Source of the DNA: Streptomyces olivoverticillatus
GTDB lineage: Bacteria; Actinomycetota; Actinomycetes; Streptomycetales; Streptomycetaceae
Direction of reading: 5' to 3'
Length of the DNA stretch: 64,000 bases
Assembly (NCBI RefSeq): GCF_014203555.1
Contig: NZ_JACHJH010000001.1
Coordinates: 854,013 to 918,012 of the forward strand
The notes under the pieces were generated by a model. That model was not told the origin of the DNA. It did no database searches and worked only from the letters and a program-made list of their open reading frames with translations. Positions 1-64,000 of the stretch are shown here, in pieces (the stretch's first letter is position 1; each line of letters starts with the position of its first letter). Both the position numbers and the translations under genes were made by a program.

Positions 1-25
1 AGCTGTCGTCAAAGAGGCTGCTCAT
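1..25 (-). CDS. pcrA: UvrD/PcrA-type DNA helicase, first eight codons only
   Basis: Only the 5' end lies in the window. On the minus strand an ATG at 25-23 follows a GGAGG ribosome-binding site at about 28-33 and reads MSSLFDDS before the edge. Streptomyces PcrA/UvrD helicases typically begin with this string, which is the only basis for the name. PcrA is a superfamily 1A 3'-5' helicase used in repair and in clearing replication conflicts. None of the helicase motifs is visible. The gene is transcribed leftwards out of the window, on the same strand as the next membrane protein. Confidence 0.6.
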
Positions 26-84
26 CGCCTCCCGAGTCTAGGCCGCCCCACCGACAGCCGGTCCCCCCTTCGGCCGGACAGTGG

Positions 85-438
85 TCAGACCCACAGGACG
101 GCGATGAAAACGTTCGCCGCGGTGAGCGCGCCCACCGTGCCGAGGGCGGCCGCTTCGACCTTCTCCTCGTCGCGCTTCACATAGACCAGGCCCAGGATGA
201 CGATCAGCAGGGCCAGCTTCACGCCGATCTTGAAGGTGTTGACCGTGTGGTCGTCGGCCTGGTTGAGGCCGACCAGCGCGACACCGGTGACCAGCATGGT
301 CAGCGCGCCGTGGAGCATGGCCGGGACCATGCGCGCCTCGCCCTTGCCCATGACTTTCAGCTGGGTGAGGAAGCCGCCGAGCAGGGCGGCGATGCCGAGG
401 ATGTGCAGGCCGACCACGGCGTGAATCAGTACGTCCAT
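85..438 (-). CDS. small integral membrane protein (117 aa)
   Basis: I chose the internal ATG at 438 (MDVLIHAVVGLHILG), because the upstream ATG at 468 would add a charged stretch before the first membrane helix. The protein is almost entirely hydrophobic, with about four transmembrane helices and a short charged loop (KRDEEKVEA) before the last one. It resembles small integral membrane proteins found beside pcrA in Streptomyces. No catalytic motif is visible and its function is unknown. It is divergent from the NlpC/P60 gene and on the same strand as the helicase, 59 bases away. Confidence 0.75.
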   Translation of the reverse strand: MDVLIHAVVGLHILGIAALLGGFLTQLKVMGKGEARMVPAMLHGALTMLVTGVALVGLNQADDHTVNTFKIGVKLALLIVILGLVYVKRDEEKVEAAALGTVGALTAANVFIAVLWV

Positions 439-638
439 GGACACCGACGATAGCCGGGCCTTTAGCACCGCCCGGCCGCACGGTAGGACAAGATCACGGG
501 TTTGGTCAGGGGATGCCCATATCCCTGACTACGCACCCGGGTCAGGCGGCCACCGACGGTCGCCAAACGGCAGATTCGGGGCAATAGCGGTCATGGCCGT
601 TTCCGGGTGTTCCCGACCCCTAGCGTCCTCCTGCAGAC

Positions 639-681
639 GGCGGCGGCCCGCGCTCTCCCCCCCTTCGTGCGGGCCGCCGCC
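639..681 (+). promoter_or_regulatory. strong 5'-leader hairpin before the NlpC/P60 gene
   Basis: Thirteen bases (639-651) pair perfectly with 669-681 around a 17-base C/T-rich loop. The hairpin lies 40 bases before the GTG start and outside the GGAAGGAAG ribosome-binding site (about 700-708). There is no T-run after it, so it is not a standard terminator. It could stabilise the mRNA, bind a protein or take part in a folding switch. Many Streptomyces cell-wall hydrolase genes have a c-di-AMP riboswitch in this position, but I cannot find that core here. Confidence 0.55.
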
Positions 682-721
682 AGGCACCGTTTTGCCGGAC
701 CGGAAGGAAGTGACGGCCACC

Positions 722-1813
722 GTGGCGTCGCACCGCAAGCCCAAGCCCCATACGCTCGCCGGGAACACCGTCCGGACCGCGGCCACCCTCGCGCTGGCCG
801 GAGCGGCCACCGCCACCGCCCTGGAGGGCACCGGTCACGCCGCCGCGGACCTCACCCCGACCCAGGCCAGGGCCCAGGTCGCGCGCTACTACCAGCAGGC
901 GGAGGTGGCCACCGAGCAGTACGACGGCGTCAAGGAGAAGGTCGACCAGGCCCGCGCCGCGCTCACCGGTCTGCAGGACGAGGCCGCCCGCAAGACCGAG
1001 CGGCTCAACGCCGCCCGCAACGCCCTGGGCTCCTTCGCCACCGCCCAGTACCGCACCGGCGGCATCCCCACCGAGGTCCGGCTGCTGCTCTCCTCCTCCC
1101 CCGACCGCTTCCTCGAACGGGCCTCGCTGGCCGACCGGGTGGGCGCACGGCAGGCGGCCGCGCTGGACCGGGTGCGCCAGGAGCTGCGCGGGGTCCAGCA
1201 GGTGCGGACCACTGCCGACGCCCGGCTCGGCGAGCTCAAGAGCGAGCAGGACCTGCTCGCCAAGCACAAGCACGACATCGAGGCCAAGCTCGGCAAGGCC
1301 AAGGACCTGCTGAACCAACTGCCCAAGGAGGAGCGGGCCGCGGTCGAGTCGGGCGACGACACCGGCGGGAGCCCGGGCTCGGGCGGGGTCACCGGCGCGG
1401 CCAAGACCGCGCTCTCCGCCGTTCACCCGGACGAGGCCGCGCCCGCCGGGGCCGACGCCCCCTCGGCCCGGGCCTCACAGGCCGTGGCCTTCGCCTACTC
1501 CGCGATCGGCAAGCCGTACGTGTGGGGGGCGACGGGCCCGTCCGCCTTCGACTGCTCGGGGCTGACGCAGGCGGCCTGGCAGGCGGCGGGCGTCTCGCTG
1601 CCGCGCACCACCTACACCCAGATCAACGCCGGGCACCGCATCGCCCGCTCCCAGCTCGCCCCCGGCGACCTGGTGTTCTTCTACTCGGGGATCAGCCACG
1701 TCGGCCTCTACATCGGCGGCGGCCAGATGATCCACGCCCCGCACCCCGGGGCCCCGGTGCGCATCGCGCCGATCGACGAGATGCCCTTCGCGGGCGCGAC
1801 CCGGCCCGTCTGA
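722..1813 (+). CDS. secreted NlpC/P60 peptidoglycan endopeptidase (363 aa)
   Basis: The start is the GTG at 722, which has a good ribosome-binding site and leads straight into a signal peptide (basic residues, then an Ala-rich core, cleavage likely near GHAAADL at about residue 42). Residues 45-200 are a charged coiled coil as in PcsB/RipA-type hydrolases, followed by a Gly/Ser/Ala linker. The last 115 residues are an NlpC/P60 domain with catalytic Cys in AFDCSGLTQ, His in SHVGLYIG and a third polar residue in MIHAPHPG. Such enzymes cut D-Glu-meso-DAP bonds in cell-wall stem peptides during growth and separation. The domain order and motifs are complete. The gene is convergent with the esterase gene. 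Confidence 0.9.
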   Translation: MASHRKPKPHTLAGNTVRTAATLALAGAATATALEGTGHAAADLTPTQARAQVARYYQQAEVATEQYDGVKEKVDQARAALTGLQDEAARKTERLNAARNALGSFATAQYRTGGIPTEVRLLLSSSPDRFLERASLADRVGARQAAALDRVRQELRGVQQVRTTADARLGELKSEQDLLAKHKHDIEAKLGKAKDLLNQLPKEERAAVESGDDTGGSPGSGGVTGAAKTALSAVHPDEAAPAGADAPSARASQAVAFAYSAIGKPYVWGATGPSAFDCSGLTQAAWQAAGVSLPRTTYTQINAGHRIARSQLAPGDLVFFYSGISHVGLYIGGGQMIHAPHPGAPVRIAPIDEMPFAGATRPV

Positions 1814-1845
1814 CCTTCCGGCCTTCCGGCCTTCCGGCCTTCCGG
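1814..1845. repeat. 4 x 8-bp tandem repeat CCTTCCGG
   Basis: Four exact copies of CCTTCCGG follow the stop codon of the NlpC/P60 gene and fill most of the gap to the convergent esterase gene. Each unit contains the palindrome CCGG, so neighbouring units can form short hairpins. It may help end transcription from both sides or be a slippage-prone microsatellite. Two near-copies lie at about 6964-6978 before another gene. Confidence 0.85.
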
Positions 1846-1860
1846 CGAGGCCGCCGGGAG

Positions 1861-2976
1861 TCAGTACTTGACCTGCTTGGTCAGCCAGCGGAAGACGTCG
1901 GGCACCTGCCGCTTCCACACCGCCGTGCCGTGGCCGCCGGCACCGGCCGGGACCAGGGTCACCTGCACGGTCGTCGGCGGCTTGGCCGACTGCTTGATCG
2001 CCATGCCGGCCTGGTAGCCGTCGGCCTCCGCGCCCGAGAGGAAGAGCGCGACGCGCGGCGGGGTCTTGGCGCGCTGGAGCATCTTCCAGGGGTTGTTCTC
2101 GTCGCGCAGCTCGGGCGTCTTGGCGGTCAGGGAGGCCGGCTCGCCGACCGGGTCGTTGTAGCCGGAGAGGCTGACCCCGGCCCGGTAGCGGTCGGGGTGG
2201 GCGATGGCCAGCTTGGCGGCGCAGTGGGCGCCGGCCGAGTAGCCCGCCACGGCCCAGCCGTCCGGCCCGTCGGCCGCCCGGAAGGTGTCGGTGACCATCT
2301 TGCGGACGTCGACGCTGAGCCAGGTGTCGGCGTTGACCTTGCCGGGGACGTTGGCGCAGCCGCTGTCGACATCGCCCAGCAGCGTGGTGCGCGGGGCCAC
2401 GATGATGAACGGCGCGACCTCGCCCTTCTCCATCATCGGCTTGAGCTGGCCGGCCACGTCGAGGGTGCCGAACCAGGCCTTGGCCGAGCCGGGGAAGCCC
2501 GGCAGCACCTCGGCCACCGGGAACTTCTTGTCCTTGTACGCCGGGTCGTCGTACTGCGGCGGCAGCCAGACGTAGACCTCGCCCTCCACGCCGGATATTC
2601 GGCCCTTGAGCTCGGTCTCCTGCACGCCGGCCCCCATCCGCTTGTCGGAGGCGGGCTTGAACTTCTGGACGACCTTGGGCTCGTCGTCCACGCCCTTGCC
2701 CCCGGTGCCGTCCGGCCCCAGGTCGGCGGCCGCTCGGACGTGGTTGCCGGTGCCGAGCAGGTCGCCCCAGGTGTCGAAGAGGCCGTTGGTGTTGTTCACG
2801 ATGACGAACACCATCGTTATCGCCGTGACCTGCGCGAACAGCAGCATGAGGAACCGCACCACGTGCCGTACGAGCTTGGGGCCCCCGACTCTGCCCCACA
2901 GCGTCAGCGGCAGGGCGAGGGCCACCACGACCAGGACGATGGTGGTCAGGAAGAAGGGCGTTCCCGTCAGACTCAC
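1861..2976 (-). CDS. membrane-anchored esterase D-like alpha/beta-hydrolase (371 aa)
   Basis: Two N-terminal membrane helices (about residues 8-28 and 38-62) place the catalytic part outside the cell. The rest matches the PF00756 putative-esterase fold: nucleophile elbow GYSAGAH near residue 245 and catalytic His in GGHGTAVW near the C-terminus. The family includes mycolyltransferases and feruloyl or S-formylglutathione esterases; the substrate here cannot be told. The start at 2976 gives the complete first helix. The 127-base gap to the response regulator gene contains a 13-bp palindrome, so this gene probably has its own promoter. Confidence 0.85.
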   Translation of the reverse strand: MSLTGTPFFLTTIVLVVVALALPLTLWGRVGGPKLVRHVVRFLMLLFAQVTAITMVFVIVNNTNGLFDTWGDLLGTGNHVRAAADLGPDGTGGKGVDDEPKVVQKFKPASDKRMGAGVQETELKGRISGVEGEVYVWLPPQYDDPAYKDKKFPVAEVLPGFPGSAKAWFGTLDVAGQLKPMMEKGEVAPFIIVAPRTTLLGDVDSGCANVPGKVNADTWLSVDVRKMVTDTFRAADGPDGWAVAGYSAGAHCAAKLAIAHPDRYRAGVSLSGYNDPVGEPASLTAKTPELRDENNPWKMLQRAKTPPRVALFLSGAEADGYQAGMAIKQSAKPPTTVQVTLVPAGAGGHGTAVWKRQVPDVFRWLTKQVKY

Positions 2977-3015
2977 GCCCGTCTAGAGGGGCTGGCGCGC
3001 GGCCGGGTTCCATGG

Positions 3016-3028
3016 TTACACTGTGTAA
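3016..3028. promoter_or_regulatory. palindrome TTACAC-T-GTGTAA before the esterase gene
   Basis: A perfect 6-bp inverted repeat with one central base lies 40 bases upstream of the esterase ATG. It is AT-rich compared with its surroundings, as expected for an operator or a -10 region on the minus strand. No regulator can be assigned. Confidence 0.4.
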
Positions 3029-3103
3029 TCACCGCACTTCGCAGCGCGTTCACAGGGGGAGCTCGTGCCGCACTTTGCCCATCGGACCGTCCCGTTCCGC
3101 CCG

Positions 3104-3826
3104 TCAGACCAGCCGGCGCGCGGTCGCCCACCTCGTCAGCTCGTGGCGGTTGGAGAGCTGGAGCTTGCGAAGCACCGCAGAGACGTGCGATTCGACCGTC
3201 TTGACCGAGATGAACAGCTGCTTGGCGATCTCCTTGTACGCGTAGCCGCGCGCGATCAACCGCAGCACCTCGCGCTCACGCTGGGTGAGGCGGTCGAGGT
3301 CCTCGTCGACGGGCGGGGCGTCGGTCGAGGCGAAGGCGTCCAGCACGAAGCCCGCGAGCCGCGGCGAGAAGACCGCGTCACCGTCCTTGACCCGGAAGAT
3401 CGCGTCGATCAGGTCGGTGCCGGTGATCGTCTTGGTGACGTAGCCGCGGGCGCCGCCGCGGATGACGCCGATGACGTCCTCGGCCGCGTCGGAGACCGAC
3501 AGCGCGAGGAAGCGGACCGGGGCGTCCTGGGCGGCCATCATGGCGGCGCTGCGGCGCAGCACCTCGACCCCGCCGCCGCCGGGCAGGTGGACGTCCAGGA
3601 GGACGACCTCGGGGCGGGTCGCGGTGATGACCGTGATCGCCTGGTCGACGTCGGCGGCCTCGCCGACGACCTCGACGCCCGTGCGGTCGGTGGCCCCGAT
3701 CTCCGCCTGCACGCCCGTGCGGAACATCCGGTGGTCGTCCACCAGCACCACCCGCACATGGCACCCGGCCTCTCCCCCGCCCGTCCCGCCGATCCCGCTC
3801 GTCCCGTCCGTGCCGTTCGTCATCAC
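3104..3826 (-). CDS. NarL/LuxR-family response regulator (240 aa)
   Basis: An N-terminal Gly/Thr-rich extension of about 25 residues precedes a receiver domain (RVVLVDDHRMFRTG, phosphoacceptor Asp in VVLLDVHLP, Lys in TKTITGTD). A LuxR-type helix-turn-helix follows (LTQREREVLRLIARGYAYKEIAKQ). It should be phosphorylated by the kinase encoded just upstream and then bind DNA as a dimer. The start codon overlaps the kinase stop by four bases (3823-3826), so the pair is translationally coupled. Its targets are unknown; the PspC kinase partner suggests envelope stress. Confidence 0.93.
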   Translation of the reverse strand: MMTNGTDGTSGIGGTGGGEAGCHVRVVLVDDHRMFRTGVQAEIGATDRTGVEVVGEAADVDQAITVITATRPEVVLLDVHLPGGGGVEVLRRSAAMMAAQDAPVRFLALSVSDAAEDVIGVIRGGARGYVTKTITGTDLIDAIFRVKDGDAVFSPRLAGFVLDAFASTDAPPVDEDLDRLTQREREVLRLIARGYAYKEIAKQLFISVKTVESHVSAVLRKLQLSNRHELTRWATARRLV

Positions 3827-5088
3827 GCCTTCTCCGCCCTCTCCATCTCCAGCTCCACTTCGGTCCCCCCGTCCGGTGCGGAACGCAGCCGGGCCGAGCC
3901 GCCGTTGCGCTGCATCCTGCCGATGATCGACTCGCGGACGCCCATCCGGTCCTCCGGCACCGCGTCCACGTCGAAGCCGGGCCCCCGGTCCCTGACCGAG
4001 ACGAAGACCGTACGCCCCTCGACCTCGGCGTACACCTGCACAGCCCCGCCCTGGCCACCGTACTTGGCCGCGTTGACCATGGCCTCACGGGCGGCCTGCA
4101 TCTGGGCGCTCAGCCGTTCGTCCAGCGGGCAGTCGCCGACCACGACGACCTCGATGGGCACCCCGTGGTAGTCCTCGACCTCCGCGGCGGCGGCCTTGAC
4201 CGCCTCGGCCAGCGTGGCCGGCTCCTCGGCCTCCTCCTTGCCCCGGCCTTCGGGGTTGTAGAGCCAGGCGCGCAGCTCGCGCTCCTGAGCGCGAGCCAGG
4301 CGGGCGACCTCGCGGGAGTCCTCGGCGTTGCGCTGGATGAGGGTGAGCGTGTGCAGGACGGAGTCATGGACGTGCGCCGCGACCTCGGCACGCTCCTGGG
4401 CGCGGATGCGCATCGTCCGTTCCGCGGAGAGGTCCTGCGTCATCCGCACGACCGTGGGTCCGGCGAGCAGCGCGATGCCCACCAGCACCGCCAGCGACGC
4501 CTGCAGGACGGTGCCGAGATGCTCGGCCGACCCCTGCAGGACGACGATGCCGGTCGCCCCGACGCCGACGAGGAGCACGCCCGCGGCGCCACGGGCGAGC
4601 GGCAGCACGCGCTTGCGGCGGCTGACCTCCATCCAGTGCGCACGGCGGGCGTTGTCGGCCTGCCGCCAGACCAGGGCGACGCCCGCGCCTATCAGCAGCA
4701 GCGGCCAGATGTAGGCGTTGGCACGGCCGAGATGGAGGCGGTCGAGGAAGACGGCGGCGCTGACGATGAGCGCCACGAGCGCGAAGACCTGCCCGCGGTC
4801 GGGCTTGCGGGCGAAGACCTTTCTGCGGCCGTCGGCGGTGAACTCGGCGGTGGCGCGCGGCGCCTCCACACCGCCGACCCCCAGCGGCACCACGAACCAG
4901 AACACCGCATACAGCAGCGCGCCCATGCCCTGCGCCATCAGCAGCGCCAGGAACACCAGCCGCACCCAGGACACGGGCACCCCCAGGTGCCCGGCGAGCC
5001 CGCGCGCCACGCCGCCGAGCATCCGCCCGTCGGCACTGCGATAGAGCTTGCGCAGGGGCGGGCTGTCGGGATGCGGAGCGGTGGTCAT
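3823..5088 (-). CDS. PspC-domain sensor histidine kinase (421 aa)
   Basis: The ATG at 5088 (MTTAPHPDSPP) is preferred; upstream codons in this frame lack family-like sequence. A PspC domain (KLYRSADGRMLGGVARGLAGHLG, residues about 10-75) is followed by four or more membrane helices. A DesK/NarX-type kinase core follows, with an H-box that reads AEVAAHVHDSVLHTLTLI and an HATPase domain (NAAKYGG; DRGPGFD; MGVRESIIGRM). PspC domains sense or bind membrane-stress partners, and fusion to a kinase is typical of Streptomyces. It forms an operon with the NarL regulator. A Ser/Thr kinase gene and a second PspC gene lie next to it. Confidence 0.9.
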   Translation of the reverse strand: MTTAPHPDSPPLRKLYRSADGRMLGGVARGLAGHLGVPVSWVRLVFLALLMAQGMGALLYAVFWFVVPLGVGGVEAPRATAEFTADGRRKVFARKPDRGQVFALVALIVSAAVFLDRLHLGRANAYIWPLLLIGAGVALVWRQADNARRAHWMEVSRRKRVLPLARGAAGVLLVGVGATGIVVLQGSAEHLGTVLQASLAVLVGIALLAGPTVVRMTQDLSAERTMRIRAQERAEVAAHVHDSVLHTLTLIQRNAEDSREVARLARAQERELRAWLYNPEGRGKEEAEEPATLAEAVKAAAAEVEDYHGVPIEVVVVGDCPLDERLSAQMQAAREAMVNAAKYGGQGGAVQVYAEVEGRTVFVSVRDRGPGFDVDAVPEDRMGVRESIIGRMQRNGGSARLRSAPDGGTEVELEMERAEKA

Positions 5089-5176
5089 GAACCGATCGTC
5101 ACACGGCGGCGGCCGGCGCGGCATCAGGGTCGTCCCTGAGCCGACCCGGGGATCGGGGTTTCCGCCTGACAGGGGT

Positions 5177-6862
5177 TCAATGGCCGGAGGGCCGGAAGCC
5201 GTCGCGGACGGCGTCGAAGACATTGCGGTGGCGGTCCCAGCCGTCCTTGGGCCCCGAGACGTAGATGGCGTACTCGTTGCCGCCCTCGCGGCCGAAGCCC
5301 AGGTCGATGGCGCGGAAGTCGCGGGCGCGGCCGTTCCAGGTGAACTCCCAGACCGCGGCGGGCTCGCCCCGGAAGGTCGTGCCCTGGAGCCGGCCCCGCT
5401 TGTAGCCCTTCATGTCCGGGTCCGACTTGAGCTGCTCCTCGACGTCCTTCCAGTGCTGCACATGGTCGGGGCCGGCGAAGTCCAGGACGTTGATCCGGAT
5501 GCCCACGAGGCCGCTGGGGTCGAGGTAGTTGGCCTCGGTCTCGGAGGTGTCCTGCTTGCGGGTCCAGCCGTCGGGCACGGGGAAGGAGACGCCGAGCTTC
5601 TCCTCCTTGACCAGGTGGTAGCCCTTGGGCACCGGTGCGGGCTGCGCCGGGGTCTCGCTGTGGTCGGGGGTGGGTGTGGGGTGGGGGGAGGCGTCCTGCC
5701 GGGGGGCGGGTGCGGCCTGCTGCTCCTCGTCACCGTCCGCGCCCCACAGGATGTACGCGCCCGCGGCGAGGCCTGCGGCGGCGACGGCCGCCGCCGCGCC
5801 CCACCAGACCGTCCGGGTCCGGCGGCGGCCGTCGGGAGCGGCGGACTGCCGGGGGCGCGCCTCCCGTTCCGGGGCGACGGGGCCGGGGGCGGTCACCGCG
5901 TCCGGCCGCGGGGCGGGCCGCGCTTCCGGGCGGGGGGCGGGCCGCGCTTCGGGGCGGGGCTCGGGGTGCGGGCGGGGCTCCGGACGGGGCTCAGGGGCCG
6001 GCTGACGGGGCGTCTGCCGGTAAGAGGCGGTTTCCGCCTCGGCGGCCGGTTCGCGCAGGATCTGCTCGGCCAGCTCGGCCGGGGGCCGCAGGGCCGGGTC
6101 CTTGGCCAGCAGGGTCTCGATGAGGCGGGCCAGCTCGCCGGCGCGCGCTGGTGGTTCCAGCGGATCCACGGCGATCGCGTACGCCGTCTCGACCGCCGTG
6201 TCCCGGCGGAACGGCGGCCGGCCCTCCACCGCCTGGTAGAGCGTGGCGCCCAGCGCCCACAGATCGGAGGCCGGGCCGGGCTTGCCGCCCTTGACCCGCT
6301 CGGGGGCGATGTAGTCGATGGAGCCGACCATCTCGCCCGTCTTGGTCAGCGTCGAGGTGCCGGTGGACTGGGCGATGCCGAAGTCCGTGAGCACGACCCG
6401 CCCGCCGTGGCCCAACAGCACGTTGCCCGGCTTGACGTCACGGTGCAGCACGCCTGCGGCATGCGCGGCGCGCAGCGCGGAAATCATCCCCCGGCCGATG
6501 CGGGCGGCCTCGGCGGGCGTGACGGGACCGCGCTTGAGCAGGTCGCCCAGCGTCGTCGACGGCACGTACTCCATCACGATGCACGGCAGGCCGCCATCCT
6601 CGACCACATCGTGGACGACCACGACGTTGGGGTGATTGATCCGGGCCGCGCTGCGGGCCTCGCGGCGGGTGCGCTCGTAGAGGGTGGCGAGCTCGTCCTC
6701 CTGCGCGCCGAGGGGGACGTGCAGCCGTTTGACCGCCACCTGACGGGCCAGCAACTCGTCCTCGGCACGCCAGACCGTGCCCATGCCACCGCGGCCTATG
6801 CGCTCGGCCAGGCGGTACCGTCCGGCGACCAGCCGCCCCGCCTCCGGCTCTGCCTCAACCAC
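5177..6862 (-). CDS. transmembrane Ser/Thr protein kinase (561 aa)
   Basis: A PknB-type kinase domain covers residues 14-270: glycine loop GRGGMG (24-28), Lys45 in VAVKRL, HRDVKPGNVLL (140-150), DFG (160-162) and APERV. A Pro/Arg-rich linker of degenerate EPRPEPRP/EARPAPRP units (about 288-320) leads to one membrane helix (352-373). The roughly 150-residue extracellular region carries no PASTA repeats and contains GVSFPVPDGWTRK. The second kinase in the window (17256-18848) has a related outer domain. The GTG start at 6862 has GGAGGGG upstream. The kinase is complete and probably active. Its ligand is unknown. Confidence 0.92.
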   Translation of the reverse strand: MVEAEPEAGRLVAGRYRLAERIGRGGMGTVWRAEDELLARQVAVKRLHVPLGAQEDELATLYERTRREARSAARINHPNVVVVHDVVEDGGLPCIVMEYVPSTTLGDLLKRGPVTPAEAARIGRGMISALRAAHAAGVLHRDVKPGNVLLGHGGRVVLTDFGIAQSTGTSTLTKTGEMVGSIDYIAPERVKGGKPGPASDLWALGATLYQAVEGRPPFRRDTAVETAYAIAVDPLEPPARAGELARLIETLLAKDPALRPPAELAEQILREPAAEAETASYRQTPRQPAPEPRPEPRPHPEPRPEARPAPRPEARPAPRPDAVTAPGPVAPEREARPRQSAAPDGRRRTRTVWWGAAAAVAAAGLAAGAYILWGADGDEEQQAAPAPRQDASPHPTPTPDHSETPAQPAPVPKGYHLVKEEKLGVSFPVPDGWTRKQDTSETEANYLDPSGLVGIRINVLDFAGPDHVQHWKDVEEQLKSDPDMKGYKRGRLQGTTFRGEPAAVWEFTWNGRARDFRAIDLGFGREGGNEYAIYVSGPKDGWDRHRNVFDAVRDGFRPSGH

Positions 6863-6992
6863 CGCGCCCCTCCGGTTACCCCGTGTCTGTTCGATGCGAC
6901 ACCCTAACCGGCCGGGTCTCAGGGGTTATCTCAGGGAACGGCCAGGGTCACCACGGATGCCGTTCCGGCCTTCCGGTTGACACCATGTCCGC

Positions 6993-8327
6993 ATGACCGA
7001 CGCACCTCCCGCCGCCGACCACACGAAACGGCCGCCGCTACGGCGCAGCCGCGACCACAAAATGATCGCCGGCGTGTGCGGCGGACTCGGGCGCTGCTTC
7101 GACCTCGACCCCGTCGTCTTCCGCGTGTCGCTGGGCGTCCTCGGCGTCACCGGCGGCCTGGGCCTGATCGTGTACGGCTTCGCCTGGCTGCTGATCCCGC
7201 TGGAGGGCGAGGAGGAGAACGAGGGCCGACGGCTGCTGTCGGGCCGGGTCGAGGGCCCGGCGCTGACCGCGGTGCTGTGCGCCCTCGTGGGCTGCGGGCT
7301 CTTCCTGTCCATGCTCAACAACAGCGGCGTGATGTCGTTCGCCCTCATGCTGACCATCGCGCTCAGCGGCGCCGCCTATTGGTCGCAGCAGCGCCACGTG
7401 GCCGAGGAAGAGGAGGAACCTCCCACGGCGGACAAGCCACACAAGCCCCAGAAGGCGCAGAAGACCATGGAAGCCCCGCCGGAGACCCAGGCGCCCCCCG
7501 CGCCGGGCACGCCCTCCTGGTGGCGCGACCCGCTCCGCGACACGGCCACGACCGCCGCTTCCGCCACCCCGGGCACCACCGGCTATCTGTGGGGCCCGGA
7601 CTACGGCCCCTACGACAAGAAGGCCGCGGCGATGGAGCGCGCCCGCCCCGTCCGCGCGAGCAGGGCGCTGGGCGGCTGGACCTTCCTGCTGGCCATGGCG
7701 GCCCTCGCCGCCGGCACCGGCCTGACGTGGCATCACCATCCACTCGGCACCTCCTTGGAGATCGGTCTCGCCTGCGCGCTGGGCGTCTTCGGACTGGGCG
7801 TCACCATCAGCTCCCTCTACGGCCGTACGGGCGGCGGCACCGTCATGGCCGCGGTGCTCACCGGCGCGCTGCTCACCGGCGCCGCCGCGCTCCCCAAGTC
7901 GGTGACCACCGACTGGCACCGCATCACCTGGCACCCGGCGAGCGCGGCCGAGGCCGAAGGCCACGGAACATACGAGCTGGGCAGCGGCGTGGGCGAACTC
8001 GACCTGACGGGCCTGCCCTGGCCCAAGTCCGCCCCCGGGCAGCCGGCTCCCGAGCATGGCCCGCAGCCGGTGTCCGCCGCCGCGGAGGTGGGCGCGGGGC
8101 AGCTCAAGGTCGTCCTGCCCGAGGACGTCACGGCGGAACTGACCATCGAGGTCGGCGTCGGTGACATCCGGCTGCCCGGTCAGGAGCGCGACGACTTCGG
8201 CGTCAGGCCCGGCCGGCAGCGGCATGTGACGCTGCGGCCGCCCGCGAGCCATCCCTCGCGCGGCACGCTGGAACTCCGGCTCAAGGTGGGCATCGGACAG
8301 GTGGAGGTGGACCGTGCGGCGGCATGA
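6993..8327 (+). CDS. PspC-domain membrane protein (444 aa)
   Basis: An N-terminal PspC domain (LRRSRDHKMIAGVCGGLG, residues about 17-72) runs into membrane helices ending FAWLLIPLEG. A charged cytoplasmic stretch rich in Lys/Glu/Pro follows, then further helices (about 235-310). The C-terminal 120 residues resemble the beta-rich LiaF/DUF2154-like toast-rack domains (VGVGDIRLPGQERDD; LELRLKVGIGQVEVD). The combination suggests a membrane-stress regulator related to the LiaF-PspC group. It is divergent from the Ser/Thr kinase gene and overlaps the next small gene by 14 bases. Confidence 0.85.
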   Translation: MTDAPPAADHTKRPPLRRSRDHKMIAGVCGGLGRCFDLDPVVFRVSLGVLGVTGGLGLIVYGFAWLLIPLEGEEENEGRRLLSGRVEGPALTAVLCALVGCGLFLSMLNNSGVMSFALMLTIALSGAAYWSQQRHVAEEEEEPPTADKPHKPQKAQKTMEAPPETQAPPAPGTPSWWRDPLRDTATTAASATPGTTGYLWGPDYGPYDKKAAAMERARPVRASRALGGWTFLLAMAALAAGTGLTWHHHPLGTSLEIGLACALGVFGLGVTISSLYGRTGGGTVMAAVLTGALLTGAAALPKSVTTDWHRITWHPASAAEAEGHGTYELGSGVGELDLTGLPWPKSAPGQPAPEHGPQPVSAAAEVGAGQLKVVLPEDVTAELTIEVGVGDIRLPGQERDDFGVRPGRQRHVTLRPPASHPSRGTLELRLKVGIGQVEVDRAAA

Positions 8328-8538
8328 CTTCGATCCCGGCAGGCTCGTGCTCGGACTGGTGCTGCTGGGGGGCTGCCTGGCCTATCTGGCCGCCGCCCGC
8401 GGCTGGTGGCACTTCCCCGCCTATCTGCTGCTGCCCGTCCTCGCCGGGGGCCTGTGCGTGGCCGGTGTGGCCTCCTCCCTCACGCTCGTCGTGCGCCGCC
8501 GCCGGGCGGATCGGGGCGAGGGCGGGCGCGCCCTTTAG
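8314..8538 (+). CDS. small two-helix membrane protein (74 aa)
   Basis: The GTG at 8314 lies inside the end of the PspC gene, behind a GGTGGAGGTGG ribosome-binding site. The product has two hydrophobic helices (LVLGLVLLGGCLAYLAAA and YLLLPVLAGGLCVAGVA) and a basic tail (VRRRRADRGEGG). The 14-base overlap implies translational coupling, so it may act with the PspC protein. No family is recognised. Confidence 0.75.
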   Translation: MRRHDFDPGRLVLGLVLLGGCLAYLAAARGWWHFPAYLLLPVLAGGLCVAGVASSLTLVVRRRRADRGEGGRAL

Positions 8539-8558
8539 GTGAACGGCTGGGCGCGCCG

Positions 8559-9098
8559 CTAGGTGAACAGCGCGCCCCGCCGGCCGCGCCTGCGCCGGCG
8601 GCCGCCCGGCCACAGCGCATCCACCGAGTACACGGGCGCGCCCGCGACTATCAGCGGCAGCCACGCCATCAGATACGCCAGGTCGTTGCCGTAGTAGTAC
8701 GGAGTGGCGGTCCAGCTCACCGTCAGCCACAGGCTGAGCGAGATCAGCGCACCGCCCGCCGCGGCGAGGCGGGCGAAGATGCCGAAGAGGGTGCCGATGC
8801 CGACCGCCAACTCGCCTGCCGCCAGGGCGTAGCCGAAGCCGGTGGGGCTTTTGAGCGCCAGGTCGACCAGGCCCGGGATAGCGGCGGAGTCGCGCACCGA
8901 GTGCATCAGCTCGCCCAGGGACCCGGGCCCCGAGGCCGCCATGAAGGCGGAGTCGGTGAGCTTGTCGAGCCCGGCGTAGATGAAGGTGACTCCGAGGAAG
9001 ACCCGCAGCGGCAGCAGCGCGTACCTGGTGAGGGCGGCCTCGCGGTCCGGACCGCCGCCGCCCGCCGCCACCGGTTGTCCACGACCTGTGAATGCCAT
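8559..9098 (-). CDS. DoxX-family membrane protein (179 aa)
   Basis: Four membrane helices with the DoxX/SURF4-like pattern are visible: RVFLGVTFIYAGLDKLTD near residue 33, GFGYALAAGELAVGIGTLFG, a third helix after ARLAAAGGA and YYGNDLAYLMAWLPLIVAGA. A basic tail of GRRRRRGRRG precedes the end. DoxX proteins are linked to thiol and redox stress in actinobacteria, partly as partners of membrane superoxide-detoxifying complexes; here the role is unknown. The 3' end faces the small PspC-linked gene, 20 bases away. A DnaA-box-like site lies upstream. Confidence 0.85.
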   Translation of the reverse strand: MAFTGRGQPVAAGGGGPDREAALTRYALLPLRVFLGVTFIYAGLDKLTDSAFMAASGPGSLGELMHSVRDSAAIPGLVDLALKSPTGFGYALAAGELAVGIGTLFGIFARLAAAGGALISLSLWLTVSWTATPYYYGNDLAYLMAWLPLIVAGAPVYSVDALWPGGRRRRRGRRGALFT

Positions 9099-9166
9099 GA
9101 CTCCGCCGCCTCTCGCTCGCCGTCGTCATCCGACCATACGTGCGGCGGGCGATCGACGTTCAAGCC

Positions 9167-9175
9167 TGTGGATAA
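9167..9175 (-). promoter_or_regulatory. perfect DnaA-box-like site
   Basis: The minus strand reads TTATCCACA, the classical DnaA box. It lies about 70 bases upstream of the DoxX start codon. A related TTGTCCACG (8 of 9 to the Streptomyces form) lies at 9075-9083. One box is not an origin; it could be a DnaA-titration or DnaA-regulated site, or chance. Confidence 0.4.
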
Positions 9176-9214
9176 CTTCGGTTCCGGTCCGTGGCGTCGG
9201 GAGCCGACGGGGGC

Positions 9215-9700
9215 TCAGCCGGTGCGGACGCCCAGCGCGCTGCCCTCGAGCCACTCGGCCCAGCTGAGGTTCCAGTCGCCGTAGCCGTTGCCGAAGCGGT
9301 CCATGGGCTTGGTCCCGGGACCGCCGGTGACCTGCACGACGTCGCCCTTGCGGCTCAGTCCGTACAGCCACTTGGCGTCGCTCGTGGACATGCCGATGCA
9401 GCCGTGGCTGACGTTCTCCTTGCCGAAGGACTCGGCGATGGGCTGCCCCACACCGACGCTCTCGCCGCCTTCCGGGGCGATCTCGGGGCGTACGACCCGG
9501 GCCGCGCCGTCCAGCGTCTCGGCGGGCGGCGCGGCCTTCTCCGTGACGGGGGCGGGGCGGGCGGAAGCGGCGCCGGACTGCCGGGGGGAGGACTTCGCGG
9601 GCCGTTCCTCGGCCTCGGCGCCCCCGCCGCATCCTGCGACGGCCAGGCCGGCGAGGGCCAGGGCGGCGGACAGCCCGAGGCTGCGGGAAGTGCGGCGCAT
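9215..9700 (-). CDS. lipoprotein, internally deleted L,D-transpeptidase (161 aa)
   Basis: The N-terminus is a lipoprotein signal (LALAGLAVAGCGGG, lipidated Cys near residue 24). Residues 75-95 (VVRPEIAPEGGESVGVGQPI) match the opening of the Ig-like domain of actinobacterial L,D-transpeptidases. Residues 97-150 match the very end of their YkuD domain: GKENVSHGCIGMS with the catalytic Cys, then GDVVQVTG and YGDWNLSWAEW. Family members have about 250 residues between these parts, including the catalytic His in a HAAPW-type motif. Here they join directly, in frame. The protein is therefore probably inactive as a transpeptidase but still lipidated. AGGAGA precedes the ATG. Confidence 0.75.
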   Translation of the reverse strand: MRRTSRSLGLSAALALAGLAVAGCGGGAEAEERPAKSSPRQSGAASARPAPVTEKAAPPAETLDGAARVVRPEIAPEGGESVGVGQPIAESFGKENVSHGCIGMSTSDAKWLYGLSRKGDVVQVTGGPGTKPMDRFGNGYGDWNLSWAEWLEGSALGVRTG

Positions 9701-9858
9701 GGTTCTCCTGCCGAGGGGTGGTACCGGGGGGACATGACGGAGCCGGGGCGGTCATGCCCCGGCTCCTCACCACCCTAGGCAGCGCATATATCCGCTTATG
9801 GCACCCGGAAGAACGAGCCACCCCCGCCGACCGGTGGGGGCGGCCCCGCGCGAGCGCC

Positions 9859-10665
9859 TCAGTCCAGCAGCTCCGGCTCGCTGCGGACGATCTGCTGGTA
9901 GAGCGGCTGGTAGTTGATCCACGCCGCAAGGTCGTTGCCCAGCTGATCGCGGGTGTGCGCCGCATGGGCCGGGTCGATGAGCACGGGCTTGCCGGCGGCC
10001 TTCGCCGTCAGCTGCACCTGGCAGGAGCGCTCCATCGTGATGAACCACCACGCGGCCGCGTCCACCGTGTCCCCCACGGTCAGCAGCCCGTGATTGCGCA
10101 GGATCACCGCCTTGTGCGGCCCGAGGGCGGTCGCGATGCGCCGCCCCTCCTCCTCGTCCACGACGACGCCCGTGTAGTCGTCGAAGAGCGCGTGGTCCTC
10201 GTAGAAGGCACAGACGTCCTGCGTGATCGGCTCCAGCAGCTCCCCGAGCGCGGACAGAGCCCGCCCGTAGGTGGAGTGGCTGTGGGCGGCGGCCACGACG
10301 TCGGGGCGGGCCTTGTGGATCTGCGAGTGGATCGCGAAGGCGGCCTGGTTGACGTGGTGGCGGCCTTCGGCGACCTGGCCCTGGTGGTTGACCAGGATCA
10401 GATCGGAGACGGCGATGTGCTTGAACGACATCCCGAAGGGATTGACCCAGAAGTGATCCGTGAACTCCGGGTCACGCGCGGTGATGTGCCCCGCGACGCC
10501 TTCCTCGAAGCCGAACCGCCCGAAGAGCCGCAGAGCGGCCGCGAGCCGCTCCTTACGGTGCCGCCGCTCGTCCGCAACGGAGTCGTACTTGGGCGGCATG
10601 GCGAAGTGAAGCTGATCGGCGGGTATGGGCTGGGGGGCGGTGGCCTGCGGTTCGGGCTGCGGCAT
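9859..10665 (-). CDS. class II aldolase/adducin-family protein (268 aa)
   Basis: The fold is the class II aldolase/adducin type. The metal-binding histidines are present (AAAHSHSTYGRALS and ILRNHGLLTVG), as is GHITARDPEFTDHFWVNPFG near residue 60. Relatives include fuculose-phosphate and ribulose-phosphate aldolases and decarboxylases, but this adducin-like subgroup of Streptomyces is uncharacterised and no substrate can be assigned. It is complete and stands alone. The 107 bases before it hold an inverted repeat and a tandem repeat that could be an operator. Confidence 0.85.
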   Translation of the reverse strand: MPQPEPQATAPQPIPADQLHFAMPPKYDSVADERRHRKERLAAALRLFGRFGFEEGVAGHITARDPEFTDHFWVNPFGMSFKHIAVSDLILVNHQGQVAEGRHHVNQAAFAIHSQIHKARPDVVAAAHSHSTYGRALSALGELLEPITQDVCAFYEDHALFDDYTGVVVDEEEGRRIATALGPHKAVILRNHGLLTVGDTVDAAAWWFITMERSCQVQLTAKAAGKPVLIDPAHAAHTRDQLGNDLAAWINYQPLYQQIVRSEPELLD

Positions 10666-10685
10666 GGCGGGCTCCTCCGGATGAT

Positions 10686-10716
10686 CCGTCCGTGGCTACT
10701 CCGTGGCTACGGACGG
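10686..10716. promoter_or_regulatory. inverted and direct repeats upstream of the aldolase-family gene
   Basis: CCGTCCGT (10686-10693) pairs with ACGGACGG (10709-10716). Inside, CCGTGGCTAC occurs twice in tandem (10690-10699 and 10701-10710). The block lies 21 bases before the start codon, where a repressor could bind or a leader hairpin could form. No cognate regulator is visible nearby. Confidence 0.35.
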
Positions 10717-10772
10717 AAGCTACCGCCGGGTACCGGACGGGGCCAGGGCTACGCCCCTTGCGGCAAGCAGAA

Positions 10773-10816
10773 ACGCCACCGCCGCCGCTCAAACGAATGA
10801 GCGACGGCGGTGGCGT
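10773..10816 (-). terminator. terminator hairpin after guaA
   Basis: An 18-bp stem with one G-U pair (10773-10790 with 10799-10816) has an 8-base loop. On the minus strand it follows the guaA stop by 24 bases and is followed by TTTCTGC. The T-run is short, as is usual for Streptomyces. Confidence 0.75.
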
Positions 10817-10840
10817 TGACCTTCTGGGCTTACAGGAGCA

Positions 10841-12430
10841 TTACTCCCACTCGATCGTCCCCGGCGGCTTGCTCGTCACGTCCAGGACGACGCGGTTGAC
10901 GTCCCGCACCTCGTTCGTGATGCGGGTCGAGATGCGCGCCAGCACGTCGTACGGCATGCGCGTCCAGTCGGCCGTCATCGCGTCCTCGGACGAGACCGGG
11001 CGCAGGACGATCGGGTGGCCGTACGTACGGCCGTCGCCCTGGACGCCCACGCTGCGGACGTCGGCCAGCAGGACGACCGGGCACTGCCAGATCTCCCGGT
11101 CGAGGCCGGCGGCGGTCAGCTCCTCGCGGGCGATGGCGTCGGCCTCACGGAGCAGGTCCAGGCGCTCCTTGGTGACCTCGCCGACGATGCGGATGCCGAG
11201 GCCCGGGCCCGGGAAGGGCTGGCGCTGGACGATCTCCTCCGGCAGGCCCAGCTCCTGGCCGACCATGCGGACCTCGTCCTTGAACAGCTGGCGCAGCGGC
11301 TCGACGAGCCGGAACTCCAGGTCCTCGGGGAGGCCGCCCACGTTGTGGTGGGACTTGATGTTGGCGGTGCCGGTGCCGCCGCCGGACTCGACGATGTCCG
11401 GGTAGAGCGTGCCCTGGACGAGGAACTCGACGGGCTCGCCGCTCGCGTCGCCCTCGGCGACGATCTCGGCCTGCGCCTGCTCGAAGACCCGGATGAACTC
11501 CCGGCCGATGATCTTCCGCTTCTCCTCGGGGTCGGACACCCCGGCGAGCGCGTCCAGGAAGCGCTGCTGCGCGTCCACGACCTTGAGCTGGACGCCCGTG
11601 GCGGCCACGAAGTCCTTCTCGACCTGCTCGGTCTCGCCCTTGCGCATCAGACCGTGGTCGACGTACACGCAGGTCAGCTGGGAGCCGATGGCCTTCTGCA
11701 CGAGCGCCGCGGCCACGGCGGAGTCCACGCCGCCGGACAGGCCGCAGATGGCGCGCTTGGTGCCGACCTGCTCGCGGATGGCCTCGACCTGCTCCTCGAT
11801 CACGTTGCCCGTGGTCCAGGTCGGCTCGATGCCCGCGCCGCGGTAGAGGAAGTGCTCCATCACCAGCTGGCCGTGCGTGGAGTGCAGCACCTCGGGGTGG
11901 TACTGCACGCCGTAGAGCTTCTTCTCGTCGTTCTCGAAGGCGGCGACCGGCACCACGTCCGTGGAGGCGGTGACGGTGAAGCCCTCGGGCGCGGCCGAGC
12001 AGGCGTCGCCGTGCGACATCCACACCGACTGCTCGGCCGGCGTGCCCTCGAAGAGCGTGGAGCCGGACTTGGAGACGTGCAGGGGCGTACGGCCGTACTC
12101 ACGGGCGCCCGAGTTGTCGACGGTGCCGCCGAGCGTCGTGGCCATCAGCTGGAAGCCGTAGCACATGCCGAAGACGGGGACGCCGGACTGGAAGAGGCCG
12201 AGGGCGTCGTCCAGGCGCGGGGCGCCTTCCTCGTACACCGAGGACGGACCGCCGGAGAGGATGATCGCCTTGGGCTTCTTGGCGAGCATCTCGGCGACGG
12301 GCATCGTGCTGGGCACGATCTCGCTGTAGACCCGGGCCTCACGGACGCGGCGGGCGATGAGCTGAGCGTATTGCGCACCGAAGTCGACGACGAGCACGAC
12401 GTCGGGGGCGGCGGGGGGTGCTGCTGGCAC
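10841..12430 (-). CDS. guaA: GMP synthase, glutamine-hydrolysing (529 aa)
   Basis: This enzyme converts XMP to GMP using ATP and glutamine. The class I glutamine amidotransferase domain has its catalytic Cys in GMCYGFQLM and His in YHPEVLHS (residues about 10-200). The ATP-pyrophosphatase domain has the P-loop [10 protein letters not shown] (about 235), and the C-terminal dimerisation domain ends [10 protein letters not shown] as usual for GuaA. The GTG at 12430 ([18 protein letters not shown]) is preferred over the upstream ATG at 12526, because it matches the family start and length. It is divergent from the chorismate mutase attenuator. Confidence 0.97.
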
Positions 12431-12527
12431 GGGAGCGGCCTTCCGGCGGTGAGGGGGAGGGGGGTCTCTATTTGTCGATTCTACCGGGGCGTGGGTGCTT
12501 GCTTTTGTCTCACCATCCGAATCCATC

Positions 12528-12557
12528 TTGGCCCCGGGCCCGCCGAGGGGCCATACT
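12528..12557 (+). promoter_or_regulatory. promoter for the leaderless leader-peptide transcript
   Basis: TTGGCC (12528-12533) and CATACT (12552-12557) are 18 bases apart. A start 7-8 bases after the -10 falls on or next to the ATG at 12565, giving a leaderless mRNA. This is an inference from spacing. Confidence 0.5.
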
Positions 12558-12564
12558 GTCCGCC

Positions 12565-12636
12565 ATGCACAAGCACCTGACCTTCGTCTTTACCTATGGC
12601 ACCGGGCCCGTCCGGCGCCATGGTCGTGCTGCTTGA
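12565..12636 (+). CDS. phenylalanine/tyrosine leader peptide (23 aa)
   Basis: The peptide begins [14 protein letters not shown]. It carries Phe at codons 7 and 9 and Tyr at codon 11. TTT and TAT are codons that are rare in this genome. It has no ribosome-binding site, but its ATG sits where the upstream promoter would start transcription. It ends at TGA 12634-12636, 20 bases before the terminator stem. Position, composition and the overlapping RNA folds fit an attenuation leader like pheL. It is too short to be a structural protein. Confidence 0.7.
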
Positions 12637-12671
12637 GCCACTGACAAGCGACTTCCCAGGCGCCCCGGGCC
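12605..12671 (+). promoter_or_regulatory. predicted antiterminator of the chorismate mutase attenuator
   Basis: GGCCCG (12605-12610) can pair with CGGGCC (12666-12671), and GGCGCC (12614-12619) with GGCGCC (12659-12664). Together they make a 12-bp stem with a small internal loop. This uses the 5' arm of the terminator, so the two folds exclude each other. A ribosome stalled at the Phe codons (12583-12591) leaves 12605-12619 free. One that reaches the stop covers or passes it and lets the terminator form. Confidence 0.6.
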
Positions 12672-12699
12672 GACAAGGCCCGGGGCGTCTGTCGTTTTT
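12657..12699 (+). terminator. attenuator terminator before chorismate mutase
   Basis: A perfect 11-bp GC stem (12661-12671 with 12677-12687) has a five-base GACAA loop. It extends four more pairs, one of them G-U, to 12657/12691. TCGTTTTT (12692-12699) follows. This is a textbook intrinsic terminator placed between the leader peptide and the gene, 50 bases before the chorismate mutase ATG. It is therefore regulatory rather than an end-of-gene signal. Confidence 0.85.
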
Positions 12700-12748
12700 C
12701 CCGGGCCGTGCCGCTCCCGGGGGCCGCGTCCCCTTTGGAGAAACACAC

Positions 12749-13036
12749 ATGAGCACCCAGACCGTCGCGGAGACCGGCGCCCGTACCCCCGAGGCGGCCG
12801 GCGTGATCACCGATGCCCGCGGGCGGATCGACGATCTCGACGGCAGGATCATCGGCCTCGTCCAGGAACGGATGGCCGTCTCGGCCGTGATCCAGCGCGA
12901 GCGCATCGCCTCCGGCGGGCGCCGGGTGAACCTCTCCCGCGAGATGGAGATCATCGGCCACTACAGCGAGCAGCTCGGCAAGCCCGGCACGGCCCTGGCC
13001 ATGACCCTGCTGGAACTGTGCCGCGGCCGCGTCTGA
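12749..13036 (+). CDS. chorismate mutase, AroQ type (95 aa)
   Basis: This is the helical AroQ fold. ARGRIDDLDGRIIGLVQERM forms the first helix with the usual RxxID and Arg pattern. IQRERIASGGRRVNLSREMEI and a C-terminal helix ending LLELCRGRV complete the monofunctional enzyme. It converts chorismate to prephenate, the first committed step to phenylalanine and tyrosine. The ATG at 12749 follows TTGGAGAA. A Phe/Tyr attenuator directly upstream agrees with this role. No prephenate dehydratase or aro gene is adjacent. Confidence 0.9.
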   Translation: MSTQTVAETGARTPEAAGVITDARGRIDDLDGRIIGLVQERMAVSAVIQRERIASGGRRVNLSREMEIIGHYSEQLGKPGTALAMTLLELCRGRV

Positions 13037-13615
13037 ACCCCGCACCGGAGTTCGGGAAACCGGGCCCCGGCCGTCACCCGTACGGCGCGTGACCGGCTCC
13101 CGATCGGCTTCGTTGGAGTCGGTGTCCGCGCCAGCCAGGAGCGGCCCGCAGCGATCCGCGAGGATTTCCGTCCCTGTCCACCTGGGCGCCCGGCAGTGAC
13201 AGGACGGATCCGCCGGAGTGTGTGACGCGCGAGCGCGCGCGTCGTGGGACCTCACTCCGGTGGTGAGGCGGCCGGTCAGCAGGGGACAGCAGCCCGGCCC
13301 CCGACGGGGCGGTCGGTTCCGGGGACGCCTGGAACCGACCGTATCCGCTCGAAACGGTTGCGCCCGGCACGGCTCATCCCGCACGATGCAAAGGGAACAC
13401 CAAGTCCCTTGAACCGCACCGCCATTGGTTGAACCTCCACTGGTTGAACCTTCAGCTCTCCCCCAGCCCGCGGCGCTCCCCCCGGCGCCGCTCCGCGGCA
13501 CCGACCCTGCCCTGACCTCGGTGCCGGCAGTCAAGGGCCCCGTGGCCGCCCGCACGCCCCCGCGGCGTCGGCCCGGGGCCCTTCGCCGTCCGTCGGCACA
13601 GGCAAGGGCGCCGCC
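13037..13615. other. gene-free region with three strong hairpins
   Basis: No convincing gene lies in these 579 bases between chorismate mutase and the convergent GMC oxidoreductase. Three hairpins can be seen. One is at 13162-13211, with GGAT, then CCGTCCCTGTC against GACAGGACGG. The second is at 13310-13341, a perfect 11-bp stem with a 10-base loop. The third is at 13533-13583, AAGGGCCCCG with CGGGGCCCTT, 33 bases after the GMC stop on the minus strand and probably its terminator. The first two could end the chorismate mutase transcript or belong to a small RNA. Confidence 0.5.
13409..13450. repeat. three direct repeats of TTGAACC
   Basis: TTGAACC occurs at 13409-13415, 13429-13435 and 13444-13450. 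The last two copies extend to GGTTGAACC. Spacing is 20 and 15 bases. The block lies between two hairpins in the gene-free region, far from any start codon, so an operator role is uncertain. Confidence 0.5.
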
Positions 13616-15481
13616 TTACGCCCCGGGCCCCTCCACCCTCGGCGGCACCACCGGCACCGGCAGCAACGGCAGCCGCAGCGCCCCGAAGGCGCCCCCCGGC
13701 ACCACGGGCGCCAGGGGCTCGACCGGGGCCGTGCGCTCGTACGCACCCCCTTGCGCCGGGCGCGGGTCGGCCGCGCCCTTGTTGGGCCACAGCGCCATCG
13801 CCCGCTCTGCCTGGGCCGTGATCGTCAGCGACGGGTTGACGCCCAGGTTGGCGGAGACGGCCGCCCCGTCGACCACCGAGATGCCCGGGTGCCCGTACAG
13901 CCGGTGGTACGGGTCGATCACGCCGGACGACGGATCCGCGCCGATCGGGCAGCCGCCGATGAAGTGCGCGGTGAGCGGGGTGCCCATCAACTCGCCGACG
14001 TTGCTGCCCGGAAACCCGTTGATCTCCTCCGCGACGAGCGAGGCCGCCTCGGCCGCCGCCGGGATCTGCGCCGGGTTGGGCGCGCCGTGCCCCTGCCGGG
14101 CGGTGAGCAGGCCCTTGCCCGGTGCCCGCGTACGCCGGTACGTCGTCAGCGAGTTGTCCAGCGACTGCATGACCAGCCCGATGATCGTGCGCTCGGACCA
14201 CCGGTGGTTGGACAGCGAGCGCAGCAGCAGCACCGGGTGCCGCGCGCAGCGGGCCGCGAAGGCCACCACCCGCGGTGCGCGAGAGCCCACCGGCACCTGC
14301 AGGATCGACAGGCCGCCCATCGCGTTGGAGCCCTTGCCGTAACGCACCGGCTCCACATGCGTGTTGGCGTCCGGGTGGACGGACGAGGTGATCGCCACGC
14401 CCTTGGTGAAGTCGGGCCGTTCGCCGTGCGCCTTGCGGTAGCGGCGGTCGGTGGTCTGGGCGCCGACCAGCGCCTCGGAGTTCGTGCGGGTGAGCACCCC
14501 GAGCCGGTCGGAGATCCGGGGCAGCAGGCCCTTGTCCTTCATGGTGTGCAGCAGCGTCTGGGTGCCGTACGTGCCGGCGGCGATCACCACGTGCTCCGCG
14601 CGCAGCACCCGGGGCTTCGCCGCGCGCCGCCGGTCGGTGGGCACGGTGACGATGCGGTGGCCGCCGTCGCGGTGCTCGGTGACGGCGACGACCGTGGTCA
14701 TCGGGTGCACGACGGCACCGGCCCGCTGGGCGAGGTGCAGATAGTTCTCGTTGAGGGTGTTCTTCGCGCCGTGCCGGCAGCCGGTCATGCACTCGCCGCA
14801 CTCGGTGCACGCCCTGCGCTCGGGCCCCGCGCCCCCGAAGTAGGGGTCGGCGGCCGCGCCGCCCGGCCGCGCCCGCACCGTCCCGTCGCCGTCCTGCCCG
14901 TCCCCGAAGAACACGCCGACGGGCGCGAGACGGAAGGTGTCCCCGACGCCCATCCGCTCGGCCGCCGCCTTCAGGTGCACGTCGGAGGGGGTCATCGTGG
15001 GGTTGAGCCGCACGCCGAGCATGCGGCGCGCCTGGTCGTAGTACGGCCGCAGCTCCGCCTCCCAGTCGGTGATGCCGGCCCACTGCGGGTCGTCGAAGAA
15101 CGCCTTCGGCGGTACGTAGAGGGTGTTGGCGTAGTTGAGCGAGCCGCCGCCCACCCCGGCGCCCGCGAGCACCATCACATGGCCGAGCAGGTGGATGCGC
15201 TGAATGCCGTAGAGACCGAGGGCGGGCGCCCAGAGGTAGTTGCGCAGGTCCCAGGAGTTCTTCGGCAGGGTCTCCGGGGTGAAGCGGCGGCCCGCCTCCA
15301 GCACGCCGACGCGGTAGCCCTTCTCGGCCAGCCGGAGCGCGGAGACCGAGCCGCCGAATCCGGAGCCGACCACGACGACGTCGTAGTCGAACTCCCCGGA
15401 TCCGTCGGGCTCATGGGGCTCGGGGGATTCCCCGGACTGCTGGGATTCCCCGGGCTCGGGGGACGTGCGGTCCTTCGCCAC
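13616..15481 (-). CDS. GMC-family FAD oxidoreductase, cholesterol-oxidase-like (621 aa)
   Basis: After a 30-residue acidic Pro/Ser/Glu-rich start, a Rossmann FAD site is present (YDVVVVGSGFGGSVSALRLAE). The covering segment GAGVGGGSLNYANTLYVP and the C-terminal GADPSSGVIDPYHRLYGHPG/VVDGAAVSANLGVNPSLTITA are typical of GMC oxidoreductases and of sterol-oxidase-like actinobacterial members. ACTECGECMTGCRHGAKN resembles a four-Cys iron-sulphur or structural motif. There is no signal peptide, so it is probably cytoplasmic. GTG at 15481 is the start. The leader holds three tandem copies of a unit containing a Shine-Dalgarno-like core. It follows the SSADH gene by 49 bases, probably in one operon. 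Confidence 0.88.
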   Translation of the reverse strand: MAKDRTSPEPGESQQSGESPEPHEPDGSGEFDYDVVVVGSGFGGSVSALRLAEKGYRVGVLEAGRRFTPETLPKNSWDLRNYLWAPALGLYGIQRIHLLGHVMVLAGAGVGGGSLNYANTLYVPPKAFFDDPQWAGITDWEAELRPYYDQARRMLGVRLNPTMTPSDVHLKAAAERMGVGDTFRLAPVGVFFGDGQDGDGTVRARPGGAAADPYFGGAGPERRACTECGECMTGCRHGAKNTLNENYLHLAQRAGAVVHPMTTVVAVTEHRDGGHRIVTVPTDRRRAAKPRVLRAEHVVIAAGTYGTQTLLHTMKDKGLLPRISDRLGVLTRTNSEALVGAQTTDRRYRKAHGERPDFTKGVAITSSVHPDANTHVEPVRYGKGSNAMGGLSILQVPVGSRAPRVVAFAARCARHPVLLLRSLSNHRWSERTIIGLVMQSLDNSLTTYRRTRAPGKGLLTARQGHGAPNPAQIPAAAEAASLVAEEINGFPGSNVGELMGTPLTAHFIGGCPIGADPSSGVIDPYHRLYGHPGISVVDGAAVSANLGVNPSLTITAQAERAMALWPNKGAADPRPAQGGAYERTAPVEPLAPVVPGGAFGALRLPLLPVPVVPPRVEGPGA

Positions 15482-15490
15482 CTGTACGTA

Positions 15491-15520
15491 CCTCCGTCGA
15501 GCTCCGTCGACCTCCGTCGA
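15491..15520. repeat. 3 x 10-bp tandem repeat containing GGAGG cores
   Basis: Three 10-bp units, CCTCCGTCGA, GCTCCGTCGA and CCTCCGTCGA, stand head to tail. On the minus strand they read TCGACGGAGG-type, so a GGAGG Shine-Dalgarno core recurs. The last copy lies about 8 bases before the GTG of the GMC oxidoreductase gene. Gain or loss of a unit would change spacing and initiation. Confidence 0.7.
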
Positions 15521-15530
15521 AAGGTCCCCG

Positions 15531-17150
15531 TCAGCGCAGGCGCAGCGCCCGCAGCGCCCGCAGCCCGTTCGTCAGCAGCTGCGCGTACCGCTCGTCGTCC
15601 AGCCCGAACGCAGGGCCCATCGGCATGATCCGCTGCTCGGCCACCGTCTGGGCCTCGGTGTACTTGAGGATGCCCTCGGAGCCGTGGCGGCGGCCCAGCC
15701 CCGAGTCGCCCATGCCGCCCATGGGCGAGCGCGCGCTGCCGTAGGCGGCCGCATAGGCCTCGTTGACGTTGACCGTGCCGGCTTGCAGTCTGGCGGCGAT
15801 GGCGCGGCCGCGCCGGGTGTCCGTCGTCCACACGCTGGCGTTGAGGCCGTAGGGGGTGGCGTTGGCCTCGCGGACCACCTCGTCCTCGTCGTCGAAGCGG
15901 TAGAGCGACACCACCGGGCCAAACGTTTCCTCCGTGCAGACGGCCATGGGCGGCTGCACGCCGTCGAGGATCGTCGGCTCGTAGAACAGCGGCCCGACGT
16001 CCGGCCGGGCGCGCCCGCCCGCCACGAGCTTGGCGCCCTTGCCGACGGCCTCCTCCACATGCCGGGTGACGGTCTCCAGCTGCCGCTGCGAGACGAGCGA
16101 GCCCATGTCGGCGCCGTAGGCCAGGGCCGTGCCGAGCCGCAGCGCCTTGGTGCGTGCGGCGAAGCTCCGCACGAAGGCGTCGGCCACCGACGAGTGGACG
16201 TAGAGCCGCTCGATGGAGATGCACAGCTGGCCCGCCGAGGAGAAGCAGCCGCGGACGGCGCCGGCCGCCGCCTTCTCCACGTCGGCGTCGCGGAGCACGA
16301 GCATGGCGTTCTTGCCGCCGAGCTCCAGCGAGCAGCCGACCAGGCGATCCGCCGCGCCCCGGGCGACCTCGCGGCCGGTGCGTGTGGAGCCGGTGAAGGA
16401 GACGTAATCGGCGTGCGCCACGACCTCGGGACCGACCACCGGCCCCTCGCCGAGCACCACTTGCCACACGTCCGCCGGCAGCCCCGCCTCGATCAGCAGG
16501 GCGCGCGCCCACAGCGCGGTCAGCGCGGTCTGCGTGTCGGGCTTCATCACGACCGCGTTGCCCGCCGCGAAGGCCGGCAGCGCATCGCCGACGCTCAGCT
16601 CAAGTGGGTAGTTCCAGGGCGCGATCTGGCCGACGACGCCCCGCGGGTGCCGTATCTCGGTGACCTTGGTGAGCACCGGAAGCACGCCGAGGTGGTTCTT
16701 GGGCCGCAGATAGGCCGCGGCCGCCCTGCCGTAGTGCCGGGCCGCGACCGCGACCGCCTGCACCTCCTCGTGCGCGTGCAGCCGCGTCTTGCCCGTCTCC
16801 AGCTGGATCAGGTCCAGCACCTCGGACTGGCGGCGCAGCACGAGGTCGTGGAAGCGCAGCAGCACCGCGGCGCGGGTGCGTACGGGCACGGCGGCCCAGG
16901 CGCGCTGCGCCTCGCGGGCCCGGTCGAAGGCGGCGGCGACCTCCTCGGGCGCGGCCTCGGGCAGCTCGGCAAGGAGCTCTCCCGTGAAGGGGGCGTGGCT
17001 CGCCGTGCGGCCGGAGCCGGTGACGCCCCGGGTCAGCCGGGCGACGAGGGCCGGGGTGACCACATCGGCAGCGGTGCGGGTGCCCGTGGAGGCGACCGGA
17101 TTGCCGTCGGGGACTGGGGCGACTGGTGCGATGTCCTGCGCGTCGGTCAT
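15531..17150 (-). CDS. succinate-semialdehyde dehydrogenase, NADP-type (539 aa)
   Basis: This is an aldehyde dehydrogenase with all key residues. The NAD(P) site includes GVVGQIAPWNYPLELS and FTGSTRTGREVA. The general base lies in LELGGKNAMLV, and the catalytic Cys in FSSAGQLCISIERLYV replaces the usual GQ-C motif exactly. ETFGPVVSLYRF follows. Length and the R-x-Y region match actinobacterial succinic semialdehyde dehydrogenases, which oxidise succinate semialdehyde to succinate in GABA catabolism. A general aldehyde dehydrogenase role cannot be excluded. It lies just upstream of the GMC oxidoreductase gene on the same strand. Confidence 0.88.
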   Translation of the reverse strand: MTDAQDIAPVAPVPDGNPVASTGTRTAADVVTPALVARLTRGVTGSGRTASHAPFTGELLAELPEAAPEEVAAAFDRAREAQRAWAAVPVRTRAAVLLRFHDLVLRRQSEVLDLIQLETGKTRLHAHEEVQAVAVAARHYGRAAAAYLRPKNHLGVLPVLTKVTEIRHPRGVVGQIAPWNYPLELSVGDALPAFAAGNAVVMKPDTQTALTALWARALLIEAGLPADVWQVVLGEGPVVGPEVVAHADYVSFTGSTRTGREVARGAADRLVGCSLELGGKNAMLVLRDADVEKAAAGAVRGCFSSAGQLCISIERLYVHSSVADAFVRSFAARTKALRLGTALAYGADMGSLVSQRQLETVTRHVEEAVGKGAKLVAGGRARPDVGPLFYEPTILDGVQPPMAVCTEETFGPVVSLYRFDDEDEVVREANATPYGLNASVWTTDTRRGRAIAARLQAGTVNVNEAYAAAYGSARSPMGGMGDSGLGRRHGSEGILKYTEAQTVAEQRIMPMGPAFGLDDERYAQLLTNGLRALRALRLR

Positions 17151-17255
17151 GCGGGTGAGCGTATGCGGGTCGGGCCGCTTTTGGTACCCGTCGGTAACAC
17201 GATGTGGCCTGTTCCTGTCACAGGTGGGCCATCTCCGATCCGTCTTCGACCCACC

Positions 17256-18848
17256 TCAGGGCGACGAGACCGGCTTCGTCCGTACGAACGTGGACAGCGC
17301 GGTGTCGAAGTGCCGTTTGCCCTCGGTGGTTTTGCCGACCGGGGCGGACACCCACACGTCGTACATCTTGTCCCCCTCGTCCCAGGCGATGTCGTACGTG
17401 TGCCGCGCGCCGCTCGGCCCCATGTTGTCACCGTCGTTGAAGCCGTCCCAGACGAACTCCCAGGAAGCCGCGCGGTGTCCGAGGTGGTCGGTGCGCTCGA
17501 CCTTGCCCTGGCGGTAGCCGGGGTAGCGGTCGGGGGCGAGGGCGGCGGAGCTGCGCATCGAGCCGATCGGACCGCCCTCTTGGGGGTCCTGGATGAGCAC
17601 GCCGATGCGGAACTCCTTGCCGGGCGAGTAGTAGAAGACGCGCGGCGGTTCGAAGGAGCGGGTGAAGCCGTCGGGCACGGCGAGGGCGAAGCCCGCCGGG
17701 TCCTGCACGGCGTGGTAGCCGTCGGGCGCGGTCACGGAGGCGCTGGTCGGCGGCTCGGAGGGGCGGGACGGGCCGGCCGTGGCGGAGTGCGGGGGCTTGT
17801 CGTCGGCGGGGGCGGTGGTGTCCCGGTCGAGCATCAGGGCGGCGACCGCACCGCCCATCCCGGCGAGCGTGACGACGGCGAGGGCGGCCATCACGGCCAT
17901 CCGGCCCCGGCCGGGCGGCGCGGGCGCGGCGGCCGGCCGGGCTGAGCCGTCGGAGGGCGCGGCCGGCGTCGGGACGCTCGGTGCGGTGGGCGTGTACGGG
18001 GCGGGCGCCGGCATCCGCCCCGACTCCAGGTAGCCGCGCAGCAGCCGCTCCGCCTCCTGCGCGCTCATCCGCCGCTCCGGGTCCCGCTCCAGCAGGCCCC
18101 GTACGACCGGCAGCAGCGGCCCGGCCGCGGTCGGCGGCCGGATCTCGTCGTAAACAACGGCGTGCAGGATGCCGCCGAGCGAGTCGCGGTGAAAGGGCGA
18201 CGCACCACTGAGCGAGGTGCACAACAGCACGCCCAGCGACCACAGATCGGACTCCGGGCCCGCGGGCCCGCCCGACATCCGTTCCGGAGCGGTGTACTCC
18301 GGCGAGCCGACGAACGCGCCCGCCTCCGTGATCGTGGTGGCCCCGGAGACCTGCGCGATCCCGAAGTCCGTCAGCACCACCCGCCCGCTGCCCGCCTCCA
18401 GCAGGACGTTCGGCGGTTTGATGTCCCGGTGCAGCACCCCGCAGGCGTGGGCCGCCCCGAGCGCCCCCAGCATGGCCAGGCCGATCCGGGCCGCCTCCCG
18501 CACGGGGACCGGGCCGTCCGCCGCCAGCAGGTCGGACAGCGAGCGCCCGTCCACCAGCTCCATCACGATCCAGGGGCGGCCGTCCTGCTCCACGATGTCG
18601 TGCAGCGTGATCACGTTGGGATGCTTGATCAGCGCCACCGCGCGGGCCTCGCGCAGCATCCGGTCGTGCTGGGCCTGTGCTTCCTGGGCCGACTGCTGGT
18701 CGCCCGCGTGCAGTTCCTTGACGGCCACCTCGCGCGCCAGCAGCTCGTCGGTGGCACGCCACACGGTGCCCATCCCGCCGCGCCCGATCCGCCGTCCGAG
18801 CCGGTACCGGCCGGCGATCAGACCGCCGTGTGCAGCGAAGGTCCCCAT
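17256..18848 (-). CDS. transmembrane Ser/Thr protein kinase, second copy (530 aa)
   Basis: The ATG at 18848 (MGTFAAHGGLIAGRYRLG) is preferred over the one at 18872, since kinases of this type begin close to the fold. The catalytic domain is complete: GRGGMG (23-27), Lys44, HRDIKPPNVLL (140-150), DFG (161-163) and TAPERM. A Pro/Ala linker and one membrane helix (RMAVMAALAVVTLAGMGGAVAA) lead to an outer domain beginning YHAVQDPAGFALAVPDGF. That start resembles the outer domain of the kinase at 5177-6862. No PASTA repeats are present. It stands alone. Confidence 0.92.
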   Translation of the reverse strand: MGTFAAHGGLIAGRYRLGRRIGRGGMGTVWRATDELLAREVAVKELHAGDQQSAQEAQAQHDRMLREARAVALIKHPNVITLHDIVEQDGRPWIVMELVDGRSLSDLLAADGPVPVREAARIGLAMLGALGAAHACGVLHRDIKPPNVLLEAGSGRVVLTDFGIAQVSGATTITEAGAFVGSPEYTAPERMSGGPAGPESDLWSLGVLLCTSLSGASPFHRDSLGGILHAVVYDEIRPPTAAGPLLPVVRGLLERDPERRMSAQEAERLLRGYLESGRMPAPAPYTPTAPSVPTPAAPSDGSARPAAAPAPPGRGRMAVMAALAVVTLAGMGGAVAALMLDRDTTAPADDKPPHSATAGPSRPSEPPTSASVTAPDGYHAVQDPAGFALAVPDGFTRSFEPPRVFYYSPGKEFRIGVLIQDPQEGGPIGSMRSSAALAPDRYPGYRQGKVERTDHLGHRAASWEFVWDGFNDGDNMGPSGARHTYDIAWDEGDKMYDVWVSAPVGKTTEGKRHFDTALSTFVRTKPVSSP

Positions 18849-18948
18849 GAAGCCATCTTGCCGCACGGCCACGGCCGCTGCGGAGGTCGTGCAGGACGCT
18901 TCACCCCCGTGTCCCTCCTGCCTCCGCGGCGGCCCTGGTGGCCACCCG

Positions 18949-19353
18949 TCAGGTGAAGTCCCGTCGGACGTGGCACAGTCCCCAGATGATGAAGGTGTAC
19001 AGAGCGATCAGGATGATCGACCAGAACGGGTAGTACGGCAGGGACAGGAAGCTCGCGATGATCAGCAGCCCCGCCAGCACCATGCCGCTGACACGAGCCC
19101 ACGTCGCCGCCGTGAACAGCCCGAGGCCCACCACGACGGCCAGCAGCCCCAGGATGAGGTGGACCCATCCCCAGCCCGCCACGCTGAAGTGGAAGGCGTA
19201 GTTGGGGGTGACGACGAATATCTTGTTCTTGGCGATGGCCATGATGCCCTGCAGCACGTCGAGAACTCCGGCGACCACCAGCATCACGGCCGCGAAGATC
19301 GTCACTCCGACTGCCGCCCCAGGGGAGTGGCCAGACTCATTTGTCTGCGTCAT
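18949..19353 (-). CDS. four-helix membrane protein, DUF7144-like (134 aa)
   Basis: The ATG at 19353 (MTQTNESGHSPGAAVGVTIF) gives a short polar start followed by four membrane helices. The fingerprint FHFSVAGWGWVHLILGLLAVVVGLGL is typical of a common Streptomyces membrane family, which I recall as DUF7144. The tail LCHVRRDFT is cytoplasmic. Function is unknown; family members often sit near stress genes. The upstream region to the tRNA carries no other gene. Confidence 0.8.
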   Translation of the reverse strand: MTQTNESGHSPGAAVGVTIFAAVMLVVAGVLDVLQGIMAIAKNKIFVVTPNYAFHFSVAGWGWVHLILGLLAVVVGLGLFTAATWARVSGMVLAGLLIIASFLSLPYYPFWSIILIALYTFIIWGLCHVRRDFT

Positions 19354-19598
19354 GGCATTTCCTCGATTCGCTGCCGACGATCCCTGCCCGGCGGGGGCGA
19401 CGGCCGGTGTCGGCCGTCGAGGCCGGGCAGCACGTATCCAGCGTGCGACGGGGCGGGGACCTGCGCATCTCGGGCGGATCACGGCGGGACGGCGGCGCGA
19501 TCCCAGCGCGGTGGGCCGGGTGCGAAAGACACTCGAACAGGTCGTGTAACATTGCTCCAGCAACGCCGACCGGTGAGTGAAGACCACCGGGGGGCCGA

Positions 19599-19671
19599 GC
19601 GCTCGTAGCTTAACGGATAGAGCACTTGACTACGGATCAAGAGGTTGCAGGTTCGAATCCTGCCGAGCGCA
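19599..19671 (+). tRNA. tRNA-Arg (anticodon ACG)
   Basis: A full cloverleaf can be drawn. The acceptor stem is GCGCTCG with CGAGCGC, the discriminator is A, and the D-arm contains TAGCTTAACGGATAGAGCA. The anticodon stem CTTGA/TCAAG encloses the loop CTACGGA, so the anticodon is ACG (A34 read as inosine). The T-arm contains GGTTCGAATCC. CCA is not encoded. It reads the CGU/CGC codons. Arg tRNA genes are common integration sites, but no integrase or duplicated 3' end is visible here. Confidence 0.97.
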
Positions 19672-19679
19672 CAGCATCA

Positions 19680-19716
19680 GCGGGAGCCGGACGAATTTCG
19701 TCCGGCTCCCGCTTTT
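19680..19716 (+). terminator. terminator of the tRNA-Arg gene
   Basis: A 16-bp perfect inverted repeat (19680-19695 with 19697-19712) starts nine bases after the tRNA and is followed by TTTT. The innermost pairs must open to form a loop. Confidence 0.9.
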
Positions 19717-19787
19717 CGTGTGCACTGCACCTCCGGGACGTCCCCTTAGGACAGAATCCGACCTACTCCCGCCGTAGCTTTCGCTCC

Positions 19788-20978
19788 ATGAGCGCCCTCA
19801 TCCCCCTCCCCCGCATCACCGACGACGAACGCCGCGCGCGCCTCGGCCACCGCCACCTCCTGGCCCCCGGTCGCCGCGCCGGCACCGTCGAGGAGGTGGC
19901 CGACGCCGTCGTCGGGCTGCACGCCAGCGACGCGGCGACCGTGTACCTGTCGGCCTGCGCCCGGCTGTCCGAGCCGTCCCCGGCCGAGGTGGAGCGGGGG
20001 CTGTACGAGGACGTGACCCTGGTGAAGCTGCTCTCGATGCGGCGCACGATCTTCGCGGTGAGCACCGGCCTCGCCCCGTATGTGGATGCCGCGGCCGCCC
20101 GCGCGATCGCCGAGCGGGAGCGCAAGACGCTGCTGAAGAGCCTGCTCGGCTGCGTCGACGCCGCCAGGCCCTGGGACGCCCGGCGGCTCGCCGAGACCGA
20201 GCGCGCGGTGCTGGAGACGCTCGCCGTGCGCGGGGAGGCGACCACGGCCGAGCTGGCCAAGGACGTGCCGGCGCTCAAGGAGCAGATCGTGGCGTCGCCG
20301 GGCAAGCCGTACGAGGGCCGGCAGAGCGTCGGCAGCCGGGTGCTGCGGCTGCTCGCCTCCGACGGGCACGTACGCCGCAGCCGCCCGCGCGGCTCGTGGA
20401 CGAGCAGCCTCTACCCGTGGGCGCTCGTCCCCCCGCTGCCGGAGGTCCCGGTGCGGGAGGCCAAGGCGGAGCTGGCCCGCCGCTGGCTCGCCTCGTACGG
20501 CCCGGCGACGGAGGCGGACCTGAAGTGGTGGACGGGCTGGACGCTGCGCGACACGCGTGCAGCGCTGGCGGACGTGGGCGTGCGGAAGGTCGTCCTGTCC
20601 CACGGCGAGGGCTTCGCCCTCGACGAGGACGCCGACGCCCGGCCCGCGCCCGTAGGCGACTGGGCGGCGCTGCTGCCCGGCCTGGACCCGACGGCCATGG
20701 GCTGGCGCGACCGCGACTGGTACCTCTCGCCCGAGCACGTCCCGTTCCTCTTCGACCGGGCGGGCAACGTCGGCCCGACCGTCTGGTGGAACGGCCGCAT
20801 CGTGGGCGGCTGGGCCCAGCACGCGAACGGCGAGATCGGCTGGCGCCTCCTGGAGGACACCGGCCGCGAAGCGTCCGCAGCAATCGAAACGGAGGCCGCA
20901 CGCCTGTCGGCCTGGCTGGGCGACGTCCGCGTCACACCACGCTTCCGCACGCCACTGGAACGGGAGTTGGTGCGCTGA
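19788..20978 (+). CDS. winged-helix DNA-binding protein, AlkZ/YcaQ-like (396 aa)
   Basis: The protein matches the PF06224 (HTH_42) family of three tandem winged helices: RITDDERRARLGHRHLL at the start, AVVGLHASDAATVYLSACAR, SMRRTIFAVS, and LLPGLDPTAMGWRDRDWYL near residue 300. This family includes bacterial DNA glycosylases such as AlkZ and YcaQ, which unhook interstrand cross-links, but many Streptomyces paralogues are untested. The ATG at 19788 is the first in-frame start after the tRNA terminator. Its 3' end faces the GntR gene 15 bases away. Confidence 0.85.
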   Translation: MSALIPLPRITDDERRARLGHRHLLAPGRRAGTVEEVADAVVGLHASDAATVYLSACARLSEPSPAEVERGLYEDVTLVKLLSMRRTIFAVSTGLAPYVDAAAARAIAERERKTLLKSLLGCVDAARPWDARRLAETERAVLETLAVRGEATTAELAKDVPALKEQIVASPGKPYEGRQSVGSRVLRLLASDGHVRRSRPRGSWTSSLYPWALVPPLPEVPVREAKAELARRWLASYGPATEADLKWWTGWTLRDTRAALADVGVRKVVLSHGEGFALDEDADARPAPVGDWAALLPGLDPTAMGWRDRDWYLSPEHVPFLFDRAGNVGPTVWWNGRIVGGWAQHANGEIGWRLLEDTGREASAAIETEAARLSAWLGDVRVTPRFRTPLERELVR

Positions 20979-20992
20979 CCGATGGCGGGTCG

Positions 20993-21772
20993 CTATTCGG
21001 GGACGAACTCGTACTGAAGCTCGTACAGGTGCCCCGCCTTGACCATGACGGTGACCTCGACCGGCCGCTCGTCGTCGCTGTAGACGACGCGCAGGGTCCG
21101 GAGGACCGGGAGACTGCCGGGCAGCCGAAGGGCGCTGTACTGCTCCTGCGTGGGAACCTGTGCGGAGATCTTGTCGACGCTCAGCCGAGGCGGGAACCCC
21201 AGATCGGCGAGGAGCCTCGGGGTGCCACCCTCGATTTTGCGGGGCTCCGCCATCGCGGTATCGCGGGCGATCTCCAACGGGTAGTACGACTTGACCAGTT
21301 CCACGGGCTCACCGTCCAGGGCGAGCACCTGTGAACGGAGCAGGGCAGTGCCGTCCTCCGCGAGGTTCAGGGCCGCGGCGACGTCCGCAGGGGGAACCAC
21401 TTCGGACACCTCCAGCAGATCACTGCGCGCCTCACCGCCGTGTTCCCCCAACTCGGACAGCCAGCGGTACGGCTCACCGGCCGCTGCCGGCGCCAAGGAG
21501 GCGGCAGGTCGCACGGTCCGCCGACGCCGCTCGCGCACCGTGACGGACGCTCCCGGGCGCCCGATGACCAGACGCTCGTCCTTGAGCAGTTGCAGCGCCT
21601 TCTGCACCGTCGCGTTGGAGGCGTCGAACCGGGCCTTGAGCTGCACGGTGGATGGCAGCTTGGCGCCCGGCGCCAAACTGCCGCTCATGATGTCGTCGCG
21701 CAGGTCCGCGGCAATCCGCTCGTGCAGCGAGCGCCGGTCGACGGCGTCGGCTTCGAATCTGGGCACAGTCAT
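20993..21772 (-). CDS. GntR/HutC-family transcriptional regulator (259 aa)
   Basis: A winged-helix GntR domain (LHERIAADLRDDIMSGSLAPG, KLPSTVQLKARFDASNATVQ, residues about 15-80) is followed by a basic linker (RERRRRTVR). A UTRA ligand-binding domain follows (VPPADVAAALNLAEDGTALLRS, ending HLYELQYEFVPE). It should bind DNA as a dimer and respond to an unknown ligand. Its ATG overlaps the stop of the UTRA-only gene (21769-21772), so both are made from one mRNA. A 20-bp palindrome in the divergent promoter is a good candidate site. Confidence 0.92.
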   Translation of the reverse strand: MTVPRFEADAVDRRSLHERIAADLRDDIMSGSLAPGAKLPSTVQLKARFDASNATVQKALQLLKDERLVIGRPGASVTVRERRRRTVRPAASLAPAAAGEPYRWLSELGEHGGEARSDLLEVSEVVPPADVAAALNLAEDGTALLRSQVLALDGEPVELVKSYYPLEIARDTAMAEPRKIEGGTPRLLADLGFPPRLSVDKISAQVPTQEQYSALRLPGSLPVLRTLRVVYSDDERPVEVTVMVKAGHLYELQYEFVPE

Positions 21773-22311
21773 CCGATCGTCATTTCATAATGCAGCCGTT
21801 GGCGGTGCGCAGGCATGGTCATCACGTCCACCTGAACCGGCCGCCCCCGCCGGTCGAGCGTGAGCCGCGTCAGCTGCAGCACCGGCTCGTCCGGAGCGGT
21901 GCACAGCACTTCCTTCTCCTCCTCGTCCGGCATACGAGCAGTCACGTCCTCGCGAACCGCCGCCCCCGCATATCCGAGTTCGGCGAGCAGGGTGATCGCC
22001 CCTCCGGGGATCTTGGCCGTGCCGGCAAGGGGGGTGCCGCAGGCGATCCCGGCAGGATAGTAGGTGTCCGTCAGCTCGTTGGGCAGGCCGTCGAGCAGCA
22101 TCAGCCGTCGGCGCACGACGACCGTCTCACCCTCGGGCACCCCGAGCAGTCCGGCAACGACCGGCGGTGCGGGCACCTCACCGGCGTGGACGATGCGCTG
22201 GGTGCCCCGCCGCCCCAGCGCGGCCGTCTCCGCGCTCCAGGCATCGGCGGCACCGGCGCTCTTGGGCGTCAGATACGGCATGGAGCTGCTGACCCACTGA
22301 CTGTCGCTCAC
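21769..22311 (-). CDS. UTRA-domain protein without a DNA-binding domain (180 aa)
   Basis: GTG at 22311 has GGGAGGA six bases upstream and is clearly the start; the open frame further upstream runs through the promoter region. The product begins VSDSQWVSSSMPYL and goes straight to a UTRA fold (VPAPPVVAGLLGVPEGETVVVRRR, ending HRQRLHYEMTIG). There is no N-terminal winged helix. It resembles the sensor half of the GntR regulator encoded directly downstream with a four-base overlap. It may form mixed dimers with that regulator or act as a separate ligand sensor. Confidence 0.85.
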   Translation of the reverse strand: MSDSQWVSSSMPYLTPKSAGAADAWSAETAALGRRGTQRIVHAGEVPAPPVVAGLLGVPEGETVVVRRRLMLLDGLPNELTDTYYPAGIACGTPLAGTAKIPGGAITLLAELGYAGAAVREDVTARMPDEEEKEVLCTAPDEPVLQLTRLTLDRRGRPVQVDVMTMPAHRQRLHYEMTIG

Positions 22312-22398
22312 GAGATCCTCCCACGGCCGACGATCCCCCTCTACCGCCTCACACGGTATGCGACCAGCACGCGCCCCACCCTTGAACCCCAAATCTTG

Positions 22399-22418
22399 CC
22401 GCCTTTCATGAAAAGCGG
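22399..22418. promoter_or_regulatory. candidate GntR operator, 20-bp near-perfect palindrome
   Basis: CCGCCTTTCA-TGAAAAGCGG matches its own reverse complement in 9 of 10 pairs, with a perfect TTCATGAA core. It sits in the 153-base divergent region, 47 bases before the 22465 gene and 88 before the UTRA gene. A second pair, TACCG-7-CGGTA (22342-22358), lies nearer the UTRA gene. Confidence 0.5.
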
Positions 22419-22464
22419 TACGGCCTTCCCTGGCTGATACCTCCCAGGGGAAGGTGAGGAGCAA

Positions 22465-22803
22465 GTGGCGTACAGAATCGGCGCTTACGTGGTGGACACG
22501 CGGGAGAACCGGATCGCCCAGGTCATCGGCAACAGGGGAAGCCGCGTGCAGGTGCGACAGTCAGGGGGCGGGCTGGAGTGGGAAGTGCCTTTCCCTTCGC
22601 TTCGGCTGGCGTCCCGGACGGAGCGGGAAGGGGCCGGGGCAAGCGTGCCCGGCTCGCTCGCCGGATGCACGGAGTGCGTCGACCTGGAAGCAGCCCGGAG
22701 GGAGGCCGTGGCCTCCGGCGAAGAGGAAGCCGTGGTGGACGCCACGATCGCCGTGCGCAGTCACTTCCGCGATGCCCATCTGCTTTCCGGGAGGTCGTGG
22801 TGA
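22465..22803 (+). CDS. hypothetical protein with N-terminal beta domain (112 aa)
   Basis: GTG at 22465 follows AGGTGAGGA. The first 55 residues (MAYRIGAYVVDTRENRIAQV, then a second strand set and WEVPFPSLRLA) look like a small SH3-like beta barrel. The second half has CTECVDLEAARREAVASGEE and a helical DATIAVRSHFRDAH segment. Similar proteins occur in Streptomyces beside GntR or XRE regulators, but I know of no function. It is the first gene of the divergent two-gene unit opposite the GntR pair. Confidence 0.7.
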   Translation: MAYRIGAYVVDTRENRIAQVIGNRGSRVQVRQSGGGLEWEVPFPSLRLASRTEREGAGASVPGSLAGCTECVDLEAARREAVASGEEEAVVDATIAVRSHFRDAHLLSGRSW

Positions 22804-23078
22804 CCAGCGGCCCGGCAGATGCCGTCTACGCAGCCGTGGGGTCGGCAGCCCGGTGTGCGCACCGGTCCGGCTGGACACACGCCACGGGCGAATCCCACTG
22901 CAACTGCTGCGGGACGCGGCGCTTCACCCAGTACGGCGCGCTGCGGCCGCCGGGGCTGCCGCAGGCCGTCGCCACGGCCGACCGGGACCCGCGCGCCGCG
23001 GACCGTTCCGCGGCTCTGAATGTGGCCCTGGCCTCCCGTAGGGGTGCCCGCCGGAGCGCATGGCGCTCACCGTCGTGA
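22800..23078 (+). CDS. small Cys-containing protein, DUF6255-like (92 aa)
   Basis: GTG at 22800 overlaps the previous stop (GTGA) and is translationally coupled. ARCAHRSGWTHATGESHCNC followed by CGTRRFTQYGALRPPGLP gives a CxxC pair and an additional Cys/His, as in a small zinc ribbon. The tail is Ala/Arg-rich. From memory it resembles a short Streptomyces family named DUF6255 that occurs next to GntR regulators and natural-product loci. The assignment is tentative, and the last 30 residues look less conserved. Confidence 0.6.
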   Translation: MTSGPADAVYAAVGSAARCAHRSGWTHATGESHCNCCGTRRFTQYGALRPPGLPQAVATADRDPRAADRSAALNVALASRRGARRSAWRSPS

Positions 23079-23121
23079 TCACGGCCGCACCGGCCGCCGT
23101 CACCCCCTGCCCCTCTCCCCC

Positions 23122-24228
23122 TCACAGCCGCGACAGCGATGCCGTGGCGAAGAGGACGTCCTGGACCGCCTCGCGGTCGCCCAGTTGGCCTGCTGCCGCT
23201 TCGTCCGGCGGGATGTGGCCCGCGGCCAGGCGGCAGAACTCCAGGCCGTCCAGGGCCACATGCGCCACTTCCTCCTCCGGGGTGCCCACCGCCCCCGGAG
23301 AGTCCAGCGGGATGTACCAGTGGCCCGCGCCGCGGCCCTCGATTTCCAGGTGGAGGGCGCGGCCCGGGGTGCCGGCCCGGACCAGGCCTCGGGCGGGAGG
23401 GGCCAGGCCCGCGCGGCGGCGGGCCGCGATCGTGTGCGGCAGCATGCGTGCCGCCAGGTCGATCATGCGGTGAAGATGGCTGGAGGACGGTGGTTCGTAG
23501 GGGTAGTCGACGGCCTCGGCGATGTCCTCGGCGTGCACCCAGCATTCGAAGGCCCGGTCGAGGAAGGCATCGCGCAGCGGCAGGCTGAACGGACCGTACT
23601 CGACGGCCAGATCGGCGGCCCGGCCGCCCTCGAAGGACGCTGTCCGTATCAGCGTGTGCCCTTGGTCGCGCCAGGCGGCCCGCACCACCGGCGCGCGAAC
23701 GCCGGACTGTGCCGCCCAGGCCGTCTCCGTGCGCTCCTCGGGGGTGGCGGTGCCGGCGTCGCCCGTCAGGCCCAGGGCATCGGCCACGATGCCGTCCACC
23801 GCGGCCAGATGGCTGATCACCCCGGCCACCGTGGCCTCGCGGGAGACCGCGTCGCGGCCGTCGAACCAGGCCAGGCGGACCGGGGCCTGCCACTCCGTCT
23901 CGCCGATGTCGCGCAGCAGGGCGTCCAGGCGGGCGGCCTCGGCTTCGTAGGGCGCGGCCCAGCCGGGCACCGGAATCCGGGCGGGGCGGCGGCCCAGGGC
24001 GCCGGCGAGGACGCGGGAGCGCAGGGTGGGGTCGAGGTCGAGGCTGTCCTCGGGGTGCAGGAGCGCCACCGCGTCCCGCAGCCGGACGGCCTCCTCGGCG
24101 CACGCGGCGCAGTCGGTCAGGTGCGCTTCGACGGCGGCGGTCTCCTCGGCGGAGCACGCGGCCAGCGCCCAGGCGCCGAGCAGGGACTTGAGGACGGGAT
24201 GGGACGTGATCGCGGACGCCGTGCTCAT
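23122..24228 (-). CDS. zinc-finger anti-sigma factor fused to a mycothiol-enzyme-like domain (368 aa)
   Basis: Residues 1-55 form an anti-sigma zinc-binding domain with the HxxxCxxC motif (EAHLTDCAACAEE). A long DinB/MDMPI-type domain follows (APYEAEAARLDALLRDIGET; GVISHLAAVDGIVADALG), related to mycothiol-dependent maleylpyruvate isomerases. There is no transmembrane helix, so this is a soluble anti-sigma factor. It overlaps the sigma gene by four bases (24225-24228) and should hold that sigma inactive. A thiol or redox signal is a reasonable guess, because both zinc finger and mycothiol domain sense thiols. Confidence 0.88.
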   Translation of the reverse strand: MSTASAITSHPVLKSLLGAWALAACSAEETAAVEAHLTDCAACAEEAVRLRDAVALLHPEDSLDLDPTLRSRVLAGALGRRPARIPVPGWAAPYEAEAARLDALLRDIGETEWQAPVRLAWFDGRDAVSREATVAGVISHLAAVDGIVADALGLTGDAGTATPEERTETAWAAQSGVRAPVVRAAWRDQGHTLIRTASFEGGRAADLAVEYGPFSLPLRDAFLDRAFECWVHAEDIAEAVDYPYEPPSSSHLHRMIDLAARMLPHTIAARRRAGLAPPARGLVRAGTPGRALHLEIEGRGAGHWYIPLDSPGAVGTPEEEVAHVALDGLEFCRLAAGHIPPDEAAAGQLGDREAVQDVLFATASLSRL

Positions 24229-24788
24229 CGCACCGCCCCGTACCGCTGCGGCGGGGAGACCGCGCGCGGCCCGTCATGTGCCGTGGAGAGCAGTTGTAAG
24301 CCGAGCCGCAGGCGCCGCCGGGCCTCGTCCTCGGTGACGCCGAGGCGATCGGCGGCCTGCCGGTAGTCGAGACGGCGGAAGTAGGCGAGGTCCAGGGCGG
24401 CGCGCAGCGGGGCGGGCATGGAGGTGACGATGTAGTCCGCGCGGGCCGCGGCGCTGGCCGCGCGGACCTTGGCCTCGACCTCCTCGGCGGAGCGCTCGCC
24501 GTCGTCCTCGGCGAGCCGCAGGCGGCTGACGGCGTGCCGGTGGGCGAGGGAGGCGATCTGGGAGCGCAGCGAGCCGTTCCTGGGGTCGAAGTCCCCTGGA
24601 TGCTCCCACACATGGGCGAAGACCTCGCGCGTGACGCGGTCGGCACCGCTCTCGTCGCCGAGGACGCGGTGGGCGAGGCCGTGCACGAGGGAGGCGAAAC
24701 GGTCGTAGAGCTCGCCGAGGGCGGCGGCCTCGCCGTGGGCGAGCCGCTGCTGCATCTTGAGGTCCCACCGCAGTGCGTCGTTGGTCAT
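24225..24788 (-). CDS. ECF RNA polymerase sigma factor (187 aa)
   Basis: ATG at 24788 (MTNDALRWDLKMQQRLAHGE) is chosen because sigma region 2 begins right after it: EAAALGELYDRFASLVHGLA and EVFAHVWEHPGDFDPR. Region 4 is present as MPAPLRAALDLAYFRRLDYRQAADRLGVTEDEARRRL. There is no region 3, as expected for a group IV sigma. The stop overlaps the anti-sigma start, the usual sigma/anti-sigma order. Such factors often transcribe their own operon. Its promoter must lie in the 24789-25232 region. Confidence 0.92.
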   Translation of the reverse strand: MTNDALRWDLKMQQRLAHGEAAALGELYDRFASLVHGLAHRVLGDESGADRVTREVFAHVWEHPGDFDPRNGSLRSQIASLAHRHAVSRLRLAEDDGERSAEEVEAKVRAASAAARADYIVTSMPAPLRAALDLAYFRRLDYRQAADRLGVTEDEARRRLRLGLQLLSTAHDGPRAVSPPQRYGAVR

Positions 24789-25232
24789 CCCGGTCCGCCC
24801 CCTTGAGTGCCCCACTGAGTGCCCACGCCCATGAACCGCTGTACGCCAGGTGCCGAATGTAACCGCAGGGTCCGACACCGCACCCCCGCTTTGTAGCGAA
24901 ACGGGGATCAACCCGCGCCGCAACCGCTGCGGATGGTATTGCGCCGGTCACTTTGGGTGGATATCCGGTCGAGGGGCGCGATCGGCGCCGATCACACCTG
25001 CCCGAATGTGCCTATGTGTTATGCGGGTGTGACCGGATCTATGGGGATTGGGGCTTCGGGCTGGGCATAGGGTCAACAGCGGTCGGCGTATGCCAGGCGG
25101 TGATTCACGCCCGTGAAGTGCTCGTGACCAGTGGTGTTTCGTAAGGCGTCCCACGGGGGAAGCGCCAGGCAGCCACACCGCGGAAGGGTCCATTCCAGTG
25201 AACGTGAAGACCGAGCGAAGGGGCTCGAGCGC
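24789..25232. other. divergent regulatory region between sigma and STAS genes
   Basis: No gene is convincing in these 444 bases. GATCGGC-GCCGATC (24980-24993) is a perfect 14-bp palindrome, and TTCACG-CC-CGTGAA (25104-25117) a perfect 6-bp inverted repeat about 115 bases before the STAS gene. AT-richer stretches such as GGTATTGCGCC and CCTATGTGTTATGCG could hold promoters for both directions. I could not fix a -35/-10 pair with confidence. Confidence 0.4.
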
Positions 25233-25610
25233 GTGACGTTGAAGGTGTTGGAGCGCGAGCAGGGGGACTGGGCCGTGCTCCAGGTCTGCGGCGAGATGGA
25301 TCTGGTGACCTCACCGGCCGTCCGGCAGCATGTGCACGACGCTGTCGCCGACGGCAGGCGGAGTCTGGTCCTCGACCTCGGGGACGTGCAGTTCTGCGAC
25401 TCCAGCGGGGTGGGGGTGCTGATCGCCGCGCGCCGGCTGATGCGCTCCTGCCAGGGGCGGCTGCGGCTGATCCTCCCCGCGCAGGGCGCCGTCGAGGGCT
25501 CGCACGTCAACAGGGTGCTGGCGGCGCTGGGCGTGCGCCGTCTCTTCGAGGTCTACCCCGACCTGGCCAGCGCCACCGGGGAGAACCCCGCCAAGCCGCT
25601 CTCGGCCTGA
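25233..25610 (+). CDS. STAS-domain anti-sigma factor antagonist (125 aa)
   Basis: GTG at 25233 starts VTLKVLEREQGDWAVLQVCG, which aligns with SpoIIAA/RsbV and BldG-type proteins. LVLDLGDVQFCDSSGVGVLI holds the Ser expected to be phosphorylated by an anti-sigma kinase. Unphosphorylated, such proteins bind the kinase and free its sigma factor. No anti-sigma kinase or sigma-B-type gene is adjacent, so its partner is elsewhere. The preceding in-frame region lacks a better start. Confidence 0.88.
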   Translation: MTLKVLEREQGDWAVLQVCGEMDLVTSPAVRQHVHDAVADGRRSLVLDLGDVQFCDSSGVGVLIAARRLMRSCQGRLRLILPAQGAVEGSHVNRVLAALGVRRLFEVYPDLASATGENPAKPLSA

Positions 25611-25624
25611 AGGCGCGCCCGGCC

Positions 25625-26770
25625 TCAGCCGCCGCCCTGTCTCTCCTCCCGCGGGAAGACGGCCCGTACGACGAAGCCGCCGTCCTCCGCCGGATGCGCT
25701 TCGAGTATCCCGCCGAGGCTCTGCGCACGTTCGCGCAGCCCGACCAGACCGTGGCCGCCGCCGGGCAGCTCCGGTGCCGGCACGGCCGAGTCCGCCGGCC
25801 CGTTGCGGATCTCGACGAGCAGCCCGGAGGCCTCCTCCCGGACGGTCACCCGCACCTTCGCGCCCGGCGCGTGCTTGCGGACGTTGGTCAGCGCCTCCTG
25901 CACGGTGCGGAAGGCGGCCCGCTCCACGGCCTCGGAACGCTCGGCCGCCGGGTCCGAGGAGTCCTCGTACGTCACGTCGAGGGCGTTCAGTTCGATCAGC
26001 CGGGGCAGGTCCGCCAGCCGCGGCTGCGGGGTGAGTTCCTCGGTGTCGGCGCCCGCCGCGCGCAGGATGCCGACCATGTGCCGCAGCTCGTCCAGGGTGC
26101 GCACGGACAGCTCGCGGATCGTACGGGCACCGCTGCGCGCCCGGGGGTCCTCCGTACTGATCTGCACAGCACCGGCCTGCAGGCTGATGAGGCTGACCTG
26201 GTGGGCGACGACGTCGTGCATCTCCCGGGCGAGCCGGGCGCGTTCGGTGGCGAGCACCCGGTCGGCCAGCAGCCGGTCCTCGCGGGCGCGGCTGCGGGTC
26301 AGCTCGTCGAGCCGCTCGGCGAGTTCGCGGCGGGTGCGGGTGAGCAGGCCCAGGGCGATGGGGGTGGCCGCGGTGACGAGGGCGTCGACCAGGTAGAGGG
26401 CCGTCTGGCGCCGGCTGTCCAGGTCCAGGTCCGAGACGGGGTACGGCAGAAAGTGCGCGGTGGCCAGCAGCAGCCCGGCGATGGCCAGCCGGACGCGGCT
26501 CACCGGCCGGACCGCAATCGTGTACAGCGCGATCATGGGCGCGAGCCAGATGTAGCCGATGTAGATGCCGGGCAGGGTGGCCAGGAAGACCGCCGCCGGA
26601 TAGCGCCTGCGCCACAGCAGCACCACCGCGGCCAGCAGCGACACCCACAGGGCGAGCCCGGGCTTGAGCCCGTTGACGAGCAGGGCGTCCGCGACCGCGA
26701 GCAGGGCGGGTACGACGACGGGCGCCCAGCCGGGCACCCAGGCGGGCAGGCTGGCGCGCCAGAAGCTCAC
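25625..26770 (-). CDS. NarL-type sensor histidine kinase (381 aa)
   Basis: GTG at 26770 overlaps the regulator stop (GTGA, 26767-26770). The N-terminal 140 residues hold about five membrane helices with little outside the membrane. The kinase core has the HisKA_3 box ARLAREMHDVVAHQVSLISL and an HATPase domain (QEALTNVRKHAPGAKV; GGGHGLVGLRERAQSLGG). This is the typical DesK-like kinase of Streptomyces two-component pairs, lacking an obvious ligand domain; membrane state may be sensed directly. It is convergent with the STAS gene, 14 bases away. Confidence 0.93.
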   Translation of the reverse strand: MSFWRASLPAWVPGWAPVVVPALLAVADALLVNGLKPGLALWVSLLAAVVLLWRRRYPAAVFLATLPGIYIGYIWLAPMIALYTIAVRPVSRVRLAIAGLLLATAHFLPYPVSDLDLDSRRQTALYLVDALVTAATPIALGLLTRTRRELAERLDELTRSRAREDRLLADRVLATERARLAREMHDVVAHQVSLISLQAGAVQISTEDPRARSGARTIRELSVRTLDELRHMVGILRAAGADTEELTPQPRLADLPRLIELNALDVTYEDSSDPAAERSEAVERAAFRTVQEALTNVRKHAPGAKVRVTVREEASGLLVEIRNGPADSAVPAPELPGGGHGLVGLRERAQSLGGILEAHPAEDGGFVVRAVFPREERQGGG

Positions 26771-27432
26771 TGCTCGCCCTCCGGGCGGCGCGCGGCCACG
26801 AGCCCGGCACGGTCGGCGAGGATCGCGGCCTGCACCCGGTTGAGCCCGCCCAGCTTGCCCAGGACGGCGCGGACGTGGTCCTTGACCGTGCTGGGGGCCA
26901 GACCCATCCGCTCGGCGATCTGCGGATTGGCCAGGCCCTCGCCGAGGAGGGCCAGCACCTCGCGCTCGCGCGGGGTGAGCGCCCGTACCGCCTCGGCCGC
27001 CGTGGTCTCGGCCTCGGCGGCGAGGTAGCCGCCGATCACCGCGCGGGTGACGCCCGGGTCGAGGACGCTGCCGCCCTCGGCGAGGGTGCGCACGGCCCGT
27101 ACGAGCTGCTCCGGGTCGGTGTCCTTGAGCAGGAAGCCCGCCGCGCCCGCGCGCAGCGCGGCGGCCAGGTACTCGTCCACGGCGAAGGTGGTGAGCATGG
27201 CGACGGCGGGCGGATCCGCGGCGGTGCGCAGGTGGCGCAGGACGGTCAGCCCGTCGGTGTCCGGCATGCGGATGTCGAGGAGGACGACGTCCGGCGCGGC
27301 CCGCCCCACGGTGTCCAGGGCCTCCCCGCCACCGCAGTCCGCGACCACTTCGATGTCCGGGGCCGTGCCCAGGATCATCCGCAGCCCGGACCGGACGAGC
27401 TGTTCGTCGTCCACCACCGCAACACGGATCAC
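26767..27432 (-). CDS. NarL/LuxR-family response regulator (221 aa)
   Basis: The receiver domain has IRVAVVDDEQLVRSGLRMIL with paired acidic residues, Asp in VVLLDIRMPDTDG, and Lys in LLKDTDPEQL. The C-terminal LuxR helix-turn-helix reads TPREREVLALLGEGLANPQI. It is complete and is the first gene of a two-gene operon with the kinase, the usual order for this class. A GAAGAGGTAACC sequence before the start is its probable ribosome-binding site. A 7-bp hairpin (27459-27479) lies in the leader. Target genes are unknown. Confidence 0.94.
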   Translation of the reverse strand: MIRVAVVDDEQLVRSGLRMILGTAPDIEVVADCGGGEALDTVGRAAPDVVLLDIRMPDTDGLTVLRHLRTAADPPAVAMLTTFAVDEYLAAALRAGAAGFLLKDTDPEQLVRAVRTLAEGGSVLDPGVTRAVIGGYLAAEAETTAAEAVRALTPREREVLALLGEGLANPQIAERMGLAPSTVKDHVRAVLGKLGGLNRVQAAILADRAGLVAARRPEGEQ

Positions 27433-27896
27433 CGCCGGTTACCTCTTCTCGTTCCGCCGGGGGCCACTGGACGGCCCCCTGGCACCCCCAGCCTGCCGCA
27501 CCGGAGGCAGAAAAGCGGAGCTCGGTGCTCCACCGGAAGGCGGGGGCCCTCCCCTCCGACCGGCGGGGGCGGACCGGGACCCAGGGTGGATACCGCACGC
27601 GCCCCCCGACCGGCAAAGTGCTGTCCATGCTGCACCGAGCGGGTCCATCCCCCGGATTCCGCGCCGCCCACGCGGCGTGGTGCGGCTGTACGAGGAGACA
27701 GGCCGCCGCATCCCCCACAGGCGGCGGCCTGTCCGTCTCCGCCCGCGGCGCGGGCCGCCGTATCTGTACGGCCCGGCACCCGAGGAGTACAAGCCGAAGG
27801 AGTGCCGGCCCGCGGCACAGCCGCTGACCGGCCCCTGGCGAGGGGAGGGCCGGTCGGCGGGCGGCGTCCCCCGGACCGGCCCACGGGCGGCTCCGC
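27433..27896. other. gene-free region with three hairpins
   Basis: No likely gene is present. GGGGGCC/GGCCCCC (27459-27479) lies in the response-regulator leader. GACAGGCCGCCGC pairs perfectly with its copy at 27721-27733 (27697-27733, 11-base loop). GACCGGCCC/GGGCCGGTC (27826-27855) follows the XRE-TPR stop by 42 bases on the minus strand and may terminate it. None has a clear T-run. Confidence 0.45.
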
Positions 27897-29279
27897 TCAG
27901 GGGCGCGGCCACAGCGGCGGCGCGGTGGGCGCGGGCCCCAGCGTCGTCGTCCCCGGCGCGGCGCGGTGGCCCAGGCCCGTGCGGTACGCGTCCAGGGCCG
28001 CCTCCGTGCGTCCGGTGCGCCGCAGCAGGTCGCCCAGCAGCCGGCACAGGTCGGCGAGGTCCCCGGCGGCGCCGGTGCGCTCCAGCAGGGACAGCGCGGC
28101 GCAGTAGTGCTCCTCGGCGGCGTCGGTGTCGCCGCGCTCCTCGGCGATCAGCCCCAGCAGCCGGTGCGCGCCGCCCGCGTGCACCGCGCCCCGCTCGGCG
28201 CCCAGCGCGGTGGGCGCCAGCAGCGGCCGGAGCAGCTCCTCCGCCTCCGCGGCCTTGCCCCGGCGGCGCAGCACATCGGCCAGCTCCACCTCGACCTGCA
28301 CGGTGAACAGGGCGGCGCGCTTGGAGGCGAGCATGTCGCGGGCGGTGCGCAGCTCGCTCTCGGCCTTTTTGAGATTGCCGTCCTGGGCGTGGACGTAGCC
28401 GCGCATCCAGTGGCAGTGGGCGAGTTCGGTGCGGATGTGCAGCTGCTGGTAGAGCTCCTGGGCCTTGGCCAGGGAGGCGTCGGCCTCGGCGATCCGGCCC
28501 TCGGCGATCAGCGTGCGCGCGACGCCGCGGTGCATGCTCGCGACGAGCGCGGGGTCGTCGACCTGGGGCGCGAGCGCCAGCGCGAGTTCGGCGGCGTGCG
28601 CGGCGCGCGCATGCGCGCCCATGTCCATGTACGGCGCGATGGAGGCCGTGTAGAGCAGCAGGAGGGCGTCGGGGTCGTGCATGCCGGAGGCGTTCAGCTC
28701 GTCGAGCGCGGTCTCCAGCAGGTAGCAGGAGTAGCGCAGTTCGCCCGCGAGCAGGTGGGCGGTGGCGCGGCCGCGCAGGGCGGGGACGCGGCGCGGCAGC
28801 GGCTGGTGGGACAGGAGCGCCTCGGCCTCGGCGAAGCGGTCGCGGGCCTCGGTGAGGTCGCCGGTCTCCAGCGCGCAGTCGCCCAGCCCGAGCAGGGCGG
28901 CGGCCTCCTCGCCGGGGAGGGCGAGAGCCGCGGCCTCCGTGCGCAGGGCGCGGAACAGCCCGGCCGCGTCCTCGGCTTCGCCGGTGGCCAGGGTGCGCCG
29001 GGCGTCGGTCAGCCGCATCCGCAGCTCGGTGGCCAGGTGCGGGGGGCGGCCGGTGGCGAGCTCCTCGACGGTGGTGCCCAGGCGCCCGGCCAGATGTCGC
29101 AGGGCGGTCTCGGAGGGGCGTACCCGGCCCGCTTCGAGGGTGGAGACATAGGCGGCCGTGTAGGCGGGCTCGGCCAGCTGTTTCTGGGTGAGGCCCCGTT
29201 CGGTGCGCAGCCGCAGCACGCGGCGTCCGATGTCCGCGGGCTCGTCCGCCCGTATGCCGTGGGTGCTGTTCTCGGCCAC
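27897..29279 (-). CDS. XRE-family regulator with tetratricopeptide repeats (460 aa)
   Basis: GTG at 29279 (VAENSTHGIRADEPADIGRR) gives an N-terminal helix-turn-helix (RTERGLTQKQLAEPAYTAAYVS, residues about 22-72). About nine TPR-like helical pairs follow to residue 430, for example AALLGLGDCALETGDLTEAR and AHCHWMRGYVHAQDGNLKKA. The architecture recalls Rgg/PlcR-like or SARP-associated sensors in which the repeats bind a peptide or protein. No partner gene for a signal peptide is visible. It is divergent from the M64 peptidase gene across 329 bases. Confidence 0.85.
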   Translation of the reverse strand: MAENSTHGIRADEPADIGRRVLRLRTERGLTQKQLAEPAYTAAYVSTLEAGRVRPSETALRHLAGRLGTTVEELATGRPPHLATELRMRLTDARRTLATGEAEDAAGLFRALRTEAAALALPGEEAAALLGLGDCALETGDLTEARDRFAEAEALLSHQPLPRRVPALRGRATAHLLAGELRYSCYLLETALDELNASGMHDPDALLLLYTASIAPYMDMGAHARAAHAAELALALAPQVDDPALVASMHRGVARTLIAEGRIAEADASLAKAQELYQQLHIRTELAHCHWMRGYVHAQDGNLKKAESELRTARDMLASKRAALFTVQVEVELADVLRRRGKAAEAEELLRPLLAPTALGAERGAVHAGGAHRLLGLIAEERGDTDAAEEHYCAALSLLERTGAAGDLADLCRLLGDLLRRTGRTEAALDAYRTGLGHRAAPGTTTLGPAPTAPPLWPRP

Positions 29280-29562
29280 TTTCGCCCCTCGGTACGTAAC
29301 GCCGTGTTTCCAGCCGTGAGTCGGGTGATTAGCTGAGGATGTCACCGTGCCGACCGTGTCATTTATGCCCACGACGGGGCCGTGGCGCACGGGACTCCGG
29401 CGCGTGTGCGAAGGGAATTCCCGTAGTTCGAGCCGCATTTCGAGCTTGGGGTGCACACCCCTGGGCAGCGGCCCCGAACGTCCTCTCGCGTCACATCGGT
29501 TGCCATGGGCATTGCCAGACACCTCCCGCACCTCTACGTTGAGCCGCACCTTAACTCGACTT

Positions 29563-29586
29563 AACCCGCCGCTTGCGTGGCGGGTT
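29563..29586 (+). promoter_or_regulatory. hairpin just before the M64 peptidase ribosome-binding site
   Basis: AACCCGCC (29563-29570) pairs with GGCGGGTT (29579-29586). TCGGTTTCGGGAGG follows, with the GGGAGG ribosome-binding site 10 bases after the stem. It could be an intrinsic terminator or attenuator ahead of the gene, or a structured 5' leader. The upstream part of this region (29280-29562) shows no gene. Confidence 0.4.
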
Positions 29587-29608
29587 TCGGTTTCGGGAGG
29601 AACCCCCC

Positions 29609-30922
29609 ATGCACAGACGCATACGTGCCGCGCGAATACCCGCCGTGGCGGGCGTGGCCCTGCTGGCCGCCCTCGCCGCGACCGCCGGCACCACGGCCGC
29701 CACGGCGGCCCCCGCCCCCGCACCGCACCCCCAACCCGGCCAGCAGGTGGAGTACTTCACCGAGCCGGGCGGACACCCTCACCACACCACCGTCCCGGCG
29801 CCGCACACACCGGCGCACCCCTTGCTCCCCTGGGTCAAGGGCGACGGCAAGGTGACCTCCGTCGTCAACAACGGCCGCGTCGGCGACAAGCTCGACGTCG
29901 TCTTCGTCGGCGACGGCTACACCGCCTCCCAGCAGAACGCCTTCCACGCCGCCGTGCGCGCCAAGTGGAAGAAGATGACGGCCGTCGAGCCCTACGCCTC
30001 GTACCGCAACCTCTTCAACGTCTGGGCCGTCGACGCGGTCTCCCACGACTCGGGCGTGTCCGGCGACCCGGACCAGAGCGTGAAGAGGGACACCGCCCTC
30101 GGCTCGGGCTTCTTCTGCGACGGCGTCGAGCGGCTGCTGTGTCTGGACACCGCCAAGGTCGAGTCGTACGCGGCCAAGGCGCCCGCCGCCGACCTGGTCG
30201 TGGTGCTGTCCAACTCCACCAAGTACGGCGGCGCCGGCTACAACGACGTGGTGTCGAAGGTCGGTTACGACGGCATCGCCACCGCCTCCGCCGACAACGA
30301 GAAGTCCGACCAGATCGCCGTCCACGAGACCGGCCACTCGCTGGGCAAGCTGGCCGACGAGTACGAGTACGCCGAGTACGGCACGTACACCGGCACCGAG
30401 CCCGCGACCTCCAACATCAGCACCCTGGGCGCCGCGCAGATGGCGGACCGACGCACCAAGTGGTACCGCTGGCTGGGGCAGACCTCGCCCGACGGCGGCA
30501 CGGTGGGGACGTACGAGGGCGGTGGCTACTACCCCAAGGGGCTCTTCCGTCCCACCGACAACTCGATCATGCGGTCGCTCGGCCGCGAGTTCAACTCACC
30601 CGGCCGCGAGGCGATGATCGCGGGCTTCTACCGGCACGCGAAGGTGCTGTCCAGCACGCGCAGCGCGGGCACCAAGGTCGGGCGCGGCGAGCGCCTCACC
30701 GTCCTGCCGGCCTCGGCGAGCACGACGGTGCGCTGGTACGTCGACGGGCACGAGGTCACCGCGGCGCGCGGCAAGACGTCGCTGACCCCGCGCTCCCTGG
30801 GCGTCCGGGCCGACGGCCGCGCCCACACGGTGACGGTCAAGGCCGCCGACCGCACGTCCGCGGTCCGCGACCCGGAGCTGGCCAAGAAGCTGACGGGCGA
30901 GCTGGCTTGGAAGGTCCGGTGA
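29609..30922 (+). CDS. secreted M64-family zinc metallopeptidase (437 aa)
   Basis: The ATG at 29609 follows GGGAGG and begins a signal peptide (MHRRIRAARIPAVAGVALLA, cleavage after TAATAAP). The peptidase domain carries zinc ligands in HETGHSLGKLADEYEY, the M64 signature, followed by NISTLGAAQMADRRTKWYRW and FRPTDNSIMRSLG. Family members include the IgA1-specific enzyme of Clostridium ramosum. The Streptomyces members are uncharacterised secreted proteases. A C-terminal domain (VLPASASTTVRWYVDGHEVT) resembles an Ig-like fold. Length and motifs are complete. Confidence 0.92.
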   Translation: MHRRIRAARIPAVAGVALLAALAATAGTTAATAAPAPAPHPQPGQQVEYFTEPGGHPHHTTVPAPHTPAHPLLPWVKGDGKVTSVVNNGRVGDKLDVVFVGDGYTASQQNAFHAAVRAKWKKMTAVEPYASYRNLFNVWAVDAVSHDSGVSGDPDQSVKRDTALGSGFFCDGVERLLCLDTAKVESYAAKAPAADLVVVLSNSTKYGGAGYNDVVSKVGYDGIATASADNEKSDQIAVHETGHSLGKLADEYEYAEYGTYTGTEPATSNISTLGAAQMADRRTKWYRWLGQTSPDGGTVGTYEGGGYYPKGLFRPTDNSIMRSLGREFNSPGREAMIAGFYRHAKVLSSTRSAGTKVGRGERLTVLPASASTTVRWYVDGHEVTAARGKTSLTPRSLGVRADGRAHTVTVKAADRTSAVRDPELAKKLTGELAWKVR

Positions 30923-30956
30923 GCACCGCGGGAATCCGGTAGGCCCGCAGGAGGAA

Positions 30957-31652
30957 TCAGGAGCCCTTCGCCGGCTCGGCGTCCAGGACGTCCGAGCCGG
31001 CGTAGGCGCGTTCGAGCCGGGTGAAGCCGCGGTCGAGGGCCTCGGCGACCGCGGCCCGCACCTGCGCGACCGGCTCGTCGCGGGCCAGGGTCGCGTGCAT
31101 CGCGTCGTAGGCGTGGTCCCCGGCGGCCATGGCCAGCGTCGCGAACAACTCCAGCTCCGCGCGGTCGGCATGCGCCCGGCCCTGCTCCACGAGCAGTTCG
31201 ACGAGCATGCGCCGGCGCTCCCGGGCCAGCGGCAGATAGCTGCGGATGAGGGCGGGGCTCGCCAGCAGGACGCGGGAGAAGATCCGCCCGTTCTCGATGG
31301 TGTCCTCGGCCAGGACCAGCTCACAGGCGTCCGCGAAGAACCTGCGCACCCCTTCGATCACCTCGGCGCCCGTCGCCCTCCCCTCGACGGCCCCCGGCAG
31401 ACCCGCGCTGAACTCCTCGCGGCGAGTGAAGAAGATGTCCTCTTTCGAGGCGAAATGAGTGAAGACCGTCGCCGGTGCCACATCGGCCGCCGCGGCGATC
31501 CGGTTCAGCGTGACCGCCTCGAAGCCCTGCTCGGCGAAGAGCCGGAAAGCCGCGTCGGAGATGGCGCGGCGGGTGCGCTCGCGCTTGCGTCCGCGCAGGC
31601 CGGACACGGCGGGCGGGGAAGCGGGGGCGGTCTCGGCCGGAGGGTGCGTCAT
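30957..31652 (-). CDS. TetR-family repressor (231 aa)
   Basis: ATG at 31652 starts a short Pro/Ala tail before the DNA-binding domain RERTRRAISDAAFRLFAEQG and NRIAAAADVAPATVFTHFAS. The large C-terminal part is helical, typical of ligand binding. It is divergent from a DHA2-type efflux pump gene with only 92 bases between them, and an AT-rich inverted repeat (31684-31717) lies in that gap. It is therefore very likely the local repressor of the pump and of itself, released by a transported compound. Confidence 0.93.
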   Translation of the reverse strand: MTHPPAETAPASPPAVSGLRGRKRERTRRAISDAAFRLFAEQGFEAVTLNRIAAAADVAPATVFTHFASKEDIFFTRREEFSAGLPGAVEGRATGAEVIEGVRRFFADACELVLAEDTIENGRIFSRVLLASPALIRSYLPLARERRRMLVELLVEQGRAHADRAELELFATLAMAAGDHAYDAMHATLARDEPVAQVRAAVAEALDRGFTRLERAYAGSDVLDAEPAKGS

Positions 31653-31683
31653 GCGCCCAAGGATAGCGGGCACCCCACACAGA

Positions 31684-31717
31684 ATTAGAGATGCTATATT
31701 TTTAGAGCACTTCTAAT
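31684..31717. promoter_or_regulatory. AT-rich operator for the TetR/MFS pair
   Basis: ATTAGAGATGCT (31684-31695) and AGCACTTCTAAT (31706-31717) are inverted copies, matching 10 of 12 positions, around a 10-base AT-rich spacer. The block is much richer in A/T than the genome. TATATT (31695-31700) inside could be the pump -10 element. TetR binding here would block both directions. Confidence 0.7.
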
Positions 31718-31744
31718 TTCGCCTTGGCCGGGAGGGACGCACGC

Positions 31745-33211
31745 ATGCACGCCACCGCATCACCCCAGCGGTCCGGGAGCGCACGGGCGGCCACCACCGG
31801 CCCCCGCCGCCCCCGGTCCACCGCCGCGATCCTGGCCCTGGCGTGCGCCGCGCAGTTCATGGTCATCCTCGATGTGTCGATCGTGAACGTGGCCCTCCCG
31901 GCCATGCGCGAGGAGCTGCACCTCTCCGGCGTGGGCCAGCAGTGGATCGTCAATGCCTACACACTCGGCTTCGCCGGACTCCTGCTGCTCGGCGGCCGGT
32001 TGGCCGACCTCGTCGGCACCAAGCGGGCCTTCCTCACCGGCCTCGCCGCCTTCACCCTCGCCTCGCTCGCGGGCGGCCTCGCCACCGGCGGCACCCTGCT
32101 GATCGCCGCCCGCGCGGTGCAGGGCGTGGGCGGCGCGGTCCTGGCCCCCGCCACCCTCACGCTGATCATGAGGACGTTCACCGAACCCGCCGCCCGCACC
32201 CGGGCCATGGGCGCCTGGAGCGCGGTCATGGCCGCAGGCGGCGCGGCAGGCGCCGTCATCGGCGGCGTGCTCACGCAGTACGCCGGATGGCGCTGGGTTC
32301 TGTTCGTCAACGTGCCCCTGGGCGCCGTCCTGCTGGCCGCCGCGCTGGTGTACGTACCAGCCGCCGCGGGCAGCCCGGGCGGGCTGCGCCGCCTGGACCT
32401 GCCGGGTGCCGTCTCCGTCACCGCCGGGCTGACCGCGCTCGTCTACGGGATCATCGCCGGCGAGACGCACGGCTGGACCTCGCCCGCGGTGTGGGTGCCC
32501 GTCGCGGCGGCCGTGGTGCTGCTGGCGGCCACCGCGCGCATCGAGTCGCGGTCGGCCCACCCGCTCGTACCACTGGGCATCCTGCGCCGCCGCACGCTCG
32601 CGACCGCCAACCTGGTCGTGATGGCGATCGGCGCCGCGATGTTCTCGATGTGGTTCCTGCTGTCGCTCTACTTCCAGCAGGCCCTCGGCTACAGCGCCAT
32701 CGAGGCCGGGCTGTGCTTCCTGCCCGGCTCCCTCTCGATCATCGCGGGCGCCCGCCTCGCCACCCGCCTCATCGGCCGCACCGGCGCCCGCCCGCTGCTC
32801 GTCACCGGCATGGCGCTCAGCACCGTCGGCTTCCTGTGGCTGTCGCGGATCAGCGGGAGCGGCAGCTTCGCCACCGACGTGGCGGCGCCCTTCGTCCTGG
32901 CCACCCTGGGCACGGGCCTGGCCACCATGCCCGCGACGATGACCGCGACCAGCGGCACCGCCCCGCACGAGGCGGGGCTCGCCTCCGGCCTCGTCAACAC
33001 CTCACGCCAGGTGGGCGGTGCGCTCGGCCTCGCCGTCCTGGGCACCGTCGCCTCCCACACCACGGCGGCCCGCCTGGCCGCGCACGCCCAGGACGTGCCG
33101 GGCGCGCTGGCCGCCGGTTACGGGCGCGGGCTGCTGCTCGCCGCGGTCTGCGCCGCCCTCGCCGCACTGGGCGGCCTGGCCCTGCCGGCCACCCGCCGCG
33201 CCACGTCCTGA
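31745..33211 (+). CDS. DHA2-family (EmrB/QacA-type) drug efflux transporter (488 aa)
   Basis: ATG at 31745 follows GGGAGGGA. Fourteen hydrophobic segments are expected from length and pattern. Motif D1-like ILDVSIVNVALPAM, motif A GGRLADLVGTKRAF, motif B and C sequences (RAVQGVGGAVLAPATL; GAWSAVMAAGGAAGAVIGG) identify the drug:H+ antiporter-2 family. It should export hydrophobic antibiotics or dyes. The adjacent TetR and operator suggest substrate-induced expression. A VOC-family gene follows on the same strand after 75 bases. Confidence 0.93.
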   Translation: MHATASPQRSGSARAATTGPRRPRSTAAILALACAAQFMVILDVSIVNVALPAMREELHLSGVGQQWIVNAYTLGFAGLLLLGGRLADLVGTKRAFLTGLAAFTLASLAGGLATGGTLLIAARAVQGVGGAVLAPATLTLIMRTFTEPAARTRAMGAWSAVMAAGGAAGAVIGGVLTQYAGWRWVLFVNVPLGAVLLAAALVYVPAAAGSPGGLRRLDLPGAVSVTAGLTALVYGIIAGETHGWTSPAVWVPVAAAVVLLAATARIESRSAHPLVPLGILRRRTLATANLVVMAIGAAMFSMWFLLSLYFQQALGYSAIEAGLCFLPGSLSIIAGARLATRLIGRTGARPLLVTGMALSTVGFLWLSRISGSGSFATDVAAPFVLATLGTGLATMPATMTATSGTAPHEAGLASGLVNTSRQVGGALGLAVLGTVASHTTAARLAAHAQDVPGALAAGYGRGLLLAAVCAALAALGGLALPATRRATS

Positions 33212-33286
33212 CCCTCCGACCTCTGTCCGCACCGCATGTGCCGCACCGCTCAACCTCCGCCGTACCGACCGGAAGGATGCACAGTC

Positions 33287-33682
33287 ATGGCAAGCGAGCT
33301 GAACCACGTCATCATCCACTGCAAGGACCGCCGTGAGACCGGGCGGTTCGTCGCCGACCTCCTCGGCACCGAACCCCCCGTCGAATTCGGCCCCTTCACG
33401 CAGCTCTCCACGTCCAACAGCGTGGGCATCGACTTCGCGGACCACATCATCGGCGCCGACGCCCTCAACCTCGCGCACATCGCCTTCCTCATCACGGAGG
33501 ACGAATTCGACGCGACGTACGCCCGCATCACCGAGCGGTCCCTGACCCACTGGGCGGACCCGGGCCGGACCACCTTGGGCATCAACCACTACGACGGCGG
33601 CCGCGGCGTCTACGTCATGGACCCGGGCGGCACGGTGGCCGTCGAGTTCCTGACGAAGCCGTACGGAAACCCGGCAAAGTAA
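33287..33682 (+). CDS. VOC/glyoxalase-superfamily protein (131 aa)
   Basis: ATG at 33287 starts MASELNHVIIHCKDRRETGR. Two beta-alpha-beta-beta-beta units make one VOC domain, with NHVIIHCKD, LAHIAFLI, GINHYDGGRGVYVMDPGGT and AVEFLTKPYG. His and Glu residues at the usual metal positions are present. Members include glyoxalases, dioxygenases and resistance proteins of the bleomycin/fosfomycin type. Position right after the efflux pump suggests, but does not prove, detoxification. The gene is complete. Confidence 0.85.
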   Translation: MASELNHVIIHCKDRRETGRFVADLLGTEPPVEFGPFTQLSTSNSVGIDFADHIIGADALNLAHIAFLITEDEFDATYARITERSLTHWADPGRTTLGINHYDGGRGVYVMDPGGTVAVEFLTKPYGNPAK

Positions 33683-33688
33683 GCACGA

Positions 33689-33726
33689 TTCCCGGCCGCG
33701 GCGGCTGCGCGCCGCCCGGCCGGGAA
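33689..33726. terminator. bidirectional terminator between VOC and purU genes
   Basis: TTCCCGGCCG (33689-33698) pairs with CGGCCGGGAA (33717-33726). Six further inner pairs form with one bulged base. It sits between the convergent stops at 33682 and 33739. Confidence 0.75.
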
Positions 33727-33738
33727 CCTCCGCGGGTG

Positions 33739-34629
33739 TTACGCGAAGACGACCGTGCGGGTGCCGTTCAGCAGGACGCGGTGCTCACTGTGCCACTTCA
33801 CCGCGCGGGCCAGCGCCTGGCACTCCACGTCGCGGCCGATGGCCACCAGCTGCTCCGGGGTGACCTCGTGGCCCACCCGCTCGACCTCCTGCTCGATGAT
33901 CGGGCCCTCGTCCAGGTCGGCCGTCACATAGTGCGCGGTGGCACCGATGAGCTTCACACCACGGGCGTGCGCCTGGTGGTAGGGCTTCGCGCCCTTGAAG
34001 CTCGGCAGGAAGGAGTGGTGGATGTTGATGATCCGCCCGGACAGCGCCTTGCACAGGTCGTCGGAGAGCACCTGCATGTAGCGGGCGAGGACGACCAGCT
34101 CGACCTTCTCGGCCTGCACCAGCTCCAGCAGGCGGGCCTCGGACTCCGCCTTGTTCTCCTTGGTCACCGGAATGTGGTGGAAGGGGACGCCGTACGAGCC
34201 GACGAGCTCGGCGAAGTCGGTGTGGTTGGAGACGACCGCCGCGATCTCCACCGGCAGCGCGCCGATCCGCGAGCGGAACAGCAGGTCGTTGAGGCAGTGC
34301 CCGAACTTGGACACCATCAGCACGATGCGCATCTTCTCTTCGGCCCGGTGGAGCTGCCAGTCCATGTGGAAGGAGTCCCCGATCGCCGCGAAGCTGGCCC
34401 GCAGCTTCTCGACGGTGACCGGCGGCTCGGCACTGAAGTGCACCCGCATGAAGAACAGACCCGTGTCGCGGTCACCGAACTGCCGGCTGTCCTCGATGTT
34501 GCAGCCGGTCATGAAGAGATAGCTGGACACCGCGTGCACGATGCCCTGCTTGTCCGGGCACGAGAGGGTGAGGACGTACTGCTCTGGCTGTTCGGTGGCC
34601 CCGGTCGCCGGGGACTGCGCGGCGTTCAT
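33739..34629 (-). CDS. purU: formyltetrahydrofolate deformylase (296 aa)
   Basis: The N-terminal ACT domain (LTLSCPDKQGIVHAVSSYLF) precedes the formyl-transferase-like catalytic domain: VSKFGHCLNDLLFR, the HSFLPSFKGAKPYHQA motif with active-site His, and ATAHYVTADLDEGPIIEQ with the catalytic Asp. It hydrolyses 10-formyl-THF to formate and THF, balancing one-carbon pools. The ATG at 34629 (MNAAQSPATGATEQPEQYV) matches the usual length. It follows the SCO4402-family gene by 59 bases on the same strand. Confidence 0.95.
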   Translation of the reverse strand: MNAAQSPATGATEQPEQYVLTLSCPDKQGIVHAVSSYLFMTGCNIEDSRQFGDRDTGLFFMRVHFSAEPPVTVEKLRASFAAIGDSFHMDWQLHRAEEKMRIVLMVSKFGHCLNDLLFRSRIGALPVEIAAVVSNHTDFAELVGSYGVPFHHIPVTKENKAESEARLLELVQAEKVELVVLARYMQVLSDDLCKALSGRIINIHHSFLPSFKGAKPYHQAHARGVKLIGATAHYVTADLDEGPIIEQEVERVGHEVTPEQLVAIGRDVECQALARAVKWHSEHRVLLNGTRTVVFA

Positions 34630-34688
34630 AGCCCAATAGCGTCGCACATCCGCGGGCCCTTGCCCGCCCTGTCCCCTCAACCCGCAGC

Positions 34689-35180
34689 TCAGACGCGGGT
34701 GGCCACGGCCAGCACGTCGAGGGAGCGGGGCGGCGCGTCCGGGTCGTCGCCGTCGCTCACGGCCATCCGTAGGTGCGCCTCGCGGGCGGCGCGCACCGCC
34801 TCCGGCCAGCCGTGGTGCTCCAGATACGCCGAGACCGGCGCGTCCGCCCCGACCTGGTGCATGATGCGCAGCACGCGCAGCACGGCGACGTCCACGAGCG
34901 CGGCCTCGCCCGAGTCGCGGAAGACGGTGCCGACGTATTTCTCGGCCGACCAGTTGTCCAGCCAGGTGTCCTCGACCAGCCGGTAGACGGCGTCGGTCAC
35001 ATCTCCGTACCCGGCGTGGCCCGCGAGCCAGCACTCCCGCTGAAAGACCGGGTCCGAGAGCATGTGCAGCGCGGAGCGCACGTTCGCACGCCAGCGCCAC
35101 CACGGCATGTCATTGAGCGGCATGCCGTCCATGGTGGTCGAGCGGCGGCCGCGACGGGAAGACTTCTCCGAACCTTGCAC
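34689..35180 (-). CDS. SCO4402-family protein (163 aa)
   Basis: The core MPLNDMPWWRWRANVRSALH, then GYGDVTDAVYRLVEDTWLD and RIMHQVGADAPVSAYLEHHG, is characteristic of a Streptomyces family I know as SCO4402. It is helical and soluble and has no assigned activity. The ATG at 35180 gives a basic tail (MQGSEKSSRRGRRS); a shorter start at MPLND is also possible. Clustering with purU recurs in Streptomyces, as far as I recall, but a functional link is not shown. Confidence 0.8.
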   Translation of the reverse strand: MQGSEKSSRRGRRSTTMDGMPLNDMPWWRWRANVRSALHMLSDPVFQRECWLAGHAGYGDVTDAVYRLVEDTWLDNWSAEKYVGTVFRDSGEAALVDVAVLRVLRIMHQVGADAPVSAYLEHHGWPEAVRAAREAHLRMAVSDGDDPDAPPRSLDVLAVATRV

Positions 35181-35374
35181 AGCAATCGATCGTACGTTCC
35201 CGTGCGGCGGGGCGTGCCGGGCCCCCGTGGTTCACCTCTGCGACACCGGGTGTTGTGGAGGCGTCCACCGGGTGTTCCCGGCCGGTTACGCACCGGGCGC
35301 CAGGCTGTGGATCATGGACGGGCCCCACAGGATCCGGGGGGACTCCCGGGGCCCGTCCGCTCGGCCGCGGCGGG

Positions 35375-37210
35375 TTACAGCTGCGTCCAGTCGTGCGCCG
35401 TCAGCCCGTACTTCTTCGCGATCGGGCTCCACAGGTCCGCGGCCTTCTTCTTGGCATCGGTGGCCTGGCCACTGGCCTGGTCGCCCGCCACGCTGTCGCG
35501 GCTGGGGCGGGCGTGGCCCTTGATGCAGCCGTGCTTGCCGCCGACCTGGTCCGCCCATGACGCGTAGTGCGAGTCCGCCGAAGCGGACGACTGCCACGCT
35601 TTCGTCAGCTGGGCCTTGAGGTCGTCGTGGCCGGGGAGCTTGTCGATGGCCGTCTGGTCGAGGCGGGACACCAGGCCGTTGCGCTGGCCCGCGGCGTCGC
35701 GCAGGTCGGAGGCGGATTTGCCCAGGTCCTTGCAGCTTCTGGTGGCATCCACCGCCTTGATGACGGCGTCGCGGCTGTTGTTGCTGTCCTTGAGCAGCGC
35801 GTCGAGGGCCTTGGCCTGCGCCTCGGCGGGGTCGGCCGGCTTGGCCGTCTCCGGCTGCTGCCCGTCGTCACCCTTGGGGGCGTTGGGTGCGGTGCTCCCC
35901 GTCGCGGCGGGCTGCTGGCTGCTCGTGTCGTCTCCCCCGCCGCTGAGCAGCGCGCCCGCGCCGAGGCCGGCGACGGCGCAGCCCGCGACCACGGCCGCGA
36001 TCAGCACGGCGGGCGACTTCTTGCGGCGCGCGGGGCCGCCGTGGCCGCCGGGCGCGGGCGGCTGCGCCCCGAACCCGGAGGAGGGCGGCGGTACGGATCC
36101 GGGCGCGGGCGGCTGCGGACCGCGCCGGCCCGGCGGCGGTCCGGGCACGGCGGACTGGCCCGCGGGCACGGGCGGCAGCTGCTGGGTGGGCTCGGCGGCC
36201 CGGAACAGCGTGTCGAACTCGGCGGGCGGCGGGCGCTCCCCGGAGGGGGCGGTTCCGAGGCCGACGGGCGGTGCGGGCGCATCGGCGGGCAGGCCGCCTC
36301 CGCCGACGGGCGACATGAAGGCGGTGGCGGCTTCGGCGGTGCCGCCGCTCATGGGCGGTATGAAGGCGGTCGCTTCGGCGTCACGGCCTGCGCTGCCGCC
36401 CATGTGCGGCAGAAAGGCGGTGGCCTCGGAGTCGGCACCGGCGCCCGGACCGCCGCTCATGGGAGGCAGGAACGCGGTCGCTTGGGCATCGGCTCCAACG
36501 CCCTGGTTTGCACCCATGTGCGGCAGAAACGCCGTCGCCTCGGAGTCGGCACCTCGACCGGCCGCCGGCCCACCGGCGTTACCGCTCACGGGCGGCATGA
36601 AGGCCGTGGCCTCGGCATCGGGGCCCGCACCGCCACGCGGCATGAAAGCCGTGGCCTCCGCATCGGGACCGGCCCCACCACGCTGCACAAACACCGTGGC
36701 TTCCGAATCCGAACCCGCCGCACCGCCACGCGGCATGAAGGCCGTGGCCGCGTCGCTTCCGGCCGCTCCCCCGGAGCTGCCGCCTGCGGGCAGCGGCCAC
36801 GCGCCGCCCGACGTCCCGCCCGCGCCGCCCATCGGCGGCATGAAGGCGGTGGCTTCCGCATCCGAGCCCGCGCCGCCACGCGTCGGCGGCGCATAGGGCA
36901 CCACGGAGCCGGCACCCACGCCGGGCGCGCCCGCCCCGCCCGGCTGCGACGGCAGCAACTGCGTGGCCTCAGAGGAGGATTCCGGCATACGTCCCGGCAT
37001 TTCGGGAATATCCCCGACGTCACGTATGCCAGGTATGGACGCCATGGATATGTCTCCCCCGCCGCCCGTCGGCGCGTACGACGGCGGCGGCACCGGAGCC
37101 CCGGGCGTCTGGCCGGGCGGGGTCTCCGGGGGCAGCGGGACGCTGTTCGTGGCGGGGCCCCAGCCGGGGCCGGGCGGCTGCGGCTCGTTTCGCTGTCCGC
37201 TCTGCGTCAC
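35375..37210 (-). CDS. membrane protein with tandem Thr-x-x-hydrophobic repeats (611 aa)
   Basis: Residues 1-60 are Pro/Gly-rich. Residues about 78-350 contain ten degenerate units with the core (E/A/Q)AT(A/V)F(M/L/V/I), for example AEATAFMPPM and SEATAFLPHM, bracketed by SEATQLLP and EPTQQLPP. Gly/Ala linkers separate them. A second Pro-rich stretch leads to PARRKKSPAVLIAAVVAGCA, a single membrane helix at about 410-430, so the repeats are cytoplasmic. The outer part of about 180 residues has Cys in RSCKDLG and HGCIKG. Each Thr with a hydrophobic residue at +3 fits an FHA-type phosphothreonine site. No known family. Confidence 0.75.
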   Translation of the reverse strand: MTQSGQRNEPQPPGPGWGPATNSVPLPPETPPGQTPGAPVPPPSYAPTGGGGDISMASIPGIRDVGDIPEMPGRMPESSSEATQLLPSQPGGAGAPGVGAGSVVPYAPPTRGGAGSDAEATAFMPPMGGAGGTSGGAWPLPAGGSSGGAAGSDAATAFMPRGGAAGSDSEATVFVQRGGAGPDAEATAFMPRGGAGPDAEATAFMPPVSGNAGGPAAGRGADSEATAFLPHMGANQGVGADAQATAFLPPMSGGPGAGADSEATAFLPHMGGSAGRDAEATAFIPPMSGGTAEAATAFMSPVGGGGLPADAPAPPVGLGTAPSGERPPPAEFDTLFRAAEPTQQLPPVPAGQSAVPGPPPGRRGPQPPAPGSVPPPSSGFGAQPPAPGGHGGPARRKKSPAVLIAAVVAGCAVAGLGAGALLSGGGDDTSSQQPAATGSTAPNAPKGDDGQQPETAKPADPAEAQAKALDALLKDSNNSRDAVIKAVDATRSCKDLGKSASDLRDAAGQRNGLVSRLDQTAIDKLPGHDDLKAQLTKAWQSSASADSHYASWADQVGGKHGCIKGHARPSRDSVAGDQASGQATDAKKKAADLWSPIAKKYGLTAHDWTQL

Positions 37211-37371
37211 CGGGACTCCTCAGGCTGTAACGGGACTTGTGCGACCGGCGGCTCACGCTACCGGGTCGCACGGGTGATCGGCCAAGTACCACCCGTCCGC
37301 CCCGTCACCGGGCCCGGACGACCAGCGTCCACCCGGGCCCGGGACCTCTCGGAGCCCCTTAGGGTGCGTCC

Positions 37372-38760
37372 CTAAGCGGCCTGCATCTCCAGCCTCGTCC
37401 CGAACTCCCGCACCGCCGGCTCGTCGCGGTACGGCTCCAGGCGCTGCCGGAAGTCGTCCAGGTACTCCGCGCCCCGGTTCGAGCGCAGCGTGCCCAGCAG
37501 TTCCATGGCACGGGTGCCCGTGGCGCAGGCCTCCTCCACCTCGCGCTGCTGCACATGGGCGGTGGCCAGCAGCAGCATGTCGATCGCGCGGCGCCGCACC
37601 CGCCCCGCCGGGTGGCAGGCGAGCGCGTCCTCCGCGTGCCGTCGCGCGGGCTCGGCCTGGCCGAGGTCGCGGTGGCAGTGCGCCAGTTCGTCGGACAGGT
37701 ACGCGCGGTCGAAATGGCCGATCCAGACCGGGTCGTCACCCGAATCCGGCTCGTTGTCGGCGGCGTCCAGCCGCGAGACGGCCTTGGCCGCCACGGCCTG
37801 GCAGGCCCGCGCGTCCCCGAGCAGCGCGTGCCCGCGCGCCTCGGCGGCGTAGAACATCGCCTCGGCCCGTGGCGTGACGTGCCCCCGCGCCCCTTCCTGC
37901 GCGGCCTTCGCCAGCTGGGCGATCTCCCGGGGGTTGCCCAGGGAGGCGGCCAGGTGGCTCATGCTGGCGGCCAGTACGTAGCCGCCGTAGCCCCGGTCGC
38001 CCGCGGCCTGGGCGAGCCGCAGCGCCTGGATGTAGTAGCGCTGGGCGAGCCCGGGCTGCCCGGTGTCGACGGCCATGTAACCCGCGAGCTCCGTCAGCCG
38101 GGCGACGGCCGCGAAGAGGTCGCGCCCGACGGCCTCCCGGTACGAGCCGGCCAGCAGGCCGGAGACGACGCTGTTGAGGTAGTGGACCACCACGGGCCGC
38201 ACCTGCCCGCTGCCGTACTTGTGGTCGAGCTCGACGAGCGCCTCGGTGGTCGCCCGCACCGCCTCCACGTCCGAGGCCCCGACGCGGGCGCCCGTGCTCC
38301 GCGCCACCTGCGCATCGGCCGCGGTGATCAGCCAGTCGCGGCTCGGCTCGACCAGCGCGGAGGACGCCACCGACGTGCCGCTGAGGAAGTCGCGCCGCCC
38401 CACGTCGCTGCGCCACAGCTCACACACCTGCTCGATCGCGCCGAGCACGGTGGGCGAGAACTGCAGCCCCACGCCGGAGGCGAGGTTCTTGCCGTTGGCC
38501 ATGCCGATCTCGTCGATCGTGACCGTACGGCCCAGCTTGCGGCCGAGCGCCTCGGCGATGACGGCCGGGGCGCGGCCGCGCGGCTGCTGGCCGCGCAGCC
38601 AGCGGGCCACCGACGTCTTGTCGTACCGCAGATCCAGTCCGTGCTCGGCGCCGCACATGTTGACCCGGCGCGCCAACCCGGCGTTGGAGCAGCCGGCTTC
38701 CTGGATGAGCGCCTGCAGCCGTTCGTTCGGCTGCCGCGCCACGAGTGGCCGTGCGGCCAT
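37372..38760 (-). CDS. HTH-TPR transcriptional regulator (NsdA-like) (462 aa)
   Basis: ATG at 38760 (MAARPLVARQPNERLQALIQ) is the family start. An N-terminal helix-turn-helix-like segment (AGLARRVNMCGAEHGLDLRY; KTSVARWLRGQQPRG) precedes conserved IGMANGKNLASGVGLQFSP and a long TPR-like region (LAQRYYIQALRLAQAAGDRG). Such proteins are common in Streptomyces; relatives such as NsdA affect sporulation and antibiotic production, but I cannot assign this one to a named member. A perfect palindrome 27 bases before the start suggests autoregulation. A primase-polymerase-like gene lies divergently. Confidence 0.85.
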   Translation of the reverse strand: MAARPLVARQPNERLQALIQEAGCSNAGLARRVNMCGAEHGLDLRYDKTSVARWLRGQQPRGRAPAVIAEALGRKLGRTVTIDEIGMANGKNLASGVGLQFSPTVLGAIEQVCELWRSDVGRRDFLSGTSVASSALVEPSRDWLITAADAQVARSTGARVGASDVEAVRATTEALVELDHKYGSGQVRPVVVHYLNSVVSGLLAGSYREAVGRDLFAAVARLTELAGYMAVDTGQPGLAQRYYIQALRLAQAAGDRGYGGYVLAASMSHLAASLGNPREIAQLAKAAQEGARGHVTPRAEAMFYAAEARGHALLGDARACQAVAAKAVSRLDAADNEPDSGDDPVWIGHFDRAYLSDELAHCHRDLGQAEPARRHAEDALACHPAGRVRRRAIDMLLLATAHVQQREVEEACATGTRAMELLGTLRSNRGAEYLDDFRQRLEPYRDEPAVREFGTRLEMQAA

Positions 38761-39069
38761 GCTGTACCCCCTGAGACTGCTATGCGTTCGCGATGAGGAT
38801 CGCGAAGTGCCAAGTGGCTGAAACGGCTGTGAACGCCTTCTCCTGTGATCTTTGCCCCCCTGAATCCGGAGAATGCAGGACTTGCCGGTATTGGCGCACA
38901 TAACGGCAATGGCCTGGCTCAGCGCCCGCCGCACAGGTGGCTACCCCTTCGCGGCGGCGAACCCCCGCCTGCGCCCCCGTACATGCATCCGTGCGCCCCG
39001 CGTGCTGTGGCGGCCCCTCGCGACAAGCCTGCGCCAGAGCCGTAACCCCTGGTGACAAGGGGAGTTGTG
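38761..39069. other. divergent intergenic region
   Basis: These 309 bases separate the HTH-TPR gene from the divergent primase-polymerase gene. Besides the palindrome at 38787-38806, TTGCCG (38882-38887) and CGGCAA (38904-38909) form an inverted repeat with a 16-base spacer. The stretch with ACATAACGG is unusually AT-rich and may hold a promoter. No gene is seen. Confidence 0.4.
38787..38806. promoter_or_regulatory. perfect palindrome TTCGCGAT-GAGG-ATCGCGAA
   Basis: Eight-base arms match exactly around a four-base spacer, 27 bases upstream of the HTH-TPR regulator start. This is the expected place for an autoregulatory operator. The same arms could form a leader hairpin in the regulator mRNA. 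Confidence 0.5.
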
Positions 39070-39744
39070 ATGAACGTGGAAGAGACCATCGGAGTAGGAG
39101 CCCCGCATATCCCCCAACAACGCGGCGAGCGGCTGCTCGACGCCGCGGTGCGCTATGCGGAGGACCGGCACTGGGACGTATTCGCAGGCACGTGGCTGGA
39201 GGCGGAGGAGGGACGGGAGCGCTGCTCGTGCGCCGAGCCCGCGTGCCCGGCCCCCGGCGCCCACCCGGCCCGGCCCGACTGGGCCACCCAGGCCACCGGC
39301 AGCGCGGTGGCCGTGCGCCGGCTGTGGGGCAAACATCCCCGCGCGTCCGTCCTGCTGCCGACCGGTCGTTCTTTCGATGCGCTGGACGTCCCCGAGTCCG
39401 CCGGCTTCCTCGCGCTGGCCCGGATGGAGCGGATGGAGATCCAGCTGGGGCCGATCACCTGCACGCCCTTCCGCCGGATGCTGTTCTTCGTGCTGCCCGG
39501 CGGCGCGCTGAAGGTCGCCGACCACATCCGCAAGCTGGGCTGGGCGCCCTCCACCCTCGACCTCCTCGCGCGCGGCGAGGGCGACTACGTCGTCGCGCCC
39601 CCCACCCGCATCGGCAACCGCGGCCCGGTCCAGTGGGCCCGCCAGCCCACCGCCGCCAACCGCTGGCTGCCCGACGCGGAAGAGCTGGTCAGCGCCCTCG
39701 CCTACGCCTGCGGCCGGGAGAGCGCGATCCTGCGCGGCCGCTGA
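39070..39744 (+). CDS. bifunctional primase/polymerase N-terminal domain protein (224 aa)
   Basis: The sequence ERLLDAAVRYAEDRHWDVFAG with a Cys-rich insert (CSCAEPACPAPGAHPARPDW) and DWATQATGSAVAVRRLWGKH matches the prim-pol family of archaeo-eukaryotic primases seen in actinobacteria. RSFDALDVPESAGFLAL corresponds to the acidic metal site, and YVVAPPTRIGNRGPVQW to the C-terminal motif. There is no helicase domain or replicon gene nearby, so this is a stand-alone chromosomal protein rather than a plasmid primase. ATG at 39070 is chosen; GTG at 39067 is one codon upstream. Confidence 0.8.
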   Translation: MNVEETIGVGAPHIPQQRGERLLDAAVRYAEDRHWDVFAGTWLEAEEGRERCSCAEPACPAPGAHPARPDWATQATGSAVAVRRLWGKHPRASVLLPTGRSFDALDVPESAGFLALARMERMEIQLGPITCTPFRRMLFFVLPGGALKVADHIRKLGWAPSTLDLLARGEGDYVVAPPTRIGNRGPVQWARQPTAANRWLPDAEELVSALAYACGRESAILRGR

Positions 39745-39848
39745 CGCGCCCCGTCCCGTACCCGCTCCCTCGAGCCCCCTCTAGGGTGGCTTCGGGGGGC
39801 GGGGTGCTTCCGTCCCCATCGCACCACTCACGGGGATCGAGGAAGACA

Positions 39849-40637
39849 GTGGAACGGGACGCAAGCTCCGCCGCGGCCGTGCGGATCGAGGGACTGTGGA
39901 AACGGTTCGGCGAGCAGGTGGCCGTCGCGGGCATCGATCTGGAGATACCCGCGGGGCAGTTCATCGGACTCGTCGGTCCCAACGGAGCGGGCAAGACGAC
40001 CACCCTCTCCATGGTCACGGGCCTGCTGCGGCCCGACTCCGGCCGGGTCGAGATCGGCGGGCACGACGTCTGGCAGGACCCTGCCGCCGTCAAGGCCCGC
40101 ATCGGCGTGCTGCCCGAGGGGCTCAGGATGTTCGAGCGCCTGTCCGGGCGCGAACTCCTCGGCTACACCGGCCGGCTGCGCGGACTGCCGGCCGACGAGG
40201 TCGACAAGCGCGCCACCCAGCTCCTGGACGTGCTCGACCTCGCGGGCGCCCAGCACAAGCTCGTCATCGACTACTCCACCGGCATGCGCAAGAAGATCGG
40301 CCTCGCCGCCGCGCTGCTGCACAACCCCGAAGTCCTCTTCCTCGACGAGCCGTTCGAAGGCGTCGACCCCGTCTCGGCCCAGTCGATCCGCAAGGTCCTG
40401 GAGCGCTACACCGCCTCCGGCGCCACGGTGGTCTTCTCCAGCCACGTGATGGAGCTGGTGGAGTCGCTGTGCTCCTGGGTCGCGGTGATGGCCGCCGGCC
40501 GCATCCGCGCCCACGGCCCCATCGCGGAGGTCCGCGGCGACGCGCCCACCCTGCAGGACGCCTTCCTCGGCCTCGTCGGCGTACGGGACCTCGCCGCGGG
40601 CGGCGACCTCGACTGGCTGGGCGGCGGCGCCCGATGA
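39849..40637 (+). CDS. ABC transporter ATP-binding protein (262 aa)
   Basis: GTG at 39849 starts VERDASSAAAVRIEGLWKRF. The nucleotide-binding domain is complete: Walker A GPNGAGKTTT, Q-loop region LPEGLRMFERLSGREL, signature YSTGMRKKIGLAA in place of LSGGQ, Walker B EVLFLDEPFEGVD, and the His switch in FSSHVMELVE. The DrrA-like subfamily exports lipids or drugs. It overlaps the permease gene by four bases. The gap after the primase gene contains a TAGGGT -10-like element (39783-39788). Confidence 0.93.
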   Translation: MERDASSAAAVRIEGLWKRFGEQVAVAGIDLEIPAGQFIGLVGPNGAGKTTTLSMVTGLLRPDSGRVEIGGHDVWQDPAAVKARIGVLPEGLRMFERLSGRELLGYTGRLRGLPADEVDKRATQLLDVLDLAGAQHKLVIDYSTGMRKKIGLAAALLHNPEVLFLDEPFEGVDPVSAQSIRKVLERYTASGATVVFSSHVMELVESLCSWVAVMAAGRIRAHGPIAEVRGDAPTLQDAFLGLVGVRDLAAGGDLDWLGGGAR

Positions 40638-42247
40638 GCACCACGGCCGCCCCCCGGGAGAACGTCTCCCTCACCCCGGTCTTCGTCCGGCTGAAACTCT
40701 CCCTGCTGCGCAACGGTCTGCGGCAGTCCTCCGGCCGCAAGGCCGTGTGGGTCACCTCCATCGTCTTCACCGCGCTCTTCGCCGCCCTGCAGCTGCTCGG
40801 CCTGATCGCCCTGCGCGGCCACGACCACGCCGCCGCGCTGACCGTCGCGATCGCCGCGCTGCTCGCCTTCGGCTGGGCGTTCGTCCCGCTGTTCTTCTCC
40901 GGCGGCGACGAGACCCTCGACCCGTCCCGGCTGGTGATGCTGCCGCTGCGCCCCGGACCGCTGGTGGTCGCCCTGCTGGCCGCCTCGCTGATCGGCATCG
41001 GGCCCTGCTTCACGCTGGTGATCCTCGTCGGCTCGGTGATCGCCACCGCGCACGGCCTCGCCGCCGCCCTCGTCGGGGTGCCGGCCGTGGCGATGTCGCT
41101 GCTGCTCTGCCTGGCACTGGCCCGTGCCGTGGCCACCGCCAACGTCCGGCTGCTGACCAGCCGCAAGGGGCGCGACCTGGCGGTGCTCAGCGGCCTGGTC
41201 ATCGCCGTGGGCATGCAGTTCCTCAACTTCGGCCTGCAGCAGCTCAGCTCGGCGGGCGGCCTGGCCCGCCTGGAGCCCGTGGCGGACGTGCTGCGCTGGG
41301 TGCCGCCGGGCTCGGCGCTGGACGCGGTACGGGCCGCAAGCGAGGGCTCGTACGGCCTGGCCGCGGCCGAACTCGCCCTGAGCGCCGCCGCGCTCGCCGC
41401 GCTGCTGTGGTGGTGGCAGCGGGGCCTCACCAAGCTGATGACCTCGCCGGACGGCTCCACCGTGGCTGCCGCCGAACCGCAGAAGGCCCGCCGCGAGGGC
41501 ACCGGGCTCGTACGGCTGCTGCCCGCCGGGCGCACCGGCGCCGTCATGGACCGCTCGCTGCGCTACGCCGTCCGCGACCCGAAGATCAAGATGGGGTGGG
41601 CGTCGTCGCTGCTGCTCGGCCTGATCCTGCCGCTGGTCAACGCGGCGCAGGGCAACGGCAGCATCTACTTCTCCTTCTTCGCCGTCACCATGCTCGGGAT
41701 GCAGTCCTTCAACCTGTTCGGACAGGACGGCTCGGCCTTCTGGATGGTGATGCAGACGATCACCTCGCCGCGCGACGCCTACGCCGAACTGCGCGGCCGT
41801 GCCCTGACCCTGGCCCTGATCTCGGTGCCCTACCTCGCCCTGGTCGTCACCGTCACGGCCGCGGTGACGGGCAACTGGCGGGCGTTCCCGATGGTGCTGG
41901 GCCTCGGTCTGGCGCTGGCGGGGTCGCTGACGGCCGTGGGCGCGCTCACCTCGGTGCACATGCCGTTCTCGATCCCCCAGGAGGGCGCCTTCAAGAACGT
42001 CGCACCGGGCCAGGCCGGCATCGCCTGGCTCGGCATGCTCGGCGTGCTCCCCGCGGCGCTGCTCTCCGCGCCGCTGATCGCCCTTTCGGTCTGGCTGTAC
42101 GGGCCGGACTCGGGTGGGCTGTTGTGGGGCCTGCTGCCGCTGGGCGCCACCTACGGCCTGCTGATGGCCTGGGCCGGGTTGCGCATCGCCGCGCCGAGGG
42201 CGGCGCGGCTCCTGCCGGAGATCCTCGCCGCGGTCAGCAAGGGATAG
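40634..42247 (+). CDS. ABC transporter permease (537 aa)
   Basis: About ten to twelve membrane helices in two halves are visible, for example ALTVAIAALLAFGWAFVPLF, PCFTLVILVGSVIATAHGL and IALSVWLYGPDSGGLLWGLL, with the soluble region RRGLTKLMTSPDGSTVAAAE between them. ATG overlaps the ATPase stop (ATGA), so both subunits are made together. The two-gene arrangement gives a complete homodimeric exporter. The substrate is unknown. Its stop is three bases from the convergent flavin monooxygenase gene. Confidence 0.9.
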   Translation: MSTTAAPRENVSLTPVFVRLKLSLLRNGLRQSSGRKAVWVTSIVFTALFAALQLLGLIALRGHDHAAALTVAIAALLAFGWAFVPLFFSGGDETLDPSRLVMLPLRPGPLVVALLAASLIGIGPCFTLVILVGSVIATAHGLAAALVGVPAVAMSLLLCLALARAVATANVRLLTSRKGRDLAVLSGLVIAVGMQFLNFGLQQLSSAGGLARLEPVADVLRWVPPGSALDAVRAASEGSYGLAAAELALSAAALAALLWWWQRGLTKLMTSPDGSTVAAAEPQKARREGTGLVRLLPAGRTGAVMDRSLRYAVRDPKIKMGWASSLLLGLILPLVNAAQGNGSIYFSFFAVTMLGMQSFNLFGQDGSAFWMVMQTITSPRDAYAELRGRALTLALISVPYLALVVTVTAAVTGNWRAFPMVLGLGLALAGSLTAVGALTSVHMPFSIPQEGAFKNVAPGQAGIAWLGMLGVLPAALLSAPLIALSVWLYGPDSGGLLWGLLPLGATYGLLMAWAGLRIAAPRAARLLPEILAAVSKG

Positions 42248-42250
42248 CGC

Positions 42251-43687
42251 TCAGAAGGAGACCGTCTCCGAGGCCTGCTCCACGTATCCGTCGGGGCGCA
42301 CGAGCAGGCTCGTGCCGCCGGCGTCGGCGCGGGTGACGGTGGTGACGGGGAAGCGCCCGAACTCGCCGGGCGCGCTCGCGCCGCGCGGCAGGACGCGTAC
42401 ATACGTGCCTGCGCGCAGCGCCTCGTACAGCCGGGTGGGCCCGGCGCCGTCCTCGGCCAGCGGCAGGTCGGGGGCGCGGCGGCCGGTGAGCGGGTGGGAG
42501 CCGCGCGGTGCCGGGTAGGAGATGCCGATGCCGGAGACGAACAGGGCTCCGCGGCGCAGCGCGAAGGGGGCCAGGAAGGCCCCGGCCACCAGGGTGTTGC
42601 GCAGGCCGCGCTTGACGGGGCTGTCGGCCAGCGCGGCGCGCACCAGGGCGCCGCTGACGCGCAGCACCATCGCGCCGACCGGGTGGCGTTCGTCGTGGTA
42701 GCTGTCGAGGAGGGCGTCGTCCGCCTGGCCCTTGACGACGGCGGCGAGCTTCCAGCCGAGGTTGGCGGCGTCCTGCAGGCCCGCGTTCATGCCGAGGCCG
42801 CCGGCGGGTGAGTGGACGTGGGCGGCGTCGCCCGCGAGGAAGACGCGGCCGTCGCGGTAGCTCGGCACTTGGCGCTCGTCGCTGTGGAAGCGCGAGGTCC
42901 AACGGGCGTCGCGCATGCCGAAGTCGGTGCCGAAGGCGGCGCGGGTGACGGCCTTGAGGTCGTCCATGTCGACGGGGGCATCGGCGGGCAGCTCGCAGCC
43001 GCGCTGCCAGGCGATGACGCGGTACCAGCCGTCGCCGAAGGAGGCGATGAAGGCGAAGCCCTCGGCGACGCCGCGGAAGGCGGGGAGCTCGCCGGGACGG
43101 GCGTCGAGCCGGACGTCGGCGAGCATCACCGACCGCAGGACGGACTTGCCGGGGAAGGGCATCCCGAGCGCCTGGCGCACGGCGCTGCGGACGCCGTCCG
43201 CGCCGACGGCGTAGCGGGCGCGCAGCGTGCCGGCGACCGGGCCGTCCGCCCCGGCGCTCTCCACGTCCACCTCGACGCCGTCCGCGTCCTGCCGCAGGCC
43301 GGTCACCCAGGCGCCGCGGCGGATCTCCGCGCCCGCCTTGACGGCCCGCTCCTCCAGCAGCCGCTCGGTCTCGTACTGCGGTGTCATCAGCACGCCGGCG
43401 AAGCGGGTGGGCAGCCGGGTCAGGTCGGCCTTGGTGGGGCCGAAGAAGCGGATGCCGGGGAGGAAGGAGCCGGTGTCGATCAGCTTCTCGGCGAGCCCGC
43501 GGGCGTCCAGCATCTCCAGGGTGCGGGCGTGCACGGCGAAGGCCCGGGTGAGGTTGGACTCCTGATCGCGCCGCTCCAGCACGACGACGCGCACACCGGC
43601 GGCGGCCAGATCCCCGGCGAGCAGCAGTCCGGTGGGGCCGGCGCCGACGACCAGGACATCGACGCCGGGTTCGGTAGGAAGAGTCAT
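42251..43687 (-). CDS. FAD-dependent aromatic monooxygenase, PHBH/TetX class (478 aa)
   Basis: It has the Rossmann motif VLVVGAGPTGLLLAGDLAAA, the DG motif YAVGADGVRSAVRQAL, and the GD motif VFLAGDAAHVHSPAGGLGMN. These define class A flavoprotein hydroxylases (PF01494), which use NAD(P)H and O2 to hydroxylate aromatic or polyketide substrates or, in some, degrade antibiotics. The C-terminal thioredoxin-like domain ends VRPDGYVEQASETVSF. A TCAACG-GT-CGTTGA palindrome lies 76 bases upstream. It is not in a biosynthetic cluster; the substrate cannot be predicted. Confidence 0.9.
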   Translation of the reverse strand: MTLPTEPGVDVLVVGAGPTGLLLAGDLAAAGVRVVVLERRDQESNLTRAFAVHARTLEMLDARGLAEKLIDTGSFLPGIRFFGPTKADLTRLPTRFAGVLMTPQYETERLLEERAVKAGAEIRRGAWVTGLRQDADGVEVDVESAGADGPVAGTLRARYAVGADGVRSAVRQALGMPFPGKSVLRSVMLADVRLDARPGELPAFRGVAEGFAFIASFGDGWYRVIAWQRGCELPADAPVDMDDLKAVTRAAFGTDFGMRDARWTSRFHSDERQVPSYRDGRVFLAGDAAHVHSPAGGLGMNAGLQDAANLGWKLAAVVKGQADDALLDSYHDERHPVGAMVLRVSGALVRAALADSPVKRGLRNTLVAGAFLAPFALRRGALFVSGIGISYPAPRGSHPLTGRRAPDLPLAEDGAGPTRLYEALRAGTYVRVLPRGASAPGEFGRFPVTTVTRADAGGTSLLVRPDGYVEQASETVSF

Positions 43688-43762
43688 GACAGCTCCCGGT
43701 GAATGCCGGTGGGTGAACGCATGTCCGCGTACCTCCAGTGCACACCCGGCGCCCGGACTATG

Positions 43763-43776
43763 TCAACGGTCGTTGA
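43763..43776. promoter_or_regulatory. palindrome TCAACG-GT-CGTTGA upstream of the monooxygenase gene
   Basis: A perfect 6-bp inverted repeat with two central bases stands 76 bases before the start codon and 43 bases after the end of the hydrolase gene. Its AT-rich flank (TTGAATTAATT) suits a promoter/operator. A TetR- or MarR-type repressor is typical for such genes, but none is next to it. Confidence 0.45.
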
Positions 43777-43818
43777 ATTAATTGCGGGCAGGATCTCCGG
43801 TGACGCCCGGGAGCCGCC

Positions 43819-44703
43819 CTAAGCCGGAACTGCGGCCTCCAGAAAGGGCTCGGCGACCCGGCGCCAGCCGGCCGGCTGGTCGTAGTGGATCAGGTGCCCC
43901 GCGTCGGGCACTTCGGCGTAGCGCCCGCGGGGCAGGACGCGGACCATCTCCTGGGCCTCCGCGCGGCCCAGGGCGCCGTCCAGGCCGCGGACGACGAGGG
44001 AGGGGCACTCCACCTGGGCCAGCTCCTCCCAGTGCGCGTCGTGCGCGTAGGCCTCGCGGGCCAGCAGCATCTGGCGGCGGAAGAACAGCGGGCGCCAGCC
44101 GTCGGCGCGCTCGGACATCACCTCGGCGTAGAAATCCCCGCGGGCCGGGGCGGGCCGCTCCAGGGTGGGATCGTCCTCTCCGAACCACCGGCGGACGTCG
44201 GCGAGGGTGGCGAAGGGCACCGGCCAGGACCGCAGCCACTCGCTCCACTCCCGCTGGGTGGCCGCGCCCAGGGCGGAGGCCCGCATGTCGCAGATGACCA
44301 GGGCGCGGACGAGGTCGGGGCGGCGGGCGGCCAGCTGCCAGGCCGTGAGCGCGCCCATGGCGTGCCCGATCAGGGTGACGGGGGCGAGGCCGAGCTGCTC
44401 GACGGCGGCCTCCGCATCGGCCACATAGGCCTCGCGGGCGTACGGGCCGCCGACGGGCTTGTCGCTGCGGCCGTGGCCGCGCTGGTCGAGGGCGATCGTG
44501 CGATAGCGCGGGGAGAGCCAGCGGGCGGTGTCGGCCCAGTGCGCGGCGCGGCCCAGCAGGCCGTGCAGAAGCAGCACCCCGCCGGGGCGGCGGCCCGACG
44601 GCTCGCCCTCGGCGCGGCCGCCGACCGCCTTCGGCGGCTCGGCGAACTCCCAGGCCGCCAGTCGCACCCCACCGCTCCCGTGCACCTCGATACGCCGCAC
44701 CAT
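43819..44703 (-). CDS. alpha/beta-hydrolase-fold protein with Ala at the nucleophile site (294 aa)
   Basis: The ATG at 44703 (MVRRIEVHGSGGVRLAAWEF) begins a complete fold: LLLHGLLGRAAHWADTARWL (oxyanion strand), TIALDQRGHGRSDKP, a cap region, the acid in VVRGLDGALGRAEA and His in EVPDAGHLIHYDQP. The nucleophile elbow reads VTLIGHAMGALTAW, so the residue that should be Ser (or Asp/Cys) is Ala, encoded GCC. Acid and His remain. A standard esterase mechanism is therefore not possible; it may act as a binding protein or by another chemistry. It lies upstream of the monooxygenase gene on the same strand. Confidence 0.85.
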   Translation of the reverse strand: MVRRIEVHGSGGVRLAAWEFAEPPKAVGGRAEGEPSGRRPGGVLLLHGLLGRAAHWADTARWLSPRYRTIALDQRGHGRSDKPVGGPYAREAYVADAEAAVEQLGLAPVTLIGHAMGALTAWQLAARRPDLVRALVICDMRASALGAATQREWSEWLRSWPVPFATLADVRRWFGEDDPTLERPAPARGDFYAEVMSERADGWRPLFFRRQMLLAREAYAHDAHWEELAQVECPSLVVRGLDGALGRAEAQEMVRVLPRGRYAEVPDAGHLIHYDQPAGWRRVAEPFLEAAVPA

Positions 44704-45207
44704 GAGTCCTGGCACCCCCTCTTCTCCCCCGAGCAGCCCCACCTTATGGAACTTCCATTCGAATGGACCGTTGTCGCGCGCAACACCCCTCGTTCGAGTG
44801 ACCAGGCGCAAGGATTGACCGTCTGCGCCAAGGGGAGAAATCGACCTGGGCGCGGACCGCTCGGGGAAGAAGGTCCGCGAGGCGAACCCTGGGAGCTCGG
44901 GGCTCCGGGTCGCCACGGGGGAACACGGGGAGGCAGGGCCCCGGCTGCCCGCAAGGGCGCCGGGGCCCTTTGACGTGCGGACGGTCACGAGCCCGCGGAT
45001 CACGGTGCGGGCAGCTGCCCGCCGAGCGCGCTGAAGCCATCCGAAGCCCCCTCCGCCGGTCCGCCGCGCGCATATGCGTCGGCCGCGTTCAGCGCCAGCG
45101 TGACACGCCGGGGGCGCGCCCGCTCCGTTTCCGCCGCGGCTCGGCAGGTTTACGTAAGGGGGCATACGTACCCGGCGCCGTCGGCCGGGGACCGGCGTCG
45201 ACGCCGG
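44704..45207. other. gene-free region with terminator-like hairpin
   Basis: No gene is convincing. AGGGCCCCGGC (44935-44945) pairs perfectly with GCCGGGGCCCT (44959-44969) around 13 bases; it is a likely terminator or leader element. GACCGGCGTC-GACGCCGGTC (45190-45209), a 20-bp perfect palindrome, overlaps the dmdR1 stop codon. The first 230 bases must hold the promoter of the hydrolase gene. Confidence 0.45.
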
Positions 45208-45900
45208 TCAGCGCTTTGCGACGAAGACGTGCGAGGCGATGTCGGAGGCCAGCTCGGCGGCCTCGCCACTGCTGCCCACCATCACCCCACCGGGCGACTC
45301 CGTCACACTCACCACAGCTCCGGGCTGGACGCCGGCCCGGCGGAGTGTGTACATCAGCTGCGCGTCCGTCTGGATCGGCTCGCCGATGCGCCGCACGACG
45401 ACCGTCTTGCCCTCGGTGCCGGGCTCCAGATCCATCAGGCTGACCATGCCGGCGTTGAGGAAGGGGTCGGCCTCGGCCTTCTCGCCCAGCTCCTCCAGGC
45501 CCGGAATCGGGTTCCCGTAGGGCGACTCGGTCGGGTGGCGCAGCAGCTCCAGCACGCGCCGCTCCACCGCCTCGCTCATCACATGCTCCCAGCGGCAGGC
45601 CTCCGCGTGCACCTGCTCCCACTCCAGGCCGATCACGTCGACCAGCAGGCATTCGGCCAGGCGGTGCTTGCGCATCACGCGCGTGGCGAGCCGACGGCCC
45701 TCCTCGGTGAGCTCCAGGTGCCGGTCGCCGGCGACGGACACCAGGCCGTCGCGCTCCATGCGGGCCACGGTCTGGCTGACGGTCGGGCCGCTCTGGTCCA
45801 GCCGCTCGGCGATGCGGGCGCGCATGGGGACCACACCTTCCTCTTCCAGCTCAAGGATGGTGCGGAGATACATCTCCGTGGTGTCGATCAGTCCGGACAT
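45208..45900 (-). CDS. dmdR1: DtxR/IdeR-family iron-dependent regulator (230 aa)
   Basis: The N-terminal winged helix (MSGLIDTTEMYLRTILELEE; RIAERLDQSGPTVSQTVARM) is followed by the dimerisation/metal domain (HRLAECLLVDVIGLEWEQVH; EACRWEHVMSEAVERRVL) with Cys, Glu and His ligands. The C-terminal SH3-like domain reads TVVVRRIGEPIQTDAQLMYT. It is nearly identical to the Streptomyces DmdR1 family as I remember it, the Fe(II)-activated repressor of siderophore and iron-uptake genes. The divergent SIS-domain gene next to it also fits the S. coelicolor SCO4394/SCO4393 neighbourhood. Confidence 0.93.
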   Translation of the reverse strand: MSGLIDTTEMYLRTILELEEEGVVPMRARIAERLDQSGPTVSQTVARMERDGLVSVAGDRHLELTEEGRRLATRVMRKHRLAECLLVDVIGLEWEQVHAEACRWEHVMSEAVERRVLELLRHPTESPYGNPIPGLEELGEKAEADPFLNAGMVSLMDLEPGTEGKTVVVRRIGEPIQTDAQLMYTLRRAGVQPGAVVSVTESPGGVMVGSSGEAAELASDIASHVFVAKR

Positions 45901-45951
45901 GCGTGCCCCTCGATAAGTCGTGCGCTGGCCCTGGACTCAATTCTGACGCAT

Positions 45952-45969
45952 GGCACCGACAACGGTGCC
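45952..45969. promoter_or_regulatory. inverted repeat GGCACCG-acaa-CGGTGCC
   Basis: Seven-base arms around four bases lie 51 bases upstream of dmdR1 and 115 before the SIS gene. It does not resemble the iron box (TTAGGTTAGGCT-type) bound by DmdR. Confidence 0.4.
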
Positions 45970-45996
45970 GCGTACGCCACCGGCCGCCCCGCCGTA

Positions 45997-46026
45997 TTGA
46001 CAGCGCCCCCGTCCGGACCGCAACGT
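45997..46026 (+). promoter_or_regulatory. candidate promoter of the SIS gene
   Basis: A consensus TTGACA (45997-46002) lies 18 bases before CAACGT (46021-46026), which is a weak -10. The ATG is 58 bases further on. Confidence 0.4.
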
Positions 46027-46083
46027 GATCCGGACCGCCGACCGACGCCGCGCCCCGCGCGCCGACCCGAGGAGCCCGCAGCG

Positions 46084-46839
46084 ATGAGCGAGAACAAGCT
46101 GTCCGGGCAGTTCTTCGACGCCGCCATCGGGCTGCTGCAGCAGGTGCGCGACGAGGAGGCCGGCCACATCGCCGCCGCCGGAACGGTCCTCGCCGACACG
46201 GTGCAGGAGGGCGGGCGCCTCTTCGTCTTCGGCGCCGGGCACTCCTCGCTGGCCGCGCAGGACGTCGTCTACCGCGCGGGCGGGCTCGCCCTGGTCAACC
46301 TGCTCGCCGTGCCCGGCGTGGTGGGCCTCGACGTCATGCCGGCCACGCTCGGCAGCGCGCTGGAGCGCGTGAACGGGCTCGCGGGTGCGGTCCTGGACAC
46401 CAGCCCCGCGGAGCCGGGCGACGCGCTGATCGTGGTCTCGCTGTCCGGGCGGAACTCCCTGCCCGTGGAGATGGCGATGAACGCACGCGCCCTCGGCCTC
46501 AAGGTCATCGGTGTCACGTCGCTGGCGTACGCGGAGCGGACGAAGTCGCGGCACGCGTCGGGGACGTTCCTGAAGGACCACTGCGACATCGTCATCGACA
46601 GCAAGATCGCCGTCGGCGACGCGGAGTTGTCGGCCGAAGGCATCGCGGCGCCCTTCGGGCCCGCCTCCACCGTGGTGACCAGCGCCTTGCTTCAGGCCGT
46701 CGTCGCGACGGCGGCCGGCGAGCTGGCCGCCAGGGGCATCGACCCGCCGATGCTGCGCTCCGGCAACGTGGACGGCGGGCACGAGTGGAACGGGCGGGTG
46801 CTGGACGAGTACGGGGACCGGATCTTCTTCCGGCACTGA
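46084..46839 (+). CDS. SIS-domain sugar-phosphate-binding protein (251 aa)
   Basis: ATG at 46084 starts MSENKLSGQFFDAAIGLLQQ. The SIS fold has GRLFVFGAGHSSLAAQDVVY and ALIVVSLSGRNSLPVEMAMN with the Ser-rich phosphosugar loop, then LGLKVIGVTSLAYAERTKSR. Relatives include N-acetylmuramate-6-phosphate etherases and phosphosugar isomerases. The C-terminus GNVDGGHEWNGRVLDEYGDR is shared with uncharacterised Streptomyces proteins next to dmdR1. A sugar-phosphate isomerase or etherase-like role is possible. No kinase or PTS gene is nearby. Confidence 0.88.
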   Translation: MSENKLSGQFFDAAIGLLQQVRDEEAGHIAAAGTVLADTVQEGGRLFVFGAGHSSLAAQDVVYRAGGLALVNLLAVPGVVGLDVMPATLGSALERVNGLAGAVLDTSPAEPGDALIVVSLSGRNSLPVEMAMNARALGLKVIGVTSLAYAERTKSRHASGTFLKDHCDIVIDSKIAVGDAELSAEGIAAPFGPASTVVTSALLQAVVATAAGELAARGIDPPMLRSGNVDGGHEWNGRVLDEYGDRIFFRH

Positions 46840-46875
46840 GTACCGGCCCCTCCCCGCACTACGCCCCAGCCACCC

Positions 46876-48246
46876 TCACCCCGTCACCGCCGCCAGGTCG
46901 ATCGCGGCGGCGACGCGCGTCGCGATGTCCTCCGCGTAGGTCGCGTCCGCCCGGTCGAACGGACGCCGCGACGGGCCCCGCAGGAACGTCACCACCCCCA
47001 CCGTCCGGCCCCGGCTGCGCAGGGCCGTGGCCAAGGCATGGCGGGTGCCCTCCGGCCATTTGCGGACCGCCGCCCAGCCGTCCGTACGGTCCGAGACCGC
47101 GCGCACCGAGCCGCAGCGCTCGACCGCCTGCAGGGCTGGATGGCCGTCCGCGTACGGGACCGGGAGGCCGCCCGCGGGGGCCACCGGGGCCTGGCCGGGG
47201 GCGCCGGCGGGCGTCGCCGCGGCGCGGATCAGCCGGATCGGGCTCTCGGGGACCGCCTCCGGCTTCGACAGCAGGTCGATCAGCGCGTGGTCGGCGAACC
47301 CCGCGAGCGCGAACTCCATGTAGAGGGCCGCCGCCTCCATCGGGTCCTCGCACTCCGCCACCGCCCGCCCCGCCCGGTGCAGCTGACTGCCCCTGAACCG
47401 CAGCCGTGCGCTCTCCTGCTCCACCAGCCGCGTCTTCGTCACGTCCAGGAACAGCCACGCCACCCCCAGCGGCACCGGCTCCTCCACCAGCGGCGTCGCC
47501 AGCCGCAGGAAGCCGCTGCGCCAGCAGCGCCGCTCCGGCACGGGCGTGGGGCCGCCGCCGGGGTCGCGCACCGTCACCCACAGCTCGGTGGGCGCGGGCG
47601 GCGCCCCGGACGCCAGGACGTGCTGCAGGGCGCCCTCCAGCTCCTCCGCACCCTGTTCGAGGAGGTCGCCCAGGGGACGCCCCAGCACGGCCGTACGGCT
47701 GCTGCGCAGGGCGCGGGCGGCGTGCGCGTTGGCGAGGGCGGGGCGCAGGTCCGCGTCGACGAGCACCACGCCCCACGACGCGTCGCCGAACAGCGCCTCG
47801 CTCAGCGCGACCGAGCGTTCCAGGTCGATCTGGGTGTGCACCTCGCTGAACGCGCAGTACACGCCCGACGGCCCGCCGTCCGCCCCGGGCACGGCGGAGG
47901 ACTGCATGCGCACGAGGATCCGCCCGCCGTCCTTGGTGAGCAGCGCGAACTCGTCCACCTGGCGGCGGCCCGGCGCCTTCATCACACCCAGCAGCCGCTC
48001 GGTGGCCTCCTCGGCGTCCGCCTTGCGCAGCGCCCATCCGGCCAGGCCCCGCCGCCCCACGGCCTCCTCCGCCGACCAGCCGAGTATCCGCTCGGCCTCG
48101 CGGTTCCAGTGGGTGACCGTGCCGTCGGCGTCGAAGGCGCACAGCGCGGCGTCCATCCCGTCGAGGAGGGCCGCGAGCAGGTCGTGGTCGTCTGTGTCCG
48201 GGTCCGCCCCGTGGCGGGCGGGGCCGGACTGGTGTGGAGCGGTCAC
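46876..48246 (-). CDS. PAS/GAF sensor protein without output domain (456 aa)
   Basis: Two PAS domains (AALLDGMDAALCAFDADGTV with ERILGWSAEEAVGRRG; and EALFGDASWGVVLVDADLRP) are followed by a GAF-like region with RTVGVVTFLRGPSRRPFDRA. It ends at DLAAVTG without phosphatase, kinase or helix-turn-helix. In Streptomyces, PAS-GAF modules usually feed a PP2C phosphatase (PF07228), so this may be a truncated or stand-alone sensor. The start at 48246 gives a His/Asp-rich leader (MTAPHQSGPARHGADPDTDD). Confidence 0.8.
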   Translation of the reverse strand: MTAPHQSGPARHGADPDTDDHDLLAALLDGMDAALCAFDADGTVTHWNREAERILGWSAEEAVGRRGLAGWALRKADAEEATERLLGVMKAPGRRQVDEFALLTKDGGRILVRMQSSAVPGADGGPSGVYCAFSEVHTQIDLERSVALSEALFGDASWGVVLVDADLRPALANAHAARALRSSRTAVLGRPLGDLLEQGAEELEGALQHVLASGAPPAPTELWVTVRDPGGGPTPVPERRCWRSGFLRLATPLVEEPVPLGVAWLFLDVTKTRLVEQESARLRFRGSQLHRAGRAVAECEDPMEAAALYMEFALAGFADHALIDLLSKPEAVPESPIRLIRAAATPAGAPGQAPVAPAGGLPVPYADGHPALQAVERCGSVRAVSDRTDGWAAVRKWPEGTRHALATALRSRGRTVGVVTFLRGPSRRPFDRADATYAEDIATRVAAAIDLAAVTG

Positions 48247-48373
48247 GGGGTACCCCCTGCTGGACGCGTCTGCGTGTCACGCATGCCCTGCATGTCCTGC
48301 ACGAGCGGCATTCAACTCGACCCCGGCGGGCACCACACCGTCTTCCGCGAAATCAGTGCCCTCGGAAATACGG

Positions 48374-48402
48374 TTGTGTGGCCCGGAGCCGGTTCCTAGG
48401 CT
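48374..48402 (+). promoter_or_regulatory. promoter of a small transcript opposite pdxH
   Basis: TTGTGT (48374-48379) and TAGGCT (48397-48402) are separated by exactly 17 bases, matching the vegetative sigma pattern. A GGGAGGTGG ribosome-binding site (about 48419-48427) and ATG (48436) follow. The direction is opposite to both flanking genes. Confidence 0.65.
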
Positions 48403-48435
48403 GTGAGGCACACGAGAAGGGAGGTGGTTCGGAGC

Positions 48436-48474
48436 ATGATTTCTTTCCGGACGCGTGAGGTGACTGCGGGCTAG
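48436..48474 (+). CDS. 12-codon ORF MISFRTREVTAG
   Basis: ATG at 48436 follows a strong GGGAGGTGG and reads MISFRTREVTAG before TAG. ATT and TCT codons are uncommon here. The ORF is flanked by a canonical promoter and a structured RNA, so it is more likely a leader or regulatory micropeptide than a chance frame. I recognise no homologue with certainty. Confidence 0.5.
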   Translation: MISFRTREVTAG

Positions 48475-48556
48475 CGCCCGTCGTCGCGTTACAGCGCAAC
48501 GCCGGGTCCCGAGGCCGTTCGGCCATGGGGAAGCCGGCCAATCCCAAGCAGTCACC

Positions 48557-48633
48557 CGATCCGTGGGCCGCCGAGTCGTCCGCTCGGCACCGGCGCGCCG
48601 TCAAGGCGCGGCCGGTAGCGGGCCCACGGATCG
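48557..48633 (+). ncRNA. candidate structured RNA, three-way junction
   Basis: P1 pairs 48557-48569 with 48621-48633 (13 perfect pairs). P2 pairs 48570-48575 with 48583-48588 (six pairs, seven-base loop). P3 pairs 48589-48594 with 48611-48616 and 48595-48599 with 48605-48609 (11 pairs, one bulged G, loop GTCAA). P2 and P3 stack directly on P1, and AGCG closes the junction. It lies 83 bases after the 12-codon ORF and ends before the convergent pdxH stop. The fold also exists on the other strand, so orientation is inferred from the promoter. Confidence 0.6.
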
Positions 48634-48674
48634 TCTGCGTTCTCCGCCGTGTTGCTGACGGGTCCCGGGCGGCC

Positions 48675-49340
48675 CTACGGGCAGAGCCGCACGGTCCGCC
48701 AGCCGCCGTCGTCGGTGCGCACGTACCGCAGCCGGTCGTGCAGCCGGTTCTCCCGGCCCTGCCAGAACTCCGCCGTCTCCACCGTCACCCGGAAGCCGCC
48801 CCAGTGCGCCGGCACCGGCACGGGCTTGTCCTGCGGATAGCGGGCGGCCATCAGGGCGTACGCCGCGTCCAGCTCGGCGCGCGAGCCGACCACCGTCGAC
48901 TGCTCGCTCGCCCAGGCGCCGATCTGCGAACCGTAGGGGCGGGAGCGGAAGTAGGCGGCGGTCTCCTCCGGGTCCACCCGCTCGGCCGTACCGGTGACGA
49001 CGACCTGACGGGTCAGCGGATACCAGGGGAAGAGCAGCGAGACGTGCGGGTTCTCCGCGATGTCCCTGGCCTTGCGGGAGCCGTAGTTGGTGAAGAAGAC
49101 GAAGCCGCGCGGGTCGAAGCCCTTCATCAGCACCGTCCGCGAACTGGGCCGTCCGGCGGCATCCGCCGTGGAGACGACCATCGCGTTGGGCTCGTGCATT
49201 CCGGTTGCCGCGGCCTGGTGGAACCAGCGCGCGAACTGTTCGTACGGGCTCGCGGCCAGATCCGTCTCCGCGAGACCCTCGGAGCGGTAGTGGGCGCGCA
49301 TGGCGGCGGGGTCGAGTTCGTCGGCGTGGGACACGCGCAC
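48675..49340 (-). CDS. pdxH: pyridoxamine 5'-phosphate oxidase (221 aa)
   Basis: The FMN-binding split-barrel fold has [60 protein letters not shown] and the C-terminal [20 protein letters not shown]. It oxidises pyridoxamine or pyridoxine 5'-phosphate to pyridoxal 5'-phosphate. GTG at 49340 ([11 protein letters not shown]) or the GTG two codons later gives the expected length; the open frame further upstream runs into the promoter. Its stop is followed by the candidate antisense RNA. Confidence 0.93.
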
Positions 49341-49761
49341 ATCTTGCAGGACGCCGGGCGTATCGCGCAGGAGCGTCCGTACGGCCCACACCCGCCACAC
49401 CCTTGGCCGCACCCCCGGATCCCGGCCGGTGTGCCGGACATCACTTTCCCAACGGCCCCTGGAGCCCCCAAAATCACCAGGTGAAGGCTGTGGCCCCGGG
49501 AACCCACCGGCTATCGTGTCCGGCCTACCGGAACCGGCCTCCCGTGGAGGGCGGGTGAACCACCGGGTGAAGCACAGCCGCACGGGGCATGACCGGGATG
49601 ACCGGATCGGACCGCGAGCCGCAGACACGGCCGTGTAACCGCTCCGGGCGCCGCCACCAGAAGCACACACGCCCAGCACACCACTCCTTGACCGCCGGCC
49701 GGAGACCCCGGCGCGGTCCGGTCAGCAGTCGCTTGTCGAACACATCATGAGGAGCCGCCTG
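49341..49761. promoter_or_regulatory. divergent pdxH/citrate synthase control region with direct repeats
   Basis: CGGGTGAA occurs twice 12 bases apart (49552-49559 and 49564-49571), each followed by C-A-C. ATGACCGG occurs twice in tandem (49589-49596 and 49598-49605). TTGACC before CCGGCC in the last 60 bases may be a -35 element for the citrate synthase gene. Repeats with one helical-turn spacing suggest an activator or repressor site. No gene is seen in these 421 bases. Confidence 0.4.
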
Positions 49762-50862
49762 ATGTCCGACTTCGTACCCGGACTCGAGGGAGTCGTCGCG
49801 TTCGAAACGGAGATCGCCGAACCCGACAAGGAAGGCGGCTCGCTCCGCTACCGAGGGGTCGACATCGAGGACTTGGTGGGCCACGTGTCCTTCGGGAACG
49901 TGTGGGGCCTGCTGGTTGACGGCTCGTTCAACCCCGGGCTGCCGCCCGCCGAGCCCTTCCCCATCCCCGTCCACTCGGGTGACATCCGCGTCGACGTCCA
50001 GTCGGCGCTGGCGATGCTCGCGCCCGTGTGGGGCCTCAAACCGCTCCTCGACATCGACGAGGCCACGGCCCGCGACGATCTGGCGCGGGCGGCCGTGATG
50101 GCCCTGTCGTACGTGGCGCAGTCGGCGCGCGGCCAGGGGCTGCCGATGGTGCCGCAGCGCGAGATCGACAAGGCGGAGACCGTCGTCGAGCGCTTCATGA
50201 AGCGCTGGCGCGGAGAGCCGGACCCCAAGCACGTCAAGGCCGTCGACGCCTACTGGACCTCGGCCGCCGAGCACGGCATGAACGCCTCCACGTTCACCGC
50301 GCGCGTCATCGCCTCTACGGGCGCGGACGTCGCGGCCGCGCTCTCCGGTGCGGTCGGCGCGATGTCCGGCCCGCTGCACGGCGGCGCCCCCTCCCGCGTC
50401 CTCGGCATGATCGAGGAGATCGAGCGCACGGGTGACGCCGTGGCCTACGTCAAGCAGGCCCTGGACAAGGGCGAGCGCCTGATGGGCTTCGGCCACCGCG
50501 TCTACCGCGCCGAGGACCCGCGCGCCCGCGTGCTGCGCCGTACGGCCGAGGAGCTGGCCGCGCCGCGCTTCGAGGTCGCGCGGGCGCTGGAGAAGGCGGC
50601 CCTGGAGGAGCTGCACAACCGCCGCCCGGACCGGGTGCTGGCGACGAACGTCGAGTTCTGGGCCGCCATCGTGCTGGACTTCGCGGAGGTCCCGGCGCAC
50701 ATGTTCACCTCGATGTTCACTTGCGCCCGCACGGCGGGCTGGAGCGCCCACATCCTGGAGCAGAAGCGCACCGGCCGCCTCGTCCGCCCCTCGGCCCGCT
50801 ACATCGGGCCGGGCCCGCGCGACCCGCGCGAGGTCGACGGCTTCGCGGACATCACCCGCTGA
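49762..50862 (+). CDS. citrate synthase, second type (366 aa)
   Basis: ATG at 49762 (MSDFVPGLEGVVAFETEIAE) is preferred over the codons just upstream. Catalytic residues are recognisable: His in MSGPLHGGAPSRVLGM, His in LMGFGHRVYRAEDPRARVL and Asp in VEFWAAIVLDFAEVPAHMFT. WSAHILEQKRTGRLVRP is typical of the short Gram-positive form. It condenses oxaloacetate and acetyl-CoA; a 2-methylcitrate side activity is possible. The length fits the dimeric type II group. It is monocistronic, with 62 bases to the next gene. Confidence 0.93.
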   Translation: MSDFVPGLEGVVAFETEIAEPDKEGGSLRYRGVDIEDLVGHVSFGNVWGLLVDGSFNPGLPPAEPFPIPVHSGDIRVDVQSALAMLAPVWGLKPLLDIDEATARDDLARAAVMALSYVAQSARGQGLPMVPQREIDKAETVVERFMKRWRGEPDPKHVKAVDAYWTSAAEHGMNASTFTARVIASTGADVAAALSGAVGAMSGPLHGGAPSRVLGMIEEIERTGDAVAYVKQALDKGERLMGFGHRVYRAEDPRARVLRRTAEELAAPRFEVARALEKAALEELHNRRPDRVLATNVEFWAAIVLDFAEVPAHMFTSMFTCARTAGWSAHILEQKRTGRLVRPSARYIGPGPRDPREVDGFADITR

Positions 50863-50924
50863 GCCCTGGGGCGTGCCCGGCCTGCCGTCCGCGCCCGCGC
50901 GGCGGCGGATGGCAGGCTTGGGCC

Positions 50925-53074
<2,150 letters not shown>

Positions 53075-53219
53075 CTAGTGGGTGCGTCAAAGGTGACGGA
53101 TCGCCGGTCCATTCGATGAGACTCGACGGGATGCGTAAAACAGGAGGCGCGGGAAACGGCCGACTGCTTGCACCGTGACTCCACCCACGACTGAAGTCGC
53201 GGGCTTCCTGCGTCGGTGG

Positions 53220-53573
53220 CTAAGCGCCGTCGCAGAGGACCAGCCCGGCCCTGCCGAGCACGTTGAGTGCGCCGGCGTGGTCCAGCCTTCACACGGCGGA
53301 AGAACGCGGCGAACGCCTTGTTCAACCGGCGCAGGGTCGCCTGCTGGGAGGAGAACGACCAGCGCCCTTGCCGTTCGGGGTCGAAGGTGCGGATCTCCTT
53401 GAGCTGGGCGGACTGCTGCCCGTAGGTGACCGAGGTCTCAGAGCTGTGCCGCAGGCGTCCCGGCGCTCCTGCAACGCGCCGTTGCAGAGCGAGCAGTGAT
53501 CGGCCAGCATCTCGCCAAGCGCCTGCTCCTGGCGGGCGGTCGGGCGAAGGCGGAACTTGTAGGCCCGTATCAA
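53220..53573 (-). pseudogene. tnpB remnant, frameshifted and lacking its nuclease core
   Basis: A TTG start (53573) overlaps the tnpA stop. LIRAYKFRLRPTARQEQALG and NGALQERRDA match the TnpB N-terminus. A frameshift near 53450 continues as ETSVTYGQQSAQLKEIRTFD and WSFSSQQATLRRLNKAFAAF. At FFRRVKAG (about 53290) the sequence jumps to DHAGALNVLGRAGLVLCDGA, the C-terminal tail. The RuvC centre and zinc ribbon (over 250 residues) are missing. It cannot be a working RNA-guided nuclease. Confidence 0.8.
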
Positions 53574-54016
53574 GACCGGCCCTCCTCCTTCTTCCCGGGG
53601 CGTTCCCACTGCGTGTTGATGTACTTCTCCACCGTCGCCGCCGACACGGCGCCGGCCGAGACCGCCAGGTACGACGACGACCACAGCGTAGGCATGCGGC
53701 TCTTGAGGTGCGGGAACTCCGAGCGGAGCACGCGGGAGGTGAAGCCCTTGAACTGGTTCGCGACATACGAGGCCGACGACTTCGGGTCGTGCCTGACGGA
53801 CAGGTGCACATGGTCCGGCATCACCTCAAGGGCGATGATCTCCCACCCGCGCTCGTCGGCCTTCTGCCGGATCAGCTCGTCCAGGCGTGTGGCGACCCGG
53901 CCATCGAGGACTGGACGGCGGTACTTCGGGCACCACACCACGTGGAGCGCGAGGTCGTACACGCCGCCGGAGAACCGGCGAACCTTCCTGGCCACCGTCA
54001 CACGATCCCTATACAC
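53570..54016 (-). CDS. tnpA: IS200/IS605 transposase TnpA (148 aa)
   Basis: This is a Y1 HUH single-strand transposase. The metal-binding His pair is in EVMPDHVHLSVRHDP and the catalytic Tyr in the helix SAATVEKYINTQ. RRFSGGVYDLALHVVWCPKY is the usual N-terminus. The ATG at 54016 adds MYRDRVTVARK, so the true start may be a few codons later. It appears intact and should excise and insert single-stranded DNA using the subterminal hairpins. The window holds no complete copy of the element that would show it has moved here. Confidence 0.9.
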   Translation of the reverse strand: MYRDRVTVARKVRRFSGGVYDLALHVVWCPKYRRPVLDGRVATRLDELIRQKADERGWEIIALEVMPDHVHLSVRHDPKSSASYVANQFKGFTSRVLRSEFPHLKSRMPTLWSSSYLAVSAGAVSAATVEKYINTQWERPGKKEEGRS

Positions 54017-54150
54017 ACGCGACAGGTCTAGTGCGGCAGAGAGGCGGCACAGGTGAACAGTGCAGACCCGTGGCCCGAGTTGAGGTCAGAGCAGTCCAGA
54101 GAAGCCATTCCCCACCCCGCTAAAGCGGGGCCTCCCCTGGCTAGGTCCTG

Positions 54151-56979
54151 ATGGCCGTGCGCGAGGGACTGGAGAGGGCTCTGCGAGCCGCGGTGCGGGG
54201 CAAGGTGGCGTTCGACGCCGGAAGCCGTGCGCTCGTCACCATGGACGCCTCCAACTACCGGCGCGTCCCGCTGGGCGTCGTGGCCCCGTTCGACGCCGAC
54301 GACGTCGCGGCCGCGCTCGCCGTCTGCCGGGAGTTCGAGGTGCCGGTGGTGGCGCGGGGCGGCGGGACGTCGGTCGCCGGGCAGGCGACGGGCGAGGGGG
54401 TGGTGCTGGACTTCACCCGGCACATGAACGCCGTCCTCGCCGTCGATCCCGGCGCCCGGACGGCCGTCGTCCAGCCCGGGGCCGTCCTGGACGACCTGCG
54501 GCGGCAGGCGGCCCCGCACGGCCTGACCTTCGGCCCGGACCCCTCCACGCACGGCCGGTGCACCCTCGGCGGAATGATCGGCAACAACGCCTGCGGCGCG
54601 CACTCCGTCGCCTGGGGCACCACCGCCGACAACGTCCACGAGCTGGACGTGCTCACCTACGGGGGCGACCGGGCCCGTCTCGGCCGCGGTCTCGGCTCGC
54701 TCCCCGCCCCGCTCGCCGACGGTCTGCGCGCGCTGGTCGACGGCGACTTGGCCATGCTGCGCACCGGCTTCCCCGTCCTCCCCCGCCGCATCTCCGGCTA
54801 CGCCCTGGACGCGCTGCTGCCCGAGCGCGGCACGGACGTGGCGCGGGCCTTCACCGGGAGCGAGGGCACCCTCGGCGTGCTGACGCAGGCGGTCGTCCGC
54901 CTGGTGGCGGTGCCCACGGCCCGCGCGCTGGCCGTCCTGGCCTACCCGGACGAGGGCGCGGCGGCCGATGCGGCCCATCTGCTGCTGCCGCGCGGCCCGT
55001 TGACGGTCGAGGGGATGGCCGCGGACCTGGTGGGGCAGGCGTCCGGGCTGCCCGCGGGCGGGGCCTGGCTGTTCGCCGAGACCGGCGGCGCGACGGCCGC
55101 CGAGGCGGCCTCCCGGGCCCGGGACCTGTGCCGGGCCGCCGCCGCTGACGGCGCCTGCGGCCACACCGTCGTCGCCGACCCGGCCGGGCAGCGGGCCCTG
55201 TGGCGGATGCGGGACGACGCGGCGGGCACCGCCACCCGGCTGCCGGACGGCAGCGAGGCCTGGCCGGGCTGGGAGGACTGCGCGGTACCGCCCGCCCGCC
55301 TGGGCGCCTACCTGCGGGAATTCCGGGCCCTGTTGGGCCGGTACGGGCTGCGGGGAGCGCCCTTCGGGCACTTCGGCGAGGGCTGTGTGCACGTGCGGCT
55401 GGACGTGGACCTTCTGACGGACGAGGGCGTGCGCCGCTACCGCGACTTCTCCGGGGAGATGGCGGACCTCGTGGTCGCGCACGGCGGCTCGCTCTCCGGC
55501 GAGCACGGCGACGGCCAAGCGCGCGCCGAGCTGCTGCCGCGGATGTACGGGCCGGAGATGGTGCGCCTGTTCGAGCGGGCCAAGGCGGTGTGGGATCCGG
55601 CGGGCGGGCTGAACCCGGGGATGCTGGTGCGCCCGTACCGCCTGGACGAGAACCTGCGCTTCGCCCCGCTCCCGCGGCGCCCGGTGCCGGTGGCCTTCGG
55701 CTATCCGGGCGACGGCGGCGACTTCACGGCGGCGGTGCGGCGGTGCGTGGGCGTCGCCAAGTGCCGGGAGACGGCGGTGGGTACGGGCGTGATGTGCCCG
55801 TCCTTCCGCGTCACCGGCGAGGAGCGGCACTCCACGCGTGGCCGGGCGCGGCTGCTGCACGAGATGCTGGCGGGCGAAGTCCTGCCGGACGGCTGGCGGT
55901 CCGAGGAGGTGCACGGGGCGCTCGATCTGTGCCTGGCGTGCAAGGGCTGCCGCAGCGACTGCCCGGTGGGGGTGGACATGGCCACGTACAAGGCCGAGTT
56001 CCTCCACCACCACTACGCGGGGCGCGTCCGGCCGGCGGCGCACTATGCGATGGGGTGGCTGCCGCTGTGGCTGAGGTGGGCGGCGGCGGTGCCCGGCACG
56101 CTCAATGCGGCGGCCCGCACTCCACTGGCCACGGTGGCGAAGCGACTGGCGGGCATCGCCCCGGAACGCCCTCTTCCGTCACTGGCGGCGCAGCCCTTCA
56201 CCCGCTGGTGGGACGGACGCCCGGCGAACGACGCCGCAACGAGCTCCGGGGATCGGGTGGCCGTCCTGTGGCCGGACACGTTCACCAACTACCTGACGCC
56301 GTCCGTGGGGCGGGCCGCCGTCGCCGTGCTGGAGGACGCCGGCATCCGCCTCCTCGTACCGCCCCGGCCGGTCTGCTGCGGCCTCACCTGGGTCTCCACC
56401 GGTCAGCTCCACCGCGCCCGCAAGGTCATGCGCCGCACCCTGGACGTCCTCGCCCCCGCACTGGCCGCGGGCCACCCGGTGATCGGCCTCGAACCCAGCT
56501 GCACCGCCTCCCTGCGCACCGACCTCCCGGAGCTGCTTCCGGACGATCCTCGCGCTCGCCAACTCGCCTCCTCCGTGCGTACCTTCGCCCAGGCGCTCGA
56601 AGAGCTCGCCCCGGACTGGCGGCCGCCCCGCGTCGACCGGCCCGTCGTCGGCCAGACGCACTGCCATCAGCACGCCGTCCTGGGCGACGCCGCCGAGCGG
56701 CGACTTCGTGAACGCGCCGGTCTCAGCGGCGAGTTGAGCGGTGGCTGCTGCGGCCTCGCCGGGAACTTCGGCTTCGAGCGCGGCCATTACGCCGTCTCCG
56801 TCGCCTGCGCCGAGGAGCAGCTGCTGCCGGCCCTGCGGCAGGCGCCCCCGGATGCCGAGGTGATCGCGGACGGGTTTTCCTGCCGTACACAGATCCGTAA
56901 CCTATCGGACAGACAGGGCCGCCACCTCGCCGAAATCCTCGCGGATTCCCTCGGCCGAAAAGCATGCAAGCACGCTTGA
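54151..56979 (+). CDS. FAD-linked oxidase fused to Fe-S/CCG domains, D-lactate/glycolate dehydrogenase-like (942 aa)
   Basis: The N-terminal FAD-binding PCMH-type domain has PVVARGGGTSVAGQATGEGV and DPSTHGRCTLGGMIGNNACG. An FAD-oxidase C domain (FTGSEGTLGVLTQAVVRLVA; GEHGDGQARAELLPRMYGPE) follows to about residue 510. Two [4Fe-4S] clusters can be formed by CRETAVGTGVMCP and CLACKGCRSDCPVG. CCG-type motifs at VCCGLTWVS and GCCGLAGNFGFER complete a GlpC/DLD2-like fusion. It oxidises a 2-hydroxy acid such as D-lactate, glycolate or D-2-hydroxyglutarate and passes electrons to quinone. The ATG is only 20 bases from the IS left-end hairpin and has no strong ribosome-binding site. Confidence 0.85.
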   Translation: MAVREGLERALRAAVRGKVAFDAGSRALVTMDASNYRRVPLGVVAPFDADDVAAALAVCREFEVPVVARGGGTSVAGQATGEGVVLDFTRHMNAVLAVDPGARTAVVQPGAVLDDLRRQAAPHGLTFGPDPSTHGRCTLGGMIGNNACGAHSVAWGTTADNVHELDVLTYGGDRARLGRGLGSLPAPLADGLRALVDGDLAMLRTGFPVLPRRISGYALDALLPERGTDVARAFTGSEGTLGVLTQAVVRLVAVPTARALAVLAYPDEGAAADAAHLLLPRGPLTVEGMAADLVGQASGLPAGGAWLFAETGGATAAEAASRARDLCRAAAADGACGHTVVADPAGQRALWRMRDDAAGTATRLPDGSEAWPGWEDCAVPPARLGAYLREFRALLGRYGLRGAPFGHFGEGCVHVRLDVDLLTDEGVRRYRDFSGEMADLVVAHGGSLSGEHGDGQARAELLPRMYGPEMVRLFERAKAVWDPAGGLNPGMLVRPYRLDENLRFAPLPRRPVPVAFGYPGDGGDFTAAVRRCVGVAKCRETAVGTGVMCPSFRVTGEERHSTRGRARLLHEMLAGEVLPDGWRSEEVHGALDLCLACKGCRSDCPVGVDMATYKAEFLHHHYAGRVRPAAHYAMGWLPLWLRWAAAVPGTLNAAARTPLATVAKRLAGIAPERPLPSLAAQPFTRWWDGRPANDAATSSGDRVAVLWPDTFTNYLTPSVGRAAVAVLEDAGIRLLVPPRPVCCGLTWVSTGQLHRARKVMRRTLDVLAPALAAGHPVIGLEPSCTASLRTDLPELLPDDPRARQLASSVRTFAQALEELAPDWRPPRVDRPVVGQTHCHQHAVLGDAAERRLRERAGLSGELSGGCCGLAGNFGFERGHYAVSVACAEEQLLPALRQAPPDAEVIADGFSCRTQIRNLSDRQGRHLAEILADSLGRKACKHA

Positions 56980-57012
56980 TTGTTTCCGCGACCGCTGTCA
57001 CCCTCCCGTTCC

Positions 57013-58713
57013 ATGCCCGCACCCGCCCCCGTGCTCAGGATCGGCAACGCTTCCGGCTTCTACGGCGACCGCTTCGACGCCCTCCGCGAGATGCTCACGG
57101 GCGGCCCCCTGGACGTGCTCACCGGTGACTACCTGGCCGAGCTGACGATGCTGATCCTCGGCCGCGACCGGCTCAAGGACCCGGCCGGGGGCTATGCAAG
57201 AACGTTTCTGGGCCAGTTGGAGGAGGGGCTGGGCCTGGCGGCCGACCGCGGGGTCAAGCTCGTCACCAATGCGGGCGGCCTCAATCCGGCGGGCCTCGCG
57301 ACGCGCATCGCGGAGCTGGCGGACCGCGTCGGCGTGCCCGTACGGATCGGCTACGTCACCGGGGACGACCTCGGCCGCGAGCACGACTGGGGCAAGGGCG
57401 TGCTGACCGCCAACGCCTATCTGGGCGGCGCGGGCATCGCCGAGTGCCTGCGGGCGGGTGCCGACGTCGTGGTGACCGGCCGGGTCACCGACGCGGCCCT
57501 CGTCACCGGCCCGGCCGCCGCGCACTTCGGCTGGACGGCCGAGGACCTGGACCCGCTGGCGGGCGCGGTCGTGGCCGGGCACGTCCTGGAGTGCGGCACC
57601 CAGGCCACCGGCGGCAACTACGCCTTCTTCGGCGAGCACGACGTGCGCCACCCCGGCTTCCCGCTCGCCGAGATCCACGCCGATGGCTCGGCCGTCATCA
57701 CCAAGCACCCGGGGACGGGCGGCGCCGTCAACGTCTCCACGGTCACCGCGCAACTGCTGTACGAGACGGCGGGCGCCCGCTATCCGGGCCCGGACGTGAC
57801 GGCCCGGCTGGACACCGTGCAGCTCACCGATGACGGCCCGGACCGGGTGCGGATCAGCGGGGTGCGCGGCGAGTCGCCGCCGCCCACGCTCAAGGTCGGG
57901 CTGACCCGCGGCGGCGGCTGGCGTTACGAGATCGTCTTCGTGCTGACCGGCCTCGACATCGGCGCCAAGGCCCGTCTGGTGCGCGCCCAGCTCGACGACA
58001 TCCTCACCGACCCGGCCCGCCGCCCGGCCCAGGTGCAGTGGACGCTGGCCCGTACGGACCGGCCCGACGCGCCCGTGCAGGAGGAGGCGAGCGCGCTGCT
58101 GCACCTCGTGGTGCGCGACCGCGACCCGGAGCTCGGCCGGGCCGTCGTCACCGCCGCCGTCGAGCTGGCCCTGGCCAGCTATCCGGGCTTCCACGTCACG
58201 GCGCCGCCGGGCAAGGGCGTGCCGTACGGCGTCTTCGAGGCGGCGTACGTGGACGCCGAGGCCGTGCGGCACGCGGCGGTGCTGCCCGACGGCACCCGCG
58301 TGCCCGTGCTGCCGGGCCCCCTGCGGGCCGTGGCGGAGCCGCTGCCCGAGCCGGAGCTGCCCGAGCCGCTGCCCGCCGGGCCCGTGCGCCGCGTCCCGCT
58401 CGGCCTGGTCGCCGGGGCCCGCAGCGGCGACAAGGGCGGCAGCGCCAACGTCGGCGTGTGGGTGCGCAGCGACGAGGCGTGGCGGTGGCTCGCGCACGCG
58501 CTGACCGTCGAGCGGTTCCGCAAACTGCTGCCGGAGACGGGCGGCTTCGCGGTGCAGCGGCACGTGCTGCCGAACCTGCGGGCGCTGAACTTCGTCGTCG
58601 ACGGGCTGCTGGGCGAGGGAGTCTCCTCCCAGGCCCGCTTCGACCCGCAGGGCAAGGCCGTGGGCGAGTGGCTGCGGGCCCGTCATCTGGAGATACCGGA
58701 GGTGCTGCTGTGA
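57013..58713 (+). CDS. AtuA-like protein, DUF1446 (566 aa)
   Basis: The ATG at 57013 (MPAPAPVLRIGNASGFYGDR) is chosen over a TTG at 56980. VLRIGNASGFYGDRFDA and LVTNAGGLNPAGLATRIAEL, plus DVVVTGRVTDAALVTGPAAA, match the DUF1446/AtuA family, which is needed for acyclic-terpene use in Pseudomonas but has no proven chemistry. The C-terminus (LGLVAGARSGDKGGSANVGV; FVVDGLLGEGVSSQARFDPQ) is the second conserved part (DUF4387-like). GTGA overlap couples it to the carboxylase subunit gene, placing it in acyl-CoA catabolism. Confidence 0.88.
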   Translation: MPAPAPVLRIGNASGFYGDRFDALREMLTGGPLDVLTGDYLAELTMLILGRDRLKDPAGGYARTFLGQLEEGLGLAADRGVKLVTNAGGLNPAGLATRIAELADRVGVPVRIGYVTGDDLGREHDWGKGVLTANAYLGGAGIAECLRAGADVVVTGRVTDAALVTGPAAAHFGWTAEDLDPLAGAVVAGHVLECGTQATGGNYAFFGEHDVRHPGFPLAEIHADGSAVITKHPGTGGAVNVSTVTAQLLYETAGARYPGPDVTARLDTVQLTDDGPDRVRISGVRGESPPPTLKVGLTRGGGWRYEIVFVLTGLDIGAKARLVRAQLDDILTDPARRPAQVQWTLARTDRPDAPVQEEASALLHLVVRDRDPELGRAVVTAAVELALASYPGFHVTAPPGKGVPYGVFEAAYVDAEAVRHAAVLPDGTRVPVLPGPLRAVAEPLPEPELPEPLPAGPVRRVPLGLVAGARSGDKGGSANVGVWVRSDEAWRWLAHALTVERFRKLLPETGGFAVQRHVLPNLRALNFVVDGLLGEGVSSQARFDPQGKAVGEWLRARHLEIPEVLL

Positions 58714-60311
58714 CGGTTCTGGCGTCCGGTCTCGACCCGTCCTCCGCCGCCTACGCGGACAACCGGGCCGCCATGCTGGAGAAGCTCGCCGCCGTGGAGG
58801 CCGAGCACGCGAAGGCCGTCGCCGGGGGCGGCGAGAAGTACACCGCCCGGCACCGCTCCCGCGGCAAGCTCCTCGCCCGGGAGCGCATCGAACTGCTGCT
58901 GGACCCCGACACGCCCTTCCTGGAGCTCTCGCCGCTGGCGGCCTGGGGCAGCGACTACACGGTCGGCGCGTCCCTCGTCACCGGCATCGGCCTGATCGAG
59001 GGGACCGAGTGCCTGGTGACGGCCAGCGACCCGACGGTGCGGGGCGGGGCCAGCAACCCCTGGACGCTCAAGAAGGCGCTGCGGGCCAACGAGATAGCCC
59101 TCGCCAACCGGCTGCCGCTCGTCTCGCTCGTCGAGTCCGGGGGTGCGGACCTGCCGAGCCAGAAGGAGATCTTCATCCCCGGCGGTGCGCTGTTCAGGGA
59201 CCTGACGCGGCTGTCCGCGGCCGGCATCCCCACCATCGCGGTGGTCTTCGGCAATTCGACCGCCGGAGGCGCGTACATCCCCGGCATGTCCGACCACGTG
59301 ATCATGGTCAAGGGGCGGGCCAAGGTCTTCCTGGGCGGGCCGCCGCTGGTGAAGATGGCCACCGGCGAGGAGAGCGACGACGAGTCGCTGGGCGGTGCCG
59401 AGATGCACGCGCGTACCTCCGGCCTGGCCGACCACTTCGCCGTGGACGAGCCGGACGCGCTGCGGCAGGCGCGGCGGGTGGTGGCCCGGCTGGGCGGCCG
59501 CACGGCGCGCCGCGGGCCCGAGGCCCCGCCCGTGCCGCCGCTGTACGACGAGGACGAGCTGCTGGGCATCGTCGCCGGCGACCTCAAGGCGCCCTTCGAC
59601 CCGCGCGAGGTCGTCGCCCGGATCGTGGACGGCTCGGACTTCGACGAGTTCAAACCCCTGTACGGGCCGAGCCTGGTGACCGGCTGGGCGCGGCTGCACG
59701 GCTATCTGGTGGGCGTGCTCGCCAATGCGCAGGGCGTGCTCTTCAGCGCGGAGTCGCAGAAGGCGGCGCACTTCATCCAGCTGGCCAACCAGCGGGACGT
59801 TCCGCTGGTCTTCCTGCACAACACCACCGGCTACATGGTCGGCCGCGCCTACGAGCAGGGCGGCATCGTCAAGCACGGCGCCATGATGATCAACGCGGTG
59901 TCGAACTCGCGGGTCCCGCACCTGTCGGTGCTGATGGGCGCCTCCTACGGAGCCGGGCACTACGGCATGTGCGGGCGCGCCTTCGACCCGCGGTTCCTGT
60001 TCTCCTGGCCGAGCGCGAAGTCGGCCGTCATGGGGCCACAGCAGCTGGCCGGGGTGCTGTCGATCGTCGCCCGCGCCTCGGCGGCGGCCAGGGGCCGGCC
60101 GTACGACGAGGAGGCCGACGCCGGGCTGCGCGCGATGGTGGAGCGGCAGATCGAGTCGGAGTCGCTGCCGCTGTTCCTGTCGGGGCGGCTGTACGACGAC
60201 GGGGTCATCGATCCGCGGGACACGCGGACCGTGCTGGGGCTGTGCCTGTCGGCGGTGCACGGCGCGCCGTTCGAGGGCGCGCGGGGTGGTTTCGGCGTCT
60301 TCCGGATGTGA
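58710..60311 (+). CDS. acyl-CoA carboxylase, carboxyltransferase beta subunit (533 aa)
   Basis: GTG at 58710 overlaps the previous stop. The N-half has GGEKYTARHRSRGKLLARER, the C-half VPLVFLHNTTGYMVGRAYEQ and MGASYGAGHYGMCGRAFDPR, the oxyanion sites of the crotonase-fold carboxyltransferase. Similar subunits act on methylcrotonyl-CoA, geranyl-CoA or propionyl-CoA. The AtuA-like gene upstream and the dehydrogenase and hydratase genes downstream favour 3-methylcrotonyl- or geranyl-CoA. The biotin-carrying alpha subunit follows seven bases on. Confidence 0.92.
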   Translation: MTVLASGLDPSSAAYADNRAAMLEKLAAVEAEHAKAVAGGGEKYTARHRSRGKLLARERIELLLDPDTPFLELSPLAAWGSDYTVGASLVTGIGLIEGTECLVTASDPTVRGGASNPWTLKKALRANEIALANRLPLVSLVESGGADLPSQKEIFIPGGALFRDLTRLSAAGIPTIAVVFGNSTAGGAYIPGMSDHVIMVKGRAKVFLGGPPLVKMATGEESDDESLGGAEMHARTSGLADHFAVDEPDALRQARRVVARLGGRTARRGPEAPPVPPLYDEDELLGIVAGDLKAPFDPREVVARIVDGSDFDEFKPLYGPSLVTGWARLHGYLVGVLANAQGVLFSAESQKAAHFIQLANQRDVPLVFLHNTTGYMVGRAYEQGGIVKHGAMMINAVSNSRVPHLSVLMGASYGAGHYGMCGRAFDPRFLFSWPSAKSAVMGPQQLAGVLSIVARASAAARGRPYDEEADAGLRAMVERQIESESLPLFLSGRLYDDGVIDPRDTRTVLGLCLSAVHGAPFEGARGGFGVFRM

Positions 60312-60318
60312 GGGACCG

Positions 60319-62262
60319 ATGATCGGGTCAGTGCTGGTCGCCAACCGGGGCGAGATCGCCTGCCGGGTCTTCCGGACGTGCCGGGAGCTGGGCATCGCGA
60401 CGGTCGCCGTGTACGCGGACGCGGATGCCGGCGCACGGCACGTGCGGGAGGCCGACGCGGCGGTGCGGCTGCCGGGTTCGGCCGCGGCCGAGACGTATCT
60501 GCGCGGCGAGCTGGTGGTGGCCGCCGCGCTGGCGGCGGGGGCGGACGCGGTCCATCCCGGGTACGGGTTCCTGTCGGAGAACGCGGAGTTCGCGCGGGCG
60601 GTGCGGGCGGCGGGGCTGGTGTGGATCGGGCCGTCGCCGGAGGCGATCGAGGCCATGGCCTCGAAGACCGGCGCCAAGCGGATCATGTCGGCGGCCGGAG
60701 TGCCGGTGCAGACACCGCTGGAACCGGCGGCGGTGACCGGAGCCGACCTGCCGGTGCTGGTCAAGGCAGCGGGCGGGGGCGGCGGGCGCGGCATGCGGGT
60801 GGTGCGCGATCTCTCCCAGCTGGACGACGCGTTGGCGTCGGCGCGGGCCGAGGCGGCCGCGGCCTTCGGCGACGACGAGGTCTTCGTCGAGCCGTATGCG
60901 GAAGGCGCCCGGCACGTGGAGGTCCAGGTGCTGGCGGACACCCGGGGCACGGTGTGGACACTGGGCACGCGCGACTGCTCGCTGCAGCGCCGGCACCAGA
61001 AGGTGATCGAGGAGGCGCCCGCCCCCGGCCTGCCGGACGCGCTGCGCGAGCGGCTGCACGGCTGGGCGGCGGACGCGGCGCGCGCGGTGGGCTACACGGG
61101 CGCGGGGACGGCCGAGTTCCTCGTCCCGGCCGACGGGCGCCCGTACTTCCTGGAGATGAACACCCGGCTGCAGGTGGAGCACCCGGTGACGGAGTGCGTG
61201 TACGGGGTGGACCTGGTGGCGCTGCAACTGCGCGTGGCGGAGGGCGAGGCCCTGCCCCCGTCCCCGCCCGCACCGTCGGGCCACGCGGTGGAGGCCCGGC
61301 TGTACGCGGAGGACCCGGCCGCAGGCTTCGCCCCCCGGCCGGGAACGGTCCACAGGCTGTGGGTGCCGGACGTCTGCGAGCCCGGCCCCGCGGGCGCGGC
61401 CCTGCGCGTCGACTCCGGGATCGACGACGGCGACACCGTCTCCGTCCACTACGACCCCCTCCTCGCCAAGGTGATCGCCCACGCCCCGACCCGGCGGGAG
61501 GCCGTCCGCAAGCTGGCCCACGCGCTGGAGCGCGCCCGCGTCCACGGGCCCGTCACCAACCGCGACCTGCTCGTACGCACCCTGCGCCACCCGGAGTTCA
61601 CCGCCGGCCGCATGGACACCGGCTTCTACGGCCGCCACCTCGCGGAGCTCACCGCACCCCCCGCGCAGCAGCCCCTGGCGGCCCTCGCCGCCGCGCTCGC
61701 CGACGCCCAAGGCCGCTCCCCCTTCGGCGGCTGGCGCAACGTGCCCTCCCAGCCGCAGGCCAAGGCCTACCGCAGCGAGCCCGACGGCACGGAGCACGAG
61801 ATCCACTACCGCCTCACCCGCACCGGCCTGGAGGCCCCCGCCTTCCCGGGCGTACGGCTCCTGGAAGCCACCGGAACCCGTGTCGTCCTCGAAGACGGCG
61901 GCATCCGGCGCACCCTCCACGTGGCCGCGTACGGCGACCGCGTCCACGTGGACACCCCGCACGCGGGCTCGTACGCCTTCACCGCGCTCCCCCGCTTCCC
62001 CGACCCCGCCGCCCGCGCGGAGCCCGGATCGCTTCTCGCACCCATGCCCGGCACGGTCGTACGGGTCGCGGACGGGCTCGCCGTGGGGCGGACCGTGACG
62101 GCCGGGCAGCCGCTGCTGTGGCTGGAGGCGATGAAGATGGAGCACCGCATCACCGCCCCGGCCTCCGGCACCCTCACCGCGCTGCACGCCGCGCCCGGTC
62201 GGCAGGTCGAGGTCGGAGCCCTGCTCGCCGTCGTCACCGAGACCGAGGAGACACCCGCATGA
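60319..62262 (+). CDS. acyl-CoA carboxylase, biotin carboxylase/biotin carrier alpha subunit (647 aa)
   Basis: ATG at 60319 starts MIGSVLVANRGEIACRVFRT. The biotin carboxylase domain has the ATP-grasp Gly-rich loop KAAGGGGGRGMRVVRD, QRRHQKVIEEAPAPGL and MNTRLQVEHPVTECVYGVDL (residues 1-450). The carrier domain near the C-terminus has the biotinylated Lys in WLEAMKMEHRITAPASGT. It supplies carboxybiotin to the beta subunit. The stop overlaps the acyl-CoA dehydrogenase start by four bases. Confidence 0.95.
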   Translation: MIGSVLVANRGEIACRVFRTCRELGIATVAVYADADAGARHVREADAAVRLPGSAAAETYLRGELVVAAALAAGADAVHPGYGFLSENAEFARAVRAAGLVWIGPSPEAIEAMASKTGAKRIMSAAGVPVQTPLEPAAVTGADLPVLVKAAGGGGGRGMRVVRDLSQLDDALASARAEAAAAFGDDEVFVEPYAEGARHVEVQVLADTRGTVWTLGTRDCSLQRRHQKVIEEAPAPGLPDALRERLHGWAADAARAVGYTGAGTAEFLVPADGRPYFLEMNTRLQVEHPVTECVYGVDLVALQLRVAEGEALPPSPPAPSGHAVEARLYAEDPAAGFAPRPGTVHRLWVPDVCEPGPAGAALRVDSGIDDGDTVSVHYDPLLAKVIAHAPTRREAVRKLAHALERARVHGPVTNRDLLVRTLRHPEFTAGRMDTGFYGRHLAELTAPPAQQPLAALAAALADAQGRSPFGGWRNVPSQPQAKAYRSEPDGTEHEIHYRLTRTGLEAPAFPGVRLLEATGTRVVLEDGGIRRTLHVAAYGDRVHVDTPHAGSYAFTALPRFPDPAARAEPGSLLAPMPGTVVRVADGLAVGRTVTAGQPLLWLEAMKMEHRITAPASGTLTALHAAPGRQVEVGALLAVVTETEETPA

Positions 62263-63422
62263 GCAGCACACTCGTGGAATCCGGCGAACTCCGCGCCCTG
62301 CGCACCGCCGTCGCGGCCCTCGCCGCCCGCTACGGCCGCGACTACTTCGGCACGGCCGTGCGCGAGGGCGGGCACGCCGAGGAGCTGTGGGCGGAGGCCG
62401 GGAAGCTCGGCTACCTGGGCGTCAACCTGCCCGAGGAGTACGGCGGCGGAGGCGGCGGCATCACCGAACTCGCCCTGGTACTGGAGGAGCTGGGCGCCGC
62501 CGGGTGCCCGCTGCTGATGCTGGTCGTCTCGCCCGCCATCTGCGGCACCGTGATCGCCCGCTTCGGCACCGACGCCCAGAAGCGGGCCTGGCTGCCGGGC
62601 CTGGCCTCCGGCGGGCTCCGCATGGCCTTCGGCATCACCGAGCCCGACGCCGGGTCGAACTCCCACCGGCTGACCACCACCGCCCGCCGCGACGGCTCCG
62701 ACTGGATCCTCACCGGCCGCAAGGTCTTCATCTCCGGCGTGGACACCGCCGACGCCACCCTCGTCGTCGGCCGCACCGAGGACGCCCGGACGGGCCGCCT
62801 CAAGCCCTGCCTGTTCATCGTCGGCCGTGACGCGCCCGGCTTCACCCGGCGCCCCATCGCCATGGAAGTCGCCTCCCCGGAGAAGCAGTTCGAGCTGGTG
62901 CTGGACGACGTCCGGCTGCCCGCCGACGCACTCGTCGGCGACGAGGACACGGGGCTGCTCCAGCTGTTCGCCGGGCTCAACCCCGAGCGCATCATGACCG
63001 CCGCCTTCGCGATCGGCATGGCCCGCCACGCCCTCGGCCGGGCCGTGGCCTACGCCCGCACCCGGCAGGTGTGGGACGAGCCGATCGGCGCCCACCAGGC
63101 CATCGCCCACCCGCTCGCCCAGTCGCACATCGAGACCGAGCTGGCCCGGCTGATGATGTACAAGGCCGCGCACCTCTACGACGCGGGGGACGACGCCGCC
63201 GCGGGCGAGGCCGCCAACATGGCCAAGTACGCGGCCGCGGAGGCCGCCGTGCAGACCGTCGACCGCGCCGTGCACACCCTCGGCGGCAACGGCCTCACCA
63301 CCGAGTACGGGCTGGCTTCGCTGATCACCGCGGCCCGGGTGACGCGGGTCGCGCCCGTCAGCCGGGAGATGATCCTCAACTACATCTCGCACCAGACGCT
63401 GGGCCTGCCCAAGTCGTACTGA
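62259..63422 (+). CDS. acyl-CoA dehydrogenase (387 aa)
   Basis: ATG overlaps the previous stop (ATGA). Features are the FAD-dependent fold with LGYLGVNLPEEYGGGGGG, MAFGITEPDAGSNSHRLTTT, ISGVDTADATLVVGRTED and the active-site Glu in HTLGGNGLTTEYGLASLITA. It probably introduces a 2,3-double bond into a branched acyl-CoA such as isovaleryl- or citronellyl-CoA, feeding the carboxylase. It lies in the same operon. The C-terminal YISHQTLGLPKSY is typical. Confidence 0.93.
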   Translation: MSSTLVESGELRALRTAVAALAARYGRDYFGTAVREGGHAEELWAEAGKLGYLGVNLPEEYGGGGGGITELALVLEELGAAGCPLLMLVVSPAICGTVIARFGTDAQKRAWLPGLASGGLRMAFGITEPDAGSNSHRLTTTARRDGSDWILTGRKVFISGVDTADATLVVGRTEDARTGRLKPCLFIVGRDAPGFTRRPIAMEVASPEKQFELVLDDVRLPADALVGDEDTGLLQLFAGLNPERIMTAAFAIGMARHALGRAVAYARTRQVWDEPIGAHQAIAHPLAQSHIETELARLMMYKAAHLYDAGDDAAAGEAANMAKYAAAEAAVQTVDRAVHTLGGNGLTTEYGLASLITAARVTRVAPVSREMILNYISHQTLGLPKSY

Positions 63423-63464
63423 CCCCAAGTCTTACTGAAACCCATGGCCCGAAGGAGACTTGGC

Positions 63465-64000
63465 ATGCCGGTCCGCCGCTCGTACGACAACTGCGTCACC
63501 ACCCTCACCCTGGACTCCCCGCACAACCGCAACGCCCTCTCCGCCCGGCTCGTCGGCGAGCTGCACGAGGGGCTCGCCCGGGCCGCGGCGCACCCCGAGA
63601 CCCGCGCCGTCGTGCTCACCCACACCGGCAACGCCTTCTGCTCGGGCGCCGACCTGTCGGAGGCGGCACCGACCGGGCCGCAGGAGGTGGCCCGGCTGCT
63701 GCGCACGGTCCTGGAGCTGCCCAAACCGGTGGTGGCCCGGGTGCACGGGCACGTCCGGGCCGGCGGGCTGGGGCTGCTCGGGGCCTGTGACATCGCGGTG
63801 GCCGGGCCCGAGGCGTCCTTCGCCTTCACCGAGGCGCGGCTGGGGCTCGCCCCGGCCGTCATCTCCATGGCGCTGCTGCCGCGCATCGACCAGCGGGCGG
63901 CGGCCCGTTACTTCCTGACCGGCGAGCGGTTCGACGCGGCGGAGGCAGCCAGGATCGGCCTGATCACCTCCGCAGGCGATCCCGACGAGCTGCTGCGGCC
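63465..64000 (+). CDS. enoyl-CoA hydratase/isomerase (5' part, cut by window end)
   Basis: ATG at 63465 with GAAGGAGA upstream reads MPVRRSYDNCVTTLTLDSPH. Crotonase motifs are clear: LTHTGNAFCSGADLSEAAP and RVHGHVRAGGLGLLGACDIA form the oxyanion hole, FAFTEARLGLAPAVIS follows, then RAAARYFLTGERFDAAEAAR. Only about 178 codons lie inside the window. It should hydrate an enoyl-CoA, the next step after carboxylation in this pathway. The gap after the dehydrogenase gene is 42 bases. Confidence 0.92.
   Translation, partial: MPVRRSYDNCVTTLTLDSPHNRNALSARLVGELHEGLARAAAHPETRAVVLTHTGNAFCSGADLSEAAPTGPQEVARLLRTVLELPKPVVARVHGHVRAGGLGLLGACDIAVAGPEASFAFTEARLGLAPAVISMALLPRIDQRAAARYFLTGERFDAAEAARIGLITSAGDPDELLR

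Follow-up and report, generated by a model that had tools for sequence, protein, structure and literature searches.

A twelve-codon reading frame and long-range helices predicted in the actinobacterial small RNA Ms_IGR-5

The Ms_IGR-5 RNA (Rfam RF02471) of Streptomyces olivoverticillatus is a small plus-strand RNA gene with its own predicted promoter. We analyzed it in a 64,000 nucleotide stretch of DNA (assembly GCF_014203555.1, contig NZ_JACHJH010000001.1, positions 854,013 to 918,012), hereafter called the window. Comparison with homologues shows an RNA family with a predicted 12-codon ORF, complementarity to the 3′ tail of 16S rRNA and the candidate helices P1, P2, PA and PB, the last two being covarying long-range helices that would tie codons 8–11 and 5–6 to the 3′ domain. 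Our model, to which we give an even chance, is that Ms_IGR-5 is a free-standing translation-responsive RNA that would capture a 30S subunit and refold when its micro-ORF is translated. From the comparative features we infer 30S capture, slow initiation, gating of the fold and an effect in trans.

Table 1. Predicted elements of the Ms_IGR-5 gene (positions in the window)
Element	Positions	Strand	Details and basis
Promoter	48374–48402	+	−35 TTGTGT 48374–48379, 17-bp spacer, −10 TAGGCT 48397–48402; sequence and homologues
Ms_IGR-5 small RNA (RF02471)	48410–48636	+	87.6 bits; 48410 is model position 1, presumed first base
16S-tail-complementary segment, contains the Shine-Dalgarno	48415–48430	+	13 Watson-Crick and 3 G-U pairs, all 16 free-tail bases
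ORF, 12 codons (MISFRTREVTAG)	48436–48474	+	TAG stop 48472–48474; stop and start conservation across 151 loci
PB 5′ arm, CGGACG, codons 5–6	48448–48453	+	pairs with the P2 loop
PA 5′ arm, GGTGACTGC, codons 8–11	48459–48467	+	covariation
PA 3′ arm, GCAGTCACC	48548–48556	+	covariation
P1 5′ arm	48557–48569	+	13 pairs with 48621–48633; single-sequence fold, genus conservation
P2 hairpin	48570–48588	+	48570–48576 with 48582–48588
PB 3′ arm, CGTCCG	48577–48582	+	within the P2 hairpin; last base also closes P2
P3 hairpin	48589–48616	+	48589–48599 with 48605–48616, one bulge; length variable in the genus
P1 3′ arm, probable transcript end	48621–48633	+	fold, genus conservation; mapped 3′ end in S. 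avermitilis (available text of PMC8780764)

An Rfam scan placed RF02471 on the plus strand with a score well above the gathering score of 45 (E 4.7e-18 for the whole window), and the model was matched in full, from position 1 to 184. The only other family to exceed its cut-off in the window was tRNA, at 19599–19671. The initial annotation had described the transcript as unannotated and had proposed an Rfam scan; the scan assigned the RNA to an existing family. The draft genome of S. olivoverticillatus contains a single copy. At E values up to 0.001, the family was found in 196 of 199 Streptomyces genomes, in 249 of 394 genomes sampled from the class and in 48 of 246 genomes drawn from the phylum, with mycobacteria and Streptomyces both among the carriers. 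Of the 48 phylum matches, 23 pass the cut-off; 31 come from outside the class and score lower. Since 145 of the 394 class genomes gave no match at the threshold used, Ms_IGR-5 appears to be dispensable in some lineages. A looser pattern, used without a control on positive genomes, gave no matches in 25 genomes that had no family match (22 of the 145 negative class genomes and three negative genomes of the genus). Phage origin was rejected, as a strict pattern gave no matches in viral contigs.

The Rfam entry is typed as an sRNA gene, and no ORF was named in the output. Ms_IGR-5 reportedly originated in a study of M. smegmatis with heterologous Hfq. The available part of PMC4109619 describes that study and does not name IGR-5. 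The RNA was detected again in M. smegmatis in a cold-shock study (excerpt of PMC10454040). RNA-seq support is given as “yes” for S. lividans in the part of PMC8079986 that we consulted, and the start and the end of the S. avermitilis homologue have both been mapped (PMC8780764, in part). The S. coelicolor RNA scr4389, named in an excerpt of PMC8388888, may be a counterpart. The available text of PMC4974804 describes ribosome protection of the homologues in M. abscessus and M. smegmatis, and its authors remark that a footprint is seen on most characterized E. coli ncRNAs as well. Ms_IGR-5 was not mentioned in the portions consulted of PMC3828370, PMC4046766, PMC3765725, PMC11678152 and PMC4681348. 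The literature that we searched, which did not extend to the founding paper of Li et al., yielded nothing on the ORF, the 16S complementarity or the helices, and no function turned up in it. Thus, the transcript is already known, and its anatomy is not met in the sources searched.

The promoter proposed in the initial annotation, with its 17-bp spacer, was present as described. Of 115 non-redundant homologues, 111 have a TANNNT that begins at −13 or −12, and 88 have TTG at −37 to −35. A consensus scan of positions 47900–49200 found no promoter and no terminator. We also observed an A-rich patch resembling an UP element upstream of the −35 hexamer; positions −45 to −41 are A in 40–84% of the 115 homologues, and the patch lies at 48365–48369 in the window.

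The three-way junction of the initial annotation also held up. Positions 48410–48640 have a computed folding energy of −134.2 kcal/mol, with a z of −5.56, and 200 shuffled sequences all folded less well; this result and the RF02471 match bear out its view that the fold exceeds chance. The optimum fold contains P1, P2 and P3. In 26 non-redundant sequences from the genus, ten pairs of P1 and five of P2 were kept throughout, with compensatory changes in P1; three consensus pairs of P3 were kept in 20–22. All of the pieces that it described lie where it had placed them. It missed the match to the 16S tail and both long-range helices.

Homologues were compared in two sets. The first contained 151 loci, including the window's own and two places that were taken twice (L109/L132 and L123/L134). 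For the helix, promoter and 16S counts these were reduced to 123 by k-mer similarity and then to 115 by removing eight truncated or odd loci by hand (L084–L090 and L127). The second set was fetched by pattern from named genomes and gave at least 120 matches, 105 of them distinct, with species overlap with the first set possible. The pattern fixes parts of codons 5–11, but neither the start, the stop nor codons 2–4.

The ORF noted in the initial annotation is strongly conserved. In the window, GGGAGGTGG occupies 48419–48427, followed by the ATG at 48436. When the 151 loci were anchored on GAGGTG with no stop demanded, a stop was present at the expected codon in every one (TAG in 126, TGA in 22 and TAA in 3), and neighboring offsets from −6 to +5 carried none. 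With an anchor that required a stop, and with starts sought after any in-frame stop, 142 of the 151 loci had a canonical start (ATG 58, TTG 51, GTG 33), giving an ORF of 12 codons in 132 loci, 13 in 6 and 14 in 4. The remaining nine either lacked a clear start or had ATT, ATC or CTG; in L022, L143–L145, L147, L148, L150 and L151 one of these three codons occupies the start position in the same frame. Over the seven codons before GAG, stops were found in 0/151 loci in the ORF frame, as compared to 90/151 and 136/151 in the other two. Three of the 151 loci contain an in-frame stop farther upstream, after the Shine-Dalgarno sequence but ahead of these seven codons, so that not every locus has a frame that stays open as far back as the Shine-Dalgarno sequence. 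The second set gave the same picture: among the matches listed, 105/105 had the stop and 104/105 the start, and stops in codons 2–4 numbered 0 in the ORF frame versus 70 and 55 in the others. TTG, an unusual start for such genomes, was the commonest in this set (71/105 among the matches listed). The start lies 10–12 nt after GGAGG in 105 of 109 cases. The comparative signal for a translated ORF, a feature of dual-function sRNAs, is strong, and it is joined by the footprints in mycobacterial relatives described in the consulted part of PMC4974804, although ribosome protection proves little, being common among E. coli ncRNAs.

The segment upstream of the ORF would pair with the entire free tail of 16S rRNA. 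The 16S end was GGAUCACCUCCUUUCU in L152 and L153, and its first 14 bases were recovered in seven of seven genomes; the position of the mature end is one that we assume by homology. No 16S tail was found for comparison in the S. olivoverticillatus draft genome. Applying this single tail to all 115 sequences and counting G-U as a pair, we found 16 contiguous pairs in 101. The match ends at the presumed mature 16S end in 101 of the 115, extends further in two and is one short in 12. In the window, the end of the complementary segment (48427–48431) has an alternative partner in the GGAC within codons 5–6 (48448–48453), with which it can form a local hairpin around the start codon. This hairpin is present in the optimum fold and would exclude both the local 16S pairing and PB.

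The ORF is linked to the 3′ domain by PA and PB. Standard pairs were formed in 991 of 1035 cells for PA and in 600 of 690 for PB, and neither total was matched in 2000 within-family shuffles. Extending the count to 11 columns for PA and 7 for PB, 86% and 75% of cells pair, whereas only 26–56% pair when the helices are slid by 1–3 columns. Among the changes in PA, C-G replaces T-A in 16 sequences, and C-G itself gives way to T-A in 14 and to G-C in 8, with the bases of codons 10–11 changing jointly with the PA 3′ arm. In PB, four core pairs are almost invariant. On its inner flank both sides have changed in 50 sequences, and at least two Watson-Crick types occur inside six taxonomic families. 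The outer PB positions fail in 53/115 and 31/115 sequences (pairing in 54% and 73%). Among the second-set matches listed, the PA 3′ segment had the expected form in 89/105, and the PB extension fitted in part: G was met by C in 13/17, A by T in 17/30, and T by A in 14/42 and by G in 8/42. Because PB crosses P1, it would form a pseudoknot.

Computed folds were less uniform for PA. At least six PA pairs appeared in 72 of 115 optimum folds and in 75 when the 5′ segment was held unpaired. Counting against the model, PA is missing from the optimum fold of the window's copy and can be imposed at a cost of 0.6 kcal/mol; when the 5′ segment of this copy was kept from pairing, the probability of PA fell from 0.42 to 0.08. 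The structure of the Rfam entry has neither PA nor PB, since it leaves the P2 loop and the 3′ arm of PA unpaired. Two loci depart from the usual layout. Both are minimal forms: in L116 the two PA anchors start only 34 bases apart, whereas L090 keeps the ORF but appears to lack almost the whole domain between them.

In our model, the 5′ segment would capture a 30S subunit by pairing with the whole free 3′ tail of its 16S rRNA, and the captured subunit would then initiate at the 12-codon ORF. Initiation would probably be slow, because the start codon is 10–12 nt from GGAGG and is often TTG or GTG. In the untranslated RNA, codons 5–6 would form the 5′ arm of PB with the P2 loop, and codons 8–11 would form the PA arm with GCAGUCACC directly before the P1 domain. 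During translation of the ORF, the ribosome would open first PB and then PA, and the stop codon is just past PA. Judging by the size of a ribosome footprint, PB would come within reach of a ribosome placed at the start codon, and by the time that it stood at the stop codon PA would already be open. The RNA would therefore have two states, folded when untranslated and open when translated, with 3′ segments hidden or exposed according to ribosome supply or translation rate. The very strong Shine-Dalgarno sequence, long spacing, weak starts and codon-made arms would suit an RNA that retains a 30S subunit and senses whether it proceeds to translate.

In the window the RNA sits between the start of a PAS/GAF gene (48246, reading leftward) and the pdxH stop (48675), with no overlap with either coding region. 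Neighbor calls were crude, and the proteins scanned were 20 of the 64 downstream and ten upstream. Those downstream were of the PNPOx/pdxH kind in four cases, of the THAP4/nitrobindin kind in five and of other kinds in 11, two of which were unrecognized; the ten upstream were equally mixed. The THAP4/nitrobindin-type domain, which is heme-binding, is encoded beyond the RNA in L002, L024, L028, L104 and L126. By the same crude calls, 64 of 67 loci had a next gene; 31 of these genes converge on the RNA and 33 run in its direction. Because the neighbors are mixed, the RNA appears to be a gene of its own, and its regulatory effect would most likely be exerted in trans. Attenuation of a downstream gene was rejected because none is conserved and pdxH converges in the window.

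An independent gene with mixed neighbors is also what would be expected of an ordinary trans-acting antisense sRNA, in which a conserved single-stranded stretch near AAUCCCAAGCAGUCACC pairs with mRNAs and the ORF merely protects the RNA or gives a second product. Part of the stretch before the PA 3′ arm is indeed conserved in the alignment. However, this explanation, which we consider unlikely though the strongest of the alternatives, leaves unaccounted for the near-fixed ORF length, the match to the 16S tail and the pairing of the PA 3′ arm with codons 8–11.

The extent of the 16S match suggests another alternative, a pure 30S decoy in which the 16-base duplex occupies free subunits and lowers initiation elsewhere, with translation of the ORF incidental. 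The computed duplex has a median of −29.5 kcal/mol, versus −8.7 to −10.7 kcal/mol for Shine-Dalgarno strings of 5–7 bases, and other full matches are few. Searching ten genomes with the full wobble pattern gave 44 sites, comprising the RNA gene in 10/10, 30 sites of the exact 16S form, which we assumed to be 16S genes after reading two, and four others; a backward control of the pattern gave ten. A 12-base match is commoner, with 4 to 28 sites per genome including 16S and the RNA. Incidental translation would leave the start, stop and frame unconserved, and we regard a decoy as improbable. Also counting against our own model is the use of extended Shine-Dalgarno sequences as the norm in some bacteria, as described in the accessible part of PMC13009471.

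Conservation of the start, stop and frame would be expected of a micro-mRNA whose product is the 12-residue peptide. Among 101 non-redundant ORFs of 12 codons, 98 have Thr at residue 6, and all 101 have Glu at residue 8 and Val at residue 9. By contrast, residues 2–4 vary widely, and some 200 bases of structured RNA would not be required to make a peptide. PA contains or adjoins the codons for Glu and Val, and codons 10–11 covary with its 3′ arm. Because the invariant codons coincide with helix arms, the peptide is disfavored as the main product, and this explanation stands next in order, with little probability; conservation in codons 5–12 may be at the RNA level only. The weakest explanation, that of the initial annotation, in which the RNA is antisense to or interferes with its neighbors, notably pdxH, is very improbable: convergence on pdxH was borne out here and a pdxH-type gene lies downstream in four of 20 cases, but antisense control of pdxH is not supported, given the unconserved neighborhood and the position of the RNA between genes, as 16 of the 20 downstream proteins differ and fewer than half of the next genes (31/64) converge.

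The translation-responsive model can be extended, more tentatively, to a phylum-wide ribosome sensor that would read the level of free 30S subunits through its match to the complete 16S tail, hold them in slow initiation at the micro-ORF, refold upon translation and regulate in trans. If so, Ms_IGR-5 would stand in the same relation to the 30S subunit as 6S and Ms1 do to RNA polymerase, and would represent RNA-based control that acts on, or is exerted by, the small ribosomal subunit. The predicted anatomy turns an “sRNA of unknown function” into testable statements about the start codon, the bound 16S bases and the competing helices, and it predicts that function should depend on translation and not on the peptide.

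Several known RNAs share parts of this anatomy. tmRNA is structured, has a short ORF and long-range pairings, and meets the ribosome. Ms_IGR-5 resembles it in the first three respects, whereas its ORF has its own Shine-Dalgarno sequence and start codon, and the Rfam scan of the window gave no match to the tmRNA family. Leader-peptide attenuators contain a short ORF whose translation opens RNA helices. As in these attenuators, the codons of the Ms_IGR-5 ORF would be the arms of RNA helices (PA and PB); unlike them, Ms_IGR-5 is not followed by a conserved gene within its transcript. An E. coli example of such attenuators and regulatory uORFs is described in the consulted part of PMC12121999. Small RNAs carrying a short ORF are also known, and Ms_IGR-5 is like VcdRP and Yfr6 in this respect, going by the available portions of PMC8672173 and PMC2864571. 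Those two are known here by their short ORF, whereas the features of Ms_IGR-5 are codons predicted to serve as helix arms and an ORF length near-fixed across many families. We rate the RNA in the window as a member of RF02471 and its predicted anatomy as a variant of the short-ORF regulatory RNAs.
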